Assembly (NCBI RefSeq): GCF_021209385.1
Contig: NZ_JAJOIL010000025.1
Coordinates: forward strand, 1-42,297
Direction: 5' to 3'
From: Seleniivibrio sp.
Lineage (GTDB): Bacteria > Chrysiogenota > Deferribacteres > Deferribacterales > Geovibrionaceae
Length of the DNA stretch: 42,297 nucleotides
Part shown: positions 1-42,297 of the stretch, in pieces
Layout: every line of letters starts with the position of its first letter
How positions within the stretch are numbered: position 1 is the stretch's first letter
The notes under the pieces: generated by a model
Databases searched by the model: none
What the model saw: only the letters and a program-made list of their open reading frames with translations
Told to the model about the DNA's origin: nothing
Made by a program: the position numbers and the translations under genes

Positions 1-2
1 CG

Positions 3-911
3 GAGGTCTGTCTTGACCACATCCCGACGATTCTGCCGCCGAAAAAATATTTTCTCCCGCAGCACGAAACCCTTCTGGAATATGATACCACCGAAGGGCA
101 GAACATGCAGGCTTTTGTTGAGATAGAGCCGATGGTCATCCTTGGCGTTCACTCCTGCGACATAGCAGGGATTCAGTGTCTGAACCATGTTTTCATGGAC
201 AGACCGAAGGATTACCACTATCAGGCTCGCCACGACAAGATACTTCTGATTGGTTATGAATGTCTTAAAAAATGCGACGGTTTCGCTTCCTGCGGGCTGA
301 TGCAGACCCACACGCCCACGGGTGGATACGATATATTCATGACGGATATGGGCGACCATTACTATTTCAGTATCAACACGTTTGACGGTAAGGGCATGGT
401 TCAGCTTTTCGACGGGTTTCAGCTTGCTGATATTGCCGATGAGAAAATGTTGAAAAAACTCCGTTCGGATAAGAAAAAACTCTTCAAAAACGAAACTGAC
501 GTGAGCCTTTCGGAGATACCATCCATATTTGAATGGGGTTTCGACAGCCACGTCTGGGACAGAACGGCTGAAAAATGCCTCTCCTGCGGAAACTGTACAA
601 ACGTCTGTCCCACCTGCTACTGTTTCGACGTCAACGACGAACCGGAGCTTAACCTTGCGAAAGGAAGGCGGGTTCGCGTATGGGATTCGTGCCAGAACGA
701 AACCTTCGCCATCATAGCCGGCGGAGAGAATTTCCGTCCGAAACGCGCACAGCGCACAAGACATCGGTTCTTCCGTAAATTCAAATATCCTGTCGTGCGA
801 TACGGTAAATTCTTCTGCACAGGGTGCGGAAGGTGCAGCAGGCAGTGCATGGCTTCAATAAATCTGAAAGAGACCATATCAAACCTTAAAAGATCGTGGG
901 GTGAGATATGA
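3..911 (+). CDS. hydB: Sulfhydrogenase-type hydrogenase beta subunit (HydB-like), 5' partial
   Basis: The reading frame is open from the first bases of the window, so the true start lies upstream. The segment LPPKKYFLP near the left edge is typical of this family. The C-terminal half carries a four-Cys ferredoxin motif (CLSCGNCTNVCPTC) and a second Cys group (CTGCGRCSRQC), the two 4Fe-4S clusters of the beta subunit of cytoplasmic group 3 [NiFe] hydrogenases and sulfhydrogenases. Its family role is to carry electrons between the flavin subunit and the small subunit. The stop overlaps the next start by four bases (ATGA), and the B-G-D-A order matches the Pyrococcus sulfhydrogenase operon. Family assignment is firm; whether sulfur or polysulfide is a real acceptor here cannot be read from sequence. 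Confidence 0.88.
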   Translation, partial: EVCLDHIPTILPPKKYFLPQHETLLEYDTTEGQNMQAFVEIEPMVILGVHSCDIAGIQCLNHVFMDRPKDYHYQARHDKILLIGYECLKKCDGFASCGLMQTHTPTGGYDIFMTDMGDHYYFSINTFDGKGMVQLFDGFQLADIADEKMLKKLRSDKKKLFKNETDVSLSEIPSIFEWGFDSHVWDRTAEKCLSCGNCTNVCPTCYCFDVNDEPELNLAKGRRVRVWDSCQNETFAIIAGGENFRPKRAQRTRHRFFRKFKYPVVRYGKFFCTGCGRCSRQCMASINLKETISNLKRSWGEI

Positions 912-1741
912 GAATACCGCTGAAAAAATCCGGATACGAGATAATCAAGGCGGAAGTGATTAAGATAACACCTATGACCGCCACGGAAAAGCTTTATGAG
1001 ATAAAGCTTAAGAACGGCGAAAACCTTGACCACGACCCCGGTCAGTTTGTTGAGGTGTCTATATTCGGTGCGGGCGAGGCTCCCATATCTGTCTGTTCTT
1101 CACCGACGAATCAGGAAACGTTCGAGCTTTGTATCCGCAAGGTGGGGCGCATGACATCCGTTCTGCACAACCTGAAAGTCGGCGATGAGGTTGGCATCAG
1201 AGGCCCCTTCGGCGTGGGATTCCCCGTGAATCTGCTGAAAGGCAGGGATATGATATTCATTGCGGGCGGGCTTGGCATAGCTCCCCTGCGTTCCCTTATA
1301 AATTACGTTCTGGACGAGCGCCGCGACTTCGGAAAGGTTGACATACTTCTCGGATGCAAGACGCCTGACAAGATGCTTTTCGGCAAAGAGGTTGCAGTCT
1401 GGGCGGAGCGGATGGACGTGAACTTCTGCTGTACGGTTGATAAATCCGACCCCGAATGGAAAGGGAACGTGGGGCTTATCACAATCCTTATTCCCGGGGT
1501 GAATTTCAATCCTGACAACACCTTTGCCGTGGTCTGCGGCCCCCCTGAAATGTATATTTACGTCATTCAGGAGCTTCTGAAAAAAGGTATGCCGGAGAAC
1601 AGAATATACGTTTCTCTGGAAAGACATATGAAATGCGGAATGGGCAGATGCGGACACTGCCAGATACACCAGTATTACTGCTGTATGGACGGTCCAGTGT
1701 TCCCCTATGACAAGGTGAAAGACCTTGAGGGGGCGATATGA
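908..1741 (+). CDS. hydG: Hydrogenase gamma subunit, FAD/NAD(P)-binding oxidoreductase (HydG-like)
   Basis: This 277-residue ferredoxin-NADP reductase-like protein is the diaphorase arm of a group 3b-type hydrogenase, moving electrons between NAD(P)H and the Fe-S chain in the cytoplasm. An N-terminal flavin-binding barrel (residues about 10-105) contains GPFGVGFP. The nucleotide-binding fold carries GGLGIAPLRS (about 120-129) and CGPPEM (210-215). A C-terminal Cys cluster (C243, C248, C251 and C258 or C259) is placed where the family binds a 2Fe-2S centre. It overlaps hydB and hydD by ATGA junctions, so translation is probably coupled. The closest alternative is a dihydroorotate dehydrogenase electron-transfer subunit (PyrK), which shares the fold, but the flanking genes decide for hydrogenase. 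Confidence 0.9.
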   Translation: MRIPLKKSGYEIIKAEVIKITPMTATEKLYEIKLKNGENLDHDPGQFVEVSIFGAGEAPISVCSSPTNQETFELCIRKVGRMTSVLHNLKVGDEVGIRGPFGVGFPVNLLKGRDMIFIAGGLGIAPLRSLINYVLDERRDFGKVDILLGCKTPDKMLFGKEVAVWAERMDVNFCCTVDKSDPEWKGNVGLITILIPGVNFNPDNTFAVVCGPPEMYIYVIQELLKKGMPENRIYVSLERHMKCGMGRCGHCQIHQYYCCMDGPVFPYDKVKDLEGAI

Positions 1742-2484
1742 GCAAGCCCAAGGTGGCATTTTTCGACCTAGCCTGCTGTGAAGGCTGTCAGCTTCAGGTG
1801 GCAAATCTTGGCGAAGAGCTTCTCGATCTCCTCGGTCATATTGACGTAGTTGAGTTCCGCGAGATAATGAGCGAGAAGTGGGAGGGCGAATATGACCTTG
1901 CCATCATCGAGGGGAGCGTTACAAACGAGGAAGCCGAAGAGAAGGTTAAAGAGATACGCCGCCGCTCAAAAATGGTCATGGCATACGGTGCCTGTGCTGT
2001 TAACGGCGGAATAAACGGTATAAAGAACAAACGCCCTATGGACGAGAACGGTATGATAGTCTACGGCGACAGATTCAAAGATTACCCCAGCAAGCCCACA
2101 AAGGCAGTGGGGGATATCATTGAGGTCGACTACATAGTGCCGGGCTGTCCGATATATCCGCCGGAGTTTTTAAAGGTGCTGAAAAGCGCTCTGGCAGGGC
2201 TTGAATACATAATTCCCGACCATGCGGTCTGTGTTGAGTGTCGTTTCAACGAGAACGAATGTATGTACGAAAAGGGCATAAACTGCATGGGACCCATAAC
2301 AAGGGCTGGATGCAACAGCTGGTGTCTGAACAACGGAAACAGATGCTACGGATGCCGCGGGCTGCTCAGTAACCCGAACATACACGGGGCAAGGGACGTT
2401 ATGAAAAAATATGACCTCGACCCAGACGTTATACTGAAATCCATCGACATGTACAATGCGGCGGCGGGAGGTAAAGATGAGTAA
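1738..2484 (+). CDS. hydD: [NiFe] hydrogenase small (delta) subunit, HydD-like
   Basis: This 248-residue protein belongs to the NADH:ubiquinone oxidoreductase 20-kDa/hydrogenase small-subunit family. The proximal-cluster Cys pair sits at the N terminus (FDLACCEGCQLQ, C14 and C17), followed by later Cys residues (around GACAVNGG and PGCPIYPPE). The C-terminal third holds eight or more Cys (CVECRF...CMYEKGINC...CYGCRG) for additional Fe-S clusters. No twin-arginine leader is present, consistent with a cytoplasmic group 3 enzyme. The family role is electron transfer from the NiFe site in HydA towards HydB/HydG. The TAA stop lies inside the start of hydA (8-base overlap), so the two are likely translated together. 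Confidence 0.92.
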   Translation: MSKPKVAFFDLACCEGCQLQVANLGEELLDLLGHIDVVEFREIMSEKWEGEYDLAIIEGSVTNEEAEEKVKEIRRRSKMVMAYGACAVNGGINGIKNKRPMDENGMIVYGDRFKDYPSKPTKAVGDIIEVDYIVPGCPIYPPEFLKVLKSALAGLEYIIPDHAVCVECRFNENECMYEKGINCMGPITRAGCNSWCLNNGNRCYGCRGLLSNPNIHGARDVMKKYDLDPDVILKSIDMYNAAAGGKDE

Positions 2485-3793
2485 GAACCTCTCCGTAAAC
2501 GTTGAATTCCTCACCCGCGTTGAGGGACACGGACACATTGTCGTTGACATGAAGAACGGGAAGCTGAATAAATGCGAACTGAAAATCGCCGAGGCGCCGC
2601 GCTTTTTCGAGGCTATGGTGCGCGGCAGGAGCATATTTGAACTTCAGCACATCACATGCCGCATCTGCGGGATCTGTTCTTGCGGTCACAGCCTTGCAAG
2701 TATTCAGGCGGCGGAGGATGCCATAGGTTTCACCCCGTCAGAGCAGACTGTGATGCTCCGCAAGATTCTGCTGCACCTTGAAAATCTTGACAGTCACATA
2801 CTTCATATATATATGCTGGTGGCTCCCGACATGCTTGGTAAAAAGAGCGCCCTTGCCCTTACGGCAACCCATGGGGACGCCGTGCGCCGCGCACTCAGGA
2901 TGAAAAAATGCTGTAACGATGCCTGTGCGGTGCTTGTGGGACGGCACGTTCACCCCATTTCGTCAACAGTAGGTGGATTCACAAAGATACCTTCGGAAGC
3001 CGATCTGCTTGAAATGAAAAAACATTTTTCAGCGATAAAGCAGGATCTTCTGCCGACCCTTGAGCTGGCGAAAACCTTTGTATTCCCTGAATTTGAAAGG
3101 GAAACGGAGTATGTTTCTCTTGCAAACGATACGGAATACGCCCTTCTGAACGGAAAAGTGAAATCCAGCAAAGGTATTCTGAAAGATAAGTCCGAATACA
3201 AAACCCTTACTAATGAGTTTCTCGTTCCGCACTCCACTGCGAAACACTGTAAACTGTCCGGTGAATCATATATGGTGGGCGCGCTGGCGAGATTCAATAA
3301 TAATTACGATATGCTCCACCCGCTTGCGAAATACGCGGCGGACGAGCTTAGATTAAAGCCTGTCTGTTCAAATGTTTATCTGAATACGGCGGCGCAGATA
3401 GTGGAATGTTTCCATTTCACAGACGACGCTATACAGATAATCGACAGACTGCTTGAGAAAGGGACGGATAAGTCTGAGGCGATAATCGTGGGGCTTAACG
3501 AAAACGAGGTCATAAAAGTTAAGGCGGGTAAAGGCGTCGGTGCCGTAGAGGTGCCGCGCGGACTGCTTTACCACAGCTATGAGGTTGACAATAAAGGAAC
3601 TATTCTGTCAGCGGATTGTGTTATCCCCACGGGTCAGAACCTTGAAAATATAGAACTTGATATGCGTAAACTTGCTTCTATGGTTTGTGACAGACCGCAG
3701 GAGGAGGCGACTCTTCTGTTTGAGATGATGGTCAGGGCATACGACCCCTGCATCTCCTGTTCCACACACGTTCTGGAGGTGGATTTTGTCTGA
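2477..3793 (+). CDS. hydA: [NiFe] hydrogenase large (alpha) subunit, HydA-like
   Basis: This is the catalytic subunit of a cytoplasmic group 3 [NiFe] hydrogenase, 438 residues from the chosen start. I prefer ATG 2477 to the in-frame upstream codon at 2456 because GGGAGG ends about 6 bases before it. The nickel ligands are visible at both ends: RICGIC with C64 and C67 followed by H71, and DPCISC with C425 and C428 followed by H431. Seven residues (VLEVDFV) follow H431. In the family such a tail is removed by a dedicated protease once nickel is inserted, and that protease is encoded by the next gene. All four metal ligands are cysteine, not selenocysteine. Expected reaction: reversible H2 oxidation coupled to NAD(P)+, possibly also sulfur or polysulfide reduction. 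Confidence 0.94.
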   Translation: MSKNLSVNVEFLTRVEGHGHIVVDMKNGKLNKCELKIAEAPRFFEAMVRGRSIFELQHITCRICGICSCGHSLASIQAAEDAIGFTPSEQTVMLRKILLHLENLDSHILHIYMLVAPDMLGKKSALALTATHGDAVRRALRMKKCCNDACAVLVGRHVHPISSTVGGFTKIPSEADLLEMKKHFSAIKQDLLPTLELAKTFVFPEFERETEYVSLANDTEYALLNGKVKSSKGILKDKSEYKTLTNEFLVPHSTAKHCKLSGESYMVGALARFNNNYDMLHPLAKYAADELRLKPVCSNVYLNTAAQIVECFHFTDDAIQIIDRLLEKGTDKSEAIIVGLNENEVIKVKAGKGVGAVEVPRGLLYHSYEVDNKGTILSADCVIPTGQNLENIELDMRKLASMVCDRPQEEATLLFEMMVRAYDPCISCSTHVLEVDFV

Positions 3794-4250
3794 TACTGTC
3801 AGAGAGATACTGCCTGCCGAAAATGGCGTGACACTCTATGTCGGACTCGGAAACTCCCTGCGCGGCGATGATTTCGCCGGCTCGCTTCTGATAACCATGA
3901 TAGAGCCGCGGGACGGCATCGTTCTGTTTGATGCCGGAGAAAAGACAGAAACTGCTTATGACAAAGCCCTTGAGATAAAGCCTGTAAAGGCGGTGTTCTT
4001 TGATGCGGCGGATATGAGGCTTCCTTCGGGAACTGTCCAGATAGTCTATGAAGACACACTCTCCATGAGCGCAGTCAGCACCCATAAAGTACCTCTGCCT
4101 CTCATAACAAAGCTCATCCGCGAAGAGACCGGAGCGGAGATAGTTATCTGCGGGATTCAGCCCGCCTCCGTTGAATTTATGCATAAGATGGACGAATCCG
4201 TGAAGGAATCCTGTGAAACTCTGGCGAAGATCATCAACAACAGCCGCTAG
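3786..4250 (+). CDS. Hydrogenase maturation protease (HycI/HoxW family)
   Basis: The product is 154 residues and carries the family signature GLGNSLRGDDFAG (about residues 20-32), with acidic D28/D29 near the residue that senses nickel in HybD/HycI. The start is TTG at 3786, supported by GGAGG a few bases upstream, and it overlaps the end of hydA by eight bases. The family is a nickel-dependent endopeptidase that clips the C-terminal extension of the large subunit. Position directly after hydA, whose product keeps a short tail behind the DPCxxCxxH motif, indicates that HydA is its substrate. That pairing is inferred from context. Confidence 0.9.
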   Translation: MSDTVREILPAENGVTLYVGLGNSLRGDDFAGSLLITMIEPRDGIVLFDAGEKTETAYDKALEIKPVKAVFFDAADMRLPSGTVQIVYEDTLSMSAVSTHKVPLPLITKLIREETGAEIVICGIQPASVEFMHKMDESVKESCETLAKIINNSR

Positions 4251-4938
4251 CTCGAAAGAACTCACTGCGGGCGGCATCAACTTTACCCATGAAATAAAAC
4301 CTCAGCTGAAAAGAGTTTATATCCGTATCGGCAGCGACAGACGTATAATTCTTCGTTCTGCGCAAATGTCAGAAAAAGACGCTGTGTCCATAATTTTGTC
4401 AAAATCAGCATGGATTCGGGCTAAATTAGAAGAAATAGTGGATAAAGCGCCCTTTGACCCCCTTCAGAAGATGCACTATCTTGGGGTTGAGTATGAAAAC
4501 CAGTGGATTTTTAACGAAAAGATGGGAATCGGCTCCGTAAAAATAGGTTTTTATGCAGATAAATGTATTTTTGAATATAATCCGAAAATGATGCGCGACG
4601 AGATACTGCTTGAGAAGCTGGATGCTTTTTACAGAAAAGAGGTAAAGAACATAGTGCCTCCGCTGGTGGACAAGTGGTCAGGCATCATGGGCTTAAAGCC
4701 TAAATCCGTGACCTTTCGTAAGGCTAAAAGCCGCTGGGGCAGCTGTTCTTCAAAGGGCGGACTGTCTTTCAATATATATCTGGCAAAACTCCCACCTGAA
4801 TGTATTGAATACGTTGTTGTTCACGAACTTGCCCACCTTGCCCATCATAACCACGGCAAACACTTCTGGGCGCTTGTGGAAAGTTATATCCCCAACTATG
4901 TGCGTCTGCGTAAATCTCTCAAACAATACTCCGTGTGA
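4213..4938 (+). CDS. YgjP-like zinc metallopeptidase domain protein (DUF45)
   Basis: The chosen start is GTG 4213, with a GAAGGA ribosome-binding site about 6 bases upstream, giving 241 residues. It overlaps the maturation-protease gene by 38 bases. The C-terminal region has the DUF45/YgjP signature: RWGSC (174-178), then HELAH (204-208), and HGKHFW (about 214-219), which supplies the third zinc ligand. These proteins are soluble gluzincin-like metalloproteases of poorly known role, often near restriction or housekeeping genes. Nothing links it to hydrogenase maturation beyond the overlap, so co-transcription may be incidental. The first 20 or so residues are unlike the family core, and a later non-ATG start is possible. 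Confidence 0.85.
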   Translation: MKLWRRSSTTAASSKELTAGGINFTHEIKPQLKRVYIRIGSDRRIILRSAQMSEKDAVSIILSKSAWIRAKLEEIVDKAPFDPLQKMHYLGVEYENQWIFNEKMGIGSVKIGFYADKCIFEYNPKMMRDEILLEKLDAFYRKEVKNIVPPLVDKWSGIMGLKPKSVTFRKAKSRWGSCSSKGGLSFNIYLAKLPPECIEYVVVHELAHLAHHNHGKHFWALVESYIPNYVRLRKSLKQYSV

Positions 4939-4945
4939 GTTTATA

Positions 4946-4983
4946 TTGATTTTAAGGTCTTAATTTAGTATCATATTAAGACC
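4946..4983 (+). promoter_or_regulatory. Promoter-operator of the toxin-antitoxin pair
   Basis: A sigma-70-like promoter reads TTGATT (4946-4951), 17-bp spacer, TATCAT (4969-4974). A perfect 9-bp inverted repeat, GGTCTTAAT at 4956-4964 and ATTAAGACC at 4975-4983, straddles the -10 box. The second arm runs up to the antitoxin's GGAGG site. Arm centres are 19 bp apart, close to two helical turns. Antitoxin binding here would block RNA polymerase, the usual autoregulation of Phd/YefM modules. The repeat is directly seen; its use as operator is inferred. Confidence 0.7.
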
Positions 4984-4993
4984 GGAGGATACT

Positions 4994-5269
4994 ATGGATA
5001 TTAAAAACAACATTAAGCCTATTTCATATATAAAAGCCAACGCCGCCGAGGTGCTTAAGCAGGTCAACGAGACCAGAAGCCCCATCGTGATAACCCAGAA
5101 CGGCGAATCCAAAGCTGTTCTGATGGACGCTGGGTCTTATCAGGAGATGATGGACGCCATGGCGATGCTGAAAATTATAGCTATGGGCGAAAAGGACATT
5201 GCCGAGGGCAGAGTGCTTACTCATGAGGAAGTCGGAAAAAAGCTGAAGGAACAGCTGGATGCACTTTAA
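4994..5269 (+). CDS. Type II antitoxin, Phd/YefM family
   Basis: The product is 91 residues. The N-terminal half has the Phd/YefM DNA-binding fold pattern (SYIKANAAEVLKQVNETR, then PIVITQNGESKAVLMD), followed by an acidic and helical C-terminal part that would wrap the toxin. GGAGG sits 5 bases before ATG. In the family the antitoxin neutralises the partner toxin by direct binding and represses its own promoter. Here the promoter carries a perfect inverted repeat (4956-4983). The gene overlaps the toxin by 11 bases, the standard antitoxin-first order. The pair sits as a small cassette between unrelated genes, as expected for a mobile or stabilising module. Confidence 0.9.
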   Translation: MDIKNNIKPISYIKANAAEVLKQVNETRSPIVITQNGESKAVLMDAGSYQEMMDAMAMLKIIAMGEKDIAEGRVLTHEEVGKKLKEQLDAL

Positions 5270-5579
5270 GGTCATATGGAGTGAGCCTGCGAGAAATGAC
5301 CTTAGGTCGTTAGTTGAATACATTTCATATGACGATAAGGAAACAGCACGCAGGATTGGTACTGAAATATATGAGGCAGTGGGTAAACTTTCTGAATTGC
5401 CAAATCGTTCCAGACTTGTGCCGGAACTGAGACTGTACAACAATATCAGTTTCAGAGAGATTTTAATTTCTGTCTGGCGCGTAATATTTACGGTGATGAA
5501 CGATACTGTACTGGTGTATGCTGTTTTGGACAGCAGGCAAAATGTAAGCGATATTTTATCCAAAAGATTAGTTTTATAA
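5259..5579 (+). CDS. Type II toxin, RelE/ParE family
   Basis: The product is 106 residues with the compact RelE/ParE layout: a beta strand at the start (HFKVIWSEPARNDLRSL), two helices with YISYDDKETARR, then strands ending in a basic tail. WSEPARNDLRSLVEYI resembles ParE more than RelE, so the target could be DNA gyrase rather than ribosome-bound mRNA. Sequence alone does not decide. The start overlaps the antitoxin end by 11 bases and lies inside its frame, giving coupled translation. No frameshift or truncation is visible, so the toxin appears intact. Confidence 0.88.
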   Translation: MHFKVIWSEPARNDLRSLVEYISYDDKETARRIGTEIYEAVGKLSELPNRSRLVPELRLYNNISFREILISVWRVIFTVMNDTVLVYAVLDSRQNVSDILSKRLVL

Positions 5580-5591
5580 GACAGGTGTTTT

Positions 5592-6104
5592 ATGACAAAT
5601 AACGGACAGCCGGTTCTGGCGGCGGTTTGCGGATTATACTGCGGCGGATGCGCACTATATCTTGCAACAGAAAATAACGATACCGAAAAACTTGAATATT
5701 TTGCCGAGATGTTCGGCACGGACATAGAGAACGTTAAATGCGACGGATGCCGTTCCGGAAGGGTGAACGGATACTGCCGCAACTGCGAGATGGTGAAATG
5801 CGCAAAATCCAAGGGTGTGAACTCCTGCGGAGAGTGCGAAGAGGTTCCCTGCGAACTGTTCGCTACTTTTCAGGTGGCGAGACCACACAGAAAGGATATT
5901 TACAGGGATTTCGCCCGTATAGCGGAAGTCGGTGCCCACCAGTGGGTGCTTGAAATGCGCGAGAGATATTCATGTCCAGCCTGCGGATACCCTAACTCTG
6001 CGTATGACCTTAAATGCCGCAGATGCGGACACGAACCGTCGAACGCTTATGTTGCGGAACACATGGACGAAATTAAAAAGTATCTTGCTCTGAAAAACGA
6101 CTGA
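5592..6104 (+). CDS. Cys-rich DUF3795 domain protein with C-terminal zinc ribbon
   Basis: The 170-residue product starts with the DUF3795 signature CGLYCGGCALYL, then a run of paired Cys (CDGCRSG, CRNCEMVKCA, CGECEEVPC) that would bind zinc or an Fe-S cluster. A separate C-terminal zinc ribbon, CPACG and CRRCG, follows at about residues 133-150. DUF3795 proteins are common in anaerobes and their function is unknown; a metal-sensing or metal-binding role is only a guess. The gene starts 12 bases after the toxin and could be read from the same promoter. Its last 32 bases overlap the end of the convergent pseudouridine synthase gene. Confidence 0.82.
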   Translation: MTNNGQPVLAAVCGLYCGGCALYLATENNDTEKLEYFAEMFGTDIENVKCDGCRSGRVNGYCRNCEMVKCAKSKGVNSCGECEEVPCELFATFQVARPHRKDIYRDFARIAEVGAHQWVLEMRERYSCPACGYPNSAYDLKCRRCGHEPSNAYVAEHMDEIKKYLALKND

Positions 6105-6747
6105 AAGGAAAAACGTCGGGCAGAGGTGCCGTGACGGTTATAAATTCTTTTGATACCGGATGGACGAATGCCATGCGGAAATGGTGAAGAGCTATTGCTC
6201 CGTTGTCCATTCGGTTTTTGCTGCCGTATTTTTCATCACCGAATATCGGATGACCTGTGTGCGAAAACTGACCGCGTATCTGGTGATATCTGCCTGTGTC
6301 AAGCGTCACTTCCACAAGTGACCTGCCGCCGTCGACCGCCTTGACTTCATAGCTTAACACAGCCTCTTTGGAACCCTCGTGGGGTTTATCTGTGATTCTC
6401 GCCATGAATCTCATATGCGAATGATGATGTTTCAGAATACCGTGAGAATTCTTGAAAGTTCCTTCCACAACAGCCATATATACTTTCTTATGTTTTTTGT
6501 CCCGCATGGAGGCGTTAAGGCGTGAAAGCGCCTTGTCTGTTTTTGCAAATAGCACGGCGCCGCTCACCGGAGTGTCCAGCCTGTGCAGTGCGTGTAGGAA
6601 AACGTTGCCTGTTTTCCCGTCCCGCTCGCGCAGCCACTCTTTCACCCTGTCTTCAAAACTGTCATTGTGTCCGTCCGAAGGCTGCGTAGGGATGCCTGCT
6701 GGTTTGGATGCGGCTATGACGTGGTTATCGGCGAAAAGGATATCCAT
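6073..6747 (-). CDS. RluA-family pseudouridine synthase
   Basis: The product is 224 residues from ATG at 6747. It begins MDILFADNHVIAASKPAGIP, the usual start of this family's catalytic domain, and has the signature HRLDTPVSG (55-63) with catalytic Asp58. The frame extends further upstream, but that stretch lies within the methyltransferase gene and does not resemble the family. With the chosen start the two genes meet in a TGATG overlap. No S4 domain is present, so it is the short RluA/TruC-like form. It isomerises uridine in rRNA or tRNA; the exact target cannot be told. Its 3' end overlaps the convergent DUF3795 gene by 32 bases. Confidence 0.9.
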   Translation of the reverse strand: MDILFADNHVIAASKPAGIPTQPSDGHNDSFEDRVKEWLRERDGKTGNVFLHALHRLDTPVSGAVLFAKTDKALSRLNASMRDKKHKKVYMAVVEGTFKNSHGILKHHHSHMRFMARITDKPHEGSKEAVLSYEVKAVDGGRSLVEVTLDTGRYHQIRGQFSHTGHPIFGDEKYGSKNRMDNGAIALHHFRMAFVHPVSKEFITVTAPLPDVFPFSRFSEQDTF

Positions 6748-7601
6748 CAAAGCCCCTGCTGTTTCCATGCGGCGAAGAATCCCGCCGGAACAGGTATTTC
6801 CGTTTCTCCCCTGTCGAGAGTCAGTTCTGATGTCTCTATCTCGCCGTTTGTTCCCGCCATCATCTGTGTCAGCAGGTTTTTCAGCGTCATGGGGGTATAG
6901 CCGGGTGTGTGGCATGTGAGAACCACAAAAGCAGGGTTGTTGCTCAGAACTTTTTTTATCAGTTTGAGTATTTCCGGAAGGTGGGTGTCTATCTTGAACA
7001 CCTCTCCCTTGCTGCCTCTTCCGAAGCTGGGGGGATCGAGAATTACCCCGTCGTATTTAGAGTTGCGTTTCTCTTCGCGTTTAAGGTATTTGATTACGTC
7101 GTCGGTGATGAACCTCACCTTTGACTGGCTTATCTCGTTGAGTTTTATATTGCGTTTTGCAAGGTCGTTTATCTTCTGGGATGCGTCGACGTGGGTAACG
7201 TCCGCTCCCTCTTTTGCGGCGGCTATGGTTGCCGCACCGGAATATGAGAAGAGGTTAAGCACGCGCAGCGGTCGGTTAGCATTCTTTATGCGTTCGCGCA
7301 CCCATCCCCATGAGTATCTGTGTTCGGGGAACACGCCGAGGTGTCCGAAGTCTGTGGGAGAGATGTAAAATTTAAGCCCGTCGAGGTCTATGATCCATTC
7401 TGCGGGCATGTTTTTTCTGTATGACCAGCTGTTTCCGCCCTCGCGGGAGAAAATTGCGTGAACTTCCTGCCATCTGCTGTCTTTCAGTGTCTTCTCCCAG
7501 ACAGCCTGTCCGCAGGGTCTGTCTATGATGAATCCGCCCACGTCCTCAAGTTTTCTTCCGTGTCCGCTGTCCAGCAGACGATACGATCCTGACTTCGACA
7601 T
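6747..7601 (-). CDS. Class I SAM-dependent methyltransferase (PF10672, RlmI/RlmL-like)
   Basis: The 284-residue product has an N-terminal beta-rich region followed by a Rossmann methyltransferase domain. Motif I is LNLFSYSGAAT (115-125), an acidic residue follows in VTHVDAS, and the catalytic motif ILDPPSFGRG (187-196) is the DPPxF form seen in RlmI and RlmL type rRNA cytosine or guanine methyltransferases. The ATG is preceded by GGAGG on the minus strand. It is followed with a 1-base overlap by the pseudouridine synthase, so the pair forms a small RNA-modification operon. The rRNA target is inferred from family and partner; the exact base is unknown. Confidence 0.87.
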   Translation of the reverse strand: MSKSGSYRLLDSGHGRKLEDVGGFIIDRPCGQAVWEKTLKDSRWQEVHAIFSREGGNSWSYRKNMPAEWIIDLDGLKFYISPTDFGHLGVFPEHRYSWGWVRERIKNANRPLRVLNLFSYSGAATIAAAKEGADVTHVDASQKINDLAKRNIKLNEISQSKVRFITDDVIKYLKREEKRNSKYDGVILDPPSFGRGSKGEVFKIDTHLPEILKLIKKVLSNNPAFVVLTCHTPGYTPMTLKNLLTQMMAGTNGEIETSELTLDRGETEIPVPAGFFAAWKQQGL

Positions 7602-7693
7602 TACATCCTCCGAAATAAATAATTTAGCACATTACATATTTAACTCAACAAGTTTAATTGGTCTGGTGTAGAATGGATGATAACCACGGTCAG

Positions 7694-7722
7694 TTGACAA
7701 TAATTGTTCATCAGATTAGAAT
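7694..7722 (+). promoter_or_regulatory. Strong sigma-70-type promoter for the ATP-grasp operon
   Basis: TTGACA (7694-7699) is a perfect -35. After exactly 17 bp comes TAGAAT (7717-7722), five of six matches to the -10 consensus. Transcription would begin near 7729, about 20 bases before the ATG at 7749. An in-frame start at 7704 would lie upstream of that point, which argues for the later start. Confidence 0.72.
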
Positions 7723-7748
7723 CAGCGCGTAAATGTTTGGAGGCAAAT

Positions 7749-9203
7749 ATGTCCATCAACTGGAACGAATATGAACCCGGGAGATTTTACGACGAGCTTT
7801 TCCAATCAAAAGGAGTACCCAGAGAGGCGAGTCGCGATGTTTTCCGCCACCTGCAAAACCTTTCCACGCAGGACATCTACAGAAGAAAAAAGACGGCGGA
7901 TGCCGCCATTGTGGAGCTTGGAATCACCTTCACGGTGTACAGCGACGGCACGAACATCGACCGCGCATGGCCGTTTGACATCATACCCAGAGTTATCTGC
8001 GGGATAGAGTGGAAACGCGCGGAAGAGGGGCTTAAGCAGAGACTTAAGGCGCTTAATATGTTCATCAATGATCTTTATAACTCTCAGGAGATAATCAAAA
8101 GCGGGGTGGTGCCTGCGGATGTAATATTGACATCTAAAAATTTCAGGAAAGAGTGCATCGGAATGACACCTGCCCACGGAGCATGGGCGAACATATGCGG
8201 AAGCGACATTGTGCGCGACGGCGATGGAACTCTTTATGTTCTGGAGGATAACCTCCGCGTTCCGTCCGGTGTTTCCTACATGCTTGAAAACCGCAAGATA
8301 ACCAAACGCGTTTTTCCTGAACTCTTCAAAGATATCAACATCATACCCGTTGACGACTATCCGGCGAAACTTTTTGATATGCTTACTTCAATCGCTCCTG
8401 TCTGCGACAGGGAACCGGAGATAGTCGTTCTGACCCCCGGTATATTCAACTCCGCATATTTTGAACACGCCTTTCTTGCCCAGCAGATGGGCGCGGAACT
8501 TGTTGAGGGTGCCGATCTGTTTGTTGACACAGACGACAAGGTCTATATGAAGACAATATACGGTCTCACTCAGGTTGATGTTATCTACCGGAGAATAGAT
8601 GATGATTTCCTCGACCCAGAGGTGTTCAGGGCTGATTCTGCTCTGGGTGTGCCGGGGCTTATGCGCGCATGGAAAAAAGGTAACGTGGCAATAGCCAATG
8701 CGCCAGGAACAGGCGTTGCAGATGATAAGGTCGTGTATGCATACGTTCCGCAGATGATAGAGTTTTATCTGGGCGAAAAACCGCTGATACCCAACGTTGA
8801 AACCTTCCTCTGCCGCGATGATGACCAGAGGCTCTATGTTCTGGACAACCTCGAAAAACTGGTTGTAAAACCTGCCAACGAATCCGGCGGTTACGGAATG
8901 TTGGTGGGTCCCCATTCAACGGAGGAACAGATAGAACAGTTTCGGTATCTCATAAACGAAAATCCCAGAAATTATATAGCACAGCCGACTCTTTCGCTTT
9001 CGGTGACGCCCACGCTGACCGACAAGGGAACCCTTGCCGGACGGCACGTCGATTTGCGTCCCTTCATCCTTCAGGGTGAAAGCTCATACTGCACGGCGGG
9101 CGGTCTTACCCGCGTTGCTCTGCGCGAAGGCTCCCTTGTGGTGAACTCTTCACAGGGCGGCGGAAGCAAAGATACTTGGGTAATTGATCCGGAGGAGGCG
9201 TAA
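7749..9203 (+). CDS. Circularly permuted ATP-grasp protein (PF14403 type)
   Basis: From ATG 7749 (TTGGAGG about 5 bases before it) the product is 484 residues. It matches the circularly permuted ATP-grasp type 2 family: an N-terminal region with YDELFQ, AHGAWANICGSDIVRDGDG and EDNLRVPSGVSY, then NSAYFEHAFLAQQMGAELVE, and a C-terminal nucleotide region with VVKPANESGGYGML and RPFILQG. These proteins are predicted ATP-dependent amide (peptide) ligases. They are nearly always found beside an alpha-E gene, as here, and often with a transglutaminase-like gene, which is absent. The substrate is unknown. It is the first gene of a three-gene operon behind a strong promoter. Confidence 0.9.
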   Translation: MSINWNEYEPGRFYDELFQSKGVPREASRDVFRHLQNLSTQDIYRRKKTADAAIVELGITFTVYSDGTNIDRAWPFDIIPRVICGIEWKRAEEGLKQRLKALNMFINDLYNSQEIIKSGVVPADVILTSKNFRKECIGMTPAHGAWANICGSDIVRDGDGTLYVLEDNLRVPSGVSYMLENRKITKRVFPELFKDINIIPVDDYPAKLFDMLTSIAPVCDREPEIVVLTPGIFNSAYFEHAFLAQQMGAELVEGADLFVDTDDKVYMKTIYGLTQVDVIYRRIDDDFLDPEVFRADSALGVPGLMRAWKKGNVAIANAPGTGVADDKVVYAYVPQMIEFYLGEKPLIPNVETFLCRDDDQRLYVLDNLEKLVVKPANESGGYGMLVGPHSTEEQIEQFRYLINENPRNYIAQPTLSLSVTPTLTDKGTLAGRHVDLRPFILQGESSYCTAGGLTRVALREGSLVVNSSQGGGSKDTWVIDPEEA

Positions 9204-9204
9204 G

Positions 9205-10131
9205 ATGCTGTCAAGAGTTGCAAACAGAGTTTACTGGCTGGCGCGCTATATGGAGCGTGCGGAAGATATGGCAAAGCTGGCGAACGTTTACGCCAACCTG
9301 ATGCTGGACATGCCGAAGGGAACCGACATTGTTTGGTACAACCTGATAACCATCATGGATGCGGAAGAATCCTTCGCGGATCTTTATGAAGACAGGTCGG
9401 AGACCAGCGTCATGAGCTATCTTATAAGTGACGACCGCAACCCCTGTTCACTGTTCTGCTCGCTGGCTTTTGCCAGAGAGAACGCCAGAACGTCCAGAGA
9501 TATTCTGCCCAGCGAGGCGTGGGAAGTGGTCAACGAACTGTACCTCCTTGCAAAAAAAGAGAAGGATTGCGTTGCGACCAGAAGTAAACGCTATCAGTTC
9601 CTTACGCAGATAATCAAAGGCGGGCAGAGGCTTGAGGGCATGCTCGTCAGCGGTCTTTCACGCAATTCCACATATAATTTTTTACAGATAGGAAGACTTC
9701 TTGAGCGGGCGGATACCACCACCCGTATACTTGATGCCGGTTCGCTTCTTTTGCGAAGCAGTAAGCTGAAAGGTACGGAGGGGATAGTCTGGATGAACCT
9801 GCTGAAAGCTATGAACGCTTATCAGATGTACCGTCAGTCCATGCGCCGCAAGGTTGCCAGTGCCGATGTCATTGACTTTCTTCTCAAAGATGCTATGTTT
9901 CCCAGAGCGGTTGCCTATTGCACCCAGAGTATAGCCATTCTGGGGGAAAGGCTTCCGAACTCAGCACCCGTTGCCGAAAAAGCGAAGGCTGTGAACTGCC
10001 TTCTGGAGGGGTTTTCGGCAAAACAGGCGGATGTTAAGGACATACATGATTTTATGGACAGAACACAGATAGCTTTATATGAAATAGACGCCGCTATTGC
10101 TGACGCATGGTTTAATGCGGCTATAGGCTGA
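9205..10131 (+). CDS. Alpha-E domain protein (PF04168, DUF403)
   Basis: ATG 9205 is chosen over an in-frame codon at 9184 because GGAGGAGG lies just before it and MLSRVANRVYWLARYMERAE is the invariant start of the family. The product is 308 residues, essentially all helical, with conserved ERAD (LLERADTTTRILD, about residues 165-177) and FNAAIG at the end. Alpha-E proteins have no proven biochemical role. They are tied to circularly permuted ATP-grasp proteins and are thought to assist peptide synthesis or tagging. Only 1 base separates it from the upstream stop, and it overlaps the downstream peptidase by 1 base, so the three are one transcription unit. Confidence 0.92.
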   Translation: MLSRVANRVYWLARYMERAEDMAKLANVYANLMLDMPKGTDIVWYNLITIMDAEESFADLYEDRSETSVMSYLISDDRNPCSLFCSLAFARENARTSRDILPSEAWEVVNELYLLAKKEKDCVATRSKRYQFLTQIIKGGQRLEGMLVSGLSRNSTYNFLQIGRLLERADTTTRILDAGSLLLRSSKLKGTEGIVWMNLLKAMNAYQMYRQSMRRKVASADVIDFLLKDAMFPRAVAYCTQSIAILGERLPNSAPVAEKAKAVNCLLEGFSAKQADVKDIHDFMDRTQIALYEIDAAIADAWFNAAIG

Positions 10132-11159
10132 TGAAAAGATTTTACTGTTCCTGCGGGGCAGAAATATTTTTTGATAATACAATATGTTTTGCCTGCGGAA
10201 AGCTGGTGGGGATTGATGTCGTCGGTTCGGAGATGTTCACCCTTAAGCACAAGGGCAAAGGTCTCCTTGCCGCCACCGTCGGCTCCAACACGCGCTATTA
10301 CCGCTTCTGTGAGCACCGTTCGCCTGACCTGCTCGGCTGTAACCTGCTTATAAGAGAGGACGATCCGCATACGCAATGTGTTTCGTGCAGGCTGACCAGA
10401 ACCGTTCCCGTTCAGGACATACCTAGAAATGTCAAGCGCTGGCGTACCCTTGAGGAAGCGAAAAGGCGTATGGTTTTCAATATGTACCGCCATCATCTCC
10501 CCTTTAAGAACAGAGAGGAAGATCCCGTTAAAGGTCTTTGCTTCGACTTTCTTGAGGACAGACGTTCCAACCCGAACGTTTCTCAGGATGTAGTCTATAC
10601 CGGACACTCAAGCGGAGTTATAACCATAAACGCCGCCGAAGCGGATCCTGAATACCGTGTTTCCATGCGCGAGGAGATGAACGAGCGATACAGGACAACT
10701 CTGGGGCATTTCCGCCACGAGATAGGACATTATTTCTTTATGACCCTTGTTGAAGGTACAAAATGGGAACGTCAGTTTGACGTGCTTTTCGGCGATCATA
10801 AAAAAAATTATGACGATGCACTGAAAGCCTATTATGCCAATGGTCCCGCTCCGGACTGGCAGGAACACCACATAAGCGCGTATGCATCCATGCACCCGCT
10901 GGAGGACTGGGCGGAGACCTGGGCGCACTACATGCATATGATGGATACATTGGAGACAGCAATTTCATTCGGAGTGCTGAACGTAGATATTGAATATAGC
11001 GATTTCAGATCGGTGATTAACAAATGGGTTGAACTGACCGTTATAATGAATTCGCTGAACCGCAGTGTTGGCAAACCGGACGCTTATCCTTTCGTTCTAA
11101 GCAGTGAAGTTTATGATAAGCTGGTTTTTGTAAGAAACGTTATTCTCTCAGTCAGATAG
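10131..11159 (+). CDS. Zinc-ribbon/zinc-binding metallopeptidase (PF15887, Peptidase_Mx type)
   Basis: The 342-residue product starts with a zinc ribbon (C6, C8, C19 and C22 in FYCSCG...CFACG) and has the gluzincin motif HEIGH with H196, E197 and H200. A downstream EDWAETWAHY segment probably supplies the third ligand. The layout matches a family of putative zinc-binding peptidases that recurs next to alpha-E/ATP-grasp genes. No signal peptide is seen, so it should act in the cytoplasm. Translation is coupled to the alpha-E gene (TGATG). A natural reading is that the ATP-grasp enzyme makes an amide bond and this protease processes or removes it, but that is inference. Confidence 0.85.
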   Translation: MKRFYCSCGAEIFFDNTICFACGKLVGIDVVGSEMFTLKHKGKGLLAATVGSNTRYYRFCEHRSPDLLGCNLLIREDDPHTQCVSCRLTRTVPVQDIPRNVKRWRTLEEAKRRMVFNMYRHHLPFKNREEDPVKGLCFDFLEDRRSNPNVSQDVVYTGHSSGVITINAAEADPEYRVSMREEMNERYRTTLGHFRHEIGHYFFMTLVEGTKWERQFDVLFGDHKKNYDDALKAYYANGPAPDWQEHHISAYASMHPLEDWAETWAHYMHMMDTLETAISFGVLNVDIEYSDFRSVINKWVELTVIMNSLNRSVGKPDAYPFVLSSEVYDKLVFVRNVILSVR

Positions 11160-11520
11160 TGGTTATTTTTTAAGCTTGCGATTAATTTTTAATCAGCACA
11201 TGGTTTTGTTCTATGTGTGTTTCGTATAGGTCTATAGAAAAATTCAATGTCAAAATATTTTTATTATTTGCAAAAATATAATCTTTATTATGTCCCGTAG
11301 ATTATGGCATATTCCTGTAACTCTTTTTTATTTTTCAGCTAAAATTTGTTTCTCCATTAAATTTTTAATTTTATAAACATGGTATGGTTAGCCGACGAAT
11401 CTGTTTGGTGTAAAATATTTGAGTAAAATTTAACAATGGGTCTTTAATTAAATGATGCTATTGATAAATATGATGTGGCACGTTTCTGGCTAGTTTAACT
11501 TTCCGACAACGGGGGTATAT
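11160..11520 (+). other. AT-rich intergenic region, 361 bp, no gene seen
   Basis: This stretch is clearly more A+T-rich than the genes around it and has stops in all frames. A short stem GATTAA-TTT-TTAATC near 11180 follows the peptidase stop but lacks G+C and a clean T-run, so I do not call it a terminator. The right end holds a sigma-54-type promoter and the GGGGG ribosome-binding site of the next gene. No riboswitch or small-RNA family was recognised. Confidence 0.6.
11476..11490 (+). promoter_or_regulatory. Candidate sigma-54 (-24/-12) promoter
   Basis: TGGCACG (11476-11482), four bases, TGGC (11487-11490) matches the consensus TGGCACG-N4-TTGC except for one T-to-G in the -12 element. 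The invariant GG and GC dinucleotides are at the correct distance. Transcription would start near 11502, leaving a leader of about 19 bases that contains the GGGGG site (11511-11515). Sigma-54 commonly serves motility genes, which fits the CheW domain of the downstream product. Confidence 0.6.
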
Positions 11521-14148
11521 ATGTCTGCTGAAGAAATGGTCACCTATAAAGATATCGAAATTCCGAAATCGCTGATCGGGGTCATAAACCACATGGACAG
11601 TGTGGACGAATACCGTGAGGAACTGCTTCGGCTAGGCGCCCAGTGGGATCTGCTGACCATTCTGGGGCAGATGGTCGGCACGGGCACAGACATGACCGGA
11701 ACCCGTAAGGGCTTTCTGGATCTTACAAATAAACTGCTCTGTCAGCTTGCACTGGAAAACATGCGAAAGACGGTGCAGGAGATAGCGTCGAAGGCGCAGG
11801 TTGCCGTGGATATCCTCATCCGCAACCTTTTCGAGCGCACCGCAGACATTGGCTTTCTTGCCACTGACGACGATATCAGAGATTTCATCATAAAAAACGA
11901 AGAACTTGACATCCTCTGCAAGGGCGGCGGTGACGAGCAGGTGTGTGACACGCTGAACAGAACGCAGCTGCGCGAAGAGATGAAACAGGCGCTCATTGAA
12001 CGTTTTCGGGAATATATCGCTAAATACTCGGTATATTTCAACATAATTCTTCTGGATACGGACGGGAACGTTCTTGTGCAGATGGATCAGGACAGCAAGG
12101 TGTTAAAGACCTCCGATCCTCTGGTTAAGGACGCTGTTGAGGTTGATGGAGAATATCTTGAAGTGTACAGATATTGCGACCTTCTGCCGCAGAATGAAAA
12201 ATCACTCATATACGCATACAGGGTAACAAGAAGCAATGAGGAAAAGGATGACGTTCTCGGCGTACTCTGTCTCTGCTTCCGCTTTCAGAACGAGATGGAG
12301 GGCATATTCCGCAACCTGTCGTCGAAAGACGACTGGTCGGTTAAGCTTATCCTCGATGCGGACGGCCATGTAATCGCCAGCTCGGACAGATACCATGTTC
12401 CAATCGGGGCTAAGATGGATATGGCGCTTAACAAAGAATACGGCATGGTTATCTTTGCCGGAAAGAAATATATCGCTAAGACCTGTCCCACAAAAGGATA
12501 TCAGGGCTTTTTCGGACTCGGCTGGTACGGACACGTTATGATACCGCTTGAGAGCGCTTTTGAGATATCGGAAGAGAGTTCCGCGAAAAAGAGCATAAAC
12601 GATAAGATCCTGGAGGCTGTAATGAGCGACCCGAGGCTGTTCTCGGGCGAACTGCGCAGTATTCCCCTTCAGGCGGAAAAGATTCAGAGCGACCTTGAGC
12701 GCACCGTATGGAACGGAAACGTGAAGGAGAGCGACCCTGCATCAAAAGTGCTTCTCTGGAGCATTTCCGGCACAGGCGCCAAGACCAAAAAGATATTTGA
12801 ACAGTCCATTGGCAATCTGCACAAGACGGTCATAGATTCCATACTCTCAAACGTATGGTTCTGGGCGGCGCTTGCGGTGGATATCATGGACAGAAACCTT
12901 TACGAGCGTGCGAATGACTGCCGCTGGTGGGCGCTGACATCCGCCTTTAAGCGCATACTGGACAAACCGAAGATCGAGGCGGAAGATAAAGAGAAGATAA
13001 GCGGAATTCTGCAATACATAAACGGACTTTACACAGTATATACCAATCTGTTCGTATATGATTCATACGGAAGGGTGATTGCAGTTTCAAACCCCACCGA
13101 AGAACACATAGTCGGCTCTGTTCTCAGCAAAGATTTCGTACGCAATACTCTTGCTCTCAGAGAGAGTTGTCAGTACAGCGTTTCAAAGTTTGAAACAAGC
13201 GAACTCTACGGCGACAGACACACATACATTTACGGCGCAGCCATAACCTCTTTTAAAAACGGAAAAAATACTCTGGGCGGCATAGGGATAGTATTCGACA
13301 GCGAACCGCAGTTTGAGGCTATGCTTCACGACGCACTTCCGCGGAACGAACGCGGAGAGGTTGAAGAGGGCGTCTTCGGTGTGTTTGCCGACAGAAAAGG
13401 TTATGTCATAAGCTCCACCTGCTCAGATCTGAAAACCGGCGATATTATTGCAGTAGATAAAGAATTCCTCAATATGAAGAACGGGCAGGGTATTTCAAAG
13501 ATAATCGAATACGGCGGTTATTATTATGCCGTCGGAGCGCATACAGGCAGCGGATACAGAGAATACAAACAGGGCGACGGGTACGAGAATGATGTAATTG
13601 CTCTGATATTCACTCCTTTGGCTAAGGTTTCCGCGGAGCAAGTATATAACATCCGCAGGCGCGGTGACAGCGTGCGCGTTAAAAGTGCGGCAGGCAGCAA
13701 GGACAGCATAGAGGTTGCAACCTTCTTCATCGGCACAAAATGGCTGGGTATAAAGACAGAAAACGTTGTGGAGGCTATCAACCCCGAGGGGCTTACAACC
13801 GTTCCCGGCAGTCATAAATTTGTAAAAGGCAGGCGGATATATAAAGATCTGCCGCTTTTGGTGGTGGATATACGCAGTGTTCTTGACCTGCCTGACAAAG
13901 AGGTAGATAACGACAGCCAGATAATCGTTCTGCGCTACAGAGACGACCAGCTTTTCGGTCTCATAGCTGATGCGCTTGGCGAAATACCGCAGATACCCCT
14001 TGACAGGGTGGAGTGTTCCGACCATATACTCGATAACAGCAAATACACCGAATGTATCGTAAAACCTGACCAGACACAGCCCAACGGCGAGATGCTCATG
14101 GTTCTGAGACCCGAAGGGATCATAGGGAAGCTCAAGGAAATGATATAA
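11521..14148 (+). CDS. Soluble tandem-Cache protein with C-terminal CheW domain
   Basis: The product is 875 residues with no signal peptide and no clear membrane segment. It contains two copies of one module. The first begins at AVDILIRNLFERTADIG (about 95-111), the second at AVDIMDRNLYERANDC (about 452-467). Each is followed by two Cache/PAS-like beta-sheet halves (IILLDTDGNVL and KLILDADGHVIASSD; NLFVYDSYGRVIAVS and VFADRKGYVISS). Residues about 728-870 are a CheW domain (VATFFIGTKWLGI...PLLVVDIRSVLDL). CheW couples receptors to CheA, so this protein probably brings a ligand-sensing input directly to the chemotaxis array from the cytoplasm. No methylation helices are seen. Known Cache proteins usually sense outside the cell, which makes the soluble form unusual. 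Confidence 0.8.
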   Translation: MSAEEMVTYKDIEIPKSLIGVINHMDSVDEYREELLRLGAQWDLLTILGQMVGTGTDMTGTRKGFLDLTNKLLCQLALENMRKTVQEIASKAQVAVDILIRNLFERTADIGFLATDDDIRDFIIKNEELDILCKGGGDEQVCDTLNRTQLREEMKQALIERFREYIAKYSVYFNIILLDTDGNVLVQMDQDSKVLKTSDPLVKDAVEVDGEYLEVYRYCDLLPQNEKSLIYAYRVTRSNEEKDDVLGVLCLCFRFQNEMEGIFRNLSSKDDWSVKLILDADGHVIASSDRYHVPIGAKMDMALNKEYGMVIFAGKKYIAKTCPTKGYQGFFGLGWYGHVMIPLESAFEISEESSAKKSINDKILEAVMSDPRLFSGELRSIPLQAEKIQSDLERTVWNGNVKESDPASKVLLWSISGTGAKTKKIFEQSIGNLHKTVIDSILSNVWFWAALAVDIMDRNLYERANDCRWWALTSAFKRILDKPKIEAEDKEKISGILQYINGLYTVYTNLFVYDSYGRVIAVSNPTEEHIVGSVLSKDFVRNTLALRESCQYSVSKFETSELYGDRHTYIYGAAITSFKNGKNTLGGIGIVFDSEPQFEAMLHDALPRNERGEVEEGVFGVFADRKGYVISSTCSDLKTGDIIAVDKEFLNMKNGQGISKIIEYGGYYYAVGAHTGSGYREYKQGDGYENDVIALIFTPLAKVSAEQVYNIRRRGDSVRVKSAAGSKDSIEVATFFIGTKWLGIKTENVVEAINPEGLTTVPGSHKFVKGRRIYKDLPLLVVDIRSVLDLPDKEVDNDSQIIVLRYRDDQLFGLIADALGEIPQIPLDRVECSDHILDNSKYTECIVKPDQTQPNGEMLMVLRPEGIIGKLKEMI

Positions 14149-14149
14149 T

Positions 14150-14171
14150 ATTATATTCTTAGAAATATAAT
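14150..14171 (+). promoter_or_regulatory. AT-rich inverted repeat touching the ars-type promoter (candidate operator)
   Basis: ATTATATT (14150-14157) and AATATAAT (14164-14171) form a perfect 8-bp inverted repeat with a 6-bp spacer, ending on the first base of the -35 box. ArsR/SmtB repressors bind AT-rich imperfect palindromes at such places. No ArsR gene lies in the window, and an 8-bp AT-only repeat can arise by chance. Confidence 0.4.
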
Positions 14172-14199
14172 TGACATATCCTGCGGATGGTACTATACA
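14171..14199 (+). promoter_or_regulatory. Sigma-70 promoter of the arsenic-type operon
   Basis: TTGACA (14171-14176), 17-bp spacer, TATACA (14194-14199) is close to consensus. Transcription would begin near 14206, giving a leader of about 10 bases before the ATG at 14217. An in-frame ATG at 14187 lies upstream of this point and is therefore unlikely to be used. Confidence 0.72.
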
Positions 14200-14216
14200 T
14201 CTGTCAGGAGATATCT

Positions 14217-15368
14217 ATGAAAGAAATATACAAGTTTGTTTCGCTGGCGGCATTGTTTGCAGTGCTGTATTTTACACCGTTTGAATCGGTAAGTGTTTCT
14301 TCCGCAATTCTGGAGGGCTTCTATCTGCTGTCGGAATACGTCCGCCAGCATACGCTGACCTGTCTTATCCCGGCGCTTTTCATAGCGGGAGCCATAAGCG
14401 TTCTTATTTCGCAGGCTTCCGTGATTAAATATTTCGGTGCCGACGCCAAACGTGTCGCCGCCTATGGCGTTGCGTCCGTTTCAGGCGCTGTGCTTGCCGT
14501 CTGCTCATGCACCATTCTTCCACTGTTCGCAGGTATCTATAAACGCGGAGCCGGACTTGGTCCCGCCATAGCGTTCGTTTATTCCGGTCCCGCCATAAAT
14601 ATTCTAGCCATAGTGCTTACGGCAAGGGTACTTGGACTTGAGATGGGGCTTGCCAGAGGAATTCTTGCCATTCTCTTTTCAGTAATCATAGGCGTCGTGA
14701 TGGCGTTTCTGTTCCGTGGAGAAGAGGCGGAGCGTCAGGCGCTTGCCATGCGGGATGTGAAGGCGGAGAACGTCCTTTTACAGATATTGTTTTTTGTCGC
14801 CATGACGGCGGTTCTGATATTCGCCACATGGGCTAAACCTGCTGTGGGCGGAACTCTTTTTGCGGCGATATATGATATGAAATGGTATCTTACATTTTTG
14901 AGTCTGTGCGCCGTTATACTAATGAGTTTTTATGTGCTTAACGCAGATCAGCGCAAACTGTGGATAGAGGAGACTTGGGGCTATGCTAAGCAAATAATTC
15001 CTCTTCTTTTCATAGGGGTTCTGATTGCCGGTTTTCTTCTGGGACGTCCCGGTCACGAGGGCGTGATACCTTCAGAATACATTTATATGCTGGTTGGAGG
15101 CAACGGTTTCGGTGCAACGCTTTTTGCCTCTGTGGCAGGCGCTTTGATGTATTTTGCAACTCTGACCGAGATACCTATATTGCAGGGTCTCATGGGTGCC
15201 GGAATGGGCAAAGGTCCCGCACTTGCGCTCCTGCTTTCAGGTCCCGCGCTCAGTCTGCCCAGCATGCTGGTTATACGCAGTGTCATAGGGCTTAAAAAAA
15301 CAGTGGCATACGTTCTTCTGGTGGTTATTATGTCTTGTACAGCAGGAATGATATACGGAAATATGTGA
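14217..15368 (+). CDS. Permease of the ArsP/YraQ (DUF318) family
   Basis: From ATG 14217 (CAGGAG upstream) the product is 383 residues with about eight membrane helices in two related halves. The first half has CSCTILPLFAGIYKRGAGLG and YSGPAINILAI; the second has TEIPILQGLMGAGMGKGPAL and LSGPALSLPSM. The repeated SGPA pattern and the CSC pair are hallmarks of this family, which includes ArsP, an exporter of trivalent organoarsenicals. Members linked to other metals exist. The downstream thioredoxin-fold protein and ArsC argue for arsenic export here. The gene leads the operon and is driven by the promoter at 14171-14199. Confidence 0.88.
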   Translation: MKEIYKFVSLAALFAVLYFTPFESVSVSSAILEGFYLLSEYVRQHTLTCLIPALFIAGAISVLISQASVIKYFGADAKRVAAYGVASVSGAVLAVCSCTILPLFAGIYKRGAGLGPAIAFVYSGPAINILAIVLTARVLGLEMGLARGILAILFSVIIGVVMAFLFRGEEAERQALAMRDVKAENVLLQILFFVAMTAVLIFATWAKPAVGGTLFAAIYDMKWYLTFLSLCAVILMSFYVLNADQRKLWIEETWGYAKQIIPLLFIGVLIAGFLLGRPGHEGVIPSEYIYMLVGGNGFGATLFASVAGALMYFATLTEIPILQGLMGAGMGKGPALALLLSGPALSLPSMLVIRSVIGLKKTVAYVLLVVIMSCTAGMIYGNM

Positions 15369-15376
15369 GGTAAATC

Positions 15377-15661
15377 ATGAAAATAAAAGTATTAGGTCCC
15401 GGATGCGTAAACTGTAAGAAAATGCACGAAATGACCCTTCAGGCGGTTAAAGAGCTGGGGATTGATGCAGATATCGAATATGTCAACGATATGACTGAAA
15501 TATCCAACTATATAATGGTCACTCCCGGACTGGTTGTGGACGAAGTTGTCGTTCACGAGGGAAAACCCCTGCCCACAGTCCATGAGATAAAGATACTTCT
15601 CAAACAGAAGAACGCGTCAAGCGGCGGAAGCGGATGCGGCTGTTCCGGCTGCTGCGGTTAA
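15377..15661 (+). CDS. Small thioredoxin-fold redox protein with Cys-rich tail
   Basis: The product is 94 residues. The first 75 form the short thioredoxin-like fold of the 'redox-active disulfide protein 2' family, with the active-site pair GPGCVNCKK (C10 and C13) and the cis-Pro segment [10 protein letters not shown] flexible tail [12 protein letters not shown] follows, adding five Cys in the last nine residues. The core could reduce ArsC after catalysis or handle thiolated arsenic, and the tail looks like a soft-metal ligand, possibly passing As(III) to the permease. These roles are inferred from the motif and from the position between permease and arsC. The gene starts 8 bases after the permease stop with GAGGT. 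Confidence 0.85.
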
Positions 15662-15665
15662 TAAT

Positions 15666-16070
15666 ATGAAGCGCGTACTTTTCGTATGTGTACATAACAG
15701 CGCCAGAAGCCAGATGGCAGAGAGCTTTCTCAACGGGCTGTCCGGCTTTTCGGCGCATAGTGCAGGGCTTGAGCCAGGCAGTCTGAATCCGTTTGTTGTG
15801 CGTGCAATGGCGGAAGTCGGTGTGGATATTTCATGCAACCGCACAAAGAGTGTGACGGAATTTCTGGGGCAGGATTTTGATTATGTGATTGCCGTATGCG
15901 ATAAAGAGGCGGCGGACAGATGTCCTGTGGTTCCGGTTTCAGGTGAAAAGATGCACTGGGAGTTTCCCGATCCGTCGTCGTTTCAGGGAACGGATGAACA
16001 GAAGCTCGCCTTTGCCCGCACTGTGCGGGACGCCATACAGAAAAAGATTCTGGACTGGGCGGCGCTTTAA
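15666..16070 (+). CDS. arsC: Arsenate reductase, low-molecular-weight phosphatase type (ArsC)
   Basis: The 134-residue product carries the phosphatase-like P-loop [14 protein letters not shown] (catalytic Cys8, Arg14). It also has the two further redox Cys of thioredoxin-linked ArsC in [15 protein letters not shown], and the conserved HWEFPDPS segment. It reduces arsenate to arsenite in the cytoplasm, with electrons from thioredoxin; the neighbouring small thioredoxin-fold protein may be its partner. The presence of all three Cys separates it from ordinary LMW protein-tyrosine phosphatases. The start is 4 bases after the previous stop, and it closes the operon. Confidence 0.9.
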
Positions 16071-16081
16071 CAAAATTTTAC

Positions 16082-16109
16082 ATGACAATCTGAATAATCG
16101 GTATATATT
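16082..16109 (+). promoter_or_regulatory. Possible promoter of the SLAC1/TDT transporter gene
   Basis: ATGACA (16082-16087), 16-bp spacer, TATATT (16104-16109) lies 35 bases before the start. Both boxes match consensus at five and four or five positions. The 73-bp gap after arsC has no recognisable terminator, so read-through from the ars operon is also possible. Confidence 0.35.
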
Positions 16110-16143
16110 GTTTTCTGAATAAATAACAATTACCGAGGTTCAG

Positions 16144-17106
16144 ATGGAAGAAACAGAAGTAAATCGTTTAAAGAATTTCCCCATAACGCTTTTTTCAACG
16201 GTTATGGGGCTTTCGGGACTTGCCATAGCATATATGCGCTATGGTTCCGTGATGAAGGCAGGCACCATCGGGTTTTCAAAGTATTTTCTGTATGCAGTGA
16301 CCGTGTGGTTTGCCGTTCTTGTTCTTATCTATGCTCTTAAGCTGATAAAATATCCGACAGAGGTTAAGCACGAGTTTATCCACCCTGTGCGGATGAATTT
16401 TTTCCCCACCATATCTATTTCAATGCTCCTTTTAAGCATCGGATACGAGAACATATGCCACCCTTTTGCGTCTGCTCTGTGGTGGGCGGGTGCGCTTGTT
16501 CATATCACATTCACGTTTGTTATCATTAACATGTGGTTTTTCAGGGAGTATAAGATACACGCCATGAACCCAGCATGGTTCATTCCTGTTGTAGGTAATA
16601 TACTTGTGCCTGTTGTGGGGGCGAATTTCGGCGGAACCGAAATGTCGTGGTTCTTCTTCTCAATAGGGCTTGTTTTGTGGATTGTGCTTTATACGATAGT
16701 TATTTACAGGGTTATTTTTCACGATGCTCTTGTGCAGAAGTTCATGCCCACGCTGTTCATTATGATAGCACCCCCTGCCGTGGGTTTTATATCATATTCA
16801 AAACTGACCGGCGGACTGGATTCGTTCGGCAGGATTCTTTTCTATTTTGCAGTGTTTACAACGCTTGTGCTTGTTTCCATGTTTCCAAGGCTGAGAAAAG
16901 CTCCGTTCTATATGTCGTGGTGGGCGTATACGTTCCCTATGGACGCTATTACCATCGCGACGATACTGATGTATAAAATGACGGGCGCAGTGTTCTTTAA
17001 GTCAATGGCGCTTGTTCTGCTGGCGGTTACGACGTGTGTTGTTGTGCTGGTGCTGGTGAGAACTGTTGCTGAAATGTTATCGAAAAAGGTTTGTATTCCG
17101 GAATAA
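16144..17106 (+). CDS. SLAC1/TDT-family anion channel or transporter (TehA-like)
   Basis: The 320-residue inner-membrane protein has about ten hydrophobic helices and the typical opening LKNFPITLFSTVMGLSGLAIA. Later features are the conserved NPAWFIPVVGNILVP and a regularly spaced set of helices ending in a short basic tail. Relatives include the tellurite-resistance protein TehA, malic-acid transporters and plant SLAC1 anion channels. Substrate cannot be told. Position after arsC hints at an oxyanion, but the separate promoter-like sequence weakens that. The start is ATG with GAGGT a few bases upstream. The 3' end is convergent with the etf operon across a palindromic repeat. Confidence 0.87.
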   Translation: MEETEVNRLKNFPITLFSTVMGLSGLAIAYMRYGSVMKAGTIGFSKYFLYAVTVWFAVLVLIYALKLIKYPTEVKHEFIHPVRMNFFPTISISMLLLSIGYENICHPFASALWWAGALVHITFTFVIINMWFFREYKIHAMNPAWFIPVVGNILVPVVGANFGGTEMSWFFFSIGLVLWIVLYTIVIYRVIFHDALVQKFMPTLFIMIAPPAVGFISYSKLTGGLDSFGRILFYFAVFTTLVLVSMFPRLRKAPFYMSWWAYTFPMDAITIATILMYKMTGAVFFKSMALVLLAVTTCVVVLVLVRTVAEMLSKKVCIPE

Positions 17107-17112
17107 AAAAAA

Positions 17113-17195
17113 GATCGCCGCGTCACTGTCGCTCCTCGCGAAGACGGAATGAAATTCAGGTCTCTGCGAGGAACGAAGTGACGAAGCAGTCTCAT
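17113..17195 (+). repeat. Dispersed palindromic repeat, copy 1
   Basis: Between two convergent genes lie two arms: GTCACTGTCGCTCCTCGC at 17122-17139 and GCGAGGAACGAAGTGAC at 17166-17182, inverted and near-identical, with weaker pairing outside them. They could fold into a long imperfect hairpin. An 8-base A-run at 17105-17112 gives a T-run on the minus strand just after the hairpin, so it may also end the etf transcript. A 14-base block (17132-17145) recurs inverted at 27778-27791. Such REP-like elements are common in many genomes. Confidence 0.65.
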
Positions 17196-17204
17196 ATATA
17201 ATTC

Positions 17205-19130
17205 TTACAGAAGAACTGATTCTGCCAGAACTTCCGCTATATCCTTAACGAATATGCTTTTAGCATTAAGGTCTTTCATACCGTCTGACATCATCGTCAT
17301 GCAGTAGGGACAGGCTGTGCAGAGAGTTCCTGCGTTTGTGTCCAGAGCCTGCTGAGCGCGGTTCACGTTGATACGCTCGCCCAGATTCTCTTCCATCCAC
17401 ATGCGACCGCCGCCGGCTCCGCAGCAGAAAGCTGTGTCTTTAGTACGTTCCATCTCAACGGGTGCTTTGCCTGTGATTGCCTTGATGATGTTTCTGGGCT
17501 GTTCGTAAACGCCGTTGTGTCTGCCCAGATAGCATGAATCGTGGTATGTTATCACGGATTTTTTATGGTTGTCGTTCACTTTCAGTCTTCCGTCGCGCAC
17601 AAGCTCGTCCAGAAGCTGTGTATGGTGAATGACTTCGATATCAAGTCCGTACTGTTTGTAATCGTTTTTAAGTGTTGTGAAGCAGTGGGGACACTGTGTC
17701 ACTATCTTCTTAACGCCGCGGGCTTTGAACATCTCGACATTCTTAAGCGCCATCTGCTCGAAAACGTATTCGTTGCCCAGTCTGCGCAGACTGTCGCCGC
17801 AGCAGAGTTCGTCCTTGCCGAGAGTTCCCCATGTGACCTGCGCTTCGTTCATAAGCATCGCCACGGCAAGTGTTATCTGTTTACTGCGGGAATCGAATGC
17901 TCCGGCGCATCCGACGAAGAAGAGATATTCCGTTTCTTCAGGGTTGAAGTCTTTTGCCTTAATACCTGAAAATACTTTTGTGCGTTCAGAGGGTGCTATA
18001 CCCCAGGGGTTGCTTCTCTGTTCCATGTTCTCGAACAGGTTAAGCAGTTCTTCGGGGAAGTCGGAGTTCATCTGAACCATGTTTCTGCGCATTTTGATTA
18101 TCTTGGGCGCATGTTCGATGAACACCGGACAGACCTCCATGCAGGCTCCGCAGGTTACGCATGCCCAGATAGCGTCTTTTGATATCTGGTGTTCGCCTTC
18201 GCCCACAAGTTCCGCCTGTTTGGCGTTCATGTTCTCTTTTATTTTATGGATAAGGGTTCTGGGGTTCAGCGGCTTTCCCGTGAGATTTGCGGGGCAGTTG
18301 ACCTGGCATCTCCCGCATTCCGTACAGGTAAGGCTGTCCAGAAGGTCTTTCCATGTGAGATCCTGATATTTTTCAGCGCCGAGAACCTGAACTGTCTCAA
18401 AGTTTTCGCGCTGAGGGATAGCGGGTTTGTCCAGCAGTTTAAAGAATACGTTGGGGATAGCCGTAAGTATGTGCATGTGTTTGCTGTAAGGCAGGAAATT
18501 TATGAAGCCCAGCAGAAGCACCGCATGCGCCCACCAGAAGAACACCGCAAGTTTGTGTATACCTTCCGTATCAAGTCCGAGGTATGCAACAGAGAACAAT
18601 GCGGAGAAGGGGGCGAATTTCCATGGAAGCCAGCCCATCATTATTTCAAATGATGTGATGCCGAAATATGCAAGCATCAGCGCGCCGATAACCCCGAGGA
18701 TTATGAACGCCTCTGCTGTGCGCGATTCTTTATAGAGCGGGTGGAATATTTTTCTGAGTGCCGCTGCTATGACGGCTATAAGCACAAGAACTGAAACTAT
18801 GTCGAACACGAGTTTCAGCCAGTGGTGTACGGGTGCGGGAAGCATCCCGAAAGAAATTCTGGGGAAAAGCCCGCTGAGGAGGAATTCTCCGTTTGCCAGC
18901 AGAAGGATGAGGAACGACCAGAACAGAAGCGCGTGGTTTATGCCGAAACTGCCTCTGATGACGCTCTTCTGGAATATCGCGTTGATGAGGGTTGCGGCTG
19001 TTCTGATTCCGCCTCTGTCGGTTCTGTTCAGCGATCTGCCCTGTCTGACCAGACCTATCTTTTTGGTAACGCTGTATGCGAAAAAGATCATTGATACAGC
19101 AAACAATATGATAAAAGGTATATTAACCAT
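17205..19130 (-). CDS. Membrane Fe-S oxidoreductase linked to ETF (EMO-like, HdrD-type)
   Basis: The product is 641 residues from ATG 19130, chosen because GGTGGA lies 5 bases upstream; a GTG at 19139 has no such site. The N-terminal 230 residues contain five or six membrane helices of the nitrate-reductase-gamma type, expected to bind haem b. Two 4Fe-4S motifs follow ([11 protein letters not shown] and [11 protein letters not shown]), then two CCG domains (FVGCAGAF...CCGDSL and HDSCYLG...CCGAGGG). This layout matches ETF-menaquinone oxidoreductases described in syntrophic bacteria. It should pass electrons between the Etf flavoprotein and the quinone pool. The gene overlaps etfA by 8 bases and ends the operon. 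Confidence 0.87.
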
Positions 19131-20451
19131 TTCTTCCACCTTTTTCAGCCCTTCTTCTTCTTATCTCTTCTGTGAGAGCGGGAACAATCTCGAACAGGTC
19201 GCCTACGATGCCGTATGTTGCCACTTCAAAGATTGGCGCGTCCTTGTCCTTGTTTATTGCGATGATAACGTCGGAATCCTGCATACCCACAAGGTGCTGT
19301 ATGGCTCCGGAGATTCCGCAGGCGACGTATATCTTGGGTCTTACGGTCTTGCCCGTCTGTCCGACCTGTCTGGAGTGAGCCATCCATCCTGCATCAACAG
19401 CAGAGCGGGAAGCGGATACCGTTCCGCCCAGTTCGTCCGCAAGCTCCTGAAGTATCTTGAAGTTCTGCGGCGCCATCATTCCCCTTCCGCCGGAAACCAG
19501 TATCTCTGCGCCGGAGATGTCAACGTCGTCTGCCTTTTTGTCAGATACTATGCTCAGAACTTTGCTGAGGATGTCCTCTTCAACGACAGGAGGCTGTTCT
19601 GCGATTATGACTGCTTTGGATGCGTCGGCTTTTTTAGGCATGCCCATGACGCGGGGGCGTACGGTTGCCATCTGGGGACGGTATTTGTCGCACATGATGG
19701 TTGCCATGATGTTTCCGCCGAAAGCGGGTCGGGTCTGCATCAGGTTGCGCTTGTCGTCGATGTCAAGCCCTGTGCAGTCCGCGGTAAGTCCCGTCGCAAC
19801 CTCTGTTGCCACGGCACCCGCAAGGTCGCGTCCCATACCGGTTGCGCCCATGAGGATAACTTCGGGTCTGTATTTTTCCACGAGCCAGCACATTGCCCTG
19901 TGATAGCTCTGGGTTCTGTAGTTTTTGAAAACGGGCATATCGGCGAGATACACCTTTTCAGCGCCGTATCTGCCTGCGTCTTCGGCTATGTGGGCAACGT
20001 TTTCGCCCATCACCACAGCGCAAAGCTCAACGCCGAGCTTGTCGGCGAGTTTGCGTCCTTCGCCCAGAAGCTCCCATGAAACGTCTGCGGCGACCCCTTC
20101 GGTCTGTTCCACAAACACCCAAACGCCTCTGTACTGCGCCAGATATTCCTTGAGTTTTTTATCCTCTTCGGAAAGTTCCTCTTCGGCTGCGCCTGCGGCT
20201 TTCTGTTTTTCCCATGCCTCAAGCTGAGCTTTCTGCTCATCGGTGAGGAACATATACAGCGCGTCGGCGGGACATACTTTGATACATTTGTCACAGCCGA
20301 TACATTTTACTTCATCTATTATAGGTGAGCCTTCGCCGTCCATTTTAACTGCGTCAACGGGGCAGGCGCTTTCACACCTTGCACCGCAGGCTATGCAGGT
20401 GTCGGGCTTAAGCCTCGCCTTGCCTCTCGGTTTTTTTATCTTTTCTGCCAT
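19123..20451 (-). CDS. etfA: Electron-transfer flavoprotein alpha subunit fused to a ferredoxin domain
   Basis: The 442-residue product starts with a two-cluster ferredoxin domain: C19, C22, C26 and C30, then C50, C53, C56 and C60. The first cluster has three residues between its second and third Cys instead of two ([13 protein letters not shown]). A short acidic linker follows, then a full EtfA: an N-terminal Rossmann-like half and the FAD-binding C-terminal half with [28 protein letters not shown] and [10 protein letters not shown]. It pairs with EtfB and the downstream membrane Fe-S protein. Ferredoxin-fused EtfA occurs in anaerobes and may take electrons from ferredoxin as well as from dehydrogenases. 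Whether this ETF bifurcates electrons is not settled by sequence. Confidence 0.92.
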
Positions 20452-20463
20452 CTTGTCAGTTCC

Positions 20464-21276
20464 TTATACTGTAATAATGTCTTTTGATATCATTTTGTCC
20501 AAAAGCAGCGAAGCCACGTCTTTCGGATCGCTGATGCCTGTGCCGATCATTTCTCCCTTGTCCCTCTGGGGGGAGAAGATCTTGCTTACCCATGTGGGGG
20601 AGCCTTTCAGACCTATTTTGTTCACGTCAAGCTGAAGAACCTCGTTACTCCACATTTCAACCTGCGCCTCTTTGGAGTGCAGTCTCATGGGAACTGTGGG
20701 ATATCTGGGGCGGTTTATTTCCCGCACGACGGTTATCATTGCCGGAAGTACTGTCTGTACAGTTTCGTATCTGCCTTCAAGCTTTCTGCGGACGATGAGT
20801 TTTTTTGATTCGATGTCGAGCTCGACTATCTTGTCAACCAGAGTGAGCTGTTCCAGCTCCATGCGGGTTGCAATGCCGGGACCGACCTGTGCGGTGTCTC
20901 CGTCGATGGTCTGCTTTCCGCAGAAAACTATTCCGACTTCTTCGTCTTCGGCAAGTTTTCGTATTGCGGCTGTAAGAACATTGCTGGTTGCAAGGGTGTC
21001 GGCACCTCCGAATACCCTGTCGGACACCAGAATCGCTCTGTCCGCACCCAAAGACAGAGCCTTACGCAACGCGGCCTCTGCATTGGGAGGTCCCATTGAG
21101 ACCGCAGTGACCTTAAATCCGTATCTGTCCTTGAGTCTCAGACATTCCTCCAGTGCGTGTGTGTCGTAGGGGTTAACGATGAACGGGATTCCGTCTCTGA
21201 CCAGAGTGTTTGTCTTCGGGTCGATCTGCACCTGTGTGGTGTCAGGTACCTGTTTGATACATGCTATGACCTGCAT
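20464..21276 (-). CDS. etfB: Electron-transfer flavoprotein beta subunit
   Basis: The 270-residue product opens with MQVIACIKQVPDTTQVQID, the standard EtfB start, and contains CGKQTIDGDTAQVGPGIA, the nucleotide-binding signature of the family. It has the later segment PAMITVVREINRPRYPTVP that contacts EtfA. It is the first gene of the minus-strand operon, with GAGGT before its ATG and a 12-base gap to etfA. EtfB and EtfA together carry electrons from acyl-CoA or similar dehydrogenases. No dehydrogenase gene lies next to this operon, so the electron donor is unknown. Confidence 0.93.
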   Translation of the reverse strand: MQVIACIKQVPDTTQVQIDPKTNTLVRDGIPFIVNPYDTHALEECLRLKDRYGFKVTAVSMGPPNAEAALRKALSLGADRAILVSDRVFGGADTLATSNVLTAAIRKLAEDEEVGIVFCGKQTIDGDTAQVGPGIATRMELEQLTLVDKIVELDIESKKLIVRRKLEGRYETVQTVLPAMITVVREINRPRYPTVPMRLHSKEAQVEMWSNEVLQLDVNKIGLKGSPTWVSKIFSPQRDKGEMIGTGISDPKDVASLLLDKMISKDIITV

Positions 21277-21632
21277 AACTACCTCATATATGTCATTTCA
21301 CGCCGTATTGTTTTTTGGGCGTTGTACATTTCTCTCTGAGTGAGTTCTGTGGCATAATAATAAAAGGTGGGAATACCAGCGCACATGCTTCCTGTGCGGG
21401 TTTTGCGTTATTATGAACACAGGAAACAAACGGCGTTTACAATCATGTAAAGTACCATAAAAAAAAGTTAATACAAACTATTTTTTCGTTTTATTCCGCA
21501 AAAAACCTTTTGGTTTAAATGTTACAATCTCAAAGAAGTTTGAATACACAGGAAAAACATAATCTACAAGGAACAAAATGTAATATATACTGTCATATAG
21601 GTTACAAATGATTGTTTAAGAGAGAAGCATCA
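21277..21632. other. Divergent intergenic region between etfB and the efflux operon
   Basis: About 355 bp separate two divergent operons, so both promoters should be here, but I found no convincing pair of boxes. It holds nested inverted repeats: CGCACA (21380-21385) with TGTGCG (21393-21398), and TCCTGTG (21390-21396) with CACAGGA (21418-21424). These share bases and could not form at once. A compact palindrome lies at 21436-21451. No ORF with a credible start was seen. Confidence 0.5.
21436..21451. promoter_or_regulatory. Palindrome TTTACA-N4-TGTAAA, candidate operator
   Basis: TTTACA (21436-21441) and TGTAAA (21446-21451) are perfect inverted hexamers with a 4-bp spacer, a size typical of TetR, MarR or GntR dimers. 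The site is about midway between etfB and the efflux operon. No regulator gene is adjacent, so which operon it serves is unknown. Confidence 0.35.
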
Positions 21633-23054
21633 ATGACATTATTAAGAATTTTTTTGTATCTGTCTGTTGTCCTTTCTGTTTTTGGCTGTGCTTCGGTGGG
21701 GCGGGACTATGTCCGTCCTGACGCGAATCTGCCGGCGGGCTGGCACACGGCACTGAACAATCCTGTCAAGGCTGAGGCAGATAATCCTCAGATGGTAGGC
21801 AACTGGTGGACGGTATTCGGTGACGATACGCTGAACAAACTGGTTGGGATGACCGTTGACGGCAATCTGGATATCAAAAAAGCGTACGCAGTTCTAGCCG
21901 CATCAAGGGCGCAACTGGGTGTTACGAAGGCTGACGGAAAACCGAATCTTTCTGCATCTGCAGCGGCAACCGGAACTTATTCCGGAAGAACAGAGAGTTC
22001 TTCGGATAACTACAGCGCGGGATTTGACGCATCGTGGGAGATAGATCTCTTCGGCGGTGTGAGGAGAAGTGTTGAAGCGGCTGCTGCCGATGCCGATGCT
22101 TCAAGGGAATCTCTGCACGATGTTCTGGTTTCGCTCACGGCGGAAACCGCGAAAAATTACATATCACTTCGGGTGGCTCAAAACAACATGAACTATACGG
22201 AGCAGGATATCACCACAAAGACAGAGCTTTACAACATAGCCGACTGGAAATATCAGGCGGGAACCGGAACGGAAGCGGACGTTAAAACAGCTCTGTATTC
22301 TCTGGAATATGCAAAGACAGGGCTTAACGATCTTCGTATAGAGATAGGTGAATATCTGAACCGTCTGGCAGTTCTGACAGGTCAGACTCCGGGCAGTCTT
22401 GATGAAATGCTGAAAAACATCAGACCTGTTCCTCTGGTGCCTGTAACAGCGGCAGTGGGTGTTCCGGCGGATATGCTTCGCCGCAGACCGGACGTTCGCA
22501 AGGCAGAGCGCGAGCTTGCGGCACAGACGGCGCGTGTGGGCGTTGCAGAGGCGGATAAATATCCTAAACTGACCCTTACGGGTTCCATAGGGTTTTCAGC
22601 GGCGGATACTGGCAGTCTTTTTGAAAAAAGCAGTTCCAGTGCGTCTATCGGTCCCAGCCTCTCATGGAAGCTTTTCGATTTCGGAGCTATAAAAAATAAT
22701 ATAAAGGTGCAGGATGAGACCAGAAAGCAGTATCTGGCAGCGTATGAATCCGCTGTTCTGACTGCTATGGAGGAGTCCGAGAACGCCATGAAGTCATATT
22801 CAGAAGATTATGCCAAAACGCTTCAGCTTGCCAAAGCGGCGGATGCGGCAAAGGATGCGTATGATCTCACAAAGAACAGCTATCAGGCGGGACTTTCCGA
22901 TTATTCGGACGTTATGACCGCCCAGCAGTCATATATCAGTTATGTTAAACAGCTTTCCGCAGGAAAAGGTACTGCGGGAACAGATCTGGTCGCACTTTAC
23001 AAAGCGCTTGGCGGCGGCTGGGAATCCACAGAAACAGGGGAGAAAGATAAATGA
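21633..23054 (+). CDS. Outer-membrane efflux lipoprotein (TolC/NodT family)
   Basis: ATG 21633 is preferred to a TTG at 21612 because it places a clean lipoprotein signal at the N terminus (LSVFGC, lipidated Cys19). The mature part follows the NodT pattern: DYVRPDANLPAGW, then NWWTVFGDDTLNKLV. Two repeated coiled-coil OEP domains come next, the second starting near PADMLRRRPDVRKAERELAA. It is the trimeric exit duct of a tripartite pump, spanning outer membrane and periplasm. NodT-type lipoproteins usually serve RND pumps, but the next genes encode a MacA-like adaptor and ABC components, with which it overlaps by 4 bases. Confidence 0.9.
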   Translation: MTLLRIFLYLSVVLSVFGCASVGRDYVRPDANLPAGWHTALNNPVKAEADNPQMVGNWWTVFGDDTLNKLVGMTVDGNLDIKKAYAVLAASRAQLGVTKADGKPNLSASAAATGTYSGRTESSSDNYSAGFDASWEIDLFGGVRRSVEAAAADADASRESLHDVLVSLTAETAKNYISLRVAQNNMNYTEQDITTKTELYNIADWKYQAGTGTEADVKTALYSLEYAKTGLNDLRIEIGEYLNRLAVLTGQTPGSLDEMLKNIRPVPLVPVTAAVGVPADMLRRRPDVRKAERELAAQTARVGVAEADKYPKLTLTGSIGFSAADTGSLFEKSSSSASIGPSLSWKLFDFGAIKNNIKVQDETRKQYLAAYESAVLTAMEESENAMKSYSEDYAKTLQLAKAADAAKDAYDLTKNSYQAGLSDYSDVMTAQQSYISYVKQLSAGKGTAGTDLVALYKALGGGWESTETGEKDK

Positions 23055-24316
23055 GCAATATAAATCCTTCAGATATAGCTGCCAAGGTTGGCGGCGGGAA
23101 AAAAGGCAAAGGACGTAAAAAACTCATCTGGACAGGCATTGCGGTTATAGTGGTCGTTCTGCTGCTGCTGAGAGTTTTCGGAGGCGGTCGCGGGGAGATG
23201 CCGCAATTTAAAACCGTCAAAGCGGAGAAGGGAGACTTCACCGTTAAGATATCCGCCACAGGTACCCTTGAACCCACCAACGAAGTATCCGTGGGTAGTG
23301 AACTTTCAGGTACGGTTAAGACAGTTTATGTGGATTATAACAGTCAGGTGGTTAAGGGTCAGCTTTTGGCAGAGCTGGACACGGAGAAACTTGAGAGTAC
23401 TCTCACACAGTATAAAGCGGCGCTGAAGGTTGCGGAAGCATCCATACTCCAGTCGCAGGCGACAGAAAAAGAAACTCTGGCAAAGCTGAACAGACTTAAA
23501 AATCTCTACGATATAACAGGCGGCAAGTCACCATCAAAAACCGATATGGAAACAGCACAGGCTGAATATGACAGAGCAGTTGCAAACACTGCTTCCGCAT
23601 TTGCACAGGCAGATCAGGCAAGGGCAAACGTTAAATCTTCCCAGACAGACCTTGGAAAGGCAAAAATAGTCTCTCCCGTTAACGGTATCGTGCTTACGAG
23701 AAGCATCGAACCAGGGCAGACCATCGCAGCATCATATCAGGCGCCGGAACTCTTCACTCTGGCTGAGGATCTGCGCGAAATGGAGCTTAACGTCGATGTG
23801 GACGAGGCGGACATAGGACAGGTACGCGACGGTATGCGCGCGGAATTCACTGTTGATGCCTACCCCGATAAAATTTTCAAGGGCGACATAATACAGGCGA
23901 GATACGGTTCCGAGACCACTGACAACGTTGTAACCTATACGACAGTTATCAGGGTTGAAAACAGAGAACTTCTTCTTCGTCCGGGAATGACGGCTACGGC
24001 TGACATTATCGTTAAAGAACAGAAGGACGCCGTAATGATTCCCAACGAAGTGTTCCGCTATGCACCCCCTGCAATGGGTGAGAGAAAAGAATCTTTCATA
24101 AGCAAGCTGATGCCCAGACCTCCCAGAAGACCACAGCAGACAAAGGTTGTTAAACAGGAAGGAATGCAGACTGTTTACAAACTTGTGAACGGTATGCCTG
24201 AGCCTGTTCAGGTGAAAACCGGGGAATCAAACGGCAGCAGCAGAGAGCTTTTAGAGGGCGATATAAAAGCCGGCGATATTCTTGTTGTCGGCACTGTAAC
24301 AGCGAAGGGAAAGTGA
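23051..24316 (+). CDS. macA: Periplasmic adaptor protein of MacA type
   Basis: The 421-residue product has one N-terminal membrane anchor (about 24-43), a biotinyl-lipoyl half-motif (ISATGTLEPTNEVSVGSELS), and a helical hairpin of about 100 residues rich in Ala, Gln and Lys. The second lipoyl half (KIVSPVNGIVLTRSIEPGQT) and beta-barrel domains follow. A basic Pro/Arg-rich insert near MPRPPRRPQQ lies before the membrane-proximal domain. It links the ABC permease to the outer-membrane duct. Immediate overlap with both neighbours (4 bases and 1 base) supports a complete export operon. MacA is the best family match, though HlyD-type adaptors of other ABC pumps look alike. Confidence 0.88.
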   Translation: MSNINPSDIAAKVGGGKKGKGRKKLIWTGIAVIVVVLLLLRVFGGGRGEMPQFKTVKAEKGDFTVKISATGTLEPTNEVSVGSELSGTVKTVYVDYNSQVVKGQLLAELDTEKLESTLTQYKAALKVAEASILQSQATEKETLAKLNRLKNLYDITGGKSPSKTDMETAQAEYDRAVANTASAFAQADQARANVKSSQTDLGKAKIVSPVNGIVLTRSIEPGQTIAASYQAPELFTLAEDLREMELNVDVDEADIGQVRDGMRAEFTVDAYPDKIFKGDIIQARYGSETTDNVVTYTTVIRVENRELLLRPGMTATADIIVKEQKDAVMIPNEVFRYAPPAMGERKESFISKLMPRPPRRPQQTKVVKQEGMQTVYKLVNGMPEPVQVKTGESNGSSRELLEGDIKAGDILVVGTVTAKGK

Positions 24317-25002
24317 TGGGAAATTCAGACACACCGCTGATACAGCTTAAGGGTGTGACGAAGGTCTACGGGATGGGACAGTCGGAGATGCATGCACTGC
24401 GCGGCATTGATCTGACCATCGAAAGCGGTGACTTCGTTGCGGTGATGGGTCCCAGCGGTTCCGGAAAATCCACCTGCATGAACATCCTCGGCTGTCTGGA
24501 TACGCCGACGGCGGGTTCTTATAAATTCGGAGGGCTGGAGGTGCGCGGTTTGGAGCGCGACCAGCTTGCCAGACTGCGCAGAAACTATATCGGATTCGTG
24601 TTTCAGGGGTTTAACCTTTTAAGCCGTACCAGCGCGCTGGAAAACGTGGAACTTCCCCTCCTCTACAGAGGCGTTTCATCCGCTCACAGAAAAGAGGCGG
24701 CGAAAAGAGCGCTTAACCTTGTGGGGCTGACAGGCTGGGAGAAGCATAACCCCAACGAACTTTCCGGCGGTCAGCAGCAGAGGGTGGCGATAGCAAGGGC
24801 TATAGTCACCGAGCCTTCCGTGCTTTTTGCGGATGAACCCACGGGAAACCTTGATTCGGCAAGGAGTATCGAGATTATGGAGCTTCTGACACGGCTTAAT
24901 CAGGAGAAGGGAATAACAGTTGTAATGGTCACCCACGAACCTGACATGGCGGAATACGCAAAGCGTTCCGTACATTTCAAAGACGGGCTGGTGGTGTCAT
25001 GA
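24316..25002 (+). CDS. ABC transporter ATPase, MacB/LolD type
   Basis: The start is ATG 24316, sharing its A with the stop of the adaptor gene; AAGGGA lies 5 bases upstream. The 228-residue protein has Walker A GPSGSGKST, Q-loop FQGFNLL, signature LSGGQQQR, Walker B VLFADEPTGNLD and H-loop VTHEPD. The sequence is of the MacB/LolD/FtsE class that works with FtsX-fold permeases. It powers the tripartite exporter by ATP hydrolysis at the cytoplasmic face. In E. coli MacB the ATPase and permease are fused, while here they are separate genes joined by an ATGA overlap. Confidence 0.92.
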   Translation: MGNSDTPLIQLKGVTKVYGMGQSEMHALRGIDLTIESGDFVAVMGPSGSGKSTCMNILGCLDTPTAGSYKFGGLEVRGLERDQLARLRRNYIGFVFQGFNLLSRTSALENVELPLLYRGVSSAHRKEAAKRALNLVGLTGWEKHNPNELSGGQQQRVAIARAIVTEPSVLFADEPTGNLDSARSIEIMELLTRLNQEKGITVVMVTHEPDMAEYAKRSVHFKDGLVVS

Positions 25003-26213
25003 GAATAATGCTTTTCAATACAATTCTGCTCGCACTTCGGGAGATACGCAGAAACGTTCTGCGTTCGTTCCTTACGGTTCTGGGCATTGTTATAGGTGTT
25101 GCCGCAGTCATAACGCTTGTCACTGTGGGCAACGGAACTACGGAACAGGTTACACAGCAGATAGCCAGCATGGGAAACAATATGCTGATACTTACCACCG
25201 GAAAAAGGATGGGGGGACCGGACAGGTCTACTGCTCCCGCTTTTTCTATGGAGGACAGCGTTGCCATCAAACGCGAGGTGAACTCTGTTGCCGCTGTAAC
25301 CCCGACAGCGTCTTCGTCCGTTACTGCTGTTAACGGAAACGCAAACTGGCAGACTACTGTGACGGGTACCGATAACGAATTTTTTCCCATAAGGAACAGA
25401 TTAATAACAAGCGGGAGGATGTTTGAGGAAGCTGAGACTTCCGGCGGGCGTTCTGTCTGCATAATAGGGGAGACGGTGCGCAAAGAACTGTTCGGTGCTC
25501 AGGATCCTCTGGGACTTTCAATCAGAATAAATGCCTTCTCTTGTAAAGTGATAGGGCTTATTGACGTTAAAGGTCAGTCCAGCATGGGAACAGACCAGGA
25601 CGATATCATCATTATGCCGCTGAAAACTGTACAGCGCAGACTGACAGGAAGCAAAGACGTAAATATGATACAGATTTCGGTAAAGGACGGCGAATCGACA
25701 GAGAATGCCATTACAGATATCGAAAACGTGATGCGCGAGCGCAGGCACCTTTCATTCAATGAGGATAACGACTTCAACGTCATGGATATGAAAGAGATAA
25801 CCCAGATGCTCACCAGTACCACAAAGGTGCTGACGGCTCTTTTGGGCGCGGTTGCCGCAGTAAGCCTTCTTGTGGGCGGCATAGGTATCATGAATATCAT
25901 GCTGGTGTCCGTTACGGAGCGTACACGCGAGATAGGTATCAGACTTGCCATCGGTGCCATGGAGCGTGAGGTTCTGCTTCAGTTCCTTGTGGAGGCGGTG
26001 GTTCTTTCATCCATGGGCGGCGTGATAGGTATCATAATAGCCATCGTGGCATCATATACCATTTCATCGGTGATAAGCGTGCCTTATGTTTTCGACGGCG
26101 GAGTTGTGATGCTTTCGTTCCTGTTTTCCGTTGCGGTGGGTATCATTTTCGGATATTTCCCCGCACTTAAGGCGGCGAGGCTGGATCCCATAGACGCGCT
26201 TCGACACGAATAG
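24999..26213 (+). CDS. ABC transporter permease, MacB/FtsX fold
   Basis: The 404-residue protein has one N-terminal helix (about 20-45, FLTVLGIVIGVAAVITLV) and a large periplasmic core domain of about 220 residues. Three C-terminal helices surround GIGIMNIMLVSVTERTREIG, a hallmark of the family, and it ends with FPALKAARLDPIDALRHE. It acts as a mechanotransmission permease that drives substrate from the periplasm through the outer-membrane duct. Substrates of relatives include macrolides, toxins and siderophores; nothing here tells which. It is the last gene of the exporter operon, and an inverted repeat follows it. Confidence 0.92.
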   Translation: MRIMLFNTILLALREIRRNVLRSFLTVLGIVIGVAAVITLVTVGNGTTEQVTQQIASMGNNMLILTTGKRMGGPDRSTAPAFSMEDSVAIKREVNSVAAVTPTASSSVTAVNGNANWQTTVTGTDNEFFPIRNRLITSGRMFEEAETSGGRSVCIIGETVRKELFGAQDPLGLSIRINAFSCKVIGLIDVKGQSSMGTDQDDIIIMPLKTVQRRLTGSKDVNMIQISVKDGESTENAITDIENVMRERRHLSFNEDNDFNVMDMKEITQMLTSTTKVLTALLGAVAAVSLLVGGIGIMNIMLVSVTERTREIGIRLAIGAMEREVLLQFLVEAVVLSSMGGVIGIIIAIVASYTISSVISVPYVFDGGVVMLSFLFSVAVGIIFGYFPALKAARLDPIDALRHE

Positions 26214-26222
26214 ATTATGTTT

Positions 26223-26283
26223 GCCTCCGTGGGTTAATGGCTGTATATTAATTATTATATATAAAACATAGGTTCACGGAGGC
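26223..26283 (+). promoter_or_regulatory. Inverted repeat that can mask the aldehyde dehydrogenase RBS
   Basis: GCCTCCGTG (26223-26231) is perfectly complementary to CACGGAGGC (26275-26283), which contains the GGAGG ribosome-binding site five bases before the ATG at 26288. The loop is 43 bases and very AT-rich. In an RNA starting upstream, for example read-through from the exporter operon, the site would be paired. An RNA starting inside the loop would be free. It could instead act as a weak terminator, but no T-run follows. Confidence 0.5.
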
Positions 26284-26287
26284 TCAT

Positions 26288-27706
26288 ATGAAAAAACTCT
26301 TCATCGGCGGGCAGTGGGTTGACACCGGAACATATATGGACGTTCTTAACCCGTATGACGGTTCCGTTGTAGACACCATCTGCACAGCATCTGCCGAACT
26401 CACCAAACAGGCGATAGACGCGGCATTTGAGGCAAGAGATACCATGAAGCATCTTCCGGCTGCTAGACGCGGAAAGATTCTGGACAACATGGCAGCTCTC
26501 ATTGAGCGCGACAAGGAAGAGATTGCCGCTTTGCTCTGCGCAGAGGCGGGCAAGGGTATTATGTTTGCCAGAGGCGAGGCGGGCAGAACCGGAGAAAACT
26601 TCAAATTCGCCGCTGACGAAGCGCGCAGACTGAGCGGAGAGCTTGTTCCCTATGACGCTTCTGAGTCGGGAACCAACCGTTTCGGTTATTTCAAAAGATA
26701 TCCAATAGGCGTTATCGGCGCCATTACGCCTTTCAATTTCCCTCTTAATCTGGTTGCGCATAAGGTAGGACCTGCCATAGCCGCAGGATGCCCTATTGTG
26801 CTTAAACCTGCATCAACAACACCTCTGACGGCTCATAAAGTTACTGAACTTCTCCTTGAGGCGGGGCTTCCCGCATGCGGAATAAACCTTGTGGTGGGTT
26901 CCGGTTCTGTTGTCGGCAACACTATGGTTGAATCCGACAGGATAGCCATGATAACATTCACAGGTTCTCCCTCTGTGGGGCTTGATATAAAAGCGAAAGC
27001 AGGCATAAAGAAAGTTACTCTTGAACTCGGTTCAAACTCCGCGGCGATAGTACACGAGGATGCGGACATCCGCTATGCCGTGCCGAAATGCGTCATAGGC
27101 GCCTTTGCAAACAGCGGTCAGGTATGTATCTCCATTCAGAGGATATATATCCACGAAAGCAGATACGACGAGTTCCGCAATATGTTCGTGGATGCTGTTA
27201 AAGCCAGCCGCAACGGTGACCCGAAGGACGAGAAAACACTCGTCGGTCCCATGATTGAGGAGAGAGAGGCAATACGGGCGGAAGGCTGGATTAAAGAGGC
27301 TGTTTCGCAGGGTGCAGTTGTTGCAGTGGGCGGAAACCGCAAGGGAACTTTACTTGAGGCGACTGTCCTTGAAAACACCAATGAGCAGATGACCATCGTG
27401 CGGGAAGAGGTTTTCGGACCGGTCGTATGCATTATGAAATATAAGACGCTGGATGAGGTTATCGAACGGGTGAACGATTCCCAGTTCGGACTCCAGGCGG
27501 GTATCTTTACAGATAATATTCAGAACGCCTTCAAAGCCATAGACAGGCTTGAGGTGGGCGGCGTTATGATAAACGATATGCCCACGTTCAGGGTTGACCA
27601 GATGCCTTACGGCGGTGTGAAACTTTCCGGCACAGGCAGAGAGGGACCCAGATTTGCGGTTGAGGAAATGACTGAACTTAAAACGGTGATGTTCAATCTG
27701 AATTAA
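26288..27706 (+). CDS. NAD(P)-dependent aldehyde dehydrogenase
   Basis: The 472-residue product has the standard ALDH layout: Rossmann segment with GVIGAITPFNFPLNLVAHK, cofactor loop FTGSPSVG, general base Glu246 in LELGSNSA, and catalytic Cys280 in NSGQVCISIQR. The late EEVFGPVV and the C-terminal oligomer strand are present. It should oxidise an aldehyde to the acid in the cytoplasm. Close relatives are annotated as succinate-semialdehyde, lactaldehyde or phosphonoacetaldehyde dehydrogenases, and substrate cannot be chosen from this sequence. The gene stands alone, between a possible RBS-masking repeat and a terminator. Confidence 0.93.
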   Translation: MKKLFIGGQWVDTGTYMDVLNPYDGSVVDTICTASAELTKQAIDAAFEARDTMKHLPAARRGKILDNMAALIERDKEEIAALLCAEAGKGIMFARGEAGRTGENFKFAADEARRLSGELVPYDASESGTNRFGYFKRYPIGVIGAITPFNFPLNLVAHKVGPAIAAGCPIVLKPASTTPLTAHKVTELLLEAGLPACGINLVVGSGSVVGNTMVESDRIAMITFTGSPSVGLDIKAKAGIKKVTLELGSNSAAIVHEDADIRYAVPKCVIGAFANSGQVCISIQRIYIHESRYDEFRNMFVDAVKASRNGDPKDEKTLVGPMIEEREAIRAEGWIKEAVSQGAVVAVGGNRKGTLLEATVLENTNEQMTIVREEVFGPVVCIMKYKTLDEVIERVNDSQFGLQAGIFTDNIQNAFKAIDRLEVGGVMINDMPTFRVDQMPYGGVKLSGTGREGPRFAVEEMTELKTVMFNLN

Positions 27707-27710
27707 TATA

Positions 27711-27749
27711 AAGGGTTCCCTGCTTCATACGGGGAACCTTCTGCTTTTT
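27711..27749 (+). terminator. Intrinsic terminator after aldehyde dehydrogenase
   Basis: GGTTCCC (27714-27720) pairs with GGGAACC (27732-27738), with extra AA/TT pairs outside across a bulged G. It is followed by TTCTGCTTTTT. It starts 5 bases after the stop codon and separates this gene from the repeat and the next operon. Confidence 0.7.
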
Positions 27750-27757
27750 AAATTTTT

Positions 27758-27812
27758 AGACAGCCGCGTCAGGTATTGTCTTCGCGAGGAGTATACGGCG
27801 ACGCGATCTTTT
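27758..27812 (+). repeat. Dispersed palindromic repeat, copy 2
   Basis: GTCTTCGCGAGGAG (27778-27791) is the exact reverse complement of 17132-17145 in copy 1, and the flanking GACGCG plus ATC (27800-27808) also matches copy 1 with a 3-base gap. Internal inverted pairs CGCGTC/GACGCG (27765-27770 and 27800-27805) and GTAT/ATAC would fold it into a hairpin. Like copy 1 it is intergenic, next to a gene end. Confidence 0.6.
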
Positions 27813-27849
27813 CTTAAAAATTGAACTTTTTTTAATTTTGGGGGATGGT

Positions 27850-29910
27850 GTGAAACGACTTTTGCTGCTGCTTGCAGTTCTTCTTATATCTGCGGTCGGA
27901 TTTGCCGCTGGAATCACAGACAACGATATCCGCGGATTCTTTCCGAAGGCGGACGACCTGCCGGGCGGTTCGGAGCTTTGGCTTGGAACAGGCGTGCGCT
28001 CCACTCCGGGTAAAAATAATACTGCCTACAGCGCAACGTATTCTTATTATTCCGGTAAATCCGAAAAACTCATGAATATTGTCCGCCGTGATCAGTATAA
28101 GACAAACGTGGCGATCTACTCTTTCAACAATTTCGTCGATGCGGAAAAGCTTTTCAAACAGCTTACGGATGATGCGCCGAAGAACCGCTCGCAGATGGTT
28201 CGTTTCGGCGAGCGAGGGCTGTTTTTCATCTTTCCGAAATCATCAAATATAAACGACGCGGATTTCTATCTGGTATTCATAAACAGAACTTTTGTGGTAT
28301 GGATTCAGGCGGACGACGGTTTCGCCATTATGGACATTGCAAACCCAGTCAATGACGCCATCAGAAAATTCATAGCCGACAACCCGAAGCTGTACATGAC
28401 GAAGGCTATCCACCTGCAGGCGTCCGGAAACGGATATGAAACGCAGACTAAAAGGATTGAATTCACAACAGATTTTCCCGCCAGCATAAAGCTTTCGGGC
28501 AAGGTTTTCAACAATAAGACCGTTCCAATGCAGAATGTAAGAGTGACGGTTCTTGAAACGGGAGATTCCGTTCTGACCGCCGCGGACGGCAGTTTCTCAA
28601 AGACTCTGCTTCTGGACGGCATAAAAGATATAGAGCTTTCAGCGAATTTCTACATGGACATGGACGCGGCGTCGAGATCAGGCAGATTTGCCAGCGGGCT
28701 GGTGGAAACCGTTCTGAAAGATGCAGACGGTGCTGAACGCACACAGCTCTGGAAGCTGGACAGTGTTACAGACTCCTATTTCGGCACTGCATACATAAAG
28801 ACATCCAAAGGAACTAACGGATATCCCATATCGGGCAAGATAATGAAGAACGGTCAGCTGAATCTGACCCTTGACTGTTCCAATACGGGGATAGATTTCA
28901 AATGTCAGCAGGTTTTCACCGGACAGATCAAATCGGGAAAACTGCAGGGCAAATGGAGCGGAACCGGCGGCGGAGGAACATTTGAATCAGACCTTTCAAA
29001 GTATTCTGCTGTCACTCGCAAGGTTATGATAACAAAAGATGTTGCAGATATCAGAACAATGATATCCAACAACAACGGAATATACACACAGGCGGACACT
29101 CCTTCGCTGGTGGTCTCTTCAAATGCGAATAACAATGCCATCATCTATGCTGTGCCGGACGTTAAAAAACTCGGACTGGACGAGGTGACAACGGCGGGTG
29201 TTAAGCTGGTGCTGACCCACGTCCCTAAAAATCAGGCGGGCAGTCTGTCCGTTTTCCTTATGGATGCCGATGCTGCCGACAAAAAGGTCAGAACAGGCAG
29301 AGGAACCTATTCCGGTCAGGTTGTGACATCGGAAGAACCTTATAAGGCGGAGTTCGAAGTTTATGACATGATAAAGGACGGAAAACCGTTCGCTCTCGGA
29401 ACCGTTCAGGAGGCGAAGGCGACGGGATTTCATGTTTTTTCCGGTTCCTCCGAGCAGTATGACACGCTGAAACCCTATTTTCTGATAACCGAGTATTCCG
29501 ACAAGGGCAAAACCAGAACGGAAAAACAGTTTACCTTTGTTCGCACGGCGATGAAGGGCGGCGACTATGTGGGCGACAGGAACAAACCCCAGCAGGACGG
29601 TATTGAAGACGTCTGCTACAGCGGTGTGTTCGCGTATCCCGGAGGACGGCTGACATCTTTCGAGCTGGAGATAAGCGGCTCTATCAAGCGGGTGTTCAAC
29701 ACCAATCCCGTTGACATTTATCCGCTCATCGGTATTGTAAGGGATAATACGCTTCTGAACAAAAAGGACGGAAGTCTGAACATAATGCTCACAAAACCGA
29801 AAGAGCAGTTCAGTCTTTGCGTAAACGGAAACTATAAACCGGAAAAGAACGAAAGGATAACATACAGATATACCATAGACGGCACACCATACGAAGGGTT
29901 TGCCGAATAG
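27850..29910 (+). CDS. Large exported protein of unknown function
   Basis: I do not recognise the family. GTG 27850 is chosen because GGGGG lies about 6 bases upstream and it begins a clean Sec signal (KRLLLLLAVLLISAVGFAAG); a TTG at 27838 is also in frame. The mature protein is about 665 residues. Residues roughly 30-195 resemble a compact alpha/beta domain with LPGGSELWLG and many Tyr/Phe. Residues about 215-290 look like a carboxypeptidase-regulatory beta sandwich (KLSGKVFNNKTVPMQNVRVT). The rest is beta-rich with many Gly, Ser and Asp, and has two Cys pairs (SNTGIDFKCQ, EDVCYSG). No membrane anchor or lipobox is seen, so it is probably periplasmic or surface-exposed. It leads a dense gene run. 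Confidence 0.8.
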   Translation: MKRLLLLLAVLLISAVGFAAGITDNDIRGFFPKADDLPGGSELWLGTGVRSTPGKNNTAYSATYSYYSGKSEKLMNIVRRDQYKTNVAIYSFNNFVDAEKLFKQLTDDAPKNRSQMVRFGERGLFFIFPKSSNINDADFYLVFINRTFVVWIQADDGFAIMDIANPVNDAIRKFIADNPKLYMTKAIHLQASGNGYETQTKRIEFTTDFPASIKLSGKVFNNKTVPMQNVRVTVLETGDSVLTAADGSFSKTLLLDGIKDIELSANFYMDMDAASRSGRFASGLVETVLKDADGAERTQLWKLDSVTDSYFGTAYIKTSKGTNGYPISGKIMKNGQLNLTLDCSNTGIDFKCQQVFTGQIKSGKLQGKWSGTGGGGTFESDLSKYSAVTRKVMITKDVADIRTMISNNNGIYTQADTPSLVVSSNANNNAIIYAVPDVKKLGLDEVTTAGVKLVLTHVPKNQAGSLSVFLMDADAADKKVRTGRGTYSGQVVTSEEPYKAEFEVYDMIKDGKPFALGTVQEAKATGFHVFSGSSEQYDTLKPYFLITEYSDKGKTRTEKQFTFVRTAMKGGDYVGDRNKPQQDGIEDVCYSGVFAYPGGRLTSFELEISGSIKRVFNTNPVDIYPLIGIVRDNTLLNKKDGSLNIMLTKPKEQFSLCVNGNYKPEKNERITYRYTIDGTPYEGFAE

Positions 29911-29918
29911 GAGACGGA

Positions 29919-30089
29919 ATGGAAGATTTTATAGGGCTTATAGTCTTCATAGTCCTGGTGATATTTGTTGCCAGACTGAAACCGGGCGCCGGCTGAGGCT
30001 CCATCGGCGGAAGCTGCAGTATCGAGGATCGATACAAAAAAATTAAAAAAGAGAAAGAACAGGATAAAGATGAAAAACCTTTACAGTGA
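29919..30089 (+). CDS. Candidate selenoprotein: small membrane protein with in-frame UGA
   Basis: ATG 29919 has an AGGAG site 5 bases before it. Codons 2-25 encode one membrane helix ([18 protein letters not shown], then KPGAG). Codon 26 is TGA (29994-29996). Beyond it the frame runs 30 more codons: [13 protein letters not shown], then a Lys/Glu/Asp-rich tail, to TGA at 30087-30089, overlapping kdsA by 20 bases. Codons after the UGA (GGC, TCC, ATC, GGC, GGA, AGC, TGC) are the local favourites. A stem-loop of bacterial SECIS type lies at 30019-30035. If read as selenocysteine the product is 56 residues with GAG-Sec-GS and Cys33. Its plan, a single helix then Gly-rich redox motif and charged tail, resembles FeoB-associated Cys-rich proteins and, loosely, eukaryotic SelK. 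If the UGA is a stop, it is a 25-residue peptide. The function is unknown. Confidence 0.5.
30019..30035 (+). promoter_or_regulatory. SECIS-like stem-loop
   Basis: GTATCG (30019-30024) and CGATAC (30030-30035) form a perfect 6-bp stem with loop AGGAT. The loop begins 28 bases after the in-frame UGA. Published bacterial SECIS rules ask for an apical loop roughly 16-37 bases after UGA with a G in its first two positions, which this meets. A competing weaker stem with a bulge (GCTCC 29998-30002 with GGAAGC 30009-30014) starts right after the UGA. Confidence 0.45.
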
Positions 30090-30873
30090 AATAAAGAACG
30101 GATTGTTTCTGATATCGGGTCCCTGTGTGATAGAAGATCAGGATATGCTGCTTCGCATAGCGGGTAAAGTGCAGAAGATAACTGATAAGCTCGGAATAAA
30201 ATATATATTCAAGGCCTCATTTGACAAGGCGAACAGAACCTCTGTAACAAGTTTCCGCGGTCCCGGTATGGAAGAGGGACTTAAGATGCTGGCTAAGGTG
30301 AAGGCGGAGACTGGACTTCCCATCCTTACTGACATTCACGAGGCATATCAGGCGGCTCCGGTTGCGGAAGTTGCCGATATTTTACAGATTCCCGCGTTCC
30401 TCTGCCGTCAGACGGACCTGCTTGTTGCGGCGGCGAAGACGGATAAAATAGTAAACATAAAAAAGGCGCAGTTCCTCCCTGGAAGCGACATGGGGCATCC
30501 CTGTAAAAAGGTCACCGACAGCGGCAACGACAAGGTGATTCTCACCGAGCGCGGTACAATGCTCGGCTACGGCAACCTTGTGGTTGACTACAGAAACCTT
30601 GTGGATATGGCGCAGTTCGGCTTTCCTATTGTGATGGACGTTACTCACTCTGTTCAGAAACCCGGCGGACTTGGCGGAAAAAGCGGCGGCGACAGAGGCT
30701 ATGTCCCCTATCTGGCGAAGGCTGCGGCGGCTGTGGGCGTTGACGGCTTCTTCTTTGAAACCCACGAAGATCCCGAAAATGCACTCTCTGACGGTCCAAA
30801 CATGGTGACACCGGACAAGCTGGAAGAGATTCTTAAATCCATCATAGACATAAGGACGGCGATCGGAAAGTGA
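30070..30873 (+). CDS. kdsA: 3-deoxy-8-phosphooctulonate synthase (KDO8P synthase)
   Basis: The 267-residue TIM-barrel enzyme condenses phosphoenolpyruvate with arabinose 5-phosphate to make KDO 8-phosphate, the precursor of the inner core sugar of lipopolysaccharide. Visible signatures are [58 protein letters not shown] and [20 protein letters not shown] in GHPCKK marks a Cys seen in some metal-dependent forms, so this may be the metal type. ATG has AGGA 6 bases upstream. It overlaps the candidate selenoprotein frame by 20 bases and hemW by 4 bases. Confidence 0.95.
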
Positions 30874-31961
30874 GCGGATTATACGTCCACGTTCCGTTCT
30901 GCAAAAGCAAATGCGGCTACTGCGGGTTTTATTCCGCACCGGACGCATACCACCTTACCGAAAAGTACTTCGATGCTGTTCTGAAAGACCTTTCGGCGCG
31001 TAAAAAGAAAAAATACGACACATTGTATATCGGAGGGGGGACGCCGTCGTCGGTGTCCCCTGTCCTTTTATCCGTTTTTCTGGAAAAATTGTTTTCAGCT
31101 ATAGGTTCTGATTTTGCAGAATCCACCATAGAGGCGAACCCCGAAAGCGTTTCGGAAGATTTTCTGTCGGTGATTAAAGGTTTCGGCTTTTCACGTCTGA
31201 GCGTCGGCTGTCAGAGTACGGACGAAGATGTTCTGAAACTGCTGGGCAGAATACACGGGCGTGATGACATTTTTAAGACGGCGGAGCTTGCCAGAAAAAT
31301 ATGTCCCGAAACGGCGCTTAATCTGGATATGATATTTGATATCCCGACCGTTGAAAATTATGTTCAGATGCAGACCCTTGCGGATATTATTTCGCTTTCA
31401 GCCGAACACGTTTCCGCTTATTCCTACAGTTTTGACACGGAATTTCTGAAAGACGCTGAACCTTGCGGCGAAAGTGCTTTCATAGATGTTAAGAGGGCGC
31501 TTGGGGCGGTTGGCTACGGAAAATATGAGATATCCAATTTTGCAAAGGCGGGACATGAGAGCAGGCACAACATAGGCTACTGGAAACTTGAAGATTACGA
31601 CGGGCTTGGCTGTGCGGCATGGTCGCTGGAAAATTTCAGCGGCGGACGTGTGCTTTACGGTAAAGTAAGCGATGTCGGTTCGTATATCGCGAACCCGACT
31701 GCATTTGCAGAAACGGACAGAACGGAAGGTTCGGCGGCAATGGGGCAGGAGCTTGTTTTCGGTCTCAGGATGCTTGACGGAGTTGACGTTTCTTCGTTAA
31801 AATACAGATACGGCGATTTGATGAATATATTTGACGGGCGCATAGAAACGCTTGTTGCGGAAGGGATGCTGACATGGCAAAAGGACAGATTAAAACTTAC
31901 GGAAAAAGGAGAACTGCTTTTGGATTCTGTGCAGGAATATTTGTGGGACTGTTTGCCCTGA
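30870..31961 (+). CDS. hemW: Radical SAM haem chaperone/coproporphyrinogen oxidase-like protein HemW
   Basis: The 363-residue product starts at GTG 30870 inside the kdsA stop. It opens with [19 protein letters not shown]11, C15 and C18 bind the 4Fe-4S cluster of a radical SAM enzyme. [18 protein letters not shown] and [10 protein letters not shown] are the usual HemW/HemN landmarks, and a C-terminal winged domain ([18 protein letters not shown]) follows. Modern work places HemW as a haem chaperone that delivers haem to respiratory enzymes rather than as a true oxidase. The overlapping multihaem cytochrome gene downstream is consistent with haem-related work. The C-terminal 88 bases overlap that cytochrome gene in another frame. 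Confidence 0.92.
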
Positions 31962-32209
31962 CGGTATACGCCGGATGTGCTGGGGACTGCATGACCTGTC
32001 ACCCGAAACTGAAAGGGAGCAAAGACCACGTTGCTCTTACCACCTGTATAAAATGCCACACACCAGCCAATAAAAAACTTTTCGAGTTCGGTTCAAGCTC
32101 TGAAGGATGCGGCGATAACTGCTTCGACTGCCACAAGCAATGGCCCAAGGACGGAAATCACGCGCCAATGCTCAAATGTGAAAGCTGCCATAAAAAATAC
32201 AAAAAATAA
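31874..32209 (+). CDS. Small periplasmic four-haem cytochrome c
   Basis: The 111-residue product has an N-terminal signal or anchor ([21 protein letters not shown]) and four CxxCH sites: CMTCH (39-43), CIKCH (58-62), CFDCH (83-87) and CESCH (102-106). Only H52 and H97 lie outside these motifs, so not all four haems can be bis-His; Met or Lys ligands may be used. The short spacing resembles class III cytochromes of anaerobes. It would shuttle electrons in the periplasm. The start at 31874 lies 88 bases inside hemW, and no later start keeps the signal peptide, so the overlap is real. GAAGGGA precedes the ATG. Confidence 0.88.
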   Translation: MAKGQIKTYGKRRTAFGFCAGIFVGLFALTVYAGCAGDCMTCHPKLKGSKDHVALTTCIKCHTPANKKLFEFGSSSEGCGDNCFDCHKQWPKDGNHAPMLKCESCHKKYKK

Positions 32210-32269
32210 TTTCTCATTTAGATAAATATCCGCTATAGTCAGTTTTTATTACTTAACATTGGAGGAATT

Positions 32270-32683
32270 ATGAAAGCTGAATGGAGTGAAAGCCTTGTGA
32301 GCGGAAACGAGACAATCGATTCCCAGCACAAAGATCTGTTCAAGCACATAAATTCATACTTTGAAAGTCTTGAAAGACTGTACGGTCATGAAATTACCAT
32401 CAAAACCCTTAACTATCTTCTGAAGTATGTCCGGTTTCATTTCGGTACTGAAGAGGATCTGATGAAACGCTACGGCTATCCTGATTTCAATGAACATCTG
32501 AACGACCACAGAAGGCTTGTTGATGAGCTTATGACCTGTTACAAGGTGCTTATCGCGGAAGGACACAGCGAAGAGGTGGTGGAAAGGCTCAGGGTGCTTT
32601 TGCAGGAATGGCTTGTAGAACATATCATGGGTTACGACAAAAAGCTTGCCATGTTTATGAAAGAGGGCGGATTCTGTTCCTGA
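32270..32683 (+). CDS. Bacteriohemerythrin
   Basis: The 137-residue four-helix protein has all seven di-iron ligands in the usual places: H20 (SQHKDL), H57 and E61 (FHFGTEED), H76 and H80 (NEHLNDH), H118 and D123 (EHIMGYD). It binds O2 reversibly and is thought to protect anaerobes or supply oxygen to oxidases. GGAGG lies 6 bases before ATG. It is a single gene with 60 bases of upstream AT-rich sequence and no clear promoter boxes. Its stop codon abuts the stop of the convergent Msh operon in the palindrome TGATCA. Confidence 0.94.
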   Translation: MKAEWSESLVSGNETIDSQHKDLFKHINSYFESLERLYGHEITIKTLNYLLKYVRFHFGTEEDLMKRYGYPDFNEHLNDHRRLVDELMTCYKVLIAEGHSEEVVERLRVLLQEWLVEHIMGYDKKLAMFMKEGGFCS

Positions 32684-33820
32684 TCATTTATCCTTTCTTA
32701 TAGAATCCAGATATGTCTGAATTGCGGACGCACGCTGCTGTGCGCTGTTTCTCAGTCCGCTTTCAGCGGAAGGCATCTCCGCAAGTCTTGCGTAGCCTGT
32801 CAGTGCGTCTTCATATTTCTTCTGAACGTCCAGTATGCGCGCATACGCATAGAGAAAATAACTGTCTCCGGGCGCACTCTGGACAGCCTTTTTGTATGCT
32901 GTCTCAGCTTTGGCGTAGTCTGCGGAGTTTTCCTGAATTATCCCCGCAGTGTAGTATATCTGTCCGCTGCCGGCTTTCGATGAATTTGCAGAAAGCAGGT
33001 TCAGCGCCTGTTCAGTGTATCCCATATCGGATATTTCAAGAGCCGCAGCACTTATAACAGACGAATCGGCTGTGTATGAGTAATTGTTGATTATGCCTTG
33101 TATCTCGTTCACCTTGCCCTGACGTATCTTAGCGGTGAGAAGTCCAGTCAAAGATGGCTTTGTTACCTTTTCAGCCAGCGCTTTCCCATAGAGTTCCTCT
33201 GCTTTTCTGCTGTTGCCGGAGCGGAGGGCTGATGCCGCCTGCGCAGTCATTGTATTGTAATCTATCATGCGGTCGTATTCTCTTTTTGCGCGCCCTGTAA
33301 GAACAAAAGAAGGATTGCTCTTCTGAACCGGCTGTGCCGGCACTGTTGACGGTGTAGTCGGCTGGGGTTCAGGCATCGGCGTCGGTGCCGTCTGCTGTTC
33401 AGGTGCGGGAGCAGGGACAGGCAAGGGTGCAGGAGTGGGTGCGGGCTTATTTATTTCAGGCAGACTGTTCATTGCGGCGAGTCTTTGCTTGTTTGCCGCT
33501 GTGGGGTCGTATTCCGGTGCGGGTGTCTCTTTCGGCTGAGTATCCGATGCGGGCTTTTTCACCGCCACAGGCTGAACCGCCTGCGGAACATCCTGTTTTA
33601 TGCCGCCTGCTGCGTTCACCTTATATCTGCTGTCGTCAGTTGGCATGAAAAGCACAATGATAAAACCGATGACGGCGACAGCGAGAAGTACCAGAAGTGA
33701 TTTTCTGGGTGCTTTGCCCCTGCTGCCGGAAGGTTTCAGGTTCAGAAGGCTCGGCGGTACGGCGTTTCCTGATTTTTTTGTACTGTTCACTTTTTTCAGA
33801 CTGTCGAGTATAAGGCTCAT
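32684..33820 (-). CDS. MshN-like pilus biogenesis protein (TPR, one membrane helix)
   Basis: The 378-residue product begins MSLILDSLKKVNSTKK, a short cytoplasmic start seen in GspB/MshN-type proteins. One membrane helix follows (SLLVLLAVAVIGFIIVLFMP, about 41-60), then a Pro-rich linker of about 90 residues. The C-terminal half has tetratricopeptide-like helices (YDRMIDYNTMTAQAASALRSGNSRKAEELYGKAL is cut here only for length: see 33050-33300). MshN sits after MshL in Vibrio pilus clusters, matching the order here. The periplasmic repeat domain may support the secretin. It is the last gene of the operon, 2 bases after the mshL stop. Confidence 0.75.
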   Translation of the reverse strand: MSLILDSLKKVNSTKKSGNAVPPSLLNLKPSGSRGKAPRKSLLVLLAVAVIGFIIVLFMPTDDSRYKVNAAGGIKQDVPQAVQPVAVKKPASDTQPKETPAPEYDPTAANKQRLAAMNSLPEINKPAPTPAPLPVPAPAPEQQTAPTPMPEPQPTTPSTVPAQPVQKSNPSFVLTGRAKREYDRMIDYNTMTAQAASALRSGNSRKAEELYGKALAEKVTKPSLTGLLTAKIRQGKVNEIQGIINNYSYTADSSVISAAALEISDMGYTEQALNLLSANSSKAGSGQIYYTAGIIQENSADYAKAETAYKKAVQSAPGDSYFLYAYARILDVQKKYEDALTGYARLAEMPSAESGLRNSAQQRASAIQTYLDSIRKDK

Positions 33821-33822
33821 GT

Positions 33823-35430
33823 CTATCCGTCTATAAGTGTAGTTGTTATAAGTATCACGAGTTCGCGTTTCTCTTTCTCAACGGAACGCGCCTTGAAAAG
33901 CATCCCCAGACCGGGGATATCGGCGAGGATAGGTATTCTGCGTTCGCTCACAACGTCCTTATTGGTTATGAGACCGCCCATGACTATTGTTGTGCCGTTC
34001 TGAACGGTAAGAACTGTTCCCGCCTCTTTCATGTTTACCTTCGGATAGCTGGCAACTGCGTATGAGTTGCCCTGATCGTCCAGTTCGTACTGGTATTCAA
34101 CATCTTCGATGCTTGAGAGTATCGGAACAACGTGCAGAGTTATCCTGTTGTCGTCCATAACGTTTGCAGTAACGCCAAGCGTTATTCCGTCAAGCACCGT
34201 GGAGCGTTCGTATGTTATTGTCTGCGTGTCCTCTTCCGTGTCGTTGTCAACCTTCTTTTCCCAGAATGGGTTGAGCTGACCGGAGGTTATCATTGCACTC
34301 TGTCCGTTCAGCACCCTTATGCGCGGGTTGCCGAGTGATTCTATCCTTCCCTGAGTGGCTATGAACTCGAACAGGTTGTTATAGGACTGAACAACGCCCA
34401 CAGGGGTTTGAGAGCCGATTATGTCGCCAATGAGGGTCACGCCGTACCTTCCGTTCTCGCTGGTCCAGTTTATTCCGTACGCGCTGGAATCGGTAAGCAC
34501 AACTTCCATTATCTTAGCCTCTATGAGCACCTGCTTTGAAGCGTCCTTAACGGTTTGTTCGATGTATTCGTCAATCATATGCACAACGTGGGGCGGAGCA
34601 TACACTCTTAAAAGCCCTGTAAGGGTGTTGAAGGAGTATCCGCGCAGACCTCTGTAATATGAAAGTTTTGTCTGCATGGTGCCTGATGATGATGCGGAAC
34701 TGTCAGTTTTGGATTTTGAACCGGACTTATCCGTGCCGCCGGAAGTTGGCTGGGTGTTTCCGTTTTGCTGCGAGGAACCTCCGGAATCAGATTGCGGCTG
34801 CCCGTTTTCGTCAACTATGTCCGGAAAAATCATCCCGTAGACTGCAGCAAGCACGTTTGCCTGCATGTTCGCCAGAATCCCCTGTTTGGAATAAGTTATC
34901 TTATAGTCGCCGCTAAGCTCGGTGGAGGTCGAATCCGAACCGAATATGTTTCCCCCTATGGTGGAGGTCTGATCGGCTGTTACTGTTGTGTATGGTATTT
35001 TATATGTCTTTGCAATATAAGCTGAAATTTTTAACGTACTGCCTGTTATCGTATATGCAACGCCCGCATTTTCACATACGCTGTCCAAAGCGTCTCTGGC
35101 TGGCATGTTTTTTACGGTCAGTGTGAACGGTTTGCTGACGTTCACTTCGGGACCTATGATGAGGTTCAGACCGGATTCCGCTGCTATCATGTAAAGCACG
35201 GCGGAGAGATTCTGTTCAACTGCATCAACAGAAACGTAGACGTTTTCAAGGGGATCGTTCTCTATCACCGGTTTTGCAATTATTGGCGGAGGGGGCGGAG
35301 CCAGAGGTTTTACGGGCTGTGCCTTTGAAAAGTCGGGCATAATGACCGCTGCCTGTCTCTTTTCATCTGTTGTTGCGCATGAAACGAGCGAGAGCGCCAG
35401 AAGAGAGATCAATATTGAACGTAATACCAT
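33823..35430 (-). CDS. mshL: Secretin lipoprotein of MshL type
   Basis: From ATG 35430 (GGGGGA five bases upstream; a TTG at 35442 is also in frame) the product is 535 residues. It has a lipoprotein signal (LALSLVSC, Cys18) and an STN domain (VYVSVDAVEQNLSAVLYMIA). An N1-type domain comes next, then a long Ser/Gly/Gln-rich insert near residues 205-250. The C-terminal secretin core carries VTANVMDDNRITLHVVPIL, TTIVMGGLI and IPILADIPGLGMLFK. It would form the outer-membrane ring through which a Msh-type pilus or type II pseudopilus substrate passes. It overlaps the mshK-like gene by 22 bases. Confidence 0.9.
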   Translation of the reverse strand: MVLRSILISLLALSLVSCATTDEKRQAAVIMPDFSKAQPVKPLAPPPPPIIAKPVIENDPLENVYVSVDAVEQNLSAVLYMIAAESGLNLIIGPEVNVSKPFTLTVKNMPARDALDSVCENAGVAYTITGSTLKISAYIAKTYKIPYTTVTADQTSTIGGNIFGSDSTSTELSGDYKITYSKQGILANMQANVLAAVYGMIFPDIVDENGQPQSDSGGSSQQNGNTQPTSGGTDKSGSKSKTDSSASSSGTMQTKLSYYRGLRGYSFNTLTGLLRVYAPPHVVHMIDEYIEQTVKDASKQVLIEAKIMEVVLTDSSAYGINWTSENGRYGVTLIGDIIGSQTPVGVVQSYNNLFEFIATQGRIESLGNPRIRVLNGQSAMITSGQLNPFWEKKVDNDTEEDTQTITYERSTVLDGITLGVTANVMDDNRITLHVVPILSSIEDVEYQYELDDQGNSYAVASYPKVNMKEAGTVLTVQNGTTIVMGGLITNKDVVSERRIPILADIPGLGMLFKARSVEKEKRELVILITTTLIDG

Positions 35431-35951
35431 TTTTTCCCCCAATCCCCTTCCAGCAGAACTTTTGAATCGCCAACCGCTGTAAGGCGGACTGTACCGTCAA
35501 CACTTTCGCCAAGATTGACCAGTCTGCCGTTAATAACTGCGCATTTTTTATTTCTGCCGTTCATTACGGCGGATATTCTGTAAGGCGGAGCCTGTGTCTG
35601 CATTGCCGGAACATCCGAAGAAGCTTCCTGCGGAATTTCCTGAACCGGCTGTTGAAAAGCTCTGTTAAAAAAACTGCTGATAAACGGATTTGTAAGATAA
35701 ACCGACATGTTGAAAGGCTTCATGAGTTGTGGATCTTCTCCTGTCGTCAGTGCTTTGGTGAATTTCGCGTCATCATCCGGAATGGAGATATTAAACACCT
35801 GAAGCATCCTGTCGAACCTCTCCGAAGCCAAGTTGTCTACGGAAGACTCTAGCACAGACCTCAGGAAAAAGACACAGAAAAGCACCGCCAAAGGGAGCAA
35901 CAGTTTGATGTATGCGGCTGTGTTCAGCTTTTTCAGTTTTTTAATATTCAT
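35409..35951 (-). CDS. MshK/PilP-like pilus assembly protein
   Basis: The 180-residue product has one N-terminal membrane helix (LLLPLAVLFCVFFL, about 18-31), a Pro/Gln-rich stretch and a small C-terminal domain. That domain contains INGRLVNLGESVDGTVRLTA and VLLEGDW, the PilP/GspC/MshK homology-region pattern that links the inner-membrane platform to the secretin. Gene order directly before mshL supports that role. It overlaps the mshJ-like gene by 11 bases. Identification rests on this short domain and synteny, so it is less certain than mshL. Confidence 0.72.
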   Translation of the reverse strand: MNIKKLKKLNTAAYIKLLLPLAVLFCVFFLRSVLESSVDNLASERFDRMLQVFNISIPDDDAKFTKALTTGEDPQLMKPFNMSVYLTNPFISSFFNRAFQQPVQEIPQEASSDVPAMQTQAPPYRISAVMNGRNKKCAVINGRLVNLGESVDGTVRLTAVGDSKVLLEGDWGKKWYYVQY

Positions 35952-36471
35952 AGCTTCCGCCGTAGTAAGGTTGGTCGGCGTTTATGAGAAAACGCACGGT
36001 TTTCCTGTTTTCTGATCTTGAGAAAGAGAGTTTTTTTACAGTTATGACCGGCGCAATGCTGTTTTCGAGATAGGTGATTATGTCGGTTATCTGGGACGGG
36101 TCTGTGGGCTGTATCTCAAATTCCAGATCGGCGCTGAATGAACCGCCCTTGTCCGTTATATCGTTCAGTATTTTTCCGCCGTAAAGGGTGCGGAAGTTTT
36201 CCAGTGTTTCCAGAAGAAGCCTTTTCGCCTCTATCTGTGTCAGGTAGGGCGGGTTTACCGTGCCGAGAGCCTGCTCAAGTTTCATGAGTTTTTCGCGGGT
36301 TTCATCAGGCTTGTATTGCATAGAGGTTCTACGCATGTTTGTTATGTTGTTTTCCATGGAGCTGTTGACTGAATTGACACACAGCAGCAGAACAGAAAGG
36401 CTGAATATCATACTGCTGAACATTACCAGTAGTTTATAGGTCTGAAATGCCCGCCTGATTCGATGCATCAT
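35941..36471 (-). CDS. MshJ/PilO-like inner-membrane protein
   Basis: The 176-residue product has an N-terminal helix (LVMFSSMIFSLSVLLLCVNS, about 14-33), a coiled-coil region and a ferredoxin-like C-terminal domain. The domain has the pattern FSADLEFEIQPTDPSQITDIITYL, as in PilO and MshJ. Such proteins form the periplasmic part of the alignment subcomplex in type IV pilus and type II secretion machines. It overlaps the mshI-like gene by 4 bases. Sequence similarity across this family is low, so the call leans on topology and gene order. Confidence 0.72.
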   Translation of the reverse strand: MMHRIRRAFQTYKLLVMFSSMIFSLSVLLLCVNSVNSSMENNITNMRRTSMQYKPDETREKLMKLEQALGTVNPPYLTQIEAKRLLLETLENFRTLYGGKILNDITDKGGSFSADLEFEIQPTDPSQITDIITYLENSIAPVITVKKLSFSRSENRKTVRFLINADQPYYGGSYEY

Positions 36472-37847
36472 TCGCCCCCTTTCTTAAAGAGGAGCTTTAC
36501 GGTTACAGTCATTTCATCTGTTTTGAAAACTGTTCCGTTATCAAGCGAGTAGCCGCTTTCTGCTGTTATTCCTGAAAGTTCGTTTTCAAATTTTTCTTTG
36601 AAATTTTCCATCTGTGCCAGCCTGCCGAAATGGAGAGTGCCTCCTATCTCAACTGTCCTTTCGCCATCTTTTGATGCGTCGAAAGTCACCAGATCGAAGT
36701 CTCCAAGCGCCAGAAGGGGTGCGAACATGCCGAATTCCCTCGGAACGCTCTGCTGTCTTTTTTCCAGAGTGCGGTAGTAATGAAGGTCAAACTGTTTTCC
36801 GTGTCCTTCCGACACTTCCGAAAGATATTTTCTTATCCTGCCGTTCAGCGCCTGTGCCTGCATGGTCATGGTTTCCTTATTCTCGTAAAGGTTTGCCAGA
36901 GCAGACATATTCATGAACAGGAGAATGAGGATGCATAGCAGCGTCGTAACGTTCATTATACCTGTTGCATATGACATTGCCTGTTTTTTTATTATCGTGG
37001 CAGGAGTCATATCGTATGCGCTGTCCAGACAGCACAGCGAGATGGGTATCATGTACTCCTGAAAGATATCGTTGGGGCAGTTTTCCACCACTCCGGCAGG
37101 GATAAGAGTGGATTGTGCAACGCCTGAGAATTCATAAAACATTGTGACAAGCTCGCTCATATCGGCAAGTTTGCCGGAAAATACGATATTGTCAATTTTC
37201 AGCCTCAGGTTTTTTGTTGCATACATGTATGTAAGGTTAAGATATTCGTAATATGCACTTAAAAGATTTGATCCTTTTTCTGTGGGGTTGTTTCTGGTGT
37301 ATACGATGTAGTCGTTGATGCAAATGGTGACGCATATTCTGGTTTCGTCTGCGAATGCGTGGAATACGGTTTTGTCGGGGAAATATTTGTTCACCAGAGC
37401 GCACAGAGCAAAGTCGGAAACGGTGAACATATTCAGCTGTCCCATGGTCTCTTCCGACAGTCCCGAATCTTCATAAAGCATTGAAGACGGAACCATAAGC
37501 ACTTTATATGTCAGGTTGCCAGCTGAATCAGGCAGAGCGGAGTTGTTCGTTTTATAAGCCATAAGATATTCCACGGACGGATCCATGCTCTCTTTAAGCT
37601 TGTTCATCGATATTATTCTGAATGTTTCGGAATCTTTTACAGGCGGGAGTGTTACCGTTTCCTCTATGGTGTCGAAATAACTCATGCCTATGTTTAAAGG
37701 CATCCCTTTGGAAAGATGCTGGATATTATCAGCATCCGTGGTATAATATTTAAGCATGGAGAAGGTTTTTCCTTTCCTTTGCATTACCACAGCCTTAGCA
37801 GTTGTTGTACCGCCGGAGCCAGACAGCTCGGCACTGAATAATTTCAT
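36468..37847 (-). CDS. MshI-like (PilM/PilN fusion) pilus assembly protein
   Basis: From ATG 37847 the product is 459 residues; an upstream TTG at 37871 is in frame but neither start has a good ribosome-binding site. The N-terminal 270 residues look like a degenerate PilM/actin-like cytoplasmic domain. One membrane helix follows (TTLLCILILLFMNMSAL, about 295-312). The PilN-like periplasmic part has a coiled coil (LYENKETMTMQAQALNGRI) and a ferredoxin-like end. That fused layout is characteristic of MshI. It leads the minus-strand operon and faces the response-regulator gene across about 50 bases. Confidence 0.72.
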   Translation of the reverse strand: MKLFSAELSGSGGTTTAKAVVMQRKGKTFSMLKYYTTDADNIQHLSKGMPLNIGMSYFDTIEETVTLPPVKDSETFRIISMNKLKESMDPSVEYLMAYKTNNSALPDSAGNLTYKVLMVPSSMLYEDSGLSEETMGQLNMFTVSDFALCALVNKYFPDKTVFHAFADETRICVTICINDYIVYTRNNPTEKGSNLLSAYYEYLNLTYMYATKNLRLKIDNIVFSGKLADMSELVTMFYEFSGVAQSTLIPAGVVENCPNDIFQEYMIPISLCCLDSAYDMTPATIIKKQAMSYATGIMNVTTLLCILILLFMNMSALANLYENKETMTMQAQALNGRIRKYLSEVSEGHGKQFDLHYYRTLEKRQQSVPREFGMFAPLLALGDFDLVTFDASKDGERTVEIGGTLHFGRLAQMENFKEKFENELSGITAESGYSLDNGTVFKTDEMTVTVKLLFKKGGE

Positions 37848-37897
37848 AAGCAACAATACTATGGCAATCAAACTATTTCAAGAGAATTGATGTTTAA

Positions 37898-38497
37898 ATG
37901 CTGCGAATTTTGGTAGTCGAAGACGACGAGGCGATAAGAAGTCAGCTTTGTTTCGCCATGGAAAAAAAGTATGATGTGACAGAGGCTTCAAATGCTCCTG
38001 ATGCTATTTCCGAGGCAGAAAAGGAGCCTTTTGACGTTGCAGTGGTGGATCTCGGTCTTCCGCCGAATGAACAAAGCCCTGTTGAAGGCCTTAAGGTCAT
38101 AGAAATCCTTCTTTCCATATCCCAATGCAAGATAATTGTGCTGACCGGACAGTCCACGAAAGAATGTGCCATGAGCGCCCTTGAGCGCGGTGTGTTCGAT
38201 TTCCTCCTGAAACCTGTCAAGATGGAGCAGCTCTTTTATTCCATTGAACGGGCGGAACTCTTCATTTCAACCGAAAAAGAACTTCAGAAACAGGGCGTCG
38301 AAAAGATAGAATTTCAGGTTAAGATAGGCGACGGTCTGCAAAAGCTGAGAGAGCTCGCCGAGAAGAACATCATCCTAAAGGTTCTTAACGACACAGGTTT
38401 CAATGTTTACCAGTCCGCTAAGATACTCGGTGTTAAACGGGAAAGCCTTTATTACTTTATAAAAAAATTCAACCTCTCCAGAAAACCAGATGCTTGA
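37898..38497 (+). CDS. Response regulator with Fis-type DNA-binding domain
   Basis: The 199-residue product has a receiver domain (about 1-120) with acidic pocket E8-D9-D10, phospho-acceptor D51, T83 and K105. A linker helix follows, and then a C-terminal helix-turn-helix of Fis type (about 155-193, SAKILGVKRESLYYFIKKF). There is no central AAA+ domain, so it is not a sigma-54 activator, although the HTH is of that kind. It overlaps the kinase gene by 8 bases, making a cognate pair. It diverges from the Msh-like operon within about 50 bases, so that operon and the downstream pilin are natural targets (inference). Confidence 0.88.
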   Translation: MLRILVVEDDEAIRSQLCFAMEKKYDVTEASNAPDAISEAEKEPFDVAVVDLGLPPNEQSPVEGLKVIEILLSISQCKIIVLTGQSTKECAMSALERGVFDFLLKPVKMEQLFYSIERAELFISTEKELQKQGVEKIEFQVKIGDGLQKLRELAEKNIILKVLNDTGFNVYQSAKILGVKRESLYYFIKKFNLSRKPDA

Positions 38498-39545
38498 TAA
38501 TGTCTTTATAGCCTTTATCACTTCCTGCCTGATAATAATTTTAAGCCATTTGTCAGTAAAGTTTGTTACCAACAGGTATTTGGGTATCATATCTCAGCTT
38601 ATAAAAATGAACGAGGTTGACGGATTCGATCCGGTTATGCTTTTGCGGCACCTTGAGCCGTTCCTTAAAAAGGCGGGTATCAAAGATTTCGGATATTACC
38701 TTTTCTATCATAATGTTGAATACGTCCGCAGGAACGTTTCCCAGAAAAAATCCATCACAAAATTTGTTCATACGGCAGAGTATACGGTGTATATCGATAT
38801 AGTCCCCGGTTTGAGGCTCATCGAATCGGATTTTATAACCAAAGTGCTTGTGGAGGTCATCTTTCTTCTGCTTAAAGCTGATGTGAACATACAGACAACG
38901 GCGGCGCAGAAGGCGTTCCGCAAATCTGTTGAACTACAGACCTTTATCAATCATGATGTTAAAAATCTGATCCAGTTTGTAAACGTGCTGGAGTTCAACC
39001 TGAAACAGGTGGACGATGACGCGGGATATCGCAGGCTCGTCAGATATATGCAGAAGAGTCTGCCGGGACTTAAAGTCCGTGCGGATAAAATACTTTCCGC
39101 GCTCAACAGCACCCAGCCGGAGATGGACAGCGTACCCGAAAAGCTGATGCCTATGATAATGGTTACAGATGCGGCTGGAATATACGGGGTGAACATCCAT
39201 TCCGATACGCCTGCCGATATGGTTATCACCGCACGCAAAAGAGGGCTTGCCGTTATTATTGAAAATATCATAAAGAACTTCTATGATAAGAGCATATCGG
39301 AACGGGGGATCAGTCTTTTCGTAGACGTGTCGGAGGAGGATTCATCATACACTATGAGATTCAGAGACTCCGGTTCGCCAATTTCCGACTGCGAAAAGAT
39401 ATTTGAACCCTTCTTTTCCGGCAAAGTGAATGGACTGGGCATAGGACTTTTTCACTGCCGCAACGTTGCGGCAGGTATGGGCGGAAAACTTACCGCTGAG
39501 AATACGGGTGAAGGTCCGGTCTTTTTGCTTGTTATAAACAAATGA
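38490..39545 (+). CDS. Membrane sensor histidine kinase, partner of the preceding regulator
   Basis: The 351-residue product has one N-terminal membrane helix (about 5-24) and a cytoplasmic region of about 120 residues with no recognised sensor fold. The H-box is NHDVKNLIQFVN (phospho-accepting H155). The HATPase domain follows with N-box IIENIIKNF, G1 FRDSGSP, F-box IFEPFFSGK and G2 GLGIGLFHCR. The HDxKN form of the H-box is shared with PrsK of exopolysaccharide/PEP-CTERM systems. With no large periplasmic loop, it probably senses a membrane or cytoplasmic signal. It is followed by a prepilin gene. Confidence 0.86.
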   Translation: MLDNVFIAFITSCLIIILSHLSVKFVTNRYLGIISQLIKMNEVDGFDPVMLLRHLEPFLKKAGIKDFGYYLFYHNVEYVRRNVSQKKSITKFVHTAEYTVYIDIVPGLRLIESDFITKVLVEVIFLLLKADVNIQTTAAQKAFRKSVELQTFINHDVKNLIQFVNVLEFNLKQVDDDAGYRRLVRYMQKSLPGLKVRADKILSALNSTQPEMDSVPEKLMPMIMVTDAAGIYGVNIHSDTPADMVITARKRGLAVIIENIIKNFYDKSISERGISLFVDVSEEDSSYTMRFRDSGSPISDCEKIFEPFFSGKVNGLGIGLFHCRNVAAGMGGKLTAENTGEGPVFLLVINK

Positions 39546-39553
39546 GGTACTCA

Positions 39554-40204
39554 ATGTCTGCGAAGGGCTTCACTCTGGTAGAGTTTTCCATAGTGCTGGT
39601 TATAATCGGTATTATCATCACAATGGCTGTCAGAGGACAGGGGCTGATAGAGAATTCCAGAGGAAAGAAGGTTGTTACAGACGCCACTGTTCTTGTGGAC
39701 GCACAGAACAAGTTCCTCGAAAGAACAGGCAGATATGCCGGAGACAGCGATGACGACGGTGTTATAGATTTTCAGACTCTCAATTCTACCATTCCGGATA
39801 ATGCATCCTCAGGCTCTGTCGATGCGGATTTTGCCTTTGACGAACTCAAAAACCTCGGGTTTTTACCATCAGGTACTCCTAACAGTCAGCTTTCATCAAC
39901 ACAGCGTGGCGGATACATGTATTTTGCAGGGACAACAGTTACGGACAGTGCGGAAAACACCGTACCTATGAATATGATCGTTCTGCGAAACGTGGAGTGT
40001 GCCGCGGCATTTGCTCTGGAGTTAAGCGTCGATTCCGATGCACCGGATTCTGATACCGGAGCTTCTAATGGCAGGATAAGGCGTTTGAGCGGAAATTCAT
40101 TCGCAGGATCCAGCTGGACTGCTTCAGACGGTGACTGTGTTTCAGCCGGAAAAGTAAACGGAAGCAATACAACCAATATAGTTTATATCATCAACAACCT
40201 GTAA
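39554..40204 (+). CDS. Type IV prepilin-like protein
   Basis: ATG 39554 is preferred to one at 39542 because GAGGT lies 5 bases before it, giving leader MSAKG cleaved before FTLVEFSIVLVIIG. The product is 216 residues with the prepilin peptidase motif and one hydrophobic N-terminal helix. The globular part contains a D-rich loop (GDSDDDGVIDFQ), a Ca-binding-like motif also found in type II pseudopilins. Two Cys (ECAAAFAL, DGDCVSAG) could form the usual C-terminal disulfide. It may be the major or a minor subunit of the Msh-like pilus encoded next door. It is probably co-transcribed with the two-component genes. Confidence 0.88.
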   Translation: MSAKGFTLVEFSIVLVIIGIIITMAVRGQGLIENSRGKKVVTDATVLVDAQNKFLERTGRYAGDSDDDGVIDFQTLNSTIPDNASSGSVDADFAFDELKNLGFLPSGTPNSQLSSTQRGGYMYFAGTTVTDSAENTVPMNMIVLRNVECAAAFALELSVDSDAPDSDTGASNGRIRRLSGNSFAGSSWTASDGDCVSAGKVNGSNTTNIVYIINNL

Positions 40205-40264
40205 TTTAGGGCATATTCCCAAAACAAATCAACTTGTCAAGAAAATATGGATATTTAGTGTGGT

Positions 40265-40333
40265 AATATTCACATGCTAATTATCATATCTGTTTTGACA
40301 GTTATGGTCAATAATCCTAATATTGTGAATATT
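40265..40333 (+). promoter_or_regulatory. Promoter bracketed by a perfect 10-bp inverted repeat
   Basis: AATATTCACA (40265-40274) and TGTGAATATT (40324-40333) are perfect inverted copies 49 bp apart. Between them lies TTGACA (40295-40300), 17 bp, TAATAT (40318-40323), a good sigma-70-like promoter for the lipoprotein gene. The right arm covers the likely start site near 40330. The arms could be paired operator half-sites or a weak hairpin with the following T-run. Confidence 0.5.
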
Positions 40334-40351
40334 TTTTGAGGGAGGTTATGT

Positions 40352-41440
40352 ATGAAGAAATTTGTATGGCTGTTGCTTCTGATATCCGTGACAACGCTTG
40401 TGTCCGGATGCGGCAACGACAGCGACGGCACAAACGGAGACTCATCTGACAAGGTCAGCGATGTCCTTTCGACAGATGAAAGAACTCTTTTTACAACTGA
40501 GGAACTTGCGACAATTGACTCTATGGCGGGCGAGGAGATTGTTGTTGCTGCAAATGCAGAACTCGATTCTGCAAACACTGATGGTGTGATAACTCAGGAT
40601 GAGCTTGAGAGAGTTAACGCTTATTACAAAATGGCGGCTGAAAAAACTGATGAAGGTAAAATCCTTTATTCAATTTCCAGTGTTGCAACAGCGGCTGATC
40701 TCGTTGCTAACGTAACGTCTGTACGCACCAGCACAGGCAAAATGGTTTATGTACCTTACGAATCTCACGCTGTGAATTACATTAAAGGTTCACTTGTGGA
40801 TTCTTACTACAACGATGTCACAGAGGATATCAATGCGTCTATAGCACTGCTTGATCAGATTGACAGCAGTTTCAATGCTGAAATGACATTTGGTAAAACC
40901 ACATATGATGTGGACTATGGTGACGTTCTCACACTGAAAGCGGCACTTGAGACAGCAAAAATATCAGTTGCACTCGCTTATGCATATAATATTAAGAGCG
41001 AAACAAACTATCTTTATGTAAGAGACTTTGTTGCCCAAAATGCTGATTTTTATGTGCCTTCCGATGACGCCGCAACAGTTCTTGCCGCTCAGAAATCCGG
41101 CGCTCTTGCTATGCTTAAAGATTTCAAAGATGCTGTAGATTATATCACTGCGGAAACAGACAGTCAGGCGGATGACCTCGTTACGGCAAAAGTAAGTGAT
41201 AACTTTGATCTTGACAAGATATACGACGGAGTTGTTGATTCCATAAACGGCGGCGGAGCCTACCAGTCAGGTCCTTTTGCATATGATTTTGCAAAACTCT
41301 TCACTCCTTTGGCTTTGAGAAGCTATGTGAATTATGATACTGTGGACGATTCTCTTGACGGATTTATGACGGCAAGCGATGAAGATCTTGAATCTGTACA
41401 TAGGCAGATCAGCCGTTATTTAGGAGCTAGTATAAAATAA
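40352..41440 (+). CDS. Lipoprotein of unknown function
   Basis: The 362-residue product has a textbook lipoprotein signal (LLLISVTTLVSGC, lipidated Cys20), then a Gly/Asp/Ser-rich spacer. A largely helical body follows that is rich in Ala, Asp and Val (LALAY-like helices, YDVDYGDVLTLKAALETAKI). An Asp-X-Asp-X pattern in NTDGVITQDELERV resembles an EF-hand-like loop. I do not recognise a named family. Its N-terminal residues lack an inner-membrane retention Asp at +2 (Gly follows Cys), so it probably goes to the outer membrane. GGGAGG precedes the ATG. It has its own promoter and is followed by a terminator. Confidence 0.82.
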   Translation: MKKFVWLLLLISVTTLVSGCGNDSDGTNGDSSDKVSDVLSTDERTLFTTEELATIDSMAGEEIVVAANAELDSANTDGVITQDELERVNAYYKMAAEKTDEGKILYSISSVATAADLVANVTSVRTSTGKMVYVPYESHAVNYIKGSLVDSYYNDVTEDINASIALLDQIDSSFNAEMTFGKTTYDVDYGDVLTLKAALETAKISVALAYAYNIKSETNYLYVRDFVAQNADFYVPSDDAATVLAAQKSGALAMLKDFKDAVDYITAETDSQADDLVTAKVSDNFDLDKIYDGVVDSINGGGAYQSGPFAYDFAKLFTPLALRSYVNYDTVDDSLDGFMTASDEDLESVHRQISRYLGASIK

Positions 41441-41446
41441 CTTAGT

Positions 41447-41472
41447 GCGGGCGCTATGCGCCCGCTTCTTTT
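41447..41472 (+). terminator. Intrinsic terminator after the lipoprotein gene
   Basis: GCGGGCGC (41447-41454), loop TAT, GCGCCCGC (41458-41465), then TTCTTTT. The 8-bp GC stem is perfect and begins 6 bases after the stop. The next gene starts only 10 bases later, so its expression needs read-through. Confidence 0.85.
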
Positions 41473-41481
41473 AAGGTATTA

Positions 41482-42144
41482 ATGAAAAAACAAAAGATAT
41501 TTTTATCTCTTTGGATTTCTTTTTTCACTCTTTTCATTTCCGTTTTACTGTATGCATTTGTTTTTCATCCAAACTTGAGATCAAAAGGTGCGGATGAGAA
41601 CGTTTTTCTGATGGAGAAGGTCAAATCCGGCGGTCTGACAGGATACGGCTCTTATGAGATATCTTTTGACAAGCTCACTTTTGAGGCTGCAAAGTTTCTC
41701 AATCTGCGATTCAACGCCATGCAGACCATGTATGCAGATAATTTCGGGTTGAAACTGAACATAGATAATATGGACAAATTCAAAAAAGGAATGTCTTCTG
41801 CTGACAGTATTGATGTTTTCAGCGGCTTTATGCTTAATGTTGATAGCGGACTTGTGCGCAGCCGTATGGTCAGTGCGGTTGAGATGAAGGGCTTTACGCT
41901 TGAAATAAACATAGACGGTCGGAAACGTTTTCTGGTAGCAACCAATAAACTTCTTATGAGACGCGGGAAACCTGTGCGGATGGCTGCCACGGTAATCTCA
42001 GATGTGCAGACCGGCAGAACTCTGGGAACTCTCGGCTGTTCTTTTGATAAAGGATTCTCAAAAATAAAATTTAACGATTCTGTTTATCTTATGACAGGGG
42101 ATAAAAAGGAATCTGTAGATATGAAGGAACTGGTTCTTTTCTGA
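41482..42144 (+). CDS. Membrane-anchored protein of unknown function
   Basis: The 220-residue product has one N-terminal membrane helix (FLSLWISFFTLFISVLLYAFVF, about 7-28 in positions) and a periplasmic domain of about 185 residues. That domain has alternating beta strands (FTLEINIDGRKRFLVATNKL) and a single Cys (LGCSFDK). No family recognised. It lies directly after the lipoprotein gene and its terminator; a weak AAGGT serves as ribosome-binding site. The pair may form one cell-envelope unit near the pilus genes, but this is only positional. Two hairpins follow the stop codon. Confidence 0.78.
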   Translation: MKKQKIFLSLWISFFTLFISVLLYAFVFHPNLRSKGADENVFLMEKVKSGGLTGYGSYEISFDKLTFEAAKFLNLRFNAMQTMYADNFGLKLNIDNMDKFKKGMSSADSIDVFSGFMLNVDSGLVRSRMVSAVEMKGFTLEINIDGRKRFLVATNKLLMRRGKPVRMAATVISDVQTGRTLGTLGCSFDKGFSKIKFNDSVYLMTGDKKESVDMKELVLF

Positions 42145-42145
42145 T

Positions 42146-42172
42146 AAAAAAAAGCCCGCTTGAAAGCGGGCT
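42146..42172 (-). terminator. Intrinsic terminator for minus-strand transcription from the right
   Basis: AGCCCGCTT (42153-42161) and AAGCGGGCT (42164-42172) form a 9-bp stem. An 8-base A-run on the plus strand (42146-42153) becomes a T-run after the stem only on the minus strand. It implies a convergent gene beyond the right edge. Confidence 0.7.
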
Positions 42173-42186
42173 CAGACTGATGACAA

Positions 42187-42219
42187 ACGCCGTATTTCGT
42201 GAGAAGTGCGGCGTTTTTT
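42187..42219 (+). terminator. Intrinsic terminator for the plus-strand genes
   Basis: ACGCCGTATTTC (42187-42198) pairs along 12 positions, two of them G-T, with GAAGTGCGGCGT (42203-42214). The loop is GTGA and a run of six T (42214-42219) follows. It closes the preceding plus-strand gene. The last 78 bases of the window show nothing else. Confidence 0.85.
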
Positions 42220-42297
42220 GTTTTTGTATCTTGTTATTTCTTTTTCCGGTTTATATCGCAGCCGAAAGCTGATTTTCATCATTTATCACGGGTATTT

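Follow-up and report, generated by a model that had tools for sequence, protein, structure and literature searches.

A soluble protein with two dCache repeats and a terminal CheW domain in Seleniivibrio sp., and the association of its family with nitrogen fixation

The window, i.e., the whole stretch of 42,297 bases from Seleniivibrio sp. that was analysed, carries on its forward strand an ORF of 875 residues that begins with ATG and starts 361 bases after an ORF stopping at 11159. The features recognised in and before this gene, some of them predicted from the model, are the following:

11476..11491, + strand: sigma-54-like -24/-12 site TGGCACGTTTCTGGCT, starting 45 nt before the start codon (score scan)
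11521..14148, + strand: 875-aa soluble protein, (hairpin + dCache) x 2 + CheW (ORF, Pfam, AlphaFold2 model)
11596..11859, + strand: helical hairpin of repeat 1, residues 26-113 (DSSP on the model)
11734..12576, + strand: dCache domain 1 with its leading helix, residues 72-352 (VIA; dCache_1 below cut-off)
11803..11847, + strand: signature AVDILIRNLFERTAD, residues 95-109 (motif position and alignment conservation)
12646..12930, + strand: helical hairpin of repeat 2, residues 376-470 (AlphaFold2 model)
12808..13626, + strand: dCache domain 2 with its leading helix, residues 430-702 (VIA, Z 20.0 to DctB 3by9)
12874..12918, + strand: signature AVDIMDRNLYERAND, residues 452-466 (motif position and alignment conservation)
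13702..14145, + strand: divergent CheW domain without the NLRG motif, residues 728-875 (Pfam, VIA, alignment)

The genes that follow (14187-17106) encode an ArsP-type permease, a low-molecular-weight phosphatase or ArsC-like protein, and a SLAC1/TehA-like channel. They form an arsenic or oxyanion group, and no connection with the sensor gene is apparent. Further along, at 27838-29910, lies an ORF of 690 residues with no Pfam match at E<=1e-5.

The first-pass annotation of this DNA proposed an internal duplication with AVDI modules at about residues 95 and 452. AVDI was found at exactly these residues, and the homology of the repeats was borne out both by BLASTP of one half of the protein against the other (28% identity, 123 columns, E 9e-5) and by hhalign of the repeats as 86-row profiles (probability 98.9, E 2.7e-17, 238 columns). 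Both repeats also contain a Y[ST]VY motif (residues 169 and 504). The duplicated unit is larger than first described, as it includes a helical hairpin (model helices 26-52 and 59-113 in repeat 1, 376-402 and 406-470 in repeat 2), the second and very long helix of which enters the double-Cache domain. The NL[FY]ER signature sits in this helix, outside the Cache pocket of the model, and its residues belong to invariant alignment columns. Eight positions of AVDILIRNLFERTAD are the same in all 78 sequences compared (R101, N102, L103, E105, R106, T107, A108, and D109), and in the region of AVDIMDRNLYERAND every position from D457 to D466 is invariant in the same sequences, likewise R468, W469, and W470.

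Pfam places dCache_1 (PF02743) on two stretches of the protein with 31.4 bits, under the cut-off of 45, which is passed by several relatives (L049 with 53.8, L135 with 64.2, L132 with 50.9, and L131 with 54.8), and Cache_WalK reaches 27.6 bits (cut-off 27) at residues 496-551. A search of NCBIfam gave no match to the window protein. The full-length AlphaFold2 model, built with 78 family sequences, has a mean pLDDT of 82.9 and a pTM of 0.75. Since VIA of this model tested mainly repeat 2 and the CheW domain, repeat 1 (residues 16-365) was also folded alone (pLDDT 87.6, pTM 0.79). Both repeats match solved dCache domains, repeat 1 with Z 17.1 to 3lid and 17.0 to DctB 3by9, and repeat 2 with Z 20.0 to DctB 3by9 over 226 residues at 2.8 A; Foldseek was concordant with these VIA matches. 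The two-lobed, Cache-like region that had been proposed for each half is thereby recovered in the predicted structure.

The same annotation held that the protein has no membrane helix, HAMP, or methylation region, and this stood as well. A hidden membrane helix was ruled out by the hydropathy of 19-residue windows, which peaks at 1.47 (residues 437-455); the peak is not read as a membrane helix because it falls inside the long model helix 406-470. Pfam finds no MCPsignal, HAMP, receiver, or CheR match at E<=1. Judged by the same hydropathy, the extracellular placement of a dCache domain between two membrane helices does not apply to this protein. Among the relatives, 16 of 86 have a window above 1.6, and the six highest start at residues 672-766, spanning the end of repeat 2 into CheW. 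In sum, sequence and predicted model support a protein of two cytosolic dCache modules and a CheW fold that lacks a membrane helix, HAMP, and an MCP region.

The CheW domain, which had been recognised at the C-terminal end, is assigned to PF01584 at residues 732-869 with 54.3 bits (cut-off 23.5), and its model matches 2qdl (VIA Z 17.2, 140 residues, 2.5 A) and E. coli CheW in 6s1k (Z 17.0). Its sequence is divergent. The canonical NLRG motif occurs in none of the 86 family members; it is present in the three CheW proteins of the host that were aligned with 17 of these members. The position of its Arg is taken by K or R in 39/86, and the Glu of the preceding 'VVEA' strand, presumably equivalent to E38 of E. 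coli CheW, is retained in 72/86. In the 86-row alignment conservation is strong in both repeats and in the linker that joins them, and lowest in CheW. One might suppose that the protein is an ordinary structural CheW paralogue with Cache repeats that are ligand-less relics. The R-x-W-Y motif, which we take to mark the pocket of amino-acid-type dCache domains, was looked for and is missing from all 86 members, as would befit such relics; yet the repeats are the most conserved part of the protein, as 66 of the 68 positions invariant in 78 sequences precede CheW, and they persist in members that have no CheW. We therefore regard this explanation as very improbable.

These CheW-less relatives (L130-L136, in genomes G790, G788, G630, G090, G327, and G364) have both hairpin-dCache repeats, are 629-675 aa long, and end after repeat 2, L136 being cut by a contig end. 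In the FastTree phylogeny one branch (support 87) parts them from 83 CheW-bearing rows, a split that is provisional because several long branches meet there. By eye, L134 lies near ORFs resembling cheB and cheR, and L131 adjoins MCP-like fragments. Docking of the CheW domain to the array, or its binding to CheA, is putative, and on sequence grounds it can be called plausible and no more, because NLRG is missing throughout and these relatives dispense with the domain.

The family is widespread. The best 80 of 590 confirmed places in GTDB genome contigs are mostly matched over nearly the whole length of the protein, with identities of 41-90% in the best segment. The matches listed include Deferribacterota, Thermodesulfobacteriota, beta- and gammaproteobacteria, Campylobacterota, and Verrucomicrobiota, and the nearest named organism among them is Seleniivibrio woodruffii (90%). 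In Gammaproteobacteria at large the family is rare (4/323 genomes, the centre genome included), and plasmids yielded no full-length member. In the alignments, the window protein itself is entered as L001. L022, L023, L024, and L029 were taken as identical to G002, G001, G011, and G009 (equal identities) and dropped from the alignment and the neighbour counts, and of L041 and L067 only the last 890 residues entered the 86-row alignment. Two reduced alignments, A1 (78 rows) and A2 (74 rows), lack L041, L067, L004, L038, L051, L053, L058, and L059, and A2 additionally L077, L086, L090, and L095. No operon partner is common to most loci. The nearest to a recurrent one is an uncharacterised protein of ~190 aa, present at six loci, among them L040, L050, L066, and L072; in the last three its gene precedes the family gene by 72-110 bp. 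Its representative L040_15 has no Pfam or NCBIfam match.

A finding that the first-pass annotation did not contain is the link to nitrogen fixation. Carriers of the family are mostly diazotrophs. Among the window's relatives (59 genomes, mostly from its own phylum with a few from other phyla), nifH was found in 10/10 carriers and 12/49 non-carriers (Fisher p 1.0e-5); in the Rhodocyclus family (199 genomes) in 25/28 and 63/171 (p 1.4e-7); and in the phylum Campylobacterota (249 genomes) in 21/23 and 13/226 (p 1.2e-19). These p values overstate independence, because the genomes are related and kinship was left uncorrected. nifH was scored by matches over the TIGR01287 cut-off. A carrier in the latter two sets is a genome with a match at E<=1e-60, partial and CheW-less matches included, and in the first set one with a match over the Cache region; the Gammaproteobacteria, Rhodocyclus-family, and Campylobacterota sets were limited to 90% completeness. 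For 50 of the best 80 of the 590 loci, the genome was searched as well, giving nifH over the cut-off in 36, fragments in two, and nothing in 12. The 12 genomes with no nifH match (at E<=1e-60) include metagenome bins, and also the strains Methylovorus sp. MM2 (L062) and Methylobacillus gramineus (L070).

The neighbourhoods of the relatives brought an unexpected result. The genes nifE, nifK, nifX, and draG recur there, of which nifE and draG were identified over the cut-off, nifX just below it, and nifK through its resemblance to proteins annotated as NifK. At 20/76 loci the fetched flank (up to ~8 kb) contains a nif or draG gene. NifS has general uses in Campylobacterota, and a stricter reading of the flank table keeps 16 of the 20 loci, or 15 if L066 is also removed; the weak cases are L050 and L072 with nifS only, L052 and L065 with nifT at 30-32%, and L066 with nifS and a nifX at 30%. 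The distances can be short: draG is 71-183 bp from the family gene in L045, L054, and L073, and nifE 109-148 bp in L063 and L074. On the same contig, nifH lies less than 65 kb away in 7/25 and 9/21 genomes holding both. The family as a whole is thus nif-associated by co-occurrence with nifH and by proximity to nif genes; for the window copy, no nif gene was found in the fetched flank or the window neighbourhood. At six loci (L057 and five others, the cluster of L057_7), the gene of a Sel1-repeat-like protein lies close to the family gene; towards its C-terminus this protein shows a weak match to NifU (28.4 bits, well below the cut-off).

The promoter region was examined as well. On both strands of the 42,297 bases, a score of at least 13.9 is reached by one site alone, that at 11476-11491, and a similar sigma-54-like site stands upstream of the family gene in L003-L006. 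The score and its weights are our own, built on the sigma-54 consensus and on no published matrix. Within the last 200 bases upstream, such sites (score >=13) precede 26/80 family genes (the earlier 84-gene set minus further near-copies), compared with a mean of 0.63 and a highest value of 3 in 100 dinucleotide shuffles, and with 21/514 neighbouring genes. Their distribution is uneven, with 0/18 in Campylobacterota-like rows and 26/62 elsewhere. NifA-type TGT-N10-ACA sites are mildly enriched, being found upstream of 15/84 family genes and 67/831 control genes (p 0.005; controls were ORFs called by script). Upstream of the window gene, the -24/-12 site is present and no TGT-N10-ACA site was found; nifH of the same genome has two TGT-N10-ACA sites and a -24/-12 site. 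The association with nif and the sigma-54-like site are, like the architecture, seen at the level of sequences and models.

It could be argued that the nif association is merely ecological. The family would then mark motile microaerophiles or anaerobes, which are often diazotrophs, and would respond to a general cue such as redox state, energy, or organic acids. nifH was not found in 3/28, 2/23, and 12/50 carriers, the window copy has no nif neighbour, and the sigma-54-like site also precedes the Methylophilaceae copies L062, L070, and L085, of which L062 and L070 come from genomes without nifH, all of which fits this proposal. However, linkage to nif or draG at 20/76 loci is far over the 1-2% that might be expected by our rough estimate for a 30-kb cluster in a 3.5-Mb genome, and we hold the ecological explanation to be rather improbable. 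A clade of Methylophilaceae (L062, L070, L085, and L087) carries the gene, and its function may have shifted there.

What does the protein act on? The interpretation to which we give an evenly balanced credence is that of a cytosolic sensor feeding a signal linked to nitrogen fixation into the chemosensory system. Such input to the array needs CheA, so its presence bears on this reading, and CheA (PF02895) was found in all 64 carrier genomes tested, namely 61 carriers of the three sets and three genomes of the Gammaproteobacteria set (carriers only). In the host, CheW is matched 13 times and MCPsignal 38 times, and 37 of the latter exceed the cut-off. The earlier suggestion of a sensor working without a methylated receptor holds for the 875-aa protein itself, but not for its host. 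No chemotaxis operon was seen around the family gene, which has che or MCP genes in its vicinity at just 5/77 loci.

The main rival holds that the protein acts on nitrogen fixation and not on swimming, with the CheW fold repurposed to tie the sensor to a regulator or kinase of nif or nitrogenase, by way of DraT/DraG or of a route from CheA to NifA. The loss of NLRG in 86/86 members would agree with such a change of partner, as would nif/draG neighbours (20/76) being commoner than che/MCP neighbours (5/77), and CheW-less relatives occur in nifH-bearing genomes, including all four from Campylobacterota (G090, G630, G788, and G790). In Azospirillum, cheA1 and cheA4 mutants are reported to alter nifA, rpoN, and nifH promoter activity (PMC8561660). 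On the other hand, CheA accompanies the family in every carrier genome tested, the model preserves the CheW fold (Z 17.2), and the 'VVEA' Glu is kept in 72/86. With these data in view, we consider a role in nif regulation unlikely, though it deserves the first place among the alternatives.

Several known systems can be compared with this protein. CheV is a soluble CheW fusion with a receiver domain, and the protein described here has Cache modules instead, with no receiver match at E<=1. AerC is a chemoreceptor with PAS domains. Vass and colleagues are said to have surveyed CheW architectures, and the arrangement of two hairpin-dCache units and CheW may already be listed there; in the open-licence literature searched (titles and abstract openings), no description of a double-dCache CheW protein was found. 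The closest functional precedent is CheWS of Treponema denticola, a CheW-CheRlike SAM sensor that is reported to be a CheA-binding part of the array ring and to elicit chemotaxis in response to its ligand (PMC10653840). According to the same source, no CheW-fused sensor had been characterised before it, and 30 CheW architectures still await study (PMC10653840). Both proteins are soluble sensors fused to a CheW domain; however, the CheRlike SAM domain of CheWS is C-terminal to CheW, while in the window protein two dCache units come first and CheW last, and the taxa and the nif link also differ (PMC10653840). AerC of Azospirillum brasilense (PMC8561660) is among the closest systems and is not a CheW fusion, and MtpA of Methylobacterium is reported as a cytosolic receptor for formaldehyde (PMC10613068).

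Returning to input into the chemosensory array, what speaks for it is the architecture, the co-occurrence with nifH, the linkage to nif/draG, the sigma-54-like sites, CheA in 64/64 genomes, and the precedent of CheWS. What speaks against it is NLRG in 0/86, a poorly conserved CheW, the CheW-less relatives, a nif link that is not absolute, a window copy with neither a nif gene nearby nor a TGT-N10-ACA site before it, and few che/MCP neighbours; we judge the two sides to weigh about the same. A more specific form, to which we incline somewhat less than half-way, is that the family represents a receptor-less cytosolic class of double-dCache sensors, controlled by sigma-54 and often encoded with nif/draG, which would put the nitrogen-fixing state of the cell onto the CheA array via a non-canonical CheW, its CheW-less cousins serving other partners. 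The ligand, the docking, and the direction of the signal are what we infer here, and the ligand-binding role behind the 'metabolite sensor' of the first-pass annotation is likewise putative. In the proposed mechanism, each dCache would bind a small intracellular ligand or report a redox or nitrogen-status cue. The resulting change might then be relayed through the long and highly conserved helix with NL[FY]ER and through the linker, and so reach the CheW domain. This domain would occupy a CheW-like place beside CheA in the array and shift kinase activity. Swimming would then favour sites where N2 fixation pays, i.e., those with low oxygen and scarce fixed nitrogen.

As a CheW-fused sensor, the family spans several phyla, and the genomic evidence hints strongly at its role. 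If the proposed interpretation is true, the dCache fold, for which the solved examples matched here come mainly from extracellular or periplasmic domains, functions in the cytosol as well, CheW can serve as a sensor input beyond its role as a linker, and bacteria steer by their own nitrogen-fixing state. The cytosolic dCache class is broader than the double-dCache CheW family, because short soluble MCPs encoded on plasmids of alphaproteobacteria and Burkholderiaceae (L125 2698-3723, L126 2668-3702, and L127 3647-4822) bear the same motifs. They consist of an MCP tip and one C-terminal dCache, and share with the window protein the cytosolic dCache and the RNLYER..D.RWWA and YTVY-type motifs. 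They differ from it in having a single dCache behind a short MCP hairpin, a length of 341-391 aa, and no CheW; the Pfam MCP signal is present in both of those scanned, L125 and L126.
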